DNA of 64,000 bases from Allolobophora icterica. Taxonomy: Eukaryota > Annelida > Clitellata > Crassiclitellata > Lumbricidae. The notes below the pieces were generated by a model. That model made no database searches. It saw only the letters and a program-made list of their open reading frames with translations, and was not told the origin of the DNA. The translations under genes were made by a program, and so were the position numbers. Each line of letters begins with the position of its first letter. Position 1 is the first letter of the stretch. Below, in pieces: positions 1 through 64,000 of the stretch. Location of the stretch: contig OY744613.1 of assembly GCA_963556255.1 (NCBI GenBank), forward strand, positions 37,129,555 through 37,193,554. Direction: 5' to 3'.

Positions 1-560
1 ATCCTTGTCATTGACAGGTTTCCATTCAGCACGTTGATCTTGAGGATTTCGTTCATTCTTGACACATATTCGTCTCTTTGCCTCTCTGTTCGTCTGTACA
101 AGAATGTCGTCTATAATTTCAAGAGTCAAGAAATGTTCGTACATATAAAAAATTCTCTCATACCGTGGTGCAGCACTTACACCAGCAGGTATTCGAATGA
201 CATCTTGAACTCGCCGACGGCCTGACGCCGGTGGCTGTCTTTCCCACAAAAGCCGTTTTTATCAGTCATCGGATGACCTGATGCCGAATTTGCTCCAACT
301 GCATCACCTTGCTATCTTCCTATTTGCTGTCTTCCTACTTGCTATCTTCCTACTTGCTATCTTCCTACTTGCTCTCCTCCTACTTCTCTACCACGCAACC
401 TATTGCCACGATCACTTTTTCTAACTGAAATAGTGCTTTGACTGTTGGTGGTTTGAACAGATAGGCATTTCGTTTCTGTGCCGACTTCGTCGTCTGCACT
501 TTCCACATCACTGTTTTCAGAATTCTCAGATACATGATCATCATTCTCCGAACCTGAGTC
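1..560 (-). pseudogene. piggyBac transposase, N-terminal part (degenerate)
   Basis: On the minus strand, bases about 560-400 encode a Ser/Asp/Glu-rich stretch (SENDDHVSENSENSDVES) typical of the acidic N-terminus of piggyBac transposases. Bases about 245-1 encode an Arg-rich linker followed by YERIFYMYEHFLTLEIIDD and ILVQTNREAKRR, then a W-x-PV segment. These match the start of the DDE_Tnp_1_7 domain, where the phrase 'F..+..+..IV.ETNR.A' is conserved. Catalytic Asp residues would lie beyond the window. The frame is interrupted between 300 and 395 by a short tandem repeat with in-frame TAG codons, and again near 262. It is either a dead copy or contains an unrecognised intron. Confidence 0.75.
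306..392. repeat. 15-bp tandem repeat (CTTCCTACTTGCTAT)
   Basis: About five imperfect 15-bp units lie between the acidic and the domain-like parts of the piggyBac reading frame. On the minus strand one frame reads repeated ASRKI and another carries TAG stops. Confidence 0.7.
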
Positions 561-827
561 GTTGTCCCTATAGGGACCGCTCAGGTATTTTCTATGGCCT
601 TCTCCACACCTTTCTTTTTGACCGGGCCTGCATCGGAAGCGATACTGAGTAGATTTCTTGAAAGGGCGCTATATAAATTTAGATTATCCGTGCTATCGTA
701 TTCTCATCAGCACTTTCTTCAAGAGTAGGGCTTCTTTTGCATTGTATCGCTCCAGACCAATTCTCGCTGTCATAATATCTCTTCATAAAGTAGCGTTCGG
801 TTCTCTATAGAAAAGCATTGCTGAAAC

Positions 828-1015
828 TGGGGTCCTGCGGGACCCCACTGGATATTATTTATTTAAAAAATTACCGTAAAAGCAAAACCGGATTTCACTA
901 GACGTAAATAGTGAGCAATATCCAGGTGACAAATTCATAAAATGCCGTGACAAAATATTGGATAGCCAAAAAATATCACAAGCCGATACCATGCTGGGGT
1001 CCCTCAGGACCCCAG
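828..1015. repeat. Two subterminal hairpins of the piggyBac-like element
   Basis: At 828-847 the arms TGGGGTCC/GGACCCCA flank a TGCG loop. At 994-1015 the arms CTGGGGTCC/GGACCCCAG flank a CTCA loop. Both lie just inside the element end at 1030 and have nearly the same arm sequence, so they are probably duplicated subterminal binding or structural sites. Confidence 0.7.
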
Positions 1016-1034
1016 TTGGTCACTTGAGGGTTAA

Positions 1035-2252
1035 ATGGCGTGGCACCCTTTCAAATGGGCAGCGATGATGATAGATCTCACCCCATCAATTCATTTAAAT
1101 GTGAGCAGGGTTGGTAGCTATATTAAAACGTGTACATGTACACATGTGGTCTGATCGTAAGTCATCAGGGTCTGAGTGTTCAGAATCTGGCTCGGCTCAC
1201 GCAATCTTCGGTCCACAGCTACCAGCGAAACATTGCAGAAACTGTGACAACAATCAGTTAAAAACTAATTCAACTGAAAAAGCTCAACTTTTATTAAGCA
1301 GTCGAAATAATGAATGGACTGAAACCAACAGAAGAAACTAATCGGACAAATACTCGAAACAAGAGAACATCTGAATACGACAGAGCGGCTACCATGGCAC
1401 TTCGACCACGTGACTGATTTTATCTACGTATTGAATGATTTGTGTATAGATTTATTGATTGGCCTCCTACATTCTATATACAATTCTACGTCTCCGTCTG
1501 CAGTTCATCTAAGTTCGCTCTTGCGCTTAATTGTGGCGACGATATTTCACTGGTTAATAAGACATGTACTCTTCAAGTGCATTTGAATGCCATTTCTAAT
1601 CAGGGATTTTCTCTTTTGTCTCTCGAGAGTCGTCATCGTCATCGTCGTCGTCGTCGTTGTAAAGCCGTCGTTGTCGGATGTCCGTTGTCCGTTGTCACAT
1701 TTACGTCGACACGCGAAGGTTAATTCCTCCTCGGAAATTGCATTCGTATCCATCGATACGATGGGAGTTTCGGTGCATTACCATTAAAAGTTATTTAGGT
1801 TACAGGAGAAATTACGATTATACCTCTGCATTCGTTGCCATGAACTACCTTCGAATGGAACGTTTTGTGCGGCGGGGGACCTCATCAACGCATAAAGATG
1901 CAGCTAAGGACAGCTATATTATACGTTGTAATCATGCAGCAGCAGACAATTTTCCAATTCACCGGAAAAAGTTCCAGCTTTCAGGTCACGCAATACTTTC
2001 GAGTAATTTCAAAGCTCAGAATTGTTACGAAGAGGAAGTCGAGGACCACAGGTCAAATTCCAGATTCGGAAGCTATCAGCCTCAAGACGCAGGTACAAGT
2101 GACGCCCTTCTCCGCATTTCAATCGCAGAGCTAGATAGTTATCACCCCAACAGTTTATGGAAATACATAAGAAAAAGTAAACGAACTTGCGAAATATCTG
2201 TCCAATGTAAGCAGCAAAACAACATCGGATAGAGACAGAACCAGAAGTTTAA
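1035..2252. other. No supported gene
   Basis: Only short, unrelated open frames are present (longest 184 codons at 1678-2232, no recognisable domain). There is a (CGT)n-like patch near 1635-1660. I see no splice-supported exon or transposon end here. Confidence 0.5.
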
Positions 2253-2361
2253 GTGAGAGGGGAAGTAACTCACTGGAGTCTTTGAACATGAGAGACACCC
2301 AATTTGGAAAAACGTCGGTGTATACAAAGATTGAGCCTCATTAGACGATTGTAGCCTTCTT

Positions 2362-2735
2362 CAGACTTCTTGTCCTCGAGACCAAGGTCTTGGTCTTAGT
2401 CTTGAGGTTCAAAGTCTTGGTCTTGGTCTCGAGGTTCAAAGTCTTGGTCTTGGTCTTGAGTTCGTTTTTAAAAGTTTTGGTCTTGGTCTTGAGACCAAAA
2501 GTCTTGGTCTTGGTCTTGAGGTTCAAAGTCTTGGTCTTGTCTCGAGGTTCAAAGTCTTGGTCAAGACCAAGACCAAGACCGGCTGTCAATATGAACAGTC
2601 ATTTAACAAAACTAAAGAATTAAAAAAATTTATCAAGCCTGTTTGCATCATAGCCTACGACAAACTATAGGTACGGACGGATGCAAGTCTTGTTGGTCAG
2701 GAAACCCATCGACAGCAGCAACTAAGTTATCTTTC
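2362..2735 (+). mobile_element. hAT element, left arm fragment (GGTCTT family)
   Basis: Begins CAGACTTCTTGTCCTCGAG, close to the CAGACTTGTTGTCCTCGAG terminus of the full copies at 9088 and 38717. An array of GGTCTT hexamers and GAGGTTCAAAGTCTT units follows, then the inner segment seen at 9280-9425 of the full copy. The transposase remnant and right arm are missing. Confidence 0.8.
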
Positions 2736-2853
2736 TCTCTATCTGTGAGAGGGGAAGTAACTCAGCGGAGTCTTTGAACATGAGAGACACCCAATTTGGA
2801 AAAACGTCGGTGTATACAAAGGTTGAGCCTCTTTAGACGATTGTAGCCTTCTT

Positions 2854-3137
2854 CAGACTTCTTGTCCTCGAGACCAAGGTCTTGGTCTCGAGTGCACTCG
2901 AGTTCGTTTTTAAAAGTCTTGGTCTTGGTCTTCGTCTTGAGACCAAAAGTCTTGGTCTTGGTCTTGAGGTTCAAAGTCTTGGTCTTGGTCTCGAGGCTCA
3001 AAGTCATGGTCTTGGTCTCGCAAGACCAAGACCAAGACCGGCTGTCAATATGAACAGTCATTTAACAAAACTCAAGAATTAAAAAAAATTATCAAGCCTG
3101 TTTGCATCATAGCCTACGACAAACTATAGGTACGGAC
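2854..3137 (+). mobile_element. hAT element, left arm fragment (GGTCTT family), duplicate
   Basis: Same structure as the fragment at 2362, including the CTCGAGTGCACTCGAG palindrome that the first copy lacks. It sits in the second copy of the local duplication. Confidence 0.8.
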
Positions 3138-3237
3138 TATAGGTACGGACTATAGGTACGGACCGGTAAAGCTCTGTCTCCTTGTGTCTCAATTCAAAAA
3201 AATCAATTCCTGATTTTGTATACAATTGGGACCAAAA

Positions 3238-3539
3238 GGCCACCATTTTTGGACTAAAATTGCTTCATGCAGGGAACAGATTATTCAAATACGCAGACGA
3301 TTGCTATTTGGTGATTCTTGCCACTGACTCTGAACTTGCTTTTTAATAGAGTGCACTGTACTAAGTTTTGTGATATCATTTCCCCATACAAATGTATCAA
3401 CGCTACAGGGGTCAGGACTTGGGCCAATCCACTTTTTGGCCACCATTTTTGGACTAAAATTGCTTCATGCAGGGAACAGATTATTCAAATACGCAGACGA
3501 TTGCTATTTGGTGATTCTTGCCACTGACTCTGAACTTGC
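3238..3539. repeat. 102-bp direct repeat at exact 200-bp spacing
   Basis: Bases 3238-3339 and 3438-3539 appear identical by eye (GGCCACCATTTTTGGACTAA ... TCTGAACTTGC). Each copy carries the RT active-site box. Confidence 0.85.
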
Positions 3540-3883
3540 CCACATAGCTGAATGGGATAGAAATTGCAACTTGATCCTTAATCATAGCAAGTCGTGTGAA
3601 ATCATAATCAGGCGTCCCTTAACTAAAATTAAAGATAACCCTCCGCCCATTACGGGGATCGTACGGGTAAATGATTTCAAAATGTTGGGAGTCACTCTTT
3701 CCGAAAGAATTGGTTTCTCCTCGCACATTAACAACATCTGTTGTAAAGCTAAACAATCCTTTTTGCTCTGCGAGTCCTGATTTCGCATGGATTAACTAGA
3801 AGCCGCCTCCATGATGTTGTACGTTGCACCACAGTGGCAGAAATGTTGTACTCATCTCCAGTCTGGTGGGGATTTACCAATGG

Positions 3884-3885
<2 letters not shown>

Positions 3886-3956
<71 letters not shown>
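3886..3956. repeat. (GA)n microsatellite
   Basis: Uninterrupted GA dinucleotides inside the family-A RT remnant. The Glu-Arg open frames across it are artefacts. Confidence 0.95.
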
Positions 3957-3961
<5 letters not shown>

Positions 3962-4171
3962 CTGTCTGCTTTGATACCGGTACGTAAGCTAAAGCCTACT
4001 GATACTCCTACATTTGACCTGTTGTGTTCTAGGGCGGATGATGCTCTCTTTACTGCAATACTTCGGGACCCAGGGCATGTCCTCCATGATTTACTCCTTC
4101 GATACGATTATCCGGATATTCTCTTCCACCTCGCTCGCATAATCGTGAGATACCGCGATGTGATCCCCTGA

Positions 4172-4839
4172 CAGGGAAGGGTTACATTACCAGGTTACTG
4201 TATAAATGATAAGAAAACACTTGCTTACTTATTTACTTATTTTATAATTTTTATTTCGATTTATTACTGTCCCATTATGCGTTTGCTAATGGTGTAATAA
4301 GAATATACTAACTTTACTTACTTACTTCTCGCGAAAATCCACATTGTTCCAAACCACGTGGTCTATTAACAGTAACTCGTGAAAAGTCGACCATTTCAAC
4401 ATCAATGAATGGTTATAATGCAAGAAAACGTCAGAGAAAGTGTTGCCTGTTGTCTGTCGAAGGAAGAGACAATTCGTAGAAATGAAGCATCAATCACCAC
4501 AGTTCACTACTAGTCATCACTGAAGCGTTAGTTGTTGCTCGATTATTTGATCAATTCATCAATCAATTAGTCAATTAATCAAATACTTGTTCAATCAGTG
4601 AATTCGTTCGTTCATTACTTCAGTCCTTTCTTAGATTGTAATTATGTTAATAAGGCCACCGATATCATTGTTTAACTCGTCATCGCAGCTAATGCGTATT
4701 AAGTTCTCTTGGAAAATTTCTGTATCTAGCAGCTGTTCGTATGTACCTCACGATGATGGCCTTTGATGATCAAGTATCCCTCTCTATCTCTCTCTCCCTC
4801 TGCCTCTCTCACTGCCTCGGTGTGTCTATCGCTGTCTCC

Positions 4840-4933
<94 letters not shown>

Positions 4934-5040
4934 TTGTCTTTGAAAACACACTGCATGTTAAGTTCCTTGATGTATCAAAATACAGCGACAGAGAACGCGA
5001 GACGGACGAGGAAGTGACCACATCGTTGTTTTCGTCGTTT

Positions 5041-5138
<98 letters not shown>

Positions 5139-6029
5139 TCTCCCTCTCTCTCTCCCTCTCTCTTCCGGTTGGAGTTAAAATCATCGTATCCATCAGTTAA
5201 TCCTGATGGCATCGGATCGGTCGATGACTGATCATCGCTCCCTCTCGTCTTCGCTCTTCTTCTTCGTCTTACATCGACAACAACACAATGTCTTCAATTT
5301 GTCTCCACTCAGTTTCTAATACACTGGTGTCCGTTCATCTAAAGAAAACTTCTACTTAAATTGTTTTGTTTCATTCCTAAATTGGTTTCTCAAAGATTCT
5401 GAATTAGCTTAGTTGTGTAGCTTAGATGTCAAATATTATCAGTTACACCGTGGGGGAAAGGCTATATTCCTAAATGAAAATTCCTAAATGAAAAGTTCTA
5501 TGATCATTTTGAAACGATTCAAATGTTTGCCAGAATCCTTACTCACTGATGAGTAAATCTTGTCAACAGTTATACAGTTCTTGGTCCTAGTACCAGAGTA
5601 CCATCTTCAAGTGTTTCAATTTGCAACCGAAGTACTGGTAAGAGATATGTGTTAAAAATACAGATCGGCCTATTGTGCATAGATCTTTTTAAATTTAAAA
5701 CTTTTGTTTTATGTAAGTGCGAAATCTATTTCGCGTTCATCTTTCTTATTAACTGTTCGAAATGTTGCCATCATTGCACTAAACAACAAAGGCGCAAAGG
5801 TCTTCTTCAGGTCAAAATCGTCGTTTGTGCTACACCTATATAATGACGTCAGTGTTTCCGATTATTCATGCGCTTCATAAACGTCGAAACGACATCTGAC
5901 GGTTTAAATGCGTTGTCCTGCGTTGAACAGTTGGACTGCGGTGATCATTGGTCAGTCAACTGTTGTTGTCTCGTTAATGTCCATACGTTTCCTGTTTCTA
6001 ACTGCAATCGCCAGTTTATCAATAAAATG
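4172..6029. other. No supported gene; long CT microsatellites
   Basis: Contains (TTAC/ACTT)n near 4318-4327 at the tail of the RT remnant and two large (CT)n tracts (about 4839-4930 and 5041-5163). No recognisable coding exon from 5170 to 6029. Confidence 0.55.
4783..5163. repeat. (CT)n microsatellites, two long tracts
   Basis: Two nearly pure CT tracts of about 90 and 120 bp separated by about 110 bp of mixed sequence. Open frames here (Ser-Leu or Arg-Glu repeats) are low-complexity artefacts. Confidence 0.95.
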
Positions 6030-6592
6030 CAGAATTGTTGTCAATACCTTAAACCTCAAGACCAAGACCAAGACTTTGAACCTCAAGACCAAGACCAATA
6101 CCAGACCTTGAACCTCGAGCCCAAGACCAAGACTTTGAACCTCAAGACCAAGACCAAGACCAAGACTTTGAACCTCAAGACCAAGACCGAGACCCAAAAA
6201 ATCACATTCAGCCCAAGACTTCTTTTCCTTACAAAAAATTGTCAAGTCGGACTACTCGCTATTTTAATGAAAACGTGAGTTTTTTTTTATTTTATTCATT
6301 CAAATTAACTTTAACTGCAGAGAATTCCGAATTTGTATTTACAAAAGTTCTTCATGCAAAATGTATTCCAAATGCCTTTTGCATTTTATAAAAACCAATT
6401 CGCTCAGAATTTTCTGACCAAGACTTGCCTTGTAAGGCCTCATGAAAATTTCGCCATGTGAAAAAATACTTTCCATAGGTGCTGAAGTCGCTGGCACACA
6501 CAGTAGCTTTTCAAGCACTGGATGTAAATGTACAAATCGTGAGCCTTTTTGAAATCCTCCCCATGACCTTGGTCTCGAGGACAACAAGTCTG
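6030..6592 (-). mobile_element. hAT element, GGTCTT-arm family, short copy with 8-bp target duplication
   Basis: The ends are CAGAATTGTTGTC (6030) and GACAACAAGTCTG (ending 6592). ATAAAATG occurs on both sides (6022-6029 and 6593-6600), a perfect 8-bp target duplication as expected for hAT. The array of AAGACCAAGACC and TTTGAACCTC units lies at 6058-6200. A transposase C-terminal remnant follows on the minus strand. Most of the arm next to 6592 has been lost relative to the 0.9-kb copies. Confidence 0.9.
6339..6560 (-). pseudogene. hAT transposase C-terminal dimerisation domain remnant
   Basis: Minus-strand frame reads [20 protein letters not shown] followed by IFSHGEIFMRPYKASLGQKI and LSELVFIK. 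The phrase P-A-T-S-A-P-x-E-x-x-F-S plus the following L/R-rich helix is the signature of the Dimer_Tnp_hAT domain. The catalytic domain is absent. It belongs to the surrounding nonautonomous element. Confidence 0.85.
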
Positions 6593-7040
6593 ATAAAATG
6601 ATAACTGTCTGGCAGCCTGCAAGGCGCCCATCTGTCCTACTGCTCATTTTACAGTCGCTTTTACTAGTTTGTTCCACCAGCGATGATTTTCCCAATGATC
6701 GCTTGATGCATGAGATGCTCGTTCTGGAATTATTGGGTTCTGCTCAGGAAATGGGTGGATACTGGATAGACACTCTTAGACACCACTTTGTTAAGTCGAT
6801 ATCTGGGTCATTTCATTGAACATGGAGCATATATTATTTAAGGCTTCAAAGTACTGAAATATGGCCATAGGATCCAAATGTCATAAGTGATGCAGATTGC
6901 TATGTAGTTTCATCAGTAAAAGGTATCTCCAATGATCTTAATTCAGTTATTCAGAGACCATCTGTATGAACTGAATTGTCTGAATTTCTCTCACTCTACG
7001 GCCAAAGCTGAAAATGTTTACAAAGCAACTTCTTTTAATT
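6593..7040. other. No supported gene
   Basis: An open frame at 6598-6819 has no recognisable domain. It may be the decayed upstream part of the pogo-like remnant that follows, but I cannot show this. Confidence 0.4.
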
Positions 7041-7645
7041 GCATCAGCTGCTGCAACAACCGTTGTCGATTCACCCTCGTTTCAACTGGTTCCCTTTCGT
7101 CGATGAACCATCAATTTCAATTGCTTCTTTACTGGAAGACATAACCGCTGACATTGCTGCACTTCACTCCATCTGCCTTACAATTCATTCACCTAGAATC
7201 CGACATGTTGCTTCTCCAAAGCCAAGACCTAAGCATACGTCTAGAACCCAAATCAAAGAGCTGAGCAATCAGAATTTGTTACAGCATCGCCGTTCAGAAG
7301 ATTGCTGAAAGAAAAACGAGTGCTAAAGAAGCAAATGATGCAGTACAAAGTAGAAAGACCATTGTAAAAGAACTTACAAAAGACTAAGAAAGTAAAATGA
7401 AGCAAAGGAAGCAAACCAACCCTAGTCAAGCAAGTGCAGGAAAACTGTCTTCCAAGAACAAATCCAAAGAACCTAGGTTGAAAGAGGTGATGATTGTGGT
7501 GTCTATACTGTTCAGAACGTTTCAGTAAAGTAATTACGAAGAGAGAAGACTAGATAAGATGTGATAACTTCAGGCGATTACATTTTAATTGTTTCCAAAT
7601 AAATACTTAAAAAACAAAATTTTAACATGCGTTTGTGGACTTTGC
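7041..7645 (+). pseudogene. pogo/Tigger-like transposase C-terminus with PHD-type finger remnant
   Basis: Across several frames the plus strand shows the tail seen in pogo/jerky-type (DDE_1) transposases. A Pro/Arg-rich segment is followed by VTASPFRRLLKEKRVLKKQ (about 7278-7335), then Lys-rich linkers. Next comes CLYCSERFSKVITKRED, stop, IRCDNFRRLHFNCF (about 7500-7602) and CVCGLC near 7630. The spacing C-x2-C ... ED(W)IxC ... H-x2-C ... C-x2-C fits a PHD-like zinc finger, with the expected Trp replaced by TAG. Frameshifts and stops show it is dead. The DDE core was not identified. Confidence 0.55.
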
Positions 7646-7650
7646 AGTTA

Positions 7651-9079
7651 CAAATCAATCAGGAATGCCCGAAAAAGCAAAGTTAGTAATGATTCCATGA
7701 AGGACTTGCTAACGAATTTGTTTGTTTTTTAAAATTACCGTTTAAAATTGTTACGCATTTTGCAAATACTTAGGCCTATATGTTACTTTGAAAGAATGTT
7801 TGCTGTTTTTTGTAAATTTAAATTGCAGTGGCATCTTATTTTATAAGAGTAATTATTCTTGTAGACCTGTTTAGTAGGTCTTTCTATCAATTCCGGGCCG
7901 TTCATGCCACGTCTGCCCCACGTGTGAGACAAGTGTGGCTTTTAATGAAATGCTTAAAAGTTTTAGGCCTCCTACCCATGAATCAGATGTATTTTGCTGG
8001 AAAATTTGGTTTTACCTTACACAGCCACTTAGATGGTTTCAATATTGTCAGCTGCTCGTAAATATTTAAACGAAATGCTTAAGAGGCGGCCACTCCTGCC
8101 CCACCCTCCTCTATTCAAGGAATAGATTAAGAGATGGTTTGATTACTTATGTAATAATTTGTACGAATGTATTGAGGTAGTAATGTATTCTTAGAAGTTT
8201 TGATTAATTATGTAATTCACGAATGCATGGAATCATGCATATGCATGCAGATATACATACACGCATAACTGCATATGCATGTTGTATGTGTTTCGCGACG
8301 TTTGTGGAGTCATTTATTCATCTGTCTGTTGAATACAGTCTGTGAGGAACCGTTGACCAGATTTCGGAGCAATCGAATCGTTATTCGAGTACGATAGGCC
8401 TAGAAGAATACAGGCTTATGATGACAATAGCCCTTAAAGTTAGGCAATTGCTCGATATAAGTTACGATGTTAAAATGATATAGTCTCTCATAGTCTCTTA
8501 TGGAAGCTGGTATCCTGCTATTGGTTTGGCTGTGTGACCTGTGTCTCAGCTGAAAGACCCTTAAGTCACGCCCGTTCTTAAGTTTCTATAGAAACGTGTA
8601 AGCAAACGTGGACTAGCTTTGACTGTCTATATCAACGCATAGGCTAGCCTAAGTATTTGCCTAGGGCGCTTCTATGGCTGCCGTAACATGCACGTATGAG
8701 GGACACCCTTTTTAGTTTGCAATGAGATATGGGCGTACAATAGGCCTAGGCCTTTTCAATTGTATTCCAGCTAAGTCTTTATTTGGAACAACATCAGCAG
8801 GATATATGTCTTTATATGTAATTCTAAGGAGAAACCGAGGTCCGCAATAAATGCGTGCAGTAATAATGTTCGTCTTCACGGACAAAGCGACATGCATGAC
8901 TAGAGCACAGATAGGCCTACGTCTGAATTGGCCTCAGTGGCTCCTGCGGCGGCCATTTTCCGTGTACTTAGACCGGACTAACACTTCTGTTCGTCTTATA
9001 GGCAAACGACGGTGTGGATCTTCGTCCCAAGCAACCGTTGTTGTTGTTGTTGTTGTTGTAAGAGTAATTTTTCACGCAT
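7651..9079. other. No supported gene
   Basis: AT-rich, with scattered AGGCCT words, a short ATGCAT-rich patch at 8225-8290 and (GTT)n at 9041-9060. No exon or element end that I can support. Confidence 0.5.
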
Positions 9080-9087
9080 CCTTTATG

Positions 9088-10056
9088 CAGACTTGTTGTC
9101 CTCGAGACCAAGGTCTTGGTCTCGAGTGCACTCGAGTTCGTTTTTAAAAGTCTTGGTCTTGGTCTTGGTCTTGAGACCAAAACTCTTGGTCTTGGTCTTG
9201 AGGTTCAAGGTCTTGGTCTTGGTCTTGGTCTTGAGGTTCAAAGTCCTGGTCTTGGTTTTCCAAGACCAAGACCAAGACCGGCTGTCAATTTGAACAGTCA
9301 TTTAACAAAACTCAGGAATTTAAAAATTGATCAAGTCTGTTAGCATCATAGCCTACGACAAATACCTACGGACGGATACAAGTCTTGTTGGTCAGGAAAA
9401 CACATCGGCAACGACAACTAAGTTATGCTGTGTCTGGAAGCTCTGCTGAGACTTGGTTCTGAAGCCAGACGGTCTGATAAACCATGGGAGGATTTCAAAA
9501 AGGCTCACGATTTGTACATTTACATCCAGTGCTTGAAAAACTGCTGTGTGTGCCAGCGACTTCAGCACCTATGGAACGTATTTTTTCACATGGCGGAATT
9601 TTTATGAGGCTCCACAAGGCACGTCTAGGTCAGAAAATTCTGAGCGAATTGGTTTTTATAAAATACAAAAGGCATTTGGAATAACATTTTGCATGAAGGA
9701 CTTTTGTAAATACGAAATCGGAATTCTCTGCAGTTCTAAAGTTAATTTGTCTGAATAAAATAAAAGACTCATGTTTTCATTAAAATAGCGAGTAGTCCGA
9801 CCTGACAATTTGTTTGTAAGAAAAAGAAGTCTTGGGGTGAATGTGATTTTTTGGGTCTTGGTCTCGGTCGTAGTCTTGAGGTTCAAAGTCTTGGTCCTGG
9901 TTTTGGTCTCGAGGTTCAAAGTCTTGGTCTTGGTCTTGGTCTCGAGGTTCAAAGTCTTGGTCTTGGTCTTGGTCTTGGTCTTGGTCTTGGTCTCGAGGTT
10001 CAAGGTCTTGGGTCTTGGTCTTGGTCTTGAGGTTTAAGGTCTTGACAACAAGACTG
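9088..10056 (+). mobile_element. hAT element, GGTCTT-arm family, 969 bp
   Basis: Ends CAGACTTGTTGTC and GACAACAAGACTG form the inverted termini. Flanks CCTTTATG (9080-9087) and CCTTTATA (10057-10064) are an 8-bp target duplication with one mismatch. The order is terminus, CTCGAGTGCACTCGAG palindrome, GGTCTT array 1 (about 9105-9280), unique spacer, transposase C-terminal remnant (9425-9690), 3' spacer, GGTCTT array 2 (about 9858-10045), terminus. Both arrays run in the same direction although the termini are inverted. Confidence 0.9.
9425..9690 (+). pseudogene. hAT transposase C-terminal dimerisation domain remnant
   Basis: Reads [40 protein letters not shown] and [23 protein letters not shown]-x-E-R-x-F-S is the hallmark of the hAT C-terminal dimerisation region. 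Only this exon-like tail remains, as in the sister copies at 22920 and 38717. Confidence 0.85.
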
Positions 10057-10094
10057 CCTTTATAAGAATGCTTACTGACAATTTCTTGCATAAA

Positions 10095-10180
10095 ACCCTG
10101 TTTTCTTGGCCCTAGAATTTGTCTTTTATAGTCTAGTTTGTCTAAGTTGCGTTTGTGTCAACTTAATGTTTGAATAAACG
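10095..10180 (+). mobile_element. 3' end of a non-LTR retrotransposon (family A tail)
   Basis: Ends TTTGAATAAACGAAT at 10169-10183, the same 15 bases that precede the (AT)n tail of the family-A RT at 30732. A (TTGA)n microsatellite follows directly. No coding part is left. Confidence 0.5.
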
Positions 10181-10182
10181 AA

Positions 10183-10276
<94 letters not shown>

Positions 10277-10277
10277 C
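10181..10277. repeat. (TTGA)n microsatellite
   Basis: About 24 uninterrupted tetranucleotides directly after the TTTGAATAAACGAAT retrotransposon tail, so it is probably an expanded 3' tail. Confidence 0.95.
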
Positions 10278-10628
10278 ATCTATAGCGGCGGTCATGTTGG
10301 TTATTATGTAATGGTGAATAGTTCGCACAACTATTTCAGAATTTTTTTGATCGGCTAAAAATCGAAAATCGCGGGAACCAACGTAATCATGGGCGACCAA
10401 TCGAGGCAAACTGTGCGAGACAACTAAAGTCAGATTCGGAAATGATATGTAAATCCCATAAAACTAGAGACATACGAATTTCACAGACCAAAGTTTAGAC
10501 AAATTTCAACTGATGTTTTCTGCCACCGAAAATAATCGACCGAAATTTCATTCTTCGGCTGCGATCGATTGATTGGCAAAACACAATTTCGACGAATTTT
10601 TATCCAACAGAGTTTTTTTTGGTGGCTG

Positions 10629-10891
10629 ATCAATCCAAGAGCCTATTAGTATATGGCATCAATCCAAGAGCCTATTAGTATATGGATCAATCCAAGAGCC
10701 TATTAGTATATGGCATCAATCCAAGAGCCTATTAGTATATGGATCAATCCAAGAGCCTATTAGTATATGGCATCAATCCAAGAGCCTATTAGTATATGGC
10801 ATCAATCCAAGAGCCTATTAGTATATGGCATCAATCCAAGAGCCTATTAGTATATGGATCAATCCAAGAGACTATTAGTATATGGCATCAA
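10629..10891. repeat. 28/29-bp tandem repeat, nine copies
   Basis: Unit ATCAATCCAAGAGCCTATTA plus GTATATGG, with or without a final C. Units are nearly identical, with one G/C-to-A change in the last one. There are no spacers, so this is a minisatellite rather than a CRISPR-like array. Confidence 0.9.
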
Positions 10892-11926
10892 TAGATCGAT
10901 AGCAGATAATTTCGTTCTGCCTATAGTGCGATTACAGAAACTGCCTACTGGACCAGTAACTCATATAAGAGGCTGGCCAAATAAAGAATTAGGCCTACGT
11001 ACGTAGGCCCTATTAGCTATAATCTTTGGCTAATTTTTCACTTCACAACTGAAACACAATTCAATCGCATTCTGTCTGCAAAGAATTTTGTCAGATAACG
11101 AACGATTGTCTTCTTGTCTTTTTTCGTTCACATTTGTAGTAACGACCTTCAGAACTGGTTGTTGATTACTTGATTGTGTCTCTTCTTTTGTCTTCTTGCC
11201 AATTAGTCCGATAATTACACACTCTATAGCTGTCCTCGCCTTAGAAGATTGATCGACCGACTGATAGTCTTCTTCTTTTGACATGCTGCTGAATCCACGG
11301 CATACAAAGCGACTTCCCAACTCCATAATGAACAATCTACGCACGTCACCTCGACTAGGACTCAAGAATACGCTCTCCACTTAAGATGTTTATCAAGACG
11401 GATAACTGAACTGCTGTGTACAGTAATGTCGTCCAGACAGATAAACATTGACAGACTGTGGCCAACGACGACGAGTTCTGTCCATCTTTAACACTTTAAC
11501 GACGAGCTGCATTGATTTCCCAGTCGCTTTAGGGGCCTACACTTTCGTCGTTAAAGTGTTGAGCAGAATACTGGCAGCAGTTTGGCTATAATGGGTCCAC
11601 AGCTCTTTCGTCTTGTTCTAATCTAAAATGACAGTTGGTTTGTTATCCATCTGCGAAACTGTTTCCATGTCCTGATATCCTGAGTGTTTCTGTTCGCTGT
11701 TTTCGATGGAACATAGGAAGCAATTGTGGTCTGTCCACTTAAGCCAAATTATTCACGTTTGCCATCAGCGACCATCTCTCTGGGAGTCACAGTAGGCCTA
11801 TTTTTTTGGGCAAGTTGCCATTGATGTTAAAGTTCTTCTGAAGCAAATCTTGAGCGAGTGTAGGCCCTATACTGTGTTAAACTTTGTCCTGAGATATAAA
11901 TGTGTTGACAGAAATCCTTCGTAATT
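10892..11926. other. No supported gene
   Basis: A 116-codon minus-strand frame (11030-11380) has no recognisable domain or splice context. A short hairpin element lies at 11488-11563. Confidence 0.45.
11488..11563. mobile_element. Tiny hairpin element (TTAACACTTTAACGACGAG family), copy 1
   Basis: TTAACACTTTAACGACGAG at the left pairs with CTTTCGTCGTTAAAGTGTT at the right, giving inverted arms around a 35-40 bp centre. Related copies are at 47550, 52930 and 61288. Confidence 0.6.
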
Positions 11927-12421
11927 ATGTGTTTCCCATCCCTTCTCAAATGTGTTGAGCGGGTAAAATCAGTGAAAATTTTGGGGGTGATTATGCGTGA
12001 CGATCTCCGAGCAGTCGACCACGTAGACGCGGTTCTGGTCTCGTGCAGTGGATCTATGCACGCTCTGCGGATCTTAAAATCGCATGGCCTTCAACAAGAC
12101 GCCCTGCACTTGGTCACCGTTGCAACAACAGTCTCACGAATGTTGATTGCAGCACCTGATTGGTGGGGCAGAACTTCTGCAGAAGACCGAAAGGGACTTG
12201 GGAGATTTCTGTCGAAAATCGAACGAGCTGGCTACCTCAGAGACAATACGCCGAATGTTGAACTGATGATGAGAATTGATGATATGCGTCTGCTCTCGGC
12301 GGTGTCACTGTATGATTTGTTCCCACCCAAAATCATACGAAAGTATAGCCTCCGCCCGCGCCCACATGACTTTGCCCTGCCTCCCAAGGACGATACTAAT
12401 TTTATTTCTAGAGTTCTCTAA
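11927..12421 (+). pseudogene. Non-LTR retrotransposon RT, C-terminal part (family A)
   Basis: Open 164-codon frame with VKSVKILGVIMRDDLRAVDH, the SGSMHALRILKSHGL helix and the family C-terminal signature SLRPRPHDFALP followed by NFISRVL and stop. The same signature ends the 29318-30628 copy (LRPRPHNFSLP). The catalytic YADD region is missing (5' truncation). Its 3' untranslated part appears to be interrupted by the element at 12542-14091, with AATAATAATA resuming at about 14110. Confidence 0.8.
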
Positions 12422-12541
12422 GTTGCCCTAAAGTAGAATCCAGTTTCTCCATAATTCATTTTTGTTTACAGTCAAACGACTCTTGATTCCATTATTCTAA
12501 ACTTGTATTTTGTACCATGTTGCGGTGTGACAACGTACACG

Positions 12542-14091
12542 GTGAGTCATTTTCCGGTAAATGCATAAATTGACAATTCAGCTGTCCCCGGTCATTTCTC
12601 AGAAAACAATACCTAATCTGATCATGCTAAGTGATTAGATTAAAACGTTATTGATCAGTCAACAATTTAAAACCTTTGAAAGTAATTCAGAGCAATAAAA
12701 TAATTTATTACAATTTATTTTGAATTTAAAATGTTCCACTCCGTTACCGTCCCTAGGCTATAGTACATATTGCTTTCGTCTACAATTTCAAAATGATTTG
12801 CATTAAACCAAAAAACGTGACTGTTTCTTTTATAATAAACATAATTGCATATTTCTAAATACAACTTAGAAACTTACAACTTCAGTATAATTTTTAAAAA
12901 TATATTTTAACTTGTCCCCGGAAAATAATTATGTCCGCTCCGTTAACATGTGAAAATTATCTCGTATCTCACAACCCTTTCAGTTCTTTGGTCCCGCAAC
13001 TTAACACATCTCTTCTGTGAAGATCTATGTAAGTAAGTATGTCTTAATACAGGATCTGAATGCTAAGACAAATTTCTTACAAATTTTCATTTATTACATA
13101 CCTCATGTGTTTTTTCATAATACATCCACTCCGTTACTGCATTTTTGCAATGATTATGAATAAATTTAATTTAAATAATATTTTTAATATAACATTTATA
13201 AGCTATATAATGAGTGTACCGACGATTAATGTGGACGCATGAGAGATAATAATCATATTATGATATTTACCGTGCTGATACACAATTTGTCCACTCCGTT
13301 AACTGTCCACTCAGTTACCATAATTGTGACCCTTGAGGTACTAAAATTTATTCCACTGTCAGGATAAGTCGTCTACTTAAATTATCATTTCTAATGCAAC
13401 TTATATAACAATATATGACATTTTAAATAAATTTTTGCTTCGGCAGACTGTTTTTTTTAAAGTTCACTTTTCACATTCTGTGCTCAATTCTCGACAAATG
13501 GTAACGGAGCGGAACTTTTTATGGTAATTTTTTATGTAATTTTGATGTTATGAGCAGATTTTTAAGACAACATCATAAATATTTTAATGTTTTTTTGTTC
13601 ATTTGATCACTGGTAATGATTAGCTGAAGTGATTTTTATTTTGTTATTTGGCCAAAAAAATACAGTCAACTTTACGTTGATTAGATTCCCTATTTTTCTT
13701 TCGGTAACGGAGTGGAACACCTTAACAAAATTTAAAATGTGATGGAATTAAATAATCATTTGTATTGTAATTTCTTTTATATTTATTTTATAAACATTAA
13801 TACTAAGAACATATTGGCATGTCAAACTACGCAGTAGGAAGCCTTCTACTATATATAAATAGCTCATATGTGTTTTGGTAACGGAGTAACGGAGTGGACA
13901 AACATTTTCGTAGGGCTATTTTCTTTCTGCTAAAAACTTCATAATTTTACATATTAGTGCAAAACCAAATATATATTAGTGAAATAGAAATATTGAAGAT
14001 TTGCTCCCAAAAAAATCAATGTAATTTGGCAAAAAAAATTTTGTTGCTTCTTCAATTAGTGAATGTGACATATTACCGGGAAATGACTCAC
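12542..14091. mobile_element. Nonautonomous DNA element with iterated CCACTCCGTTACC motifs
   Basis: Terminal inverted repeats GTGAGTCATTTTCCGGTAA (12542) and, inverted, GTGAGTCATTTCCCGGTAA (ending 14091). The AT-rich interior contains a 13-15 bp motif in forward orientation at 12733, 12933, 13124, 13289 and 13305, and in reverse orientation (GGTAACGGAGTGGA-like) at 13499, 13702 and 13876-13899 (doubled). The switch of orientation falls near the middle (about 13400). No coding capacity is visible. I could not define a target duplication, so the superfamily is open. It sits inside the 3' region of the family-A RT remnant. Confidence 0.75.
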
Positions 14092-15300
14092 GTGTGGAGT
14101 TAATAAGCGAATAATAATAAAATTTTCAAGGTAAACCTGCATATGCACAGTATGCATGGACGCGGTCGGCAGCGACTCCTTTTTTCATCTTATATTTTAG
14201 GCTGGTTTTATGATATGGGCTTATGTATCTAAGAAATGCACATTTACCTCTTAAATCCGACTGCTTGGCTTGCATGCTTCGTTCCGCACGTTGTTGCTAT
14301 GCGGTCAAATACCTGCCTGAAAGTTAAGAGTTTAGTCAAATTAAGTTATGGACAGTCATTTATACCCAGCAGCATACGGTACATTTACAATGCTTTGAAA
14401 TGTATAAACTGACATTGGGGCGAAAAATTCACCCCAGGTTAACCTCCGAAGGTTAAAGTTTAACCTGCTAGAATTTATTGCTATAAATGCAGATGTTTTG
14501 TTAAAATCGGGTTATTTCATGTGAAAAAGTTTAACATAAACTTTAAATCTGAAAACCGTTAAAATTTTGTTTAGAAACTCACAAAATGCAGCCTTGTCAA
14601 CGATATTACTTCTACAGATAGTCACGCAGTGCCTGTAACTCAGTCAAAAGTGACGCATATAATATGGTGTACAGTATATGTCAGTTGATTGAGGAGAATA
14701 GAAGGGTTTTTAAATGCTCCATTTTTATGTCTATATATAACTCACCCAAAGACACCAATATGAAATATTAGACTACAGAAACCATGCAGCGAAAACCAGT
14801 GAAGTGATTACACAATTGTATATATGCACGATATAAAAAACCTATAAATAAATTATGATAGTAGCTAAGTGAGCAGTTCATAAAATTCCTCGGAGAGCGT
14901 ATACAGTCAGCAGAAAAGATTTCTACATCGCACAGTCTAGGCCACCAAGGCAACTTATCCGCAGGGTTGAAATCGTTACATTTTAGCCTCAGTTTCACTT
15001 AGATAAAGAATACCTTTAAAATTCGAACTATCGCACCTTAGTTTTATTCTGCATTTGTCCTCTGTAACTTAGGCCTACTTTAGATCTACCAACCAAAGCT
15101 GCTCTCTTTGGATGTTAAAAGACGTCCTAAACCTCCGCAACGAATGCAACCCTGCTCATTTATAAATAATCTTCTTTATTAATTAAAACTGACAAACGCA
15201 GTAAGATTACATTGAAAGTTATGGAAAATCGGGTTATTTCATGCGAAATCAAATCAAATCTTAACTAGCACACGGTTTGGCAGCAACCTCTGTTATTGTG
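14092..15300. other. No supported gene
   Basis: The first 30 bases look like the resumed 3' tail of the RT interrupted at 12541. The remainder has no exon or transposon signature I can support. Confidence 0.45.
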
Positions 15301-15307
15301 AAAGAGG

Positions 15308-15405
15308 GGGATTACGGGTATCGAACCGCGAATCTAATGCTCTCCTGGCCATGACTGTTACTGCCCGCATGAATGTAACATGACTGTTACCATTGCTCTA
15401 TCCCC
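15308..15405 (-). other. tRNA-like sequence (possible SINE head or tRNA pseudogene)
   Basis: On the minus strand GGGGATAGAGCAATGG resembles a Pol III A box, and GCGGTTCGATACCCG is a good B box (GGTTCGAxxCC). The 3' end TAATCCCC can partly pair with the 5' GGGGAT. An apparent internal repeat (AACAGTCATG twice) makes the middle too long, and the T stem is imperfect. A functional tRNA is therefore unlikely. Confidence 0.35.
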
Positions 15406-15434
15406 TTCCCAGATATAATTGTCCAGATAGCCTA

Positions 15435-15987
15435 CAGTGATGGGCAATAGTTAACTAAAAAGGTGCTAACTTTTAGTTTAACTAAATTTTTTTAGTTAAG
15501 GATGAAGTTTAACTTTAAAAATAGTTTAGTTAAAACGATAGTTTAACTAAAAAATTTAGTTGCTAACTAAAAAGTTTAAATAAAAAAATAAGCAATATGC
15601 AACTATTTTTCCACAATGGACATCGAACACTGACAACAAAAAACATTTCAACACGCATGGTTTTAGCATTAACAGCCTGTGTTTTCAAATTCATACACTA
15701 TTTACAGTACGCCTGTAACTGTATGCCAGAACAGTACACATTGCAAAGTTTGAAGGTAAAATTGTCATTGATGCTCTGCATTATTACAGTTCACTTAACC
15801 TCTGTTATTGTGAAAATGTTTGTCGTGAAAAGTTGGAAAAAAGTTGGAAAAAAGTTGGAAAAAGTTTAACTACTTTTTTAGTTTAGTTAACTAATTTTCA
15901 AAATCAGTTGCCAACTTTAGTTAAACTAATTTTTTTTTGGAAAATAGTTTTAGTTTAACTAAACAAATAGTTTAGTCCCCATCACTG
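15435..15987. mobile_element. hAT-like MITE rich in TTTAGTTAAACTAAA
   Basis: Left end CAGTGATGGGCAATAG and right end (inverted) CAGTGATGGGGACTAA resemble the common hAT terminus CAGTGATGGG. The outer 150 bp on each side consist of repeated GTTTAACTAAA palindromes. The 91-codon frame at 15597-15869 is unrecognised. No convincing 8-bp target duplication was found, and a second partial terminus follows at 15988, so the right boundary is uncertain. Confidence 0.6.
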
Positions 15988-17665
15988 GGGATGGGGACTA
16001 AACTAAATTACCTTGCAATTGCGTTTGATGTTAATCAAACGCAACAAAATAACGTAAATGACTTCAAACCATTAGTTACAGTTTACAACTGCTTTACCTT
16101 ATACAAACAGACCTTGATATTTATATATGCAATTATTATTACGGTAGCGTAGGCCTAGGCCCCTTACATGAGATATTCTTCTTAATCGTTAGGCCCTACT
16201 AGAATTTTATTATATCAGAAGCAGAATCTTTTTATGTGTATGTACTAGAACAGCGTTGGCTTACTGTCGTCAGAAGTTATAGTCACTTTGGCAATGTGCA
16301 ATTTTGAAGATATTGGAGTCTTTAACTGAGCTACTATACAGAGCGGTCTCTGCCTTTGACTGCATGCATGTTTAAGTTGCACAGCAACCAATGGGACATT
16401 ATGCAAACAGGCCTCCAAGACTTACAAGCAAATGCTTGAAGACAATAGCTCGAGTCTTTCATGCAAATCGTCCGTTGTGATGCGAACATAATATTCTAGC
16501 AGTCTATTACTGCGATCTATCTGAAAGACAAATCCTTGAAAACCAAACAGCGGAATGCAAAAATTTGACATATTTACTAAGCTAAATTTGTCGATTTATT
16601 TTCAAACATCATGAAGACCTTATAACACGAGGAATGTTGCAAAACAACCGTAAATTTGTTCAAAATCTGAAGACAACATCTGTAGTAGGTGTATAGAATC
16701 GTAAAACGTTCATTGTCTCTACTCTTATAAATTTTGTCTACATGTGCAGGAGGAACAACGGCGTTTCAAATGTTTCTTTGATATATTCATCATCAGAAAC
16801 AAGGCTGGACTGGGATTTTGTTCGTAACAGGATGTTTGAAGTATTACTTGTGCATGGTGCACAGAACCAACGAGGGCGCGAACACCGAGATAAGCAATGT
16901 CCACAGCGCCCTCTTTTTTCACATATTAAGTGTCCAGGTAAAATGAGACAACGACTGGTTAACCCAGAATGCAACGCGGCCTGTAGTCTGATGTAGACCC
17001 TATATATAAATATAGTTTACATAAATATAAAGAAATGATAAATATGTAGTTCACGTCGTTCTATTTATAAAGCTTTGCTCCTAGAAAGGACCTAGATGAC
17101 AGTTTAATGCCTAGAGGTCTAAAGTTGGCTTCTATGTTTTTCTTCGCCTTTGTTTGTTAGCCAACGTTTTCATGATTGGATAGAAATTAATTAAATTGGA
17201 ACCAAAGGAATTTACGCATCTTGGTTTGGAAGTGGATGAATGCCTTATCTTCAACATCAGCCATCAACATCAGTAGGAGCTTCAGTGCGACTCTTTCAAT
17301 TGACTGACAGAGAGTAATGAAGTGAAGGTTGAGCAGCTGCTACTGCATAATATAAGGTGATTAAACGAATCAGTAGAAACCGTGGATTGTGGGTGAATTT
17401 CATAAGTAAGAGAAGCAGACGTGGCTGAAACTATAACGAAACCGATAATATAAGAATAACTCAGTGGTTTGACTAAGACTATAGGATGTTTCATGATGAA
17501 TGGACTCTCAGATCCATTCATTGTTTTCTGCCTAAAGAGATGATCTTAATAACAAAGAATTGAAGACGCGTGTCTGTCGTCGATCAGATGTCATGATGAC
17601 ACCTGCAGACGCAGAGCAGCCAACGGCGAACACCACCAGCAGCAGCAGCAGTCTCGTTACTGCTG
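15988..17665. other. No supported gene; 3' flank of the IgGFc-type gene
   Basis: The stretch includes the presumed 3' untranslated region of the gene ending at 17666 on the minus strand. No clear nearby AATAAA on that strand could be assigned. Short open frames at 16725-16996 have no recognisable domain. Confidence 0.4.
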
Positions 17666-18034
17666 TCAGTCGCTGGTGCCTTGGAACCTGGTCAACGAGT
17701 GCATGAGGGCGCCAACAAAGAGTGCGCAGATGAGACTGAGACTGGAGAGGGAAGGAGGTGAGGACGAGAGGACGGCCTCCGTTGCCTTGGGACACGCCCA
17801 TCCAAGTCCAGTGTTGACGAAGCGTTCAGGGAGGAAGTGGACGACATTGCAGTCCTTCGTGTATGATGTGTCGTTCTTGAGAACCTCTCGTGAGTTGTTG
17901 TAGCGATCGACCCAGTTGTCGAGTCTCTCGAAGAAACTCAGAAGGTTCCCTCTGCTGGGACCAACGCATCTGACGATGTCTCCAAGGGACGTTGAACCAA
18001 CGCCCTTCAGCTTCACCTCGATCTCTACAACGCC
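17666..18034 (-). CDS. IgGFc-type gene, last exon
   Basis: Acceptor TGTTGATTGCAG, phase 0. The exon encodes 122 residues ending at TGA 17668-17666. Includes three Cys, N-x-S/T sites and the C-terminal hydrophobic segment [14 protein letters not shown]. Confidence 0.85.
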   Translation of the reverse strand, partial: GVVEIEVKLKGVGSTSLGDIVRCVGPSRGNLLSFFERLDNWVDRYNNSREVLKNDTSYTKDCNVVHFLPERFVNTGLGWACPKATEAVLSSSPPSLSSLSLICALFVGALMHSLTRFQGTSD

Positions 18035-21000
18035 CTGCAATCAACAACAACATTGAACGCCTTCAATAGAGACATTCTATCTCCACAGCCAACGATCAGA
18101 CGCTGAAGCTATTTATACATCAGTCGTTTTGTTTCTTGTCTTCTTCTTCTAAGTATTTATACGAAACGGCCACAGAACAAAACCACATCATAGCCTAGTG
18201 ACACTTACACATAATCTTTACACCTATGATCTATAGCGTGATAGTGATGGACCTATGAAATGACTCCAGTTATGTATATTGATGTATTGATGTATTTGTT
18301 CATTGAGACAACGGCAGTGTAGAAGTTTTCGGATTTCATTGGATTGATAATAACATTATTGTAAATATTTTCATAAGATGATTTTGTGCAAATTCTGACA
18401 GAAACAGCCCCATAAAAGAAGAGGTCAAAGAAAGAATCAGACAGACAGAAAGAGACTGGAGAAGTGATACGTAATCCAGACACACAGACACACAGACAGA
18501 CAGACAGACAGACAGACCGTAGTTGTGTTCTTACCGCCGTGTACTCTGAGTAGATACGGTTGTTGAAGGTGACATTAATCGAGGCTCCTTCGTTCAGTGG
18601 ACATAACTGTGACGACAGCATTCCCATCATCTTCATCTTCATCGAACTCAATCGTTTCTCCAGGAAGTAGCGAGCATATCCGTCGCTGCAGAACTTCGTT
18701 ATCAGTTTTCCTTCGAGGTTGAAGGCGTAGTAGCGACCGACGTAGCGCAGGACGTAGTAAGGAGTGTCTGATGCACAACGAAATCATTTGGCTGATCATA
18801 CATGAATGGAGCGTTTACAGCTAACATACATCCATGTCTACAACTGCATTCTAAATAATTTCTATCAGAGCTTCAACTCTGGACTGTTCTGATAAAGGCA
18901 GTTAAATATCTACAAGCCTATCGAAACTCTCGGAACGGTTTTCCTCTTTAGCCTCAACTGTTGTCTTATCTCAAACATTCTCCTAAACCGAAACCGAAAC
19001 CAATCTTCCTACACCAAACATCAGTCCACCGAAACGGTCCTCGCCTCGTTATACAGCAAAATTTATACAACAAGTCTCTTGTTTGTGTCTTTTGGACATC
19101 TCTGCCGCCTTTGACACAATAGACCATGCTATCCTTACTAAACGCCTTTCCACTGTAGGCCTGTTTGGAATCTCTGGTACTGCTCTATCTTGGATCAAGT
19201 CGTACCTTTCCTCGCGTTCTTTCACCGTTAATGCCACTGGTCACTCCTCTAACTCGCACACCCTGACCGGCGGTGGTCCTCAAGGTTCTGTCCTCGGTCC
19301 TCTGCTGTTCATCCTTTACACCTCCCCACTCAGCAAACTCATTTCCTCATCCTCTGTCGATCAACACCTCTATATTGACGATACACAACTGTTCATATCT
19401 TTCTCCCCTCACACCCTTCCAGATGCACTAGATCATCCATGTAACACCATCACCCAGATATCAGCCTGGATGACTGTCAACCTCTTATGTCTGTTCTGTT
19501 CTGTTCCTAGCCATCCTCGAATCGAGAGTCGGCCGCATCATGCACGATGTTCCTCCAACGCTTCCTGTCCTCCGTCAACCTTAGCATTTCTTCCAGTGTC
19601 AACCCAGCCCATTCCTTTATGTTATCCTTATCCAGCCACTTCGTTCTCGGTCTTCCCCTTTTTCGATCCCCTGGAATCGTGCCCTGTATGATCTCCTTCT
19701 CTATACATGTTCCCTCCCTTCTCATGATATGTCCAAAATAGATCATTTTCCTTTCTTTTACTGTTCTCAGCAAATTCCTCTCCACGGCCGCAGCCTCCAG
19801 CACCCATTCATTTGTCCGCTTTTCCATCCACGAAATTTGCATGATCTTATGTCTAAACCCTTCAAACACAGAATTCCTCATCATTGGCCTCTGCGAGCAA
19901 TTAAGCAGACTAACCTCTCCTTCTGACCTATCGCCAACAGATCTCACTTCCCCCGTACTTTACTCTTCTCCTGTCCACAATCTTGCAATCATCTTTGATT
20001 AAAAAAACCTTACCTTTGCCGACCACATCACCCAGCTATCTCGCACGTGCTATATGCACATTCGTGACCTTCATCGATTGCGCCAATACTTGATTACAAA
20101 ACCGCCTGCACAATAGCCACCTCAACTGTTCATTCCAAACTCGATTACTGTAATTCCCTTTTCTACAACGTCGACTCTTCTCAAATAAAATCCCTCCAAA
20201 CAGAGTCCAGAACTCTCTAGCCCTCGCAGTCACCAAAACTCTCAAACACCACCACATACCCCTCTTCTCAAAGAACTTCATTGGCCCTCAGCGCACCCAT
20301 TAAAAATTGTCTCTTACCTACAACATCGTTCAAACCTTTCAACCCTCTTACTCTCACCAGCTATTCACCATCCAACCGCCCAGATCTACTCGTTCAGCAT
20401 CATATCTTTCTCTATCTTGGACTCCCGTCTCCTCCTTTCTAAAATTCTGCAACCGTCTCCCGCTTCTTAGTCTATGCTGCACCTGGTCTTTGAAATGAAC
20501 CCCAAAAGATCTCTTCCGGGTCAATCTCCTCCTCTCTCCTATGTCAGTTATCCGCTAGCCCTCTCTTCTGAAACTTTCCACTAACGACTGAAAACCAAAC
20601 TCTTCAGGCATTCCTTATACCTTGATTCTACCTCTTCGCCACCACATTAACACAATCATCAACGATTTCCACTGCAGCACTGGTACGCTGTCTCATCGGC
20701 CTGACCTCTCCCGATTCTGACCTGGCACCGAAGCAGACAAAACCATCTGGTTCCAGCGGACTTGACTTGATATAGCGCCAGTGTTGAGCTGGTCTCCCGA
20801 CTTGGCTTTTATGTGGCGCCCATCAACAGAAATTTTTGAGATTTACATTACATTACAAGCAATGCACTAGTAATGTTAGCAACGTTAATGTTACAACTAT
20901 GAACCGAAGGGAGTCTTGTGGTGGATGTGTGTGTGTGTACCTGCTTCTGTGACGATGGTTGGTCCAAGAGGCAGAGGTGTTGTCCGAGGAGCATTCGTTG

Positions 21001-24000
21001 TTCCTGCTGAGACTGGTAACGAGAAGTCAAAGAGTGGCATCGTTGCGTTCAGTTGCTGGTCTTTATCGTACACTGATCATCAACAGAACTAAACCAGCTG
21101 CATATACATGTACGCATACGTATGTGTACATTATGAATGTATGTATGTATGTATGTATATATGTATGTATGTATGTATGTATGTAAGTATGTATGTATGT
21201 GTGTATGTGTGTATGTGTGTATGTATGTATGTATGTATGTATGTATGTATGTATGTATGTATGTATGTATGTATGTATGTATGTATGTATGTATGTATGT
21301 ATGTATGTATGTATGTATGTATGTATGTATGTATGTATGTATGTCAGTGTATATGTAAGTGTCCAATATAATCTAAAAACTTATATAGCGCCAATGTCCC
21401 GATGCTCAAGGCCTCAGGCGATGTGAATCAGGTCAAAAGCCAATAAGACGACCCGGAAGCAGCCTACGGAGCCTCGGTTCGTTTCGTCCAGGAAAAGATG
21501 AGTTTTTAGTTGAGATCTGAAGGCCAGAACAGACTTTATAGAACGAAATTTTGCCACATTGTAGGGCCAGCAACAGAAAAGGTGCACCAACCGAGAGCTG
21601 TCCCTGCTCTCGAAATATCTGTGTGTATGTATGCATGTATGCATGCATGTATGTATGTATGTGTGCATGTTTGTCTTTATGTATGCATGTATGTTTGCAT
21701 GTATGCATGTATTTATGTATGTATATAGGCCTATAGGCCCTATGTGTTGGTGCCATCATAGTGCCGTGCAAATAGCTAACAGAGACATTTCTCGCCAGCC
21801 TCAGTTGAATATAGCACGTTACCTGAGAGAATAGAAGAACGAATAAGCGGAGGAAGCTCATTCCAAAGAGCAGGGCCAATGGAAGCAAAAGACCTAGATT
21901 GAGCCAGAGAAGTCCTGACACGGGGAACGAGGAGGTCCAAACGGTCAGATGAACAAAGAGAAGAAGCAGAGTGAGGGCGATGAATAAAGTCACATAAATA
22001 TTTCGGAGCGAAACTAAGTTGAGCCTTAGAGACAAGGATGAGGACCTTGAATTGGATGTGGGCAGAAAGCGGAAGCCAGTGAAGTTCTTCTGCCATAAAG
22101 GTGGTGATATGAGAGAATCGAGGAAGACGATTTTTGCTTTATAGATTGGAAGGTTTACGATTTCAGTAGGCTCCTATATGAGAATGTGCATGAATGAATG
22201 GCTATTGTGTATCTTAATAAGTCGGTTGACTTACGATATCTGTATCCTCCTAGGTATCCATATGCCGTGTGATCCTGCGTTCCATAGCCATAGACGAAGA
22301 CGGCGTAATAGGCGTTCGAATCAGAACTCGTAACCGAGTGGAAACCTGCCTTGAGTGGAGCGATGATCACCGAATAATCGGAGAAACCGTCAGCGTTGAT
22401 GATGAACGTGGTGCCACCTGTCGAATAAATAGAAATATCAGGCGTACATTGAGTTGTATAAGTCCTGGTTAAGGTTTGCTTACGACACATAATTATATTG
22501 ACCAGTGACGCCATAGTCTACAATGGTTATCCGGATGAACGGTGAACCTCCGTCTCAACAGGGACATAGTTCTGAGTCCTCTAATGATCTGGGATTTAAA
22601 AAAGTGAGCAGATCAAAGAGTGGCAAAGGTTTCGCTATCTGCTCTTATAGCCAGATTAAAAATGGAATTGATGGAAGACTCATTGGAGTTAAATAGCAAC
22701 CAAACTGAACCAAACCAGTAAGTCAGCTGCCGAGTTACACAGACTATAACCTGAATACCCAATATTATTTTTGACTTTGGTTCATAGACTGGGAGGTTTA
22801 CGATTTCAGTATAGGCTCCTATTCGAGCATTCAAGGTGATCAACATTATTCGACGATTTAACGGGAATAATGTATTGCTCCAGTAAGATCGATCTTTTCT
22901 GTTTGGTTAAGACTATCAGCAGTCTTGTTGTCAAGACCTTAGACCTCAAGACCAAGACCAAGACCAAGACCTTGAACCTCAAGACCAAGACCAAGACCAA
23001 GACCTTGAACCTCGAGACCAAGACCAAGACCAAGACTTTGAACCTCGAGACCAAGACCAAGACCTTGAACCTCAAGACCAAGACCAAGACCAAGACCCAA
23101 AAAATCGCAATCAGGTCAAGACTTCTAAAAATTGTCAAGTCGGAATATTCGCTATTTTAATGAAAACATGAGTCTTTTATTTTATTCAAGCAAATTAACT
23201 TTAAATGCAAACTGCAGAGAAATCCGAATTTGTATTCAAAAGTCCTTCATGCAAACTATTATTCCAAATGCCTTTTGTATTTTATAAAAACCAATTCGCT
23301 CAGAATTTTCTGACCAAGACGTGCCTGGTGGGCCTCATAAAAATTCCGCCATGTGAAAAAATATGTTATCCAGGTGCTGAAGTCGCTGACACACACAAAG
23401 AGTAGTTTTTCAAGCACTGGATGTAAATGTACAGATAGTGAGTTCTTTTGAAATCTTCCCATGGTTTATCATACCGTCTGATACAGAATAACTGTTGCTG
23501 CTGCCAATGGGTTTCCCTGACCAACAAGACTTGTATCTATCCATAGATATTGGTCGTATGATGCAAGCAGGCTTGATACAGAATTCTTGAGTTCTGTTAA
23601 ATGACTCTTTATATTGACAGCCGGTCTTGGTCTTGGTCAAGACTTTGAACCTCAAGACCAAGACCAAGACCTTGAACCTCAAGACCAAGACCAAGACCAA
23701 GACTTTTGGTCTCAAGACCAAGACCAAGACCAAGACTTTTAAAAACGAACTCGAGTGCACTCGAGACCAAGACCATGGTCTCGAGGACAACAAGACTGAC
23801 TATCAGACAACAATGCATAGTGTCTGTTTCTAAATGTAAGCCTATTACGTGTACATGTATGTGTGTTTGTATGTGAGTGTGTGTATGCATGTGTACGTGT
23901 ATGTATGTGTGTGTGTATATGAGTAGTTTCTGTAAGTTGAATATGCTTACCGATTGAAGCTAACGGAATTCCGTCGAGGTATATTTTGCTCATGTTGACA

Positions 24001-26192
24001 TCAGCCGTCTTGGCGACAATGGTGATGCCATTGACACATTCGTAGTCTGACCCGTTCTTGTAGTGGCGACTCGTTGAGAAGCGGACATTCTGCGGGTAGT
24101 GATTCAGAGCAGGCACTGTGACCATGAACGGATCCGGTAGAGCAGTCTCGCCTGGTCCACTGGCGTTCAGCACTTGGAAGCTTGGATCGTACTGCATAAC
24201 GAGACAATCAGAAGAGCAGTTGACCATGACGACGACAGCGTTCGCTGTTGTGATGTTTTCCAGAGATGCTTCGTCCCATTCACCACGAACCAACGTCACT
24301 CTGCGGAATATGTTCCACGTGCTTGGCTTGTTGTTGGCATCGAAAGATTGGAAGGTGTAGGTGACGTTGGTGTCTGTCTGAGCAACCACTCTCGTCCTGT
24401 AGCCGACAGCCCACGGTCTTCCGTAGAACGAGGCCATGATGAAGGTCATTCCCCACTGCGTAACTGGAGGAACTTGTTCAATGAGGTGATCACAGAAGAG
24501 AGTGCCGACTGGAACCATAGCACACGCGTGTCCGGAATAGACTGCGACTGGTTGCGATGACGAAACGTAGACTCCTGTGTAGTCGAAGTCAATGGATCCA
24601 GCGTGGTAGACGTCGTTCGCATTCAATGTCAGATGCAGCAAGCGGTAGCCAGAGTTCCCTCGGACGTAGCTGATCGAAATACACGTATCGTTGAATGGAC
24701 TGGCGATGGAGAAGGAAGCCTTCATCGGAAAGAACGCCGAATAGGAAGCCAAGAAGAACGTCTTACTTAGCGCTGTGATCGGAAGGGCGAGGTATCCATC
24801 TCCGGTTCCCGTCTCAGCCTTGTTCGCCTGAACGGAAATATCCATTTCGGACGATATGACGATTGCTACATTGAGCTTATCGTTGAGAGGCGACGCCAGA
24901 TCTTGAGGCATGATTCGGTTGACGTACTGGAAGTTGTTGGAGGGATTCAGTTCAATGATATTCGTGTAGTTGAGAGGAGAGTTGTACTGAAGCTTAACTC
25001 TTCCGATGACGGAACTCGTTATGAAGATCTCTTGAATGCTTTGCTGCGGGTTTGGCTTATCCGTTGAAATGTTCATGAACGAAAGATAGAATAGTCTGCC
25101 TTCCAGTCCTTCAAGGAAAGAAATAATGTTATTTAGTCAATCCAAAAATATAGCGCACTTGGAGTGCCATAGAAGCATCCCCAACGTATTTTTCTTCCTT
25201 AGCCATAACCCATAGAAACGGCGACTGTGCAGTTGTTGTAATGACAATAATTCATAACAGCCCCGTAACTAACGGAACTTCTTCTACAGGGTGTTTTAAG
25301 AGGCAAATTGTTAGCGCAGATATTAGGATTTACGTAATAAACAGATTTCAATTGTTTTCAAAAACGTGACCTGAATAGATGTTGCAGTCTGTACTACTAT
25401 CGTCGTTCTGAAATGATGCTAACAGCTCAGAAAGATACACATGTATCATGTATGCCATTTAACTCATTTAGAATACATCAGTGGCTGGCGTTATTTCAGT
25501 AATTACTCTGAGAGCAGGCATCCGATAAAAGATCTGCCTATAAACCTTCATTATGAGTTAGAATTGTATTTTTTAAAATTTAAAACAGTAATTCGAACAA
25601 AATTACCTTCTATGCTGTGAAAACCTAAAACAAAACACACACAAAATTGATAAAAATGAAACATATTGATCAGATTTAGTGCAGTAGGCCCTATATTGGT
25701 CTACAAGTAGAAGTGATCGATGCTTTCTGGAATGATTAACAAGAAAACATCTACTGAGATCATTAGCATTCGAGACCATGAGCGTGGAGAATTTCAGAAA
25801 CTCAGTGGAATGTTGCGTTAACGAGACGGGAAACTTATGAATGCCATGAATTTCAACTGCAATTCAAATCAATAGAAAAATTCTATTTGTTGGCTTTCAC
25901 AAAGTATCCTTGTGGATTTCAGTCGATCTTGTGCTTTACATTAATTAAACTTTAACATTTAGACCATAATGAAGTTAAAACATAACCAATCGCTGAAAAT
26001 TTCGATTGTCAATTTGACATCGATTCGTTTTGTCTGCCAACATAAAAACACAGTAACAAGATTTAACTAAACAATTAGCATTCGTTAAATGGTCGTTTCT
26101 AGCCATTTCATTGAAATGTAAAAATGTTGATTTGTATTGTTTTTAAAATACTCACATGTGGACAAAATGAACAGAAGCGTTCCGAATAACAT
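17666..26192 (-). CDS. IgGFc-binding-domain extracellular protein, 7 exons, 709 aa
   Basis: Joined exons on the minus strand: 26192-26156, 25624-25607, 25108-23951, 22417-22235, 21072-20941, 18767-18535 and 18034-17666. The sum is 2130 nt including TGA, every junction is GT-AG, and phases match (1,1,1,1,1,0). Residues 1-16 are a signal peptide ([12 protein letters not shown]...). Residues about 19-465 match the IgGFc-binding N-terminal domain: [26 protein letters not shown] and [17 protein letters not shown] are its usual landmarks. Many N-x-S/T sites fit a secreted protein. Residues 510-680 form a Cys-containing distal part I do not recognise. Residues about 685-698 are hydrophobic ([14 protein letters not shown]) followed by a short polar tail, suggesting a membrane or GPI-type anchor. 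In vertebrates the domain occurs in FCGBP-like mucus proteins; the ligand here is unknown. Introns 3, 4 and 5 are filled with transposons. Confidence 0.85.
18478..18518. repeat. (CAGA/CACA)n microsatellite in intron 6
   Basis: Short CAGA tetranucleotide run just downstream of exon 6 in transcription order. Confidence 0.85.
18535..18767 (-). CDS. IgGFc-type gene, exon 6
   Basis: 233 bp with acceptor TTGTGCATCAG and donor GTAAGA. It encodes [20 protein letters not shown] and [15 protein letters not shown]. No known domain was recognised. Confidence 0.8.
19075..20862 (+). pseudogene. CR1/L2-type non-LTR retrotransposon RT, interrupted (intron 5)
   Basis: The plus strand reads [56 protein letters not shown] and [13 protein letters not shown], the fingers/palm order of CR1/L2-like RTs. 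The active-site box has YIDD instead of YADD. A foreign minus-strand fragment at about 19500-19947 interrupts it. The thumb resumes at about 19990 ([20 protein letters not shown]) and decays through stops to a 3' tail ending in CATTACATTACA near 20862. It lies antisense in intron 5 of the IgGFc-type gene. Confidence 0.8.
19500..19947 (-). pseudogene. Second non-LTR element, C-terminal fragment nested in the CR1/L2-type copy
   Basis: Minus-strand frame of 146 codons reads [36 protein letters not shown] and [16 protein letters not shown]. The last part reads [20 protein letters not shown]. The I-S-W-x-x-K-x-T-N-E ... Y-x-G-H-I-x-R ... G-R-R/P-x-x-x-W-L pattern is the common C-terminal tail of RTE/jockey-like RTs. 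It splits the flanking RT into two parts, so it inserted later. Confidence 0.75.
20941..21072 (-). CDS. IgGFc-type gene, exon 5
   Basis: 132 bp with acceptor TTGATGATCAG and donor GTACAC, phase 1 at both ends. It encodes a Thr/Pro-rich linker ([17 protein letters not shown]) between the main domain and the distal part. Confidence 0.8.
21137..21345. repeat. (ATGT)n microsatellite in intron 4
   Basis: About 50 tetranucleotide units. The Tyr-Val-Cys-Met and Thr-Tyr-Ile-His frames across it are artefacts. Confidence 0.95.
21370..22110 (-). pseudogene. CR1/L2-type RT C-terminus (intron 4)
   Basis: The minus strand reads [50 protein letters not shown] and [19 protein letters not shown]. This is the familiar tail HWLPV..RI.FK...L....AP.YL..L ... 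PR.RT...G.RSF...AP.LWN.LP. A TGTATGCA microsatellite (about 21620-21725) splits it from its last segment. Same strand as the host gene. Confidence 0.8.
22235..22417 (-). CDS. IgGFc-type gene, exon 4
   Basis: 183 bp with acceptor TTATTCGACAG and donor GTAAGT. Reads [20 protein letters not shown], then AGFHSVTS and [10 protein letters not shown], the usual end of the IgGFc-binding domain. Confidence 0.9.
22920..23798 (-). mobile_element. hAT element, GGTCTT-arm family, 879 bp, perfect 8-bp target duplication (intron 3)
   Basis: Termini are CAGTCTTGTTGTC (22920) and GACAACAAGACTG (to 23798). ACTATCAG flanks both sides (22912-22919 and 23799-23806). It carries both hexamer arrays (22940-23100 and 23618-23745), the CTCGAGTGCACTCGAG palindrome and the transposase tail on the minus strand. 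It lies 152 bp from exon 3 of the IgGFc-type gene. Confidence 0.92.
23259..23462 (-). pseudogene. hAT transposase C-terminal dimerisation domain remnant
   Basis: Minus-strand [20 protein letters not shown], then a frameshifted CVSDFST and [20 protein letters not shown]. It is the same tail as at 9425, with additional decay. Confidence 0.75.
23951..25108 (-). CDS. IgGFc-type gene, exon 3 (main domain)
   Basis: 1158 bp, residues 19-404, acceptor TTCCTTGAAG and donor GTAAGC. Contains [11 protein letters not shown] at the start, the SGHxCxxVP...CDHLxEQxPPV core and the [12 protein letters not shown] end. The open frame continues past the donor only into intron and transposon sequence. Confidence 0.9.
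25607..25624 (-). CDS. IgGFc-type gene, exon 2 (18-bp microexon)
   Basis: The TGTTTTGTTTTAG acceptor precedes GTTTTCACAGCATAGAAG, followed by the donor GTAATT. It supplies CFHSIE and keeps phase 1 on both sides, finishing the signal-peptide region. It is inferred from splice sites and phase and needs transcript support. Confidence 0.65.
26156..26192 (-). CDS. IgGFc-type gene, exon 1 (coding part)
   Basis: ATG at 26192-26190 encodes [12 protein letters not shown] plus one base of codon 13, then the donor GTGAGT. A TTCTTTTTCTTAG acceptor ends 16 bases upstream of the ATG (AG at 26209-26208), so the 5' untranslated region is probably split by an intron. Confidence 0.75.
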
Positions 26193-26207
26193 CACAGTTT
26201 GTGCGGA

Positions 26208-28329
26208 CTAAGAAAAAGAAACAATTTTTGATAAATGCATCGAAATTAAAATTTCACGATGCTATATATTATGACGAGATTTAATAAATAGAAAGAAAAC
26301 GATAGGCAGCTTTCAATCTAAATTGTTAAAAATTATTTTCAGAAGTTATTGCACAATTCGGCTACTGCAAGTGCAGGCATCATAAGCCTGATGCAGTTGC
26401 AAACAAGCAACAAGGCAACAGGAAGGAAAGCCAGTGAGCTTTAGATACATTACATTGAAGAATACATTAGTTGGCCACAAAACCGTTTCTAAGCAAAGTT
26501 CCTTGATTTTCAATAAGCCTACAGGACACTGGAGAGGTGAATCGGATCCATCTATGGATTTTCTGAGAATAGATGGCGCTAAGCGTTGCTTCTAAAATAA
26601 CATCGCGCCTCAGGCAGCTGCGCAGTCTACGAGGGAGACGCTGTCGTGCGTCTCCATGTGGAGAGAAGACAGATGTCAGTGGCCAGCGATATTTCTACCT
26701 TTCCTTTGACTACTGATTCTACGGTCAACAATGTCACTTTCGCACGATCGACAGACGCACCAGCAAACGCCAGCGCTCTATAAATTTGCAATTACACAGA
26801 TTAAGTTCCTTAACTTGGAACTCAATGAAAACCGTTGGAGAGAATCGTTTGATCTCCGTTAAGTGCCAAAAGGCTTTCAAATTGTCGCTACGGATTGCTC
26901 TCCATATGGAGGTAAAACAGTAACTTTGCTACGTGACACTTACTCTGTTTAAAGCCATTGCTTTAATGATTGGCGTCCGAACTGAACGCTTTGTATAATC
27001 CAAATGTGTAGAGGAAAACGTCCAGATAGAAAGAAAACTTAATCCTTTGTTTATCGGAGTCTCTTAACGTGACAGTCTTTTGCTTCTCGTTGCGCGTATT
27101 CTGAATCTAAAACTGTTTATGTTCTTGCGTTTGTCAACAGGTGTCGTCGTCTAATTCGCGTTAGGTCTTCGTGGAATCTGAACGACCGAACGTGCGAACG
27201 AGCAGAAGACGTCGCCTACTAATGGGATCCGCCCTACAGAGGCTACAGAGGCCTGTTTACCTGTTCAGGCTTCGTTCACATGACCCGCGCCCTGCAGTCG
27301 ATGTTAACCAAGCACAGTCCGTTCAAAGCGACATATCTGCTCATTCGGACTCGCCCTGTTGAGCACCAAGACTGTCATCCTGAGACGTGAAAGGCAGCGT
27401 TTCGATTGAGTGATCTCATTTCACGCTCTACGCCCAAAAGCTACACCCACGTTAACGCCTGTGATTGTTCGCTTTGGAAGGAAAGCCAGGCTTCTATAAG
27501 AATGACTGAGATGACAAATGTTCACTGGTTGGCTGGATCTAAGAGATTTCTGGTCTGCGTGATTTCTTGTGTTATTTGCACAATCGTCAGAGTTACCGGT
27601 GCGTTTCACAAGGCTTCCATAGAGACGACGATCATGTAGTATACGTCCAGACTTCTCAGGTTAACTCTGAGATCTTTAACGCGAAATCAACCAGCGATCT
27701 TTCATAGCCTCGTGTAAATATTCGTGTATGTTCTAGATGTGTGTCTTTCTATGCCCCAGAGGTTTTGGTCTTCCTGACGAAGACATTGGCCATCGGCAAC
27801 GGACGTAGGACCTGCAGCAGACGCCCCTTAATCCATTGTTGCTTCGAAACCAAAACACTTCACCAACAAAATAAACAAATTATTATGTATGATGATGAAA
27901 CAAATTTTTTCAAAAAATAATAAAAAATTGCATGATGCGATGACTCTTATTTAGTTGTTTAAACTGTTAGTCATGATAAGTCATCATCCTGCAAGGCCTT
28001 CATTGTAGGCCTATTAAACGAATTTTTCTAATTCTACGATCACATCTACCACGAATTAGCCTAATTCTCGATCTCTTTCAGATGAAAATTTGCAATGAAC
28101 AAAGTTCATCTGATGACATTTAAAGGAAAGTACACGGATTCTGATCCGGCGCACTCTGTGGTTCCGCCAGAGGTCCATCAGCAAACGGTTTTTACAGTTT
28201 GCATTAAAGTTTAAACTACTTTTTTACACAGCTTCAATCTCCAGGTTTCTTCATCGAACTTAATAGGCTCCTATGAGGCTCCTATAATCCAAACTACAAA
28301 GATTAGCTTATAAAATTCAATGAACCACT
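26208..28329. other. No supported gene; 5' flank of the IgGFc-type gene
   Basis: I cannot identify a promoter. Open frames at 27171-27362 and 27406-27639 have no recognisable domain or splice partners. Confidence 0.4.
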
Positions 28330-28358
28330 CGAGTCAAATAAATAATAATAATAATAAT

Positions 28359-28397
<39 letters not shown>

Positions 28398-28570
28398 TTT
28401 TAATAATAATTATAATAATTATAATAACGACAATTTATATGGCGCCGTAGAGCGGCCATACCAAACAAGGGCGCCTTACAACTACTTAGCGAATAGCTGG
28501 TAAGATTTGAGCTTAGATTTGAATGAGTCTGCTGAGGTCGGCGCTGGTTGTGTATGTTGTGTAGTTAGTA
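28330..28570 (-). mobile_element. CR1/L2-type retrotransposon 3' end with (TAT)n tail
   Basis: The minus strand reads ADSFKSKLKSYQLFAK then stop (about 28540-28490), the last residues of a CR1/L2-type RT. A GGCGCC...ATATAAATTG 3' segment follows, then an ATT/AAT trinucleotide tail (about 28340-28430). Confidence 0.6.
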
Positions 28571-28756
28571 TGAGACGCCATTGTTCGTAGGCATCCAGTT
28601 CCTATACAAGGCTTCAGGTCTAAGGTATGTATTTATGCATATATACATACGTTTAGCCAGTGAATGTTCTTTTCTATAGAGGCGATGATATGTGCACTTC
28701 TGTGACGGTTGGTTTTCTTAACAATGCCTCTGTCACGGACGTTCACATGAGATAGA

Positions 28757-28845
28757 GGAGGAGGAGGACGAGGACGAGGACGAGGACGAGGAGGAGGACG
28801 AGGACGAGGACGAGGAGAAGGAGGAGGAGGAGGAGGAGGAAGGTT
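28757..28845. repeat. (GGACGA/GGA)n microsatellite
   Basis: Purine-rich hexamer and triplet repeat. The proline/arginine frame on the minus strand is an artefact. Confidence 0.9.
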
Positions 28846-29189
28846 AAGCAACTGATCCGTGGCTGTTAAAGATTCAAGATGTTTCATTTATGGACTATAG
28901 TTAAACAGGTTGAAGCGACGCTTTTTAAGGGCTTGGTCTCACATACTAAGAATACCCTGGAGGTCTTTATGCTGAGGCCGATCTCATGAGCTCTGATTCT
29001 GTACAACGCCCATCTGCGACTCCAATGCTCTCAGATTTTGTGTCTTCAATGTCTCTCAACCGTGGCATGACATCTACGAAATATAACGCTTGGACGATAT
29101 ATATATATATATTGTATATATAATATTTACGCATATAATTATTATAATTATTACAAGCACCTTTAACGCGCACAAGGTCACACAGAAAT

Positions 29190-30628
29190 AAATAAATATC
29201 ACTCATTTTGCCTCTATTTCTACTGATTCTTCTTATATTCCTCCAGTCCGTAAACTTACTGTCCCTCATAATCCTCAGTTCAGTAATGAATTTAGAATAT
29301 TCAATCTGTTAGACCACTTGCACCATGCTGCTGATGGATTAGACGGCCTTCCTGCTTGGTTCTTACGACTAACTGCACCTATCTATTCCGAAGTTATTAT
29401 CCATCTTATTAACTCCTCACTTGCTACCTCTCATATGCCCTCACAATGGAAGACTGCTATAATCAGACCTGTTGCGAAAACTGATCCTCCTACCTCCATG
29501 TCAGACTTTAGACCCATTTCTGTAGTACCTGTGCTTTCCAGACTTGTTGAGCGTGAAGTTGTCCTTAAATACCTATACCCTGTTCTCTGTGAACCTCCAC
29601 CTCATCAACAACTTCTTGACCAATTTGCTTGTCGACCCACTGGATCTACTACATCGGCCCTTATTGCAATTTTACACCAAATCTGCAGTTTATTACTTAC
29701 TGAACCTTCTGTAACTCTTGTTGCTCTTGATTTTTCTAAAGCTTTTGACTCTGTTCGACATGTTACACTAGCTCAAAAACTTTCTCGACTTAACCTTCCT
29801 GACAATATCTATAACTGGATCATTGATTTCCTTGAACAAAGGTCTCACATTACTAGGTTTGCTGGTAAATTATCTTTACTAAGGATAATAAATGCTAGTT
29901 TTGTTCAAGGATCAGGATTTGGACCTATTGCTTTTATAGTTAATGCCTCTGATCTTCACCCTATTTATGCTCAGAACTTGATGAGTAAATATGCTGATGA
30001 TACGTACCTCATTATTGGTGCCTCAATGAGGCATACTTTACTTCAAGAATTAGATTCTGTTGCTTTGTGGGCATCACAACATAATCTTAAGCTTAATACT
30101 AAAAAATCTTGTGAAATGATTTTTACTCGACGCTCTTCAGATTTTGTTCTCCCACCTCTTCTACCAGATATCACTCGAGTTACTTCTATGATTATCCTTG
30201 GTGTTAATAATAATGATTTAAAGTCAACTTCTCATATTAATAATATCATTAATACATGCTCTGGTTCCTTACAAGCACTTAGAGTACTTAGACTTCATGG
30301 CTTATCTAATGCTTCCTTACATGAAGTTGCTAGAGCTACTACTGTTGCTAGACTTTTGTATGCCGCCCCGGCTTGGTTGGAATTCGCCTCGTCTGCTGAT
30401 CGAGCTAAGATTGATCGCCTAATTCGTAAAATGAAGCGGTTGGGTTTCCTAGACCAAGATTTTCCATCGATTGACATTCTTGTTAAGAGAGCTGATCAAA
30501 GACTATTTCGCTGCATTAAATTTAACCCTTTTCATGTTCTATTTTCACTATTCCCCCCCCCCCAAACTGCAATACCATATGATCTTAGGCCTAGACCACA
30601 CAACTTTTCACTTCCTACTGAAGATTAA
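29190..30628 (+). CDS. Non-LTR retrotransposon reverse transcriptase (family A), best-preserved copy
   Basis: An open frame runs from about 29191 (after TAA) to TAA at 30626-30628; the first Met is at 29318 (436 aa). Order: HHAADGLDGLPAWFLRL, MPSQWKTAIIRPVAK, DFRPISVVPVLSRLVE, FACRPTGSTTSALI, LDFSKAFDSVRH (first catalytic Asp), VQGSGFGP, MSKYADDTYLII (intact catalytic YADD), LKLNTKKSCEMIF, ILGVNNNDL and the C-terminal LRPRPHNFSLP. The endonuclease and ORF1 are missing, so the copy is 5'-truncated, although the RT frame is uninterrupted. Its 3' end is TTTGAATAAACGAAT plus (AT)n. It is probably a recent insertion and a mobile-element gene rather than a host gene. I cannot place the clade from sequence alone. 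Confidence 0.85.
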
Positions 30629-30741
30629 AATTTTATTTCTCGTATCTTGTTTGATTGTTAACTTTATTATTCTACGACATTGTTGTTACTTGATTTGTAT
30701 ATGTACCCTAATGCGGTCTGTCATTTGGCTTTTGAATAAAC

Positions 30742-30742
<1 letters not shown>

Positions 30743-30800
<58 letters not shown>
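30743..30800. repeat. (AT)n tail of the family-A retrotransposon
   Basis: Follows TTTGAATAAACGA directly, so it marks the 3' terminus of the element. Confidence 0.9.
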
Positions 30801-30802
<2 letters not shown>

Positions 30803-31221
30803 AACTCATTGCTGCTGCCAAGAAAAATCTAGTCGCCAGATGAAGAGCAGTTAGTAATCCAGATGTTTGAAATCCAATGAGAAATAGGGAGTTTTGAGGA
30901 GTTTCTCAAAAGAAGAGATGTATAGAGTTCGAGTATCAAACAGACATTGGTAGTTGGTTTCATTCTTTGGGTCATCAACACGAAATGCACGAGGGCCCAT
31001 GACAGTGCTACATCGAAGCTCAGTCAAAAACTCATACCCGAAAATCTCATGGTCACAGAATAATACATGAGTCTGTAACGCAATTTTCCGAAGGTGTAAA
31101 GTCGACGAGTCATCTACTACAAGAGCACCATTGATCCAACAGCCACAGCAAAAGCTTATAGGTATACCCTCAAATTTCTCACCAATAAATATCACCAACT
31201 CATTGCTGCTGCCAAGAAAAA
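30800..31221 (-). mobile_element. CR1/L2-type 3' fragment flanked by a 28-bp direct repeat
   Basis: Bases 30800-30827 and 31194-31221 are the same 28 bases (ACCAACTCATTGCTGCTGCC...). Between them the minus strand reads TELRCSTVMGPRAFRVDDPK and SFEKLLKTPYFSLDFKHLDY, the C-terminus of the RT family also seen at 54250-54459. The repeat is best read as a target-site duplication made on insertion into the plus-strand element that resumes at 31194. Confidence 0.75.
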
Positions 31222-31740
31222 GTACAAATCTTTAGCTTCTCTACCCAAAGCGCCTCTGGAAAGCCGTTAACTCTCTTCTCCATCGTAAGTCTCCCTCTCC
31301 ACTCCCAAGCTGCCTACCCTCTTGAGTCCTCTGCCACCCAGACCTTCTTCTCGGACGAAACCTCATCCCTTCGCTTCTGCTCTTGATTCACACTCCCCGA
31401 TGACTCCTCCTCCAGCAGAAGTCTACCTCCTCCTATCAAACCCATTGCTTCACTTCTCACTCATCACTCCCAACCTTTCCTCCAGCCCCGAATCAAAGTG
31501 CCATTCCTCGTAACATCTCTTCCAACTTGATTCTATCGTCACCTCTCTACTCGAAGGTTATGACTCTGTCCTCGTTCCTGTTGTCATCAACATTGTCAAT
31601 TTTTCTCTGTCTCTGCTGGTCATTTCCCCCCCCCCACGGCCTTTAAACACTCGCTTGTCAATGTGCTTCTTTAAAAAAGCAATTCTTGACAAAGAAAACC
31701 TTTATAACTAGTCACCTCTTCAATCTTTCCTTTTTATCTA
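31194..31740 (+). pseudogene. CR1/L2-type RT, N-terminal part (decayed)
   Basis: Across frames the plus strand reads LIAAAKKKYKSLA, PKAPLESR, SPSPLPSCLP, FASALDSHSPMTPPPAEVYL, VLVPVVINIVNFSLS and ILDKENLYN. This order (AAKxxYY.., KALW..VN.LL, ..DP..T.LLK.....++P.IT.IVN.SL, LD...L.NYRP) is the region upstream of the CR1/L2 RT palm. Multiple stops show it is dead. Confidence 0.65.
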
Positions 31741-32150
31741 AGCTATTAAGCTAACATTCCTCGCTTCGCTGAACATAGTTAATTCCTACAGTCAAGAATG
31801 CGCATATATACAGTATAGACCTAGATACAGTTATTTATATGACCCTAAAATACTAGAAATTGTTTAACCTATATATCTGATAAATACACACGTGATGTGC
31901 ATATCATTTACTATGCAGTGCGATGTATCTATGTCTATCATTCACATTAACGTCGCCAATTTATCCAAACACACAGACCAGTTTTGTAGTAGTTCCAGTG
32001 TTTAAAGACATCTTATGGCTACCAGGGCCGTGACGTCGCCCTCCTCCTTTATCATGGCTTGGGACTAGCACTGCCTGGCACTACTGGCACGACGAGTCGT
32101 GGCGGTTAGTTAGTTTTCCAGTTCTCGCATTTGACCCGGTTTATGGTCAT

Positions 32151-32217
32151 TCCTCCTCCTCCTCCTCCTCCTCCTCCTCCTCCTCCTCCTCCTCCTCCTC
32201 CTCCTCCTCCTCCTCCT
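32151..32217. repeat. (TCC)n microsatellite
   Basis: About 22 triplets. The poly-Gly frame on the minus strand is an artefact. Confidence 0.95.
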
Positions 32218-32296
32218 GTCTCTTCTCCTGCCTCCCTCCTTTCCTCGCTCTTGCTTTCAGTTTGCTTAACGAATGCCTGACCAGTACCTGCCAGAC

Positions 32297-32542
32297 CAGC
32301 GGTTTTCAAGCTTTATTTTTACTGTACCACCAGGTGAACAATCGAATGCTGCAAAGGTCAGATCAAAACAAAAGGCAAGAAGCACCAAGTCCCCTTGCAG
32401 TTAGTGTAGGACCGTAGGTAAACAAATTTAGAAATTAATATATAATCTTAAGAATGTAATCTTTTGGAATTTTTGTCGCCTACCACTTAGCGACACCTGG
32501 CCTACCACTAGTGGTACACGTACCACCGTTTGAAAACCGCTG
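32297..32542. mobile_element. hAT MITE, 246 bp, perfect 8-bp target duplication
   Basis: Termini CAGCGGTTTTCAAG and, inverted, CAGCGGTTTTCAAACG. TGCCAGAC flanks both sides (32289-32296 and 32543-32550). Confidence 0.92.
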
Positions 32543-33594
32543 TGCCAGACCCTTGACATGCCCCAGAAAGCTCGAACGTGCGGAGAGGATGAGTGAGGGA
32601 TGGTCGATGGCTGACGTCGCTCTGTGGGGCGGTGCCTGCAGAGGACTCTCACTTGCATAACGTAGTCATGCGTGTGGTGGTTGTTTATGCATGGACGCCT
32701 TAGAAGACGATAGAGAAGGAATTGGACTCGTGCCAAAGTCTCACTGAAGACGTCATCAGCTGACGCCCTAAGGAAACATCCGACGTCTGTTAACAGGACG
32801 CCATTGCCTACCTTGTCAGCCTTATTCAACTTCAATGCATGCCGTTTATGGACACTTTTATTACGCCAAATAGGCAGAATCAACAACCAAAACCAAAATG
32901 AAACAATTAAGAATAGAAATACATAGCACTAACTAGAGAATAACATGACAGCTCACTGTACATATGTCAACAAACTGGCTATTAAGCTGAGTAATCAGTT
33001 GAGATCATATTAATCCTGAAAACTAAAACAATTATCATTGTGGAAATTACTAATAATTATGTTATGAACAACTTATTTGCACAGTAAACCATGGAAAGGA
33101 GAAAAAAGAAAAAGAAATATAGAGTATTAAATAACAACCGTCACAGTTCACTTCCAGTACATAAGATATCAAAATCACTATACAGTTGAGCAATGGCATC
33201 GTGTTTCTTCAAGAATATCAAAACAAGGTACTCAGCATTATGGTAATTATCTGACAAGTATGTCCACAGCAGGTTATGAATAACAACATTATCAGAACTG
33301 ACCAAATGGAAATACAATTTACAACGACGTAATTTTGCCAGGAAAGTAAGATGTTTATATATGGACCCAGTGCATGACTATTAGGCCTATGTTTAGTAGA
33401 TATATATATAGTAACCTATAATAGTGGAACAGGTAATTGCGCGAGTTATTTATCCAACTGAATGATTTCATTCGAATAATCGTAATCGTAATCTCAAAAT
33501 TTCTAAAGCGTCACTCAAAGGCACAAACCTATTCACGAGCGCTGCGTCAAATCAGACGGAGTTTTCCAAGAGAAGTCCAAAGTAGGTCCGAGGC

Positions 33595-33850
33595 CTGTAA
33601 CCGTGGGGACCAGATCAAGAGAGGAAGCAGAGCAGCTGTGAAGGTGGGTGTCGTTTAGGGCGAGAAGAATTGGAAGGCGGAGGATCAGATCAGTCAGGGT
33701 AGGAGTTCTTGAAAAGGTGAGACTTCAGTGGAAAGCCCGGGGGTGATAGATAGAGGAACACGAGGAAGAGGATGGAGGACGGGTTGCAATGATGATGGAG
33801 GAACCGAGAATATGTGGAACTCAGAGGCAATGGCGTCTCATTGGTAGCCT
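33595..33850 (-). pseudogene. CR1/L2-type RT extreme C-terminal fragment
   Basis: The minus strand reads FPLKSHLFKNSYPD (about 33730-33690), matching the K-T/S-H-L-F end of CR1/L2 RTs. Surrounding frames are broken. Confidence 0.45.
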
Positions 33851-34297
33851 ATGGCTTGTGTCGTACTACTTTTTAAGGTGGTATGACAACTACTTGCTTT
33901 TGCCGTACCACATTTTGGTCGGCTAAAAGCTAGAAAATACTTTAAAGTTTATTCGCGTCATTGAACTTTTACTACTTTAGTTTAATTGTCTAAACGAACC
34001 TATATAGTAAGATCATATTCTGTCGCCATGCTTAGCAACTAAGTCGCTTAGACCTGTTGACAGTCTTACCGACTTGCTACTGACTTCCTAGGTAATCCGG
34101 CATGTCTAGTAGTTACCCAATAATGTTATGCATTTCCGCCTACTGTACTTACTGTGAAATGTTAATGTGAATTCGTGAAAGAAGTTGACATACTAAAACG
34201 AATGTTTATAAAAAGAATTAAACACAGTACGACTAAGTCTGAGACTGCACCACTCCAGTGCTCGTTCAGCCTGTAATCCTTTCCATTTTGATTAATC

Positions 34298-34535
34298 CAG
34301 TGGTTCCAACATTTTTCAGTCGTTCAGTCAATGGCACCTGGTCTTAATTTAATCTACTTTTCTTCCAATTACTCCTTCATCTTAATGACGAGGTTTTAAA
34401 ATAGTAGCAGGCCCATGTCAGCAGTGATGATAGTCAGTAGTTTTTCTCATTATGTTATTCAGCCGTGGAGCCACTTAGTCTATATCAGGTTCACGGCACC
34501 ATTTGGTGCCATGGTACCCACGATGGGAAACACTG
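34298..34535. mobile_element. hAT MITE, 238 bp
   Basis: Termini CAGTGGTTCCAAC and, inverted, CAGTGTTTCCCATC. Flanks GATTAATC and GATTTAGC match at 6 of 8 positions. Confidence 0.7.
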
Positions 34536-35257
34536 GATTTAGCAATCAACATCAGTTAAGCAATATAAATAACTGGATAAACGTGAAAACTAAAGGAAAC
34601 GAAACCAGTTTCAGTTTCAGAGTTTCAGAGTCCTTGAGGTTAAACGCTGCAATGACTCAATTGCTGCTGGTTATATTCAAGTAGGCCTACAGTTTATAAT
34701 TGCCACAGTTGCGTGACGTCATGCAAAGTTACAGACACCACTCGGGTAGGTAAAGAACAGGTAATCTGATATCGACTGATGCATGTAAAATCTGTTTCTT
34801 AACTATGGCTGTTAGTCTATTGCACTGCAACTCATACCTTATGAGCAAGTGTTGCTCCTGTTCTACTGCTGATGTCTTCGTCAGAAATCGAAACTCGGGG
34901 ACCGCAATTAAAACAATAGGCAAAATATCAATTGAATGTAGTCGTTAGCAGTCAATATCTTAGCGACTGGTTTCGACTTGAGGGCTTAGCGGCGGCGAAT
35001 GGCAGCGGCTCCGGGGATTGACCTAAAGGACAGACAGATGACTCAGCGATGATGGAGTGGCTGTAGTCACAGTCGCTGCTCATTCGTCCATGCAGAAATG
35101 TCTGTCATGGCTCAAGATATCCTGTTCAATCGAATTGTGTGTCTAGAGGATAGGCTTGCTGGCGGATGCGAAGTGATATCGTCATAGAATGGCAAATGTC
35201 TGTTCACATAGATCTGTTCAGTACCATTATAGATGATCTGGTCCGATGTTGACCTGC

Positions 35258-35666
35258 CAGTGTTTAATCTAGTACCCCTCTTCTGGGAGGGGAAACAAGG
35301 TTTCTGGGGGAACCAACGAATTTACACATGACTTTTTGGTAATTTCATAATTTCATCCATGTTCAAAAGAGTTTCAGACTTTTTCAAATTTCATCATCCA
35401 AAAAAAGTTGATGACCTTTTTTTAGACATTCATCCACTTTTAAGACTTTTTCTATACGAATCACTCTCTCTCTCTCTCTATCTCTCTCTTAAGAAGTCAT
35501 CTCTGAAAAAGTATATTGCTCACCTTCTCGGGGGGGGGAGAAGCATCTATCCTGAGGGGGGAATTTCCCTCCCAAAAGGTCTGTACATTATAATATTGCT
35601 GGCCTCTGGGGGGAAACTTCAACCCTGGTGGAGAAATCCCCCCAAATGGTGTCTAGATAAACACTG
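35258..35666. mobile_element. hAT MITE, 409 bp
   Basis: Termini CAGTGTTTAATCTAGTACC and, inverted, CAGTGTTTATCTAGACACC. TTGACCTG occurs at 35249-35256 and 35667-35674, an 8-bp duplication with a one-base offset on the left. The interior has runs of G and C and a long AT stretch. Confidence 0.75.
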
Positions 35667-36350
35667 TTGACCTGCAGCCATGGCAGCTCGGTTGGGCGCA
35701 GTCTTCCTGAGAAAATGGACATCAGCGACACGTATACCGAGGCACTCTGCTGCTACTGCTATTTAACAAGGGCTGATCTTCTTAAATGTCTGCGTGGGTA
35801 ACTGGCGCCCCAATTCGAAACGCAGTGAGTTTGTCAGCAGGTTGTTTCGAGCGCTCGTCTGGCTGTAGTCTTCTTCAAGTGGTGATGATCTATCCAGAGT
35901 GACGTTTACGTATGTAGGAGTCATCTGATGTTCGATGCGTTGGCCGTTCAGTTTGATGTTTATTTTGCGGTAGGTCTTTGTAGGTGAAAAACACTTGAAA
36001 CAGTTTTGGACGTCCTAGTAGGCCTAATACCCTACCTTCTTCATTTTAACCTGAAACGGATTAGCTGTGCAGTCATTGTCTGCAGCAGTCGGCAATTCCG
36101 TTCATGTTTAGCTGAATATAGTCCAAGTATAATGAATGGTGGGAGAAATGTTGGCCAGATTTTAATAAGACAGTCGGCTTCTTTAGCCAATTGTGCTAAT
36201 TGTGATGCATGCAATTGAATCTAATTCTAATTGTTGCATGTAAAATATGTTTCTTAACTATGGCTGTTTTTGCATTACTTGAAAGGTTACATATATTTAC
36301 TGCAAGGTCTTTCATACAAAGGGGAAGTCCCCTAATACACTTGCATGTTT

Positions 36351-36375
36351 GTTCGTTCGTTCGTTCGTTCGTTCA
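36351..36375. repeat. (GTTC)n microsatellite
   Basis: Six tetranucleotides immediately before an RT fragment. Confidence 0.85.
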
Positions 36376-36379
36376 AGGC

Positions 36380-36590
36380 TGAGGACCTTAATGAACACTT
36401 CGCCTCAGTCACTGAGGCTCAGTGTCAACTGATCGTAGTTACATCTCTCCTCTGTCTCTGCTGACGGCTACGGACAATGAACCCAGCATCACAGAGCCAG
36501 CAATGTTCAGTATTCTCAACCGTTTTAGCCATACAGCGGATGGTGCAGATCGCCTTCCCTTCTTGCAATTGTGCCTCTCCATGTATTGCT
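36380..36590 (+). pseudogene. Family-A RT, N-terminal fragment
   Basis: DLNEHFASVTEA, then after a frameshift DRSYISPLSL, NEPSITEPAMFSILNRFSHT and ADGADRLPF. This parallels HFASISTDSSYIPP ... EFRIFNLLDHLHHAADGLDGLP at the start of the 29190 copy. Confidence 0.65.
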
Positions 36591-38716
36591 GTATAAATTG
36601 CTTGTTGTACTTTTCTTGATCATTTTAATGCACGGATGTACATGTACATGGATGATACTGCCGCCATCTGGTTATTGATTGTATTGATCGACTGATTTAC
36701 GAATAACAGGGACGAATGTTTGACCATTCACTGTTGTGATTTGCGTACTATCATTGACGCCAAATCATACATTGTTTTTACATTATGAGAATATTCAAGC
36801 ATTGCATATCACTGTAATGCTAAAGACCTCAGCCCCTGGGCTGTCATTCCCATAGTCAGCCAGCCATTCATGCTTCAAGGTTTGACATTGTTTGTTGTCT
36901 CGAACCAAAGAAATTTACCTGTCATGAAAGATACACAATTCTAAGCGCTAACAAATGTTTCACCAGTAACATCGACAGCCTATGAGTAAAGCTTTTCTGA
37001 GCACTCTAACATTAATTAAAACTATATATGAAGCATCCATGTCTGACATTTTGTTTAAGCAGTATAGCAATGCTATAAATTTAATCTGTTCATGCACAAT
37101 CGATCAATTCGGACACTTCGTGGACAAATTTCGACTCTAGACACGACAATTATAAACTATATAGGGATAGCAGTTCAATTATAAAAGTATATTTTAAATA
37201 CTTTTTACAGGCTTTGTGTTTTAAATAAAATGAGATGCTGAGGCAAACAAATCACGTAGCTCTAATTCAAATCTGTTGCAATTTGTGACTCGGTGCGTAA
37301 ACAATTTAGGACATTCTAAGTTTTCTGCAAACGCAGGCATAGGCCTACAGCTGCCCCCTTCTGGTCGCTCGGCTCCACCGTGTCCCCCCCCCCCCCGTTG
37401 GAAAAGCCTAGAGTCGCCACTGTAGGTTGGGCGTGAAGATCAAGTTCAGACGAATAACGCTTGCGTCTTTGTCATGAACTCATCCAGTAGAATTCACTTA
37501 TTCATTTGAGAGATGAAGGTAAACGTGGCAATGGCCGCCGCTGGTTCACTGAAGACAAGCCTACGTCTAGCCTATAATATGTTAATGGATTTAGAGATAG
37601 GAGCGTCGCTTCTATCGCCTATGTTATGCACCCAATGATCCGGTGGTAGACAGTAGCTAACTACTGTAGTTGGGCCTAACAAATTATAAACTACTTTTCA
37701 AGTAGTTAGCCTAACTACCATTTTCAAAAGTAGTTGCAACTACCAAAACTCAACTTGTTTTTTTTCTGTCTAACTACTTTTAAAAAATGTCTCCTTTGGC
37801 CAATTTCTTTTGTTTTATAGCTCGTCTCAAATAATTGAAAATGCAAGCTGTCGTGGACATAATATTTATGCTGAAAATTTAAAAATTAAATGCTATTTTA
37901 TGTAGATTTGAAGAAATGACTGTGATGCAGAGTCAAAATGGCTTATTCGATTTTTAGAATAGATCACAGTCGATTAGACCTAACATAAATGTTCAATTTC
38001 TCAAAAGATATATTAATACAAAACAAGAAATTCTTTGAAAATTCGAGCGTTTTGCCTTACTGCTTTGACTAAGTCACAAGCGTTATAACCGGGTCAGTTC
38101 TCATTTTAACGGTTTGAAAACTAGCGTATACGGTTATTTGTAATGCCTAATCCGAGACCAAGAAAAGGGAAGAAGAATATAGTATTAGTTTGATAAAGAT
38201 CGTGGATCTCGGTATATTGATTACGCTGCGATCCTTTGAGTTCGGGTTTACAGCGTTGGCATGACCGTCTACAATAGGGAGCCTACTTCTAAATCCAACT
38301 GAACGATTGACATGAAATCTGACGAACAGAATGGTAGGCCCTATAGGCCTACCGTTATCGCCTGCGAAATTGAGGCATGGAATGTAGAAGCTCATGTCGT
38401 AGAAAGACCCATGCAAAGCTGTTGGTTATGCCAAATGCGGAGAATGTGGTGGGAGGTCCAAGGAAAATCATTCTGTGGACATCCTTAATGGACAACTTCG
38501 AATGATTTAATATATCTGATTAACCCATAATGGCGGCCGAATGAATGTATGAATGTAAATGAATGTATGAATGTAAATAAATGTATGAAGTTGGAAGCCC
38601 TTGCAGTATACAGTGATCCCATATGATATACGATAGTTCCCGCGTGGGAAGAAGTAGTGGGCCCCATATGACTTTGTCAATGGGCATTGGGCAGCTATAT
38701 GAACTGCACACACTGC
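36591..38716. other. No supported gene
   Basis: A GTAGTTAG/CTAACTAC-rich stretch at 37650-37790 looks like the end of another hAT-type MITE. Bases 37373-37424 hold a C run and a GAGTCGCCACTG end typical of hAT termini. No full element could be bounded, and there is no coding evidence. Confidence 0.45.
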
Positions 38717-39619
38717 CAGTCTTGTTGTCCTCGAGACCAAGGTCTTGGTCTCGAGTGCACTCGAGTTCGTTTTTAAAAGTCTTGGTCTTGGTCTTGGTCT
38801 TGAGGTTCAAGGTCTTGGTCTTGGTCTTGAGGTTCAAGGTCTTGGTCTTGGTCTTGGTCTCGAGGTTCAAAGTCTTGGTCTTGGTTTTGCAAGACCAAGA
38901 CCAAGACTTTTGTCAATGTGAACAGTCATTAATTTTAACAAACGGCAAGAATTTTAAAAATTTATCCAATAATTACTCATACAGTTATTGCTTTAGTATT
39001 TACACGGTGTGAATGAAGCTTCACTGTTGTTATGGACAATTATTTTGACTTCCGGTTATTTACCATGGAATGATTTCAAAACAGACTCATGATTAATTTG
39101 TACAGTTACATCCGGTTCTTGAAAAGCTGCTTTGTGTGCTAGCGATTTCAGCACTTGTAGACCGTGTTTTACACATGGTAGAATTTTTATGAGGCTCCAT
39201 AGGTCACGTCTTGGTCAGAAAATTCTGAGCAAATTGTTTTTTTTTATAAAATTTCAACAAGCATTTGGAATAACATTTCGCATGAAGGGCTTTTGTAAAT
39301 ACGAATTCGGAATTCTTTGCAGTCTCCATTTAGAGTTGTTTTGCTTGAATAAAAGAAAAAACTCATGTTTTCATTAAAATAACGAGTAGTCCAACTGGAC
39401 AATTTTTAGTAAGGAATAGAAGTCTGGATACGACTGTGATTATTTTGGGTCTTGGTCTCGGTCTTGGTCTTGAGGTTCAAGGTCTTGGTCTTGGTCTTGA
39501 GGTTCAAGGTCTTGGTCTTGGTCTTGGTCTTGAGATTCAAGGTCTTGGTCTTGGTCTTGGTCTTGAGGTTCAAGGTCTTGGTCTTGGTCTTGAGGTTTAA
39601 GGTCTTGACAACAAGACTG
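38717..39619 (+). mobile_element. hAT element, GGTCTT-arm family, 903 bp
   Basis: Termini CAGTCTTGTTGTCC and GACAACAAGACTG. Flanks CACACTGC (38709-38716) and CACACTGG (39620-39627) match 7 of 8. Arrays at 38745-38900 and 39448-39600. The transposase tail in between is more decayed (LGQKILSKLFFFIKF). Confidence 0.9.
39090..39290 (+). pseudogene. hAT transposase C-terminal remnant
   Basis: Homologous to 9425-9690 by position and by [20 protein letters not shown]; the PATSAP box is disrupted. Confidence 0.65.
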
Positions 39620-39627
39620 CACACTGG

Positions 39628-42600
39628 GTCAGTTACATCCCAGATTGCATTCCTCATGTGCTGCTCATATGGACTGTGGTTGGAGCTATGGACAAAGCTA
39701 CGATCTATAGGCCCACTGGAGCTCATATAAATGCATAGATGCAATTTACGAAAAAGGAGACATGCATTTGAATTACCGCAGTTTAATACATGCTGCATAA
39801 GAAATCCTTCATCATTCGCTCACTGTAGGCCTACAACTATAAAAACTGGGTTAATGCTGGTTCTAGTGCCTGTTCTGATATTTGACCTGGCTCTATTTGT
39901 AGACCCGAGTAATGCTTACGTTCATTAGATCATAACTTTAGTTATAGATATGTATGTAAATAAGACATTACCAAATTGTTTATAATACTGCTTGTGTTTA
40001 ATTTGTCTTACTGATATTGTGTTTTTTGTATGTATTGTGGTTGTAAAGTATGAGCGTTTGTCGAACAGTCGAACTAATAAAAGATTACTTACTACTTACT
40101 TACTTACATTAGACGCATATTCGCGCCATCTTCTTATTCGCTGCAGGGTAAGCCTATAATCATTGCGTTAACGTTTATCTGTGACGTAATTTCGTGTCAC
40201 GTAGGAGACAACTATAATTTAAATTAAAGAAACAATAACGTGATTGCTGCATTGAGAGACATTTCCTTTGGTGCTGTAGTAGAAGACGACATTTTAACAG
40301 AATCGAACATACTACATCGAAATCTTGCATTCCCGACGCACATAAGAAGGTATGCAGCACTCATATTTTATATAGCACGACACTACTATCGAAAGAAGGA
40401 TGTCACCAGGAGAAAATAGAACAAACTAGCCGAAGAAGAAGAAGACACGGAAAAGAGGAAGGACGATCGAGTAAGTGAAGGGCAACAAGAACAACTACAA
40501 ATGAGAAAAGAACAGGGATATAGGCAGGGCTGTAGTGGCAAAATTAGAGGTGAGTAGCCTACACGCTGCCGGTTAGTTTTCCGAAACAAATAGGCCTAGA
40601 GGTGAGTACAATACTGTACAATAATGTACAAATATTTTGTGAGGTAAGTATACTGTCTGTAGAGGTGAGTACACGCTGTATACCCGCGTATACCCTTGAC
40701 TACAGCCCTGGATATAGGCTGGCAATCGGAACATTGGAGGATATCGGAGATACTCTCCTGCATTCTTTCATGGATTTAGAATCAAAATCGAAGAGGAACA
40801 AGAGGATGAATGCATGAAGATGACCAAGAAGAGAAGAACCAACAGAGGAAGATGCATTAGAAAACAGGACAGAAGCAGAATTTCGGATGCTCATCAACAG
40901 TCAATGCCGTCATTTCCAGTCATTGGTTTTCAATTAAGATAAACAAAAATGTGACGATGATATTAAGACGACGCCGCCGGTGAAGGTGACCGACAATGAC
41001 GGTGCTACTGTTCGTGATGTTTGTGGTGGAATGAGTAGTAATAATGGTAGTAATTATGATGTCGATGATGGTGATGATGTCGCTGAGGCAAAAGTAAGTG
41101 GCAGAGAGTGAATAAGTTGACGATGGAGGAGATGGTGATGATGGAGCAAAAAGAAGTAGCGCCCCATAAAGAGAAAGCAAAGAGAAGGTAAGGAAGACGC
41201 AGTCAGAGCAAAGAAATATATATAGGAGCGGAGAACAGCAGAAAGGACAGACATCAAGAATAGAAGTGGACCAATACAAGAATATTCTTTAGCATCTTTT
41301 CAGTAGATTTTGTTCAGTTTTTCTCAACAAATATAATTAATTAATTCAATTATTGATTATTTTTTATTTAAACTAATCGTTGTGGTCCGACCGATTCACT
41401 GTCGGGTGTCGAGCAGAGACGAGGAAAGCATTCCACTTGGAACTAAAATTAATAACTAAACTAGGCCTACATACATTTAAAAGGCTGCTCAAGTCACATC
41501 TTATCGTCCAAACATAGAAATCTACAATGTCCCATTTACGGTATATAAACTTCTTGGTGTTGCTTAGTCTTACTGGTTTGGTCTTTGGAAGGTTCATATT
41601 CTTGCATTGTCTGGTTGGTCGTTGGGGGGGGGGTGTAAGTGTCATGCGGTTATTTGGAGCAGGCGGGCTGTGACATTTAAGCTTATGCATGCTTTATTTA
41701 ATTAATAATTAAATTGTGTTGCTAAAAATAAAAAAATCCAACCTAAGTTCCACAGAGAGTTAATTCTGTATACATCTGTAGATTTTCAGAAAGTAATTAC
41801 GAACATTTTGAATAACAATACAAAACTTTTAAATGACAAAAAGAAGCCTGAAAAGTTGGAAAAAAGTAAAAGGAAATTGGCAACACTTGTTGGAAAATGA
41901 CCTATAGGCCTATTTAGAAGCATGAGTTAAATTAAATATTTCTATTTACCACCTATATTTATGACAGATATTCAACATTATGTTCTGTGAATATTACATA
42001 ATTTTTGTCACTGTATAGTATAGGCCTAAGTGTACTTGTGAAAATTAATGTACATGACCCTGGTTATAAATAGCCTATATAGGCCCTGTTCTTGTTCCAA
42101 CAGTACTCATTTGATCATGCAATCTATTTCTTGGATTGTTTTCACTGTTTCAGATTATCGTTTATTTATGTGAATTTTCTGTTGCTTTAAATTGTTCTAG
42201 GGCCTAAATGTACCCATTTGTACACATTATCCATTGGTTAGTTTGTCTTCTTTTTTGGAACTATTGATTTTTGCTTTAAAATGATCTAAATGTACTCATT
42301 AAAACACCTATTCTATTAGTTTGTTATCAATTAGTGTATTAATATTAATTTTTTCATATGCATTTTCTATTAGCTATACATTGCTTTAAATGTCACTGTG
42401 AAGTTTAAGTTTTGTCTACACCAATAAAGAAATAATAAAAATAATGCTAACTGCTATCAACCAAATAAACACATCAGCGAACCACGGTTTTCTGAGTGAG
42501 CCTCCGCTGATGACGTCACACCTTTTTGTAGCAGGCCTGCTCCTATCTAGAAGGCCGTGCACTGTCAGTGTCAACAGCAAGAAGATTGTTTAATTAGGTC

Positions 42601-43136
42601 TAGTTCACCATTAAAATGTTATTCTTTCTTGCCTGGTCATTAAGTGGTACATTGTTTAATGTGGACTTATTCAGCTCACCATAGCTTGTTTACCAGCTAG
42701 TCATGTTATTCTCTGTGTATGGTTGTATATCACATGCACACGACAGTCAGACATATAATATTAAACTGACGTGATTTTCTGTTGTTTATGATTAAAAAGT
42801 TATTTTTCAGGATAGCAGAAGTGTAATATTTGCTTAGCCACATCTTAAACAGCGTGGTGTAGGCCTGTAACCAGTGATGGCATCTTGAGAGTAGACCTAT
42901 ACAGTCTCGCTCTTAATCGTAATCGTAACTTCGAAAGCACCACTTGAAGGCCAAGCGCAGGGCACCAGCCTATTCAAGACAGTCTTGAAACAAAAAAACG
43001 TGTCTTGGTTCTGGTCCATTATTTGCTGGTCTTGGCTCTGGTTAATACTTTGGTCTTGAATCCTGAGGTCTTGGAATTGGAGCTGCACAGTAGTCTAGTG
43101 AGTACAGTATGCTGGACGATGTCAGGTTCAAAATCC
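39628..43136. other. No supported gene
   Basis: AT-rich with many AGGCCT words. An AATAAAAGATTACTTACTACTTACTTACTT segment near 40075-40108 resembles a retrotransposon 3' end with an ACTT tail. The Lys/Glu-rich stretch at 40390-40900 is broken by stops. GAT/GGTGAT triplets occur near 41060-41130. Confidence 0.45.
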
Positions 43137-43144
43137 CATTCATT

Positions 43145-43466
43145 CATAGGCGTAATTTGTGGGGGGTACGAGGGGTACCCGTACCCCCACTTTTTGGACT
43201 GGGGGTACTGTACCCCCCACTTTTTAAACAATGTCAATCAATATTTTTGTTATTGTGCCTTCCCAGAGAATGCAGTCTCCGCCAAAGTGCGAAAGTACGT
43301 AGATACACAGGTAAATCGAGAGCCAAAATTAATGAGAATACTGACAGAGAATATGTTCAAAATGGCCACCATGCGAAAAGCGAAAGTGGAGAAGAAATTG
43401 GTATCCCCCACTTTTTAGACCAAAGTATTGGTACCCCCCACTTTTTAGACTAAAGTTACGCCTCTG
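43145..43466 (+). mobile_element. hAT MITE (GTACCCCCCACTTTTT family), copy 1, 322 bp
   Basis: Starts CATAGGCGTAATTTGTGG and ends CTAAAGTTACGCCTCTG. The perfect target duplication CATTCATT flanks it (43137-43144 and 43467-43474). Interior repeats of GTACCCCCCACTTTTT. Confidence 0.93.
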
Positions 43467-43474
43467 CATTCATT

Positions 43475-43973
43475 GGTCTAATATGGTTGGGCCATGAGCT
43501 GCGAATAGATGGCCGCGTCTGAAGTTCATTGTACGTATTCATGAGCGCTGAAGGCACCGCACCCAACACACTCTTCAGCATAGTCACGTGGTCACTTTTT
43601 AAGGACTTAGGGCGTTTACTTCTTTGTAGAGAGTCTTAAAATTCTGTCATGCATGACAGGATTTTAAAACACACCAAGATAGACGGCGAATATGTCCTGA
43701 ACTGCTCTAAAGCCCGAGAGACGTTTGTCAGGAGGACAACAATGTCACATCATGTATGCAATGACGATGAAATGTCAAAGTCCTTGTCATTCCATTTTTT
43801 CACGCTCCTGTTAACTTATCTGTCGCTCAAAACGAGTCAGACCCATTGAAAGCGTAGGCTATATGTACAGTAGGCCTACATAATATAATCTGTCTGTCTC
43901 TTCATGTGTCCATCTGATTACACGTTTGTATGTGTCTGCCTCTTAGTCTTAGCCATATTTCATCCAAAGTATA
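43475..43973. other. No supported gene
   Basis: Short open frame at 43649-43849 without a recognisable domain. Confidence 0.4.
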
Positions 43974-44211
43974 CAGGGTGGCGCAGAAAAAGTGGGACCG
44001 CCTCATGAAATCTTGTGCAATACCGTATATATCAAATTATTTTGGACGGTTTTTTAAACTGAAAAATATCCTTACTCACTAACTCAACGTGTGACGTCAC
44101 TATTTCGTGAACTTCCGGTCGCCATCTTCATAGTTTATGCCATTTTTACGAAGCTCCTTCGCACACGGCAAGAAACACAATCAACTTCCTTCTTCGGGAG
44201 AATGTCACCAT

Positions 44212-44863
44212 CATAGGCGTAATTTGTGGGGGTACGAGGGTACCCGTACCCCCACTTTTTGGACTGGGGGTACTGTACCCCCCACTTTTTAAACAATGTC
44301 AATCAATATATTTGTTATTGTGCCTTCCCAGAGAATGCAGTCTCCGCCAAAGTGCAAAAGTACTTAGATACACATGTAAACCGAGAGCCAAAATTAATTA
44401 GAATACTGACAGGGAATATGTTCAAAATGGCCACCATGCGAAAAGCGAATGTGGAGAAGAAATTGGTACCCCCCACTTTTTAGACCAAAGTATTGGTACC
44501 CAGGGGCGTAACTTTAGCCTAAAAAGTGGGGGGTACCAATACCTTGGTCTAAAAAGTGGGGGGTACCAATTTCTTCTCCACTTTCGTTTTTCGCATGATA
44601 ACCATTTTGAACATATTCCCTGCCAGTATTCTCATTAGTTTTGGCTCTCGATTTACCTGTGAATCTAAGCACTTTCATACTTTTGGCGGAGATTGCGTTC
44701 TCTGGGAAGTCACAATAATCAAATATTGATTGGCATTGTTTAAAAAGTGGGGGGTACAGTACCCCCCAGTCCAAAAAGTGGGGGGTACGGGTACCCCTCG
44801 TACCCCCCACAAATTACGCCTATGTTGGTACCCCCCACTTTTTAGACTAAAGTTACGCCCCTG
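44212..44863 (+). mobile_element. hAT MITE (GTACCCCCCACTTTTT family), copy 2, split by copy 3
   Basis: Starts CATAGGCGTAATTTGTGG and ends AAGTTACGCCCCTG. GTCACCAT flanks both sides (44204-44211 and 44864-44871). Copy 3 interrupts it at 44501-44824. Confidence 0.93.
44501..44824 (-). mobile_element. hAT MITE (GTACCCCCCACTTTTT family), copy 3, 324 bp, nested
   Basis: Inverted relative to copy 2: starts CAGGGGCGTAACTTTAGCC and ends AAATTACGCCTATG. TTGGTACC flanks both sides (44493-44500 and 44825-44832), and these bases belong to copy 2. Confidence 0.93.
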
Positions 44864-44871
44864 GTCACCAT

Positions 44872-45058
44872 CATCGAACCAGACATGTGGCCCCCAAATA
44901 GCCCGGACCTAAACCCTGTAGATTATGCTATGTGAGGTGCTCTTCAGCAAAAAGTCTACCTTCGTCGTAAATTTGAAACAATAAATCAACTGAAACTGGC
45001 CACTGTTGAAGTGTGGCAAAAACTCTCTCAGCGGTTTATAAACAGAAGCATTGTTTAG
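44872..45058 (+). pseudogene. Tc1/mariner transposase C-terminal remnant
   Basis: Reads EPDMWPPNSPDLNPVDYAM, stop, GALQQKVYLRRKFETINQLK and ends at TAG 45056-45058. WPPNSPDLNPxDY contains the second catalytic Asp region of the IS630/Tc1/mariner DDE domain. The expected Trp after AM is TGA. Upstream catalytic parts are deleted. Confidence 0.85.
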
Positions 45059-45244
45059 ACGTTTAAAAACGTTTAGAAAAAAAACTGTTGAGAACCGAGG
45101 AGGACACATTGAATTTGATTTCTGATTGTGTATAAATTATCATTTGGCAACAATTTACTTGTTTTTCTTATAAGAAAAACTTACACAGGAATTTATTACT
45201 TGATAATATACTATGCGGTCCCACTTTTTATGCGCCACTCTGTA

Positions 45245-46794
45245 GATGCAATCTCTCAGAATTGCAAAGATTAAGCACAGTTTGGCAAGACAAGTCTTCG
45301 CCGATTTTTGCTTGGTGACAAAGGTTCCATGAAATGTGCGGAGTGACGTGAGTCATGTGAAAGTGAAACCCATATGGAAATATTCTCAGAATCATAATCA
45401 GAATTGGAATCAGAAGATAAGAAGAATCATAAACATAATAATAATTTAATAATCATAATTGTCAATATCAACTTCATAAGAATTAAAAACGTCATAATTA
45501 ATCATCAGAATCAGAAGAATAACGGGAATCAGAGGATCGAAGATTCCGAAGAACCAAAAGAAAATCAAAATCAGACGAAAAACAAAAAATCACAAAAAAT
45601 AAAAAATCACAAGAAATCACAAAAAAGGTCATCAACTTTTTTTGGAGATGAATTATTACTAAAAAGTAAAAAAAAATTTGGGGGGGATATGGAATTCTAG
45701 AAAAAAAGGTCATCGACCAGACCATGGCCGACTTCCCCCCCCCCCACCTCTCAGACAAGATCGCCGCCACTGTGTGTAGCCATGTCGACTTCACGCTCTT
45801 GGCCTCGGCATATGTGTAATTGGAGGCTTTACATAACATAATAAGGGTTTAATCAGGCTTGGAGCAGAGATCTCGAAATCTTTTCTTGTCGTGGCACCGA
45901 TCTCTTGGCTGAAAATCTCTAGATAGGATCCGCATGGGTTCAATAGGGTTCCATATGGCTCCATATGGGCATGCTGGCAGGAACTCCACGTCCATAATAG
46001 GCCATAGGCCTACGTTCGTTATAGAAAAAACGTGTAGGTCTACATAAAAACCTACATTAAAACCTTGTTATGTTATGTTATGTTATGTTATAATAGGGCC
46101 TACATTTATAACAGTGCATGTATAAATGACTAATTGACAGCTGAATAAGTATGCATCATGTATTCTTATATTTATTACATCAGAGACGTACAACGAAGTA
46201 AACACAGGACATATTCCGAAGACCTGTCAACTGTTAACTTAAACATTTACCGACGAACTCGATGTTCATTCGTGCGGAACGATCTGCGCGTCCTGTTTAA
46301 TAGAAACTCTAGGCTACGTCAAGTGGTTCAACTGCGGTAGGCCTATCATTCGTGTTTTTGTGTAATCAGGCCTCGATTAACCACGGTTTCAGTGGGTGCA
46401 CACACCCAGATCTACTAAGCATTTCACAAATAAGGGCCTGACATTAGTACGGTATGCTACGTTCAAAATTTTAACTATTAGGCCTATTTTAATTTTCAAA
46501 TGTTACATCGTTGACAATGTAATCGTGTGCGTGTACGCATTGTGCGCCTGTCTGTGTGTGCATAATGAGTCATTTGTCTCTGCAGAGTTCACTCTAAAAT
46601 ACCCTTAACTTACGCCGAGTTCTATTGCAACTTAAGCGGAACTTAAGCGGGACACTGCAGTGGACTGCGTTGCTATCTGTTGTTCAGTCGGCCGTGTCCA
46701 GCTTTCCAACATTGATATGGAGTTACTCGGAGGCTCCAGCTCAAGTTTCCCGACGCCCATTTCTCTACCTCCAGCTAGAATCGTCTCCCTCATG
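45245..46794. other. No supported gene
   Basis: Bases 45590-45775 resemble part of the MITE at 46795 (AAAAAAGGTCAT, C run, ACAAGATCGCCGCCACTGTG end). A TTATG run lies at 46065-46090. Confidence 0.45.
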
Positions 46795-47085
46795 CATGGG
46801 CGGCGATCCCGGGGGTCGAGGGGGAACAAGACCCCCACCTTTTAGAGGGGGGGACACACCATACATTTGTCCCCCCGCCCCCAAATTTTGAAGAAACACC
46901 AAAAAAGGTCAGCAAATTTTATCGTGAGAAAATTTTTGGTTATAATAAATTTTATCGCGCGTGAGCGTGAACAAGAATCTTTGACCTCTTTTTGACCAGT
47001 TCAGGTCAAAACTCTTTGACCAGATCATTTCTAAAGTGTCCCGGACTGTCCCCCCCCCACCTGTCAAACAAGATCGCCGCCACTG
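46795..47085. mobile_element. hAT-like MITE (CGGCGATC termini), about 290 bp
   Basis: Left CATGGGCGGCGATC and right, inverted, CAGTGGCGGCGATC. CCTCATG occurs beside both ends but is offset by two bases on the right, so the target duplication is only probable. Confidence 0.6.
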
Positions 47086-48512
47086 CGGCCTCATGACTTG
47101 TGGCTGGAGCTCCTTAGTCTCTCCCACTCGTGCCTGAAAACTGTTCTGTTTGTCAGCGACGACATTGGCCCGGTCGCCACTGACCTTTTTAATTGGCGCT
47201 TTATATAATTATGTTCTATTACAATTACAATTTCTTTGGTGACAAGATATCCAATATCTGGCTGAAATTCTCTGGTATTCCACTATGAAATCGCTTTTAA
47301 TCTCCTTTCCTCCCAACCAACTCTTGATTCCTTATTTACTCTCACTACTTCTGGAGAACCTCAACAAACAAACAAACATATCTTGTCACCCGAAAGTATA
47401 CACTCGTGTAACTTAAATCCTACAAGACATGCATTCTGCAAAGTGAACTCACAGTCCAAACTACAAAACTACTGTTATCTAGGGAGGTTGAAAGACAATC
47501 GTGTACTTATATAAAAGGTGTTTGTTTTTTCATTTTTATTTGTTGACACTTGACACTTAACGATGAGAGTGTACTAAAAGCGAATGGGAAACATCGTCAA
47601 AGTGTTAAAGAAATGCTAGATTTCAAGATTCACAGACTGTTCATTAGCAAGACTCAAAGTGACCTCACACTCTCTTACAAGTTCTACAGCCAAATTTAGG
47701 CAAATGACTGAAGTCGTACATACTGCTAAATTAAATCATATAAACTGGTTGCAGTTCATGAACTGCTTTTAGTATGCATAACTATAGAGTGGAGAGGCAA
47801 CATCAGACCCTAGTGGCAAGACCGTTGCCATTTGCCAGCATAAATGACCCAAATTGTCAGATGTTTGTTCCACAAAAGGGCACAAGCAAAAGAAATGGGG
47901 GGACTCGACCCTTCAGTGCCTTCACTTTTCATTTCGGTTGTGTTTAGCAGATAAACTGACTGGTAAACTTATGCATTTATTCGTAGATGCTTCAGGTGCT
48001 TTAATGGTTCATGTAATTGTAATTCTAAGCACATGATTATTTAGCTCCTCTCTAAGGAACACTATAGCTGTGCTCTCAACTTGATAACATAAGATCATGA
48101 TTGAAAAGAATTGTCTTCAACAGTTGTGAAATACAGTCAGAGGAAGAAGGAAAGAAGCTTATGCCTCTGCTTCCATGACAGTTGTTCCAGAATGAGAGAC
48201 CAACAACTATGGCAAAGCTACCACGTTGCACTGTCAAAGTATGGAAGGGGAAACAACCAGATCATCAAGAGTTGCAGACAGAAGAGATCTGGATGATAAT
48301 GAAATACATGGTTCCCTATTACAATAGAATGGCTACAAAGTCAGACATCAGCATAAGGATTATTAATGCTATGCAGGTGGAGTTTTGGCATGAAGTAGGC
48401 CTAGGCCTATACCACCCAGTTCAGTTAATTATCTTAAATCACTAGTACATGTACTATGAAAAGAGCAGAACTGTTGCTTGAAAGTATTCCTTTATCAAGG
48501 GATTGTTTAGAA
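47086..48512. other. No supported gene
   Basis: A tiny hairpin element lies at 47550. Frames at 47854-48445 carry no recognisable domain. Confidence 0.4.
47550..47610. mobile_element. Tiny hairpin element, copy 2
   Basis: GACACTTAACGATGAGAGTG ... CATCGTCAAAGTGTTAAA. Arms pair, and the sequence is like the 11488, 52930 and 61288 copies. Confidence 0.55.
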
Positions 48513-48782
48513 CAGTGGTTCCCAACGTTTTTGGAGCAAGTTCTTTATTTTAATGACAACAGACATTCTTTGTATTCAACCAAAGTGTTGAGACTATTTC
48601 TAAGCTACTTTACGTTTTAGCAAATAGTTAGGTCTATAGACCTGTCAGTAGTGAAAATCAGTAGTTTTTGAAATTTTTCTACAGAAAAGTTTCTACCATT
48701 CTGCCATCAAACCACGGCACCTCTATACCATACAGGTTCACATCACCCTTGGGTGCTGCGGCATCCAGGTTGGGAAACAATG
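48513..48782. mobile_element. hAT MITE, 270 bp
   Basis: Left CAGTGGTTCCCAACGTTTTT and right, inverted, CATTGTTTCCCAACCTGG. Flanks GTTTAGAA and ATTTAGAC match 6 of 8. Confidence 0.7.
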
Positions 48783-48974
48783 ATTTAGACAAAGGGATCT
48801 GACTATACAACATACAATGGTTCTTGTGTATATGTTTGTACACACACACGCACGCACACACACACACAAGAAAAGCAGAGGAAATGAACCTGAGGACAGA
48901 GACAGCTAAACTGGGACAAGTCGATTACATTTACAAAGGAAAGACCGAGTCAAAGAAGAAATTTCAGCTCCATA

Positions 48975-49452
48975 GGGGCCACCCATATATTACATACGCA
49001 TGGAGGGGGAGGTGACCCAAATGCATGTGCTTGCATATGCTTGTGTATGGGGGTCTACTGATAATGTACATAGGAAACGAAGACTATGATTTGTCTATAT
49101 TGGCCTTCAATTGATTGGCCTTCAAGTAAGCTAGAGTTCAGGCTTTTCAGCTATCAGGTACTACCTGGGGAAATAGGACTGTGGGAGAGGTGTCACTTGT
49201 ATGCCACCTTAGGGTCCTTACCTCTGAACGCTATTATTAAACTATCACACAGCTCAGCAGTGAGTCCATGGATTACTCATCCTTCAATCTGGTCTTACTG
49301 ACACATTCTGCAGCTGGTCTTATGGGGGGGGGCGGGGAGGGGTGTGTCAAGCGTACGTACGCAGGTGGGGGGTGGGGGAAAAAAGTATGTGTGCGTACAG
49401 GGAGGGGTCCAATTTTCCTGGATTTTTGCATACGTAATATATGGATGGCCCC
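48975..49452. mobile_element. MITE with GGGGCCAYCCATATATTAC termini
   Basis: Terminal inverted repeats of about 27 bp: GGGGCCACCCATATATTACA at the left and GGGGCCATCCATATATTACG inverted at the right. ATA lies directly outside both ends, fitting a 3-bp duplication such as PIF/Harbinger elements make. G-rich interior, no coding capacity. Confidence 0.7.
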
Positions 49453-51740
49453 ATACGGAGGTTGGAACCATGGAGTCTTATCATTGTAATATTTGTACTT
49501 CTAATTAGAAATGAAGGCTATATAGCATCATTTCAAGTAATTTAGTAAACCTAACGAGAGTCGCTCTCTGCGCTATGTTTACAAGTCATTAAGAAGAAAA
49601 GTTTCCTCATTAAGCAAAACAATGCAAAGAAAATGGGATCCAAACAAAAGATTCCTATCTACAGCTGACATCATATTCAGAATTCCTCAACCAAGTTGCG
49701 TTGATAATATGAGGACGTGACAGCCATATGGCTGTCACGTCCTCAGTACACACCAGGGAGCAGTCCTCACTGGTGATGGAGGACGTGCATTCGGCCATTC
49801 CTCTATCTGCCAAGTATTTATCGCCTGTCATTCAGTGGATTGAAGCGCCACCAGTGACTATAGACCAGCATAGCTCCTTCTCTACCAAGACAAAATGACC
49901 CATTTGCAGATGGCATACACAGCCCGTAGATCCGAGACGCTATCGCACATCTGTAAACCCGTTTCCCTCCTCAGTCAGTCACTTAGGCCAAGATCATACA
50001 TGAAACAATATCATCAAAACGTACACAATGCGCAGCAGAAACGAAGAATATTTCCTACATGCAAAACTCAGACTCCAAAATGTCAGAAATTATATTGCAT
50101 TTAGACTAAATACATTCACCAAAATGACAAAGAAGTCAAATCAGCCACGAACATGCCTGCTGACGTGTGTAGTTATCACCAGTCCTTGTGACTGTCGGTC
50201 GGTTATACGTACTACATCTGCCGCACATGCTGAAGACTACAAATTTCTGTATAATAGAATCAAAATAGCAGCACTACAGGCCACGGCAGGATATTGTACA
50301 CAGGTCATCCATCAGCATATATTTACACTGTGTCAGATAATTCATATAATTCTATTTGAGTGATATAACCAAGGTAATGGGACAACATTAACGCCATTTC
50401 ATCAACTGATGGCTATGTGTGCCAAGTAACAGAATTTATGCAAATACAGAAAGCAGAAATCATTCAAAAGTAAACAGTTTGCACAACTGAAACTTAACTA
50501 TACACAAATCTATTTGCATTAAGAAGTGAAACACAAACATGACAACAGCGATCTGTGTAACATATTCCTTAAACAAACTGGTCTTACATGATTCCAGAAG
50601 AAGTTAAAAAAATACACCTGACATATGGAGATTCAAACCCTGTCACAGCTGTAAAGCTAAACATACAGATACCAAAAAAAGAATCCATAGCTAAGAAATG
50701 ATGCCTGGTATCTAACTGCTGCTGCCTAGAATGAACAGGACAGGCACAATTGGTCTCAGACGCCCTCAACGCCCCAAGTACCAGAAACTGTAAACCCATG
50801 AGGAAAATGGAAACGTTCAAACAAATGCTCCCACTTCTGATACTACAATTCAAACTTTAAAAGTAAGCGGATGATGTGATGTGCAAAATAAATAAGATCA
50901 TGATGACTGATGACTTGGCAGTTCTGGTGAATCACACTTCACTACACCTACCACTTCATTCACACATCAAGGCACTGATTACTTAATTTACAAAATGTTC
51001 AAGAGAAAAGCTGATGATGACATCATAAATACACAGATGAAGATGATAGATGATGACAAAGGACAAGATGGTGACAATGGTACAGTAATGATGTGACTAA
51101 AAAAAGCTTCTTACATCAAATGTACAGAATGCATTTACATAATGAAAACCGAACATCATGTCATAAAGAGTGTCTCATGTTGTCTGTCCTAAAACACTGA
51201 ACATTAAGTTACTGAGGCACATTAATTTTGTCTCATCAGCTGAACAACTCCTCTTCTTCCTCCTCCTTCGATTCTTTCTTGAAAAACGATTTTCTTGGAG
51301 AACAAAGATGCAGTCATTAAGAGAAGTCATGAGGAACCAGCGACAGTCTTCTTCATGATGACTACAACACACAAAGCAATCACAAAGTTTGTGAAGATAA
51401 CAAACACTTTGTTTGACTTGGGGTCGGATGGATGGCTGCAAAAGAGAGCAGCTGGGGCCAACCAAACCATCCACTACAATCTCCCTAAGCAATTACTTAA
51501 TCAGCTCAACCTCTCTCTATACCACAGATCATAGTTATTTCTTTAGACATTTAATTTAGCACACCTGCTTACATCGGCTTAAATGACAGTAAAGTTATAA
51601 AAGGTCCACAAGGAATCAAATTGCTCTGATAACTAAAAGTCACAACTTCATGGACTCTCTCACACACACCCACAGCAAATTGACGGAATCCCATCCATAG
51701 TTGAATATTTTGTACTAACAATAACAATAATAATAATTAT
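49453..51740. other. No supported gene
   Basis: Contains a 36-bp perfect palindrome (49710-49745). Open frames up to 111 codons have no recognisable domain or splice context. Confidence 0.4.
49710..49745. repeat. 36-bp perfect palindrome without spacer
   Basis: TGAGGACGTGACAGCCAT followed at once by its reverse complement. It could extrude a cruciform or bind a dimer; its role is unknown. Confidence 0.9.
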
Positions 51741-52200
51741 AATATTTTGCCACCCTCCCATGGGAGGGTGGCAATGCCTTGCCTGGAACGCCACTGTCAT
51801 CGACACCCTGGCAAAATCATACCATACCAGATCAACTGAAGTTGTGGGCACTGCTGCCGAGATACCAGCAGCAGATAAGAAAAACATCCAAATATACTGC
51901 CATTTTGTCATTGTATTGCTTTGTGCCTTTGAAACTCTGAGTCCAATAAACCAAGATGGCCTCGCATTGATCAGCCTCCTCGGCTACCGCCTGCCGCCTG
52001 GCCCAAATATCAGGAGACAACAGAGAGACTACCTTTCTCTTTCAGCGCTTATCTATGGAAATCCAATGCTTCAACACAGTCACTTTTTGTAGCATCTTTG
52101 ACACTGATAAAAACCATCAGTGAAGACTAGCCATTCCAGAACAATGCCCCTAATTTTTGCAATCCCAAGGGATCATATGTACCTCAGCGGAAAAATAATA
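51741..52200 (+). pseudogene. Retroelement-derived fragment (family C), copy 1
   Basis: Reads LAWNATVIDTLAKSYHTRST, then AADKKN and HFVIVLLCAFETLSPINQDG. The phrase F-x-P-x-A-x-E-T-x-G-x-x-x-x-x-G is common at the C-terminal end of certain retroelement polyproteins. The copy at 60230 shares this order and the same 3' words (GGGATCATA...TACCTC then AATAATAATA). Broken by stops. Confidence 0.55.
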
Positions 52201-52249
52201 ATAGTAAATGCACGCAAAGACACAGATTTTGTGATTCTGAGCTGCAGTT

Positions 52250-52430
52250 AGTCAGTCACCAGATGAAATGCAGTTAGACATCCAGATCTCTGAAAACCAG
52301 TGAGAAAGAGTTTGGAGACATTTCTAGAAGGAAGAAAATGAGTTTGAGCACCAGAGGAACATTGGTAGTCAGTTGCATTCCTTGAGGGAGCAGCATGGAA
52401 TACACAAGAACCCATGACATGCTGGAAAAG
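52250..52430 (-). pseudogene. CR1/L2-type RT C-terminal fragment
   Basis: Minus strand HVMGSCVFHAAPSRNATDYQ parallels TAMGSRAFHVAAPKEWNRLP at 54320. The end GCAGTTAGT...CACCAGATGAA matches the 3' end of the 54480 copy. Confidence 0.6.
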
Positions 52431-53990
52431 GATAACTCCATCATCCAGCAGCCCCACCCCACCCCACCCCAGATGGTAGGAGACAAAGTGCATAGATATA
52501 AGTCGATATCAGATATCAGTGTCCAGATATCAGTCGAGTCATCAAGACAACACAGTGGCAAATAAGTCATAGAACGTCTTTATGGTCGATGATGTCGCTC
52601 CAAGACTCTCCTCTTCACTCCTTCATTCCTTTACTGAATCCAAGATATTCCAAGATATTGCGTCTGTAAATCTGAGCCTCGGTTGTCCATTCCCTGAGTA
52701 AGGGGACTAACCCAGTGGCAAGAAGAAACTCATAAAAGCACATTTAGTGGGTCAAGTGCTGATGCTACCAAGTGGTAGGCAGTTGCATGGAGTGGGATTT
52801 GACATCTGCCTGTCCACCCTTTGTCCAATCCTATGATAACTGTGATTGTGCTCAGGCACCGACTTCTACAAGACTACTCGTCTCAAGTCCCACCCTTACA
52901 ATTTCAGAACAGGATTTCTTCAGTGTAACATAACACTTTAATGACAAGAGTGTACTAAAACTGACTGGGAAACCAATGCAGCTCATAGTCAAAGTGTTAA
53001 ACAACTGACAGGTGAAACGTGGACCCAGAAGGTCTCTGTCTCTCTTTGTTTGTGTGTGTGTCTTTCTCTGTTTCTCTCTCTCTGTCTCTCTCTCTCTGTG
53101 TGTCTCTCATGAAAGCATCAGAGGCAAGGAATTCTCACTAGATATTCCACAGTGCAACATGAAGCACATTTTCATGCAGTCAGTGCATCCAGTAGTTTTT
53201 ATATAAGAGATATTCCTAAATTAGCAACACAGCACATTTAGACACTTAATGAAACCAACAGCAAAATAAAACTGAATAATACTAGCACGAGTTGATATAC
53301 TAAGAAACGGTCAAATAAAACCAATAATAAAACTAAAAAGTAACATTAATGTGCATCAAAGTGCGCAATGCTAACACAAGTAGAAATAATCAGAATAATA
53401 GAAATAAATCGCATTAAGAGAGAAATAAGGAAAGTAGCTTTTCTGATCATCTGAACTGCTACTAATAATTGAAAATTTAGCAGATCATAAACATTTGGTG
53501 CTTTAAAAGGAAATCATGCACCAATAGCTGAGACTAACAGACAACGATCATTAACAACCAGATGAGATCTACAGATTAAGCCATGCTTTCAATAGATCAA
53601 GACTACATGTACAACAATCTTCACAACTAATAATAAATATTACTAAAGGCAGAAAAAAGCGACTTTCTGGTGACAATTATTCAAGTGTGCATAGTTTTGA
53701 ATGTGGAAATATGACGATGTAAGCAAAAACAAAGTCAACACATAAAGTCTCATATAATTCAATGACTTCTGGCATTCTGTGCATCTTATCAAATCTTATC
53801 CAGTCTACTGACTTACATAATGACATACATAGCATCATCATAACAGAAGGAGATACGGATGGTCACTAACACTGGAACTGTCAGGTCAGCACAGACTGAG
53901 AGACAAGAACGGTCAGTGTTTATGGCTGGACAGCTGTTAAATCCCTTGCCCCTTCCCATGCATGGAAACACATTGGTCACCCAAACAGGT
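52431..53990. other. No supported gene
   Basis: Tiny hairpin element at 52930 and a CT/GT-rich stretch at 53035-53108. No coding evidence. Confidence 0.4.
52930..53001. mobile_element. Tiny hairpin element, copy 3
   Basis: TAACACTTTAATGACAAGAG ... CATAGTCAAAGTGTTAAA, related to the 11488, 47550 and 61288 copies. Confidence 0.55.
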
Positions 53991-54537
53991 CATTTGTCAA
54001 TCCAAACAGTGTCATATTACATGACCTATGCACAGCAACAGCTGCCAATCCCTCTTGAAGACCACATTATAAATTATGTGGCTCACGTGGTGCTACATGC
54101 ATCTTCTCATTCAAACTCATTAACTCTGCTCCATCAGCTGCACTGGCTTCCTGTAGAATTCAGAATTAGATTTAAACTGGCGTGTTTTACCTATTAAACC
54201 CTCACATTGTGCATTCCTACCTACCTTCAACCACTACTCTCCTTACATCTTGCCATGTGGTCTGCAGTCTTTGGTTATGGGTCTTTTAGTTGAGCCTAGA
54301 TGTAGCACTGCCATGGGCTCTCGTGCATTTCATGTTGCAGCCCCCAAGGAATGGAACCGACTACCAATGTTTATCCATTGCTCAACCTCTTCTTCTTCTT
54401 TCAAGAAACGCCTCAAGACTCACTACTTCTCATTGGCTTTCAAACATCTACATATCTAATATCTCTTCATCTGGCGACTAACTAACTGTGCCTCAGATTC
54501 GCATGTCTGTGTGACTTTGCACGAATTAAAAATGTTC
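53990..54537 (+). pseudogene. CR1/L2-type RT C-terminus with (ATA)n tail
   Basis: Reads LHQLHWLPVEFRIRFKLACF, then after stops PRCSTAMGSRAFHVAAPKEW, NRLPMFIHCST and FKKRLKTHYFSLAFKHL with a stop. The order HWLPV..RI.FK ... G.RAF..AAP..WN.LP ... F...LKTH.F is the CR1/L2 tail. The 3' untranslated part runs to TTAAAAATGTTC and then an ATA repeat. Confidence 0.8.

Positions 54538-54599
<62 letters not shown>
54538..54599. repeat. (ATA)n tail of the CR1/L2-type element
   Basis: About 20 triplets directly following the element's 3' end. Confidence 0.9.
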
Positions 54600-55211
54600 T
54601 GTAGTAGAGCAGAAATCTTGGCCGATCGCAAACATCTGTTTGGCGCATTCTTCAGATTCCTAAAAGGAGCTACATAAATAGCTAGATACATACATAAACA
54701 GAAAAACAGACACACATAAACAGACATACATAAACAGATAAATAGACATAAATCTCTTAAATTCCTTGTAGATGTGTTAAGTGAGAAAAGTAGAGACTTT
54801 ATGAAATGCAGGTCATAGCAAAGCAAGTTGGATGGTTCCTCAGTTGAACCGTCCATTAAGACTGGGACCATTGATTCTTCTCAGGTCTTTCTAGAGAGTC
54901 ATATCTTCTCATTGGCTTTATCTTCTTCTTCTCATTTACTCTTATGGAAACTAAGCATGCACACTGTGCTACGACCCACGGCTGAAGCACAGACCATCTG
55001 AGCAAAATGTTACGATTAACAACCATTTCTCCAATATATATATATATATATGTATGTATATATATGCTGGAGATATGTGGTCATGTGTGTATATATTGAA
55101 AGCCATAACATCTTCCTTAATAACTAACATTCCTCTGTCAATTTCCAAACCTGTGCATACAACAACATTCATGTCTGTACTTAATAGATCGTAACATGCA
55201 AGGTCTGTGCG
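54600..55211. other. No supported gene; downstream of the collagen gene
   Basis: Short (TA)n at 55036-55066. No convincing polyadenylation signal for the minus-strand collagen gene was identified. Confidence 0.4.
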
Positions 55212-55352
55212 TTAGGAGGCATTCAACTGATTAGCATGCTCAGTGCATTTACTCGCGACCTTTACCTCATCATGGGGTAACTTCCAGCCACAGCCAGGCA
55301 GTGGAAGCCCATCAGGCCCCACGGGACAGGGTGCATCCAGCCCAGGAATCCC
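55212..55352 (-). CDS. MACIT collagen, terminal exon with conserved Cys motif
   Basis: Acceptor [38 protein letters not shown], then an open frame to TAA at 55214-55212 (46 residues). A donor-like GAG|GTAAAG at 55265 leaves open that the exon ends at 55266 and splices further. Confidence 0.8.
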
Positions 55353-58300
55353 CTAAGCGGAGACACCACACACACACACACAGACAGACAGACAGAGTCA
55401 AACAAGGATGAAGCAGAAACTCAAAACAGCCGTCAAGTATTTTGTTTTAAAAGAAAATGATCAATCATCAAAAGACAAAACCTCAGGAAAACCCTCTCCA
55501 CAATGACAGTGCAAAACAATTCATTGTAATTAGCAACCTTTATAGTGCCGATGTCTACTGCACAAAGCATCAACCGATGGCACATTACAATCAAGATGCA
55601 GTCAGATCGATAACCAGAAGTCTGGGTAAGCCAACTGAAAAACTTCCAACTGATATTGACTAAGAACAGTTCTAGTTTTTGACCAATGTGTTTGCAAGAG
55701 ATATCCTTGACAACATGTATGCATGAGATTCATAAACACTACTTAAGTTACAAGTAGTATCAGCCAACTCAACAAATGAGTCACCCAGTTTCAAAGCCAT
55801 CTAAATTTCTTAAGTTGCTGAGGAGTGCCAGTAGTAGAAATTCAGTCTTCAATGAGTAAAGAAGAAGTTTACTGACCACCATCCAAGACTGCACCTCCTC
55901 CAAGGCAGTGGACAACAGCAGCACAGACAAGGCACAAGACAAAGTGTCAAACAGAATGTAGACTTCAGTATCAGAATAGAAATGATATCCCAGGGAATCT
56001 TCAAGCAGTGTTCCTAGTGCTGCAGTGTGTATAATGTAAACAAAAGACGACCAAGCACAGAACCTTGTGGAATACCAAATGCCAACAAAGCATGAGATCA
56101 ATAGTAGCCATTAAAACGTACTTACTGAATGTGTAAACTAAAATAAGTACTAAACCGATTCAGTGCAGGACGAGAAATCCCAAACCAGTGCTGGAGACTA
56201 AACCACTTCAGTGCAGGACGAGAAATCCCAAACCAGTGCTGGAGACTAAACCACTTCAGTGCAGGACGAGAAATCCCAAACCAGTGCTGGAGACTAAACC
56301 AATTCCATGCAGGACCAGAAATCCCAAACCACTGCTGGACACTAAACCAATTCCTTGCAGGACTAGAAATTCCAAACCAGTGCTGGAGACTAAACCAATT
56401 CCATGCAGGACCAGAAATCCCAAACCAGTGCTGGAGACTAAACCAATTCCATGCAGGACCAGAAATCCCAAACCAGTGCTGGAGACTAAACCAATTCCCT
56501 GCAGGACCAGAAATCCCAAACCAGTGCTGGAGACTAAACCAATTCAGTGCAGGACCAGAAATCCCAAACCAGTGCTGGAGACTAAACCAATTCCCTGCAG
56601 GACCAGAAATCCCAAACCAGTGCTGGAGACTAAACCACTTCAGTGCAGGACGAGAAATCCCAAACCAGTGCTGGAGACTAAACCAATTCCATGCAGGACC
56701 AGAAATCACAAACCAGTGCTGGAGACTAAACCAATTCAGTGCAGGACCAGAAATCCCAAACCAGTGTTGGAGACTAAACCAATTCCCTGCAGGACCAGAA
56801 ATTCCAAACCAGTGCTGGAGACTAAACCAATTCAGTGCAGGACCAGAAATCCCAAACCAGTGCTGGGGACTAAACCAATTCAGTGCAGGACCAGAAATCC
56901 CAAACCAGTGCTGGAGACTAAACCAATTCCACACAGGACCAGAAATCCCAAACCAGCGCTGGTGACTAAACCAATTCAGTGCAGGACCAGAAATCCCAAA
57001 CCAGTGCTGGAGACTAAACCAATTCAGTGCAGGACCAGAAATCCCAAACCACTGCTGGATACTAAACAAATTCCATGCAGGACCATAAATCTCAAACCAG
57101 TACTGGAGACTAAACCAATTCCTTGCAGGACTAGAAATTCCAAACCAGTGCTGGAGACTAAACCAATTCCATGCAGGACCAGAAATCCCAAACCAGTGCT
57201 GGAGACTAAACCAATTCCATGCAGGACCAGAAATCCCAAACCAGTGCTGGAGACTAAACCAATTCCCTGCAGGACCAGAAATCCCAAACCAGTGCTGGAG
57301 ACTAAACCAATTCAGTGCAGGACCAGAAATCCCAAACCAGTGCTGGAGACTAAACCACTTCAGTGCAGGACGAGAAATCCCAAACCAGTGCTGGAGACTA
57401 AACCACTTCAGTGCAGGACGAGAAATCCCAAACCAGTGCTGGAGACTAAACCAATTCCATGCAGGACCAGAAATCCCAAACCAGTGCTGGAGACTAAACC
57501 AATTCAGTGCAGGACCAGAAATCCCAAACCAGTGTTGGAGACTAAACCAATTCCCTGCAGGACCAGAAATTCCAAACCAGTGCTGGAGACTAAACCAATT
57601 CAATGCAGGACCAGAAATCCCAAACCAGTGCTGGGGACTAAACCAATTCAGTGCAGGACCAGAAATCCCAAACCAGTGCTGGAGACTAAACCAATTCCAC
57701 GCAGGACCAGAAATCCCAAACCAGCGCTGGTGACTAAACCAATTCAGTGCAGGACCAGAAATCCCAAACCAGTGCTGGAGACTAAACCAATTCAGTGCAG
57801 GACCAGAAATCCCAAACCACTGCTGGATACTAAACAAATTCCATGCAGGACCATAAATCTCAAACCAGTGCTGGAGACTAAACCAATTCCTTGCAGGACT
57901 AGAAATTCCAAACCAGTGCTGGAGACTAAACCAATTCCATGCAGGACCAGAAATCCCAAACCAGTGCTGGAGACTAAACCAATTCCATGCAGGACCAGAA
58001 ATCCCAAACCAGTGCTGGAGACTAAACCAATTCACTGCAGGACCAGAAATCCCAAACCAGTGCTGGAGACTAAACCAATTCAGTGCAGGAACAGAAATCC
58101 AAAACCAGTGCTGGAGACTAAACCAATTCCATGCAGGACCAGAAATCCCAAACCAGTGCTGGAGACTAAACCAATTCCATGCAGGACCAGAAATCCCAAA
58201 CCAGTGCTGGAGACTAAACCAATTCCATGCAGGACCAGAAATCCCAAACCAGTGCTGGAGACTAAACCAATTCCCTGCAGGACCAGAAATCCCAAACCAG

Positions 58301-61300
58301 TGCTGGAGACTAAACCAATTCCCTGCAGGACCAGAAATTCCAAACCAGTGCTGGAGACTAAACCAATTCAGTGCAGGACCAGAAATCCCAAACCAGTGCT
58401 GGAGACTAAACCAATTCAGTGCAGGACCAGAAATCCCAAACCAGTGCTGGAGACTAAACCAATTCCCTGCAGGACCAGAAATTCCAAACCAGTGCTGGAG
58501 ACTAAACCAATTCAGTGCAGGACCAGAAATCCCAAACCCGTGCTGGAGACTAAACCAATTCAGTGCAGGACCAGAAATCCCAAACCAGTGCTGGAGACGA
58601 AGCACAAGAACAGAATGGTGTACCGTGTCAAAAGCAGCAGACAAGTCAAGAAGAACAAATACGTGATGATGTCTGATGATGAGCAGCCCTATTGGTAAAG
58701 CATAACATTTGCTTGTTTCCATTGGTGCCCAATGTGTACAGTGTTCAGCTGTAATCACACTGTCAATTTCGGTAAATGCCAAGGAAAAAGAAGCGTTTCT
58801 TTTGGAAATTTTACCATTAGTATTACTGTTTCAGCCTTCAGATGAAGAAAGCAAGAAAAGAATGTGAAGATTTGACAGAGAGATATGTCAGGTGTCGCAG
58901 ATCTACAGAGATCTATCTAGCTGTAAAATGGAGAGATAACTCAACCCCCATCTGTCTATGTTCAGCTGAGGTTTTGCCTGATGATGTCTTATTAACAGTT
59001 TCACCATGATCAGACTTTTCCAGAACTGCTTTCACCACTTGAAACCAGGTGGGTCTACCACATGAACTATCATTCCAGACACAGAAGCACTGGCATGACA
59101 TACCAAAGAACAAACAGTGTAGGCATGAGAAAACTCTGAGAGCCAAATCAGAGCACACATTTGCTCAAGCTACGACATACAACACTACATACATGGTATG
59201 TGCGTTTGTTATATGAAGCTATGTTTGTTCTTTGGCATGGCATACATTCTGAGCTGACATTGTGAAATGTCCACTGCCCACTCAGTGGCTTCGGAATATC
59301 AGTTCAATTTACCTGCTCCAATTGTTAATATGACTGGAAGCAAAAATAAAAGCTCAGGAATTTCTAGATTACATTTGCAGAATAAACCAAATGTTAATGT
59401 TGAAACACAAAGAGAAAGATTCTTTTCCCATCTGTTATTAATCAAAATAAAATCTAAGCTAATAAATTGTAATTTAACACAAATCAGGCAGATGCAACAA
59501 AGTAAAGAGATAGAAACTATGACTGGACTAAATGCACCTATCTTCATAAAGATTAAACGCTACATATTCCTTGGGTGGATCATATAATCAACAGCGGCAA
59601 TGCGTCAACTCATGGACCACCTCAGTATCTGCAAAACCTTCTCATTATCGTAAATGAGTGGACTTAACTATATCACAATAAGGCATTAATTGTAGAAATG
59701 TACAATCAACCTAATCTGACGTCTACTATTAGCAGTCACTGCATAATATTTATGACCTACTACTGCCTGCAGTGGCACAAAGGCATGAACAGAAAATGAG
59801 TAGAAATGACTTTCTCTACCTGCTCTCCCTTTTCTCCCTTGGATCCCTTCTTTCCACGCCTTCCTCTCAGACCCTGAAAGAACAAGGAACAAAATGTCAT
59901 AAAAATCCACCTCTGAAAGATCAAGATTTTACAATATCAATGAATTTCATCTAATTTATTTGTTACTTGGAGTACACATCTAAAGAAGTGCATATGTATA
60001 CATATAAAGAAAACGGATAACTATATTAATAATGTGAAAGGCTGGACTGTATATAATATTGGCATAGCTGGTTTGCTGAATGTCTGTCGTAAAATGAGAC
60101 TGAGAGAGGAAGACATGTAGTATGAACAAGGGTCCTAAAAGAAGACAGAGGGATACAGGAAGAATGGGCAGGGGTTCACTGATTGCACACCACAATAATG
60201 ATAATAATAAAATAATAATAATAATATTACCATGGCGCTCGGGTTGCTGTTTGACCTGGGACGTTACAGTAGCCCCTTCTTACCTACCCACAACCGCCAC
60301 TCGAGCGGGGGGTGTGGTGAAACTGGCCGAGTTCATGAAAAACTCGAAAAAGACCCAATTGATGCAATCCTATCATTTTGTCCCATTGGCTTTTGAAACA
60401 TTGGGACCAGTTAATGCTAAGGGATTGGCATTTCTTGCCGACCATGATGTCTCCTGTACCAAACCTCTGGAGACTCAAGAGAAACTAGTTATTTGTTTCA
60501 ATGCCTATCCATCGTTATTCAACGTTTCAATGACGTCGCTTTCCACAGCACTTTCGTTGTTCAAGATCTTGACAAGGACGGCCACTCCACAGTCAACACC
60601 ATTAATTAGTATCTGACCCCAGAGGGATCATACATACCTCGGGTAAAAAAATAATGATAATAGAAATAAAATAACAAATAATAAACTCAATTATTTGTGT
60701 GAATCGAACGGACTGTAACAGTTTCTGTAAAACTGTTATAGGCCACATAAAACTGTACAGTCCGTTAAAAAAAACTAAATGGGTTGGTAAAGAAATGTGA
60801 ATATTTCATGAATGTCTTACCATTACACCTTCATCACCCTTCTGTCCTGTAGGACCCTAGAAAAAACATAAGAAAACAGTTCAAAATAACAGTCAGATAG
60901 ATCAACTATACAGTATACTATACATGTTTAGTTGCTTTGCTAATGCCAATGCATCTGATAAACCTTTGCTTAGGATATCTTCATCCTCAGCTGTCACAAA
61001 CAAATGAATGAAGGAGTGAATGAAGGAATGAATGAATGAATGAATGAATGAATGAATGAATGAATGAATGAATGAATGAATGAATATGAAAACAAATGCT
61101 TTCTTACCATTGGACCAGGAATTCCCTACAAGATGAAAAGATACATTGGTCAATCAACTTCATCTCAGAAAAAAACACTGCTGCTTAAATAAATAGGAAT
61201 AAATGAAAGAAATAAAAGAAAATAAAGATCAGTTAAAAATGAAACCACAGATCTAAAGAACACAATGAATTAATGTGACACAGCAGCTTAACACTTTAAC

Positions 61301-62510
61301 GACGAGCGTGCACTAGAATGTATGGAAAACTAATCCCTCTCATCATTAAAGGGTTAATGATTGAAGCCTTGACAGACAGATATTCTGTAATCAGATATCT
61401 AATCTAAACACATTCTAAACTAAAACTAGTCTCCTAATCTTGCTTAACCTAGGCTGGAATCCAATACAGACTTTGAGGAAATCATATATACTACTCCATC
61501 CAGTTACGTTTAGGAAGACTTAAAAACCGGTCTACTTGCCATTGGTCCTTGGTCCCCAGATTCTCCAATGTCACCCTTGTCTCCTTTCGGTCCTTGTGGT
61601 CCAGTTGGTCCCTGCAGTGCAGAACATCATACCCAATGATTACAAAGAAATCAGTTGATGTAGGGCTTTTAAAAGTGGTTAAGCTTCATCATGGCCTAAA
61701 GGTCATATGGAGTCATTAGATCAGATCAGGACATTCAGTCCAGCAGTTCCAGCATGTTCCCATTTCCACTGGAAAATTCCTGGCATATTGTTGCCTTATT
61801 ATTAATATCACTTATTTATTAAGCACCACTATCTAATGACCAAGCACCAATCAATGAAGCTAAGCAATTGTAAGTGAAGGACTTGCTCAAGGTGTCTACA
61901 CAGTAACCATCTCAGAGGAGGTTTGAACCTGTACTCTCTGCATTACAAGGCGAACGCTCAACCAATTGGCTACTATGTCTTTTAATCAGATAATAATATC
62001 ATTACCAGTTAACCAAGTGCTTCTCTGAACTTAAACAATCAGAGTCAAATCTCTATTGGAGATTTTCTGACTCAAGTACTGATCCCACAACTGGACACCC
62101 GGATACCCTTTCATTGGACACTGGACACATACTGCACCCACTGTCATTTTAACCAACATAATGGCATTGAAAGATCAACAAATTATGACTCTGCGAAAAT
62201 AAACTGTGCAGCATTTATAAAAATACTATAAACTCGAGAAACCACCAAAAGAATAATTGCAATGCAACAGCTGGTATTTTCCAAAGAAAACCTAATGTCA
62301 ACAACTGTTGAAAACTTGACTTCAAAGAAACTCTGAACATTGAGGAAACTGTTTGAAAGTGATGACTCAGTTATTTGAAAACTGAAATAGAAACATGAAT
62401 TCATGAGACGAATAGTAACTGTGAATAACTCTAGTCAGTGAACTTACTTCGCTACCTCGAAGTCCCTCTCTACCTGCCTGTCCAGACTTTCCTACAACTC
62501 CTTTGACACC
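55212..62510 (-). CDS. Transmembrane collagen of type XIII/XXIII/XXV (MACIT), 3' part, incomplete
   Basis: Minus-strand exons: 62510-62448, 61611-61540, 61125-61108, 60856-60821, 59873-59820 and 55352-55212. The first five are pure Gly-X-Y, start with Gly, have lengths divisible by nine (63, 72, 18, 36, 54) and sit between good splice sites. The last exon reads GIPG then [18 protein letters not shown], which from memory matches the conserved C-terminal non-collagenous end of vertebrate collagens XIII, XXIII and XXV (GLDAPCPLG.DGLP..GC). Its two Cys are expected to be structural. By family the protein is a type II membrane collagen at cell-matrix contacts. The N-terminal cytoplasmic and membrane parts lie beyond the right edge. 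The terminal intron (55353-59819) holds a large RT-derived tandem array. Confidence 0.85.
55781..56150 (-). pseudogene. CR1/L2-type RT, palm region downstream of the 48-bp array
   Basis: The minus strand reads [19 protein letters not shown] in one frame and, after a shift, [17 protein letters not shown] and [20 protein letters not shown] in another. This is the [13 protein letters not shown] ... HxYADDTQxYxSF ... WM..N.L.LN..KTEFL order. The catalytic YADD is YSDT, so the enzyme is dead. It continues the RT split by the array at 56152-58597. Confidence 0.8.
56152..58597. repeat. 48-bp coding minisatellite, about 51 copies, derived from an RT segment
   Basis: The unit on the plus strand contains AAATCCCAAACCAGTGCTGG and AGACTAAACCAATTC. 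On the minus strand each unit encodes 16 residues, [16 protein letters not shown], a normal internal segment of CR1/L2 RTs ([19 protein letters not shown]). Expansion kept the RT frame from 58782 to 56122 (886 codons). The plus strand is also open, reading [16 protein letters not shown] repeats. Variant positions recur at exactly 768 bp (16 units). It lies in the terminal intron of the collagen gene. Confidence 0.95.
58598..58782 (-). pseudogene. CR1/L2-type RT, segment upstream of the 48-bp array
   Basis: The minus strand reads [20 protein letters not shown] then [18 protein letters not shown], entering the array in frame. [13 protein letters not shown] carries the first catalytic Asp of the RT palm. 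Confidence 0.85.
58783..59819. other. Collagen intron sequence, no exon recognised
   Basis: No further Gly-X-Y exon with proper splice sites was found here. Confidence 0.45.
59820..59873 (-). CDS. MACIT collagen exon (54 bp, basic)
   Basis: Acceptor GTTCTTTCAG, triplets [18 protein letters not shown], donor GTAGAG. The 54-bp size is the classic collagen exon unit; the Arg/Lys cluster could bind acidic glycans (inference). Confidence 0.85.
60190..60650 (+). pseudogene. Retroelement-derived fragment (family C), copy 2
   Basis: Reads [20 protein letters not shown], then [20 protein letters not shown] and [15 protein letters not shown]. It shares order and 3' words (GGGATCATACATACCTCGGG) with 51741-52200. 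It lies antisense in a collagen intron between exons 60821 and 59820. Confidence 0.6.
60821..60856 (-). CDS. MACIT collagen exon (36 bp)
   Basis: Acceptor GTTTTTTCTAG, triplets [12 protein letters not shown], donor GTAAGA. Confidence 0.85.
61016..61085. repeat. (TGAA)n microsatellite
   Basis: About 16 tetranucleotides, 23 bp from the 18-bp collagen exon. Confidence 0.9.
61108..61125 (-). CDS. MACIT collagen exon (18-bp microexon)
   Basis: Acceptor CATCTTGTAG, then GIP GPM, then donor GTAAGA. Two triplets only, yet splice sites and frame are exact. Confidence 0.75.
61288..61357. mobile_element. Tiny hairpin element, copy 4
   Basis: TTAACACTTTAACGACGAGC ... CTCATCATTAAAGGGTTAA. Best match to the copy at 11488. 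Confidence 0.6.
61540..61611 (-). CDS. MACIT collagen exon (Gly-X-Y, 72 bp) with GC donor
   Basis: Acceptor GCACTGCAG, eight triplets ([24 protein letters not shown]), then GCAAGTAG. The intron begins with GC, the recognised minor GC-AG class. The next GT would break the collagen frame. Confidence 0.85.
61800..61985 (-). mobile_element. tRNA-derived SINE
   Basis: The minus strand starts with a tRNA-like head: TAGCCAATTGGTTGAGCG (A box) and CAGGTTCAAACCTCC (B box), about 35 bases apart. A CTTGAGCAAGTCCTTCACTT body follows, then an AATAAATAAGTGATATTAAT tail. It inserted in a collagen intron in sense orientation. Confidence 0.7.
62448..62510 (-). CDS. MACIT collagen exon (Gly-X-Y, 63 bp)
   Basis: Acceptor CGTGTTCAG, seven triplets ([21 protein letters not shown]), donor GTAAGT. 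Confidence 0.85.
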
Positions 62511-64000
62511 CTGAACACGCAACAGTTGGTTAGAGATTAAAAACCACTAATCCAGTAATCACTGCATTACATGATTAATCATGTTAGACAAACAAAAACA
62601 GTTTTTACTAGGAAGGCTGTAAATGACAATGATTTGAAAGCAGAACTGGAAAATAACACAGGACTGAAGTGAAATGCTTCAGATAAGAATATTACACTTT
62701 GACGGCAGAGGAAATTTATTCAATTAACAAGAACAATTTACAAGAAAAACATTCTTAATTTTTATCACATAAGTGCTAAAAATTTCATGAGAATGAAACA
62801 GTCTCTAGAGTGTACATACAGGTAGAAATTAACACTTAATCCATTCAGATAATGGACAGCATAATGTCTGACACAGCCTTCCCAGTAGTACGCGACAATT
62901 CTACCTCCTAGACTGTTATTATCCCAATGTTAAAACACTGTTTGCAATATTATTTCATACAGTTTAAGTGGTGGAGTAATCTTGCAAGTCTAGCATCCAA
63001 ACAAATGAAAACTGTCAAGTCTTGGCCGGCCAACTACAGGAGAACAGATTGTCATCAGAAGAGACTTAGCTGAAGCCAGCATTAAACCTAATGAAACCTA
63101 ACAAGGAGCACAAAAGGACTGAGATGTGGACCAACTGATGAGGACGAATAGCAAGGCAAATGCAGGACAAACAGTCACCATTAGAAATCCTTCTGCAATC
63201 ATCAGAAGCGATAAACATTATTATTTCCTGCTGTTAAATAAATAAATAATTGTTAAGACTACAGATTAGAAAGTTTTCTAAATTCACACTAATCACTTGA
63301 TTGTCTTTGTATCTGTCTTAGACAATAGGCACATGCATGTTAGCAGCTTGCCTTCGACCAGCAAAGGCAGTTGTTCTGCTGGAAATGATTACTCTTCATT
63401 CAATCCAGTCTCCAGCATTAGATAGGGGCCTACTTTGCAGTTCACACATCATGAAATGAAGGGTTAAACAGATTAATTTTTATTCCAGAAAGAAACCAAA
63501 AAAGCAAGTAAGTAGAAATCAATCAGTAAGTGAGCAAGTTGGCTTTTAGAGTGAGTAAAGTTGAATTCTAAGCAACTAGTTTAATCGTTTTAGTACTTCT
63601 GATGTAAAAGCCAATGATAAAAAGATTACTAATACGGTTCACTAATGTTTGAAAGTTGTCAGCAAAATGTTAGTATTTTTGTTTAACCACAGTTAGTCTG
63701 CTTGCAGATTTTCTCTCTTCTCCAGCACATTTTCTCTCCATAGAAATCCTGAGGCAGCCAATGTCTTCCATAAGATTTCAATTTCCACAGATCCAATTTC
63801 CTGTCTGTTGTGATCATTCCTTTACCACTGACGGACGTTCGCATCAAATCCCAGCTCCAGCTGATCTTTTGCAAAATCACTTACCCAGCTTGATAGGTAA
63901 AATCCAGTTTAGTGATTACAGAATAGGGTCACATTCATACTGACCTCTTTTCAAATTGAATTAGAAATTAAATAAAACTTTGTTATAAAATGTTTTTCAA
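62511..64000. other. Collagen intron or upstream sequence, no exon recognised
   Basis: No Gly-X-Y exon with splice sites was found. Earlier exons of the gene are presumably to the right of the window. Confidence 0.4.

What the first reader, a model, noticed from the sequence alone, without database searches (positions are those of the whole stretch)
56122..58782. In-frame 48-bp satellite born inside a reverse transcriptase, with a 768-bp higher-order period
A 16-residue piece of a CR1/L2-type RT ([16 protein letters not shown]) is repeated about 51 times without breaking the frame. Variant units recur exactly 768 bp apart: GTGTTGG at 56761 and 57529 (48-bp units), CTGGGG at 56861 and 57629, CAGCGCTGGTGAC at 56951 and 57719, and CCTTGCAGGACT at 56353, 57121 and 57889. 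Blocks of 16 units were therefore amplified as a whole, as in centromeric satellites. Both strands stay open. The array lies in the last intron of a collagen gene, where it could affect splicing or expression, or be length-polymorphic.
Basis: partly seen in the sequence, partly recalled or inferred. Interest (0 to 1): 0.8.

Follow-up and report, generated by a model that had tools for sequence, protein, structure and literature searches.

The report
Minisatellite born inside dead LINE transposon
A 48-base piece of a dead jumping gene inside a collagen-gene intron was copied head to tail until it reached 51 copies, and then blocks of 16 copies were themselves duplicated; this is a clean example of a known, ordinary way in which repetitive DNA arises.

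Summary
Window 56149-58598 is 51 head-to-tail copies of a 48-bp unit. A 16-unit (768-bp) period is real (z -7.2, 0 of 1000 shuffles) but covers only about 2.3 copies, 56341-58125. The unit lies between RT motifs A and B of a decayed LINE on the minus strand. The A-B distance is 858 residues, exactly 58 + 50 x 16; 102 of 108 homologues with both motifs have 58. In the window's own 1.118-Gb genome the unit-unit junction (up to 3 mismatches) occurs 50 times, all here, and 39 of 39 sibling copies found have one unit. So it is a single-locus minisatellite that most likely grew in place after insertion, not a centromere-like satellite. Multi-unit duplications explain the 16-unit blocks. Open frames say little: 69% of random looped 48-mers are open on both strands, and variants are 22 nonsynonymous to 4 synonymous. 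The array does multiply weak acceptor-like sites, about one per unit, so a splicing effect is possible but untested. A minor surprise: one sibling carries other tandem duplications breaking near the same RT spot.

The parts
56149..58598 (-). array of 51 units of 48 bp; on the RT strand each unit reads about [11 protein letters not shown](L/W/G/R/V)NWFS; the strand given is that of the RT and of the collagen-like gene
56341..57108 (.). higher-order block copy 1 (16 units)
   Evidence: 8 differences of 768 to copy 2, 4 of them in one swapped unit (unit 10 vs 26)
57109..57876 (.). higher-order block copy 2 (16 units)
57877..58125 (.). higher-order block copy 3, partial (about 5 units; the far end is a soft boundary)
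   Evidence: 3 differences of 249 to copy 2
58599..58776 (-). RT segment upstream of the array, with motif [10 protein letters not shown] at 58624-58650; homology is weak beyond about 58700
   Evidence: tblastn of LINE homologues; motif position
55675..56148 (-). RT segment downstream of the array: motif B GIPQGS at 56059-56076, two in-frame stops, at least one frameshift, damaged YADD region
59820..59873 (-). collagen-like exon [18 protein letters not shown], upstream of the intron
55353..59819 (-). intron of 4467 bp, GTAGAG...CTTAG, 55% of which is the array
55212..55352 (-). likely last coding exon, [24 protein letters not shown]...NAS stop

Best explanation
A single-locus minisatellite expanded in place from 16 codons of a decayed LINE reverse transcriptase. 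(1) A LINE copy inserted in the last intron of a collagen-like gene, in sense orientation, and decayed (anatomy shown). (2) One 48-bp stretch between RT motifs A and B was tandemly duplicated at breakpoints that share only about 2 bp (breakpoints read from sequence; slippage or end-joining repair is inferred). (3) The duplication grew to 51 units by unequal exchange or slippage between units (inferred). (4) At least one, probably two, later events duplicated blocks of 16 units, giving about 2.3 higher-order copies, followed by a few point mutations and one unit-sized conversion or swap (pattern shown, mechanism inferred). (5) No selected function is needed: most likely neutral intronic DNA, possibly length-variable, with a side effect on splicing not excluded.
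For: Exact arithmetic: motif A to B is 858 aa = 58 + 50 x 16; of 187 listed homologues 108 have both motifs by pattern and 102 of those have 58. One-unit control: 39 of 39 sibling copies that one search found (fetched as 38 stretches) hold one copy of the unit, 44-48 bp aligned. In a flank-only BLAST 29 of 38 stretches share at least 20 bp with both of the window's flanks, 32 the 5' and 34 the 3' one. Genome-wide junction search: 50 matches, all in this array, 0 for the control pattern; 51 units need 50 junctions. Order of events: the two full block copies differ at 8 of 768 sites, against a mean of about 3.0 of 48 between units. In a toy neutral model, duplications of 1-2 or 1-4 units gave such a lag in 0 of 1358 and 0 of 1349 arrays, exponential blocks in 34 of 1263, uniform blocks in 105 of 983 (smaller first run). 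Variants against the unit: 22 N, 4 S, no stop, chance of no stop 0.25. The relic's flanks carry stops and a frameshift and average 79-81% identity to the 20 siblings compared of 39.
Against: No related species and no second haplotype are held, so growth in place is inferred from paralogues. A 2.45-kb array could be miscounted by assembly; no reads were available. Siblings were found because they match flank plus unit, and only 40 of 261 candidates were scored. The toy model's rates are arbitrary, and even block-sized events give so strong a lag in only 3-11% of arrays. The N:S count takes one unit type as ancestral and treats two neighbouring sites of one codon apart. The array carries 55 acceptor-like sites against 9 in the rest of the intron, so 'no effect' is an assumption. 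The founding step leaves almost no homology, so its exact mechanism is open.
Confidence: 0.88

Rival explanations
1. The array was already present in the LINE before it inserted (a LINE lineage with internal repeats), and the intron copy is one of many.
For: Internal tandem repeats spread by transposition are described for LTR12 (PMC3389668, section 3.3).
Against: 39 of 39 siblings found have one unit, and the junction is found at this locus only. A single-copy lineage that never spread further is not excluded.
Confidence: 0.03
2. A selected feature: a coding tandem repeat or a regulatory array acting on the collagen gene (splicing, expression).
For: Frame open over 902 aa; sense orientation, 55% of the intron; 55 acceptor-like sites in the array, about one per unit, against 9 in the rest of the intron, with a scan that finds the gene's own acceptor.
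Against: Variants are 22 N to 4 S against about 75% N expected among non-stop changes; random looped 48-mers are open on both strands in 69% of cases; donor-like sites, at a looseness that finds the gene's own donor, are fewer in the array (13 against 46), so exon definition lacks partners; no folding signal (z -0.66 and -1.30).
Confidence: 0.08
3. An assembly artefact: unit number or the 16-unit duplication created by mis-assembly.
For: Short identical units are hard to assemble; no reads were available.
Against: The block copies differ at 8 of 768 sites with unit variants in consistent order; both flanks are colinear with the RT; the same assembly gives one unit at the 39 siblings.
Confidence: 0.07

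Closest known systems
Single-locus TE-derived minisatellites (Ahmed and Liang 2012, PMC3389668; abstract, sections 3.1, 3.3, 3.4 and most of 3.2 read)
   Same: A piece of a transposon expanded locally at one site; most arrays without flanking direct repeats. They report 7,276 of 31,472 human minisatellites as TE-derived, 5,747 of 5,932 clusters at one locus only, and one AluJo array of 17 units of 52 bp.
   Different: Here 51 units (they give means of 2.30-2.42 for Alu subfamilies); not human; a coding RT segment; an internal 16-unit block duplication.
LINE ORF2-derived satellites: chicken HinfI/CR1, PROsat of Phodopus, Pvc20 of seal (listed in the review PMC9659126; passages, section 2.2)
   Same: Tandem DNA with similarity to LINE coding sequence.
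   Different: Those are listed as satellite families; this is one locus with the parental element still around it.
Higher-order repeats inside genes: hornerin (39-bp unit, nine units to a block, then higher), NBPF 3mer (PMC9584774, passages only)
   Same: Blocks of several units duplicated as a whole, outside centromeres.
   Different: This one is intronic with no sign of selection on a peptide and only about 2.3 block copies.
Centromeric alpha-satellite HORs (171-bp monomers; PMC9584774, passages only; their great length is recalled)
   Same: A unit-level and a block-level period.
   Different: One 2.45-kb locus in a gene intron; nothing links it to a centromere, and centromere position was not tested.

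Membership tests
TE-derived minisatellite | tandem units of minisatellite size | tested here: met
   48 bp x 51
TE-derived minisatellite | unit is a segment of a transposable element and the array lies inside one | tested here: met
   RT homology on both sides, exact 58 + 50 x 16 spacing, 39 sibling copies with one unit
TE-derived minisatellite | single locus | tested here: met
   50 of 50 junction matches at this locus (up to 3 mismatches, one assembly)
TE-derived minisatellite | length polymorphism between individuals (usual, not required) | not testable with these tools
   one assembly, no reads
Satellite DNA with higher-order repeats (centromere-like) | statistically supported multi-unit period | tested here: met
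   lag 16, z -7.2, 0 of 1000 shuffles
Satellite DNA with higher-order repeats (centromere-like) | long arrays of many block copies | tested here: not met
   about 2.3 block copies; one locus
Satellite DNA with higher-order repeats (centromere-like) | location at a centromere | not tested
   the array lies in an intron between collagen-like exons; the centromere of this contig is not known
CR1/L2-type LINE (host element) | RT with motifs A and B in order, relatives with endonuclease plus RT domains | tested here: met
   best hit P0001 carries PF03372, PF14529 and PF00078
CR1/L2-type LINE (host element) | clade placement by RT phylogeny | not tested
   the clade name is recalled from motif resemblance; no call names it
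Protein-coding tandem repeat | purifying selection on the repeated peptide | tested here: not met
   22 N to 4 S of 26 distinct variants; no stop, but that has P 0.25 anyway

The most novel reading that the evidence does not exclude
The RT segment ending in GGTTTAGT is a recurrent tandem-duplication site of this LINE family. Two copies on different contigs, here and at L044, carry different tandem duplications (48 bp; 32-36 bp; 666 bp) with breakpoints, by eye, within about a dozen bases of it; if these arose independently, the element carries a built-in seed for minisatellites.
Probability: 0.15. Interest if true: 0.45.

Novelty: new member of a known kind. Interest (0 to 1): 0.27.

Why it matters
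It is an unusually clear record of how a minisatellite is born. The parental element, its one-unit state in 39 sibling copies, the founding breakpoints and a later block duplication can all be read in one genome. It would be a good test locus for how tandem arrays start and grow. It does not change what is thought about such arrays.

Tried and rejected
RNA/DNA structure: no strong signal. Splice signals: a first pattern scan found none in the array, but it also missed the gene's own donor and acceptor, so it is withdrawn; the scan set on those sites finds 55 acceptor-like sites in the array against 9 in the rest of the intron, and 13 donor-like sites against 46. This raised the odds of the functional rival from 0.05 to 0.08 and lowered the main confidence from 0.90 to 0.88. 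Rfam: no match in the window at gathering scores. Pfam on the 902-aa ORF: no family; a 100-aa flank piece gave RVT_1 at E 0.07, below the gathering score. Exact 41-mer in viral and prokaryote contigs: none. Other array-bearing proteins: two searches (67 proteins; 120 listed of 144), each scoring only the 7991 or 7993 best candidates, gave RTs; among the 187, a self-repeat scan flagged 4 (P0016, P0036, P0064, P0093), none at this site, and a loose unit pattern matched twice in one (P0065, 143 residues apart). Ten proteins were read, most picked for wider query coverage; each holds one unit. Organism name: not obtained. The bacterial promoter/terminator scan does not apply to this genome and was ignored. 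768 = 4 x 192 (a nucleosome-like spacing) is arithmetic only. A genome-wide search for other duplications ending in the GGTTTAGT motif was asked four times and never answered, so the hotspot idea is untested beyond the 39 siblings.
Full report
What is there. The array runs from 56149 to 58598, 51 units of 48 bp with no indels. Cut into units, it shows one strong period: units 16 apart differ on average at 1.49 of 48 sites, against 3.03 (sd 0.21) when unit order is shuffled; none of 1000 shuffles reached this, and none reached the value at lag 32. At base level the 768-bp match is dense from 56341: two full block copies (56341-57108 and 57109-57876) differ at 8 of 768 sites, four of these in one unit that was swapped for another unit type, and a partial third copy runs to about 58125 with 3 differences of 249. 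Units 1-4 and 42-51 do not share the order.

What it is made of. On the minus strand the unit reads [16 protein letters not shown], and both flanks are reverse transcriptase: LDLSAAFDT (motif A) before the array and GIPQGSVLG (motif B) after it. The distance from A to B is 858 residues, exactly 58 + 50 x 16. Of the 187 homologues listed by two searches (the second listed 120 of 144), 108 have both motifs by a simple pattern and 102 of them have a distance of 58; the rest are at 51, 57, 59 (two), 60 and 61. So the array is one ancestral segment plus 50 extra copies, with no net length change elsewhere between the motifs. The best homologue has endonuclease and RT domains (P0001); the clade name CR1/L2 is recalled, not tested. 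The element is dead: the downstream piece has two in-frame stops, a frameshift and a damaged YADD region.

One-unit control. The genome that holds the window (1,117,693,669 bases, 328 contigs, unnamed) gave 63 matches to a flank-plus-units query, 24 in the array and 39 elsewhere; only 40 of 261 candidates were scored. All 39 were fetched, as 38 stretches. Each copy has one copy of the unit, 44-48 bp aligned (20; all 38 stretches). The flanks are not shared by all: in a flank-only BLAST 32 of 38 stretches share at least 20 bp with the window's 5' flank, 34 with its 3' flank, 29 with both. A search for the unit-unit junction with up to 3 mismatches found 50 places in the genome, all in this array, and none for the control pattern; 51 units require 50. 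A junction made from the common sibling unit would differ from the pattern at 2 sites by eye, so a duplicated sibling of that type should have been seen. The array is therefore a single-locus minisatellite, and growth after this copy inserted is the simplest reading.

How it arose. In the window's copy the sequence just before the unit and the unit's end share only GT (looser: TT-GT), and there is no shared run after the breakpoints; most siblings end in CGC before the unit and share less (junctions printed). So the founding duplication did not need a direct repeat. That is also the common case in human TE-derived minisatellites (PMC3389668 section 3.4). The growth to 51 units is inferred. For the 16-unit order a toy model is informative: duplications of 1-2 or of 1-4 units never gave such a lag (0 of 1358, 0 of 1349 arrays of similar diversity), blocks of exponential size gave it in 34 of 1263 and blocks of uniform size in 105 of 983. 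A smaller first run gave the same picture. In this model multi-unit events are needed, and they suffice without a centromere-like process, though such a strong lag stays a minority outcome. The rates are arbitrary.

What does not follow. Open frames: 95% of random 48-mers of the window, looped, have an open frame on some strand and 69% on both (20,000 draws). Of 26 distinct variants 22 are nonsynonymous, 4 synonymous and none a stop; about 75% nonsynonymous is expected among non-stop changes, and no stop has P 0.25. This count takes one unit type as ancestral. It gives no sign of purifying selection. Folding is unremarkable (RNA z -0.66; DNA z -1.30).

Splicing, a result against my first reading. 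The intron is 4467 bp, GT...AG, and the array is 55% of it. My first scan saw no splice-like site in the array, but it would have missed the gene's own donor (GTAGAG) and acceptor too. With patterns loose enough to find those two, the array holds 55 acceptor-like sites, about one per unit, against 9 in the rest of the intron, and 13 donor-like sites against 46. So the expansion multiplied a weak acceptor-like motif in sense orientation. Whether it is used cannot be told without RNA data; these are crude patterns.

A side observation. One sibling stretch, L044 on contig C5, holds two LINE pieces 666 bp apart (667 positions with 1 mismatch) and, next to the unit, a different short tandem duplication of 32-36 bp, 2.4 copies. 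Their breakpoints lie, by eye, within about a dozen bases of GGTTTAGT, where the window's unit also ends. Another sibling, L016, has a 65-bp duplication upstream. So 2 of 38 sibling stretches (about 570 bp each, L044 1232 bp) carry a tandem duplication with a period of 30 bp or more; six others have only periods of 11-15 bp. Of these copies only the window's ran to 51 units. Whether the spot is a true hotspot could not be tested: the search did not complete.

Comparison. TE-derived minisatellites are common: 7,276 of 31,472 in human, 5,747 of 5,932 clusters at one locus (PMC3389668, section 3). LINE-ORF2-derived satellites are listed in a review (PMC9659126, passages and section 2.2); another review lists CR1-C and LINE-1 derived satellites (PMC6947457, passages). 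Higher-order repeats inside genes are described for hornerin and NBPF (PMC9584774, passages). The eight paper searches were general; I saw no paper on this array in their listings, which cannot show absence.

Verdict. A real and clean single-locus minisatellite with a short higher-order segment, born inside a decayed LINE. It is a new member of a known kind.

Noticed in passing
L044 (C5:24895355-24896586) and L047: A sibling LINE copy has its own 32-36-bp tandem duplication and a 666-bp direct duplication (1 mismatch in 667), both breaking near the GGTTTAGT where the window's 48-bp unit also ends.
   Followed up: partly
window 2383, 2922, 6052, 9147, 9855, 22932, 23637, 38777, 39448; L047 2105, 2747, 9426: A 27/33-bp minisatellite family of CAAGAC units with a TTGAAC spacer occurs at nine places in the window, in both orientations, and at three in a stretch of another contig: a dispersed minisatellite, unlike the single-locus array.
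   Followed up: no
window 23745-25136, strand -: A 464-aa open frame with an IgGFc_binding domain (PF17517, E 2e-37); closest homologue P0188 is 97% identical over 81% of it.
   Followed up: partly
window 3391-3750, 18899-20623, 21779-22132, 29156-30490, 31079-31828, 53781-54453: Six further LINE RT relics in the 64-kb window (tblastn E below 1e-5); the one at 18899-20623 shows a single unit at the homologous site; the others were not looked at there.
   Followed up: partly
window 10628-10892: A 29-bp tandem repeat, 9.2 copies at 97% match; a 57-bp (29 + 28) period scores slightly higher, so it may have a two-unit order.
   Followed up: no
window 56149-58598, positions 14-15 of the unit as cut on the plus strand: One codon of the unit (L/W/G/R/V) carries much of the variation; all four bases occur at position 15 among the 51 units.
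   Followed up: no
window 56149-58598, strand -: Each unit carries a weak acceptor-like motif (pyrimidine-rich stretch before CAG) in the sense of the collagen-like gene: 55 sites in the array against 9 in the rest of the intron.
   Followed up: partly
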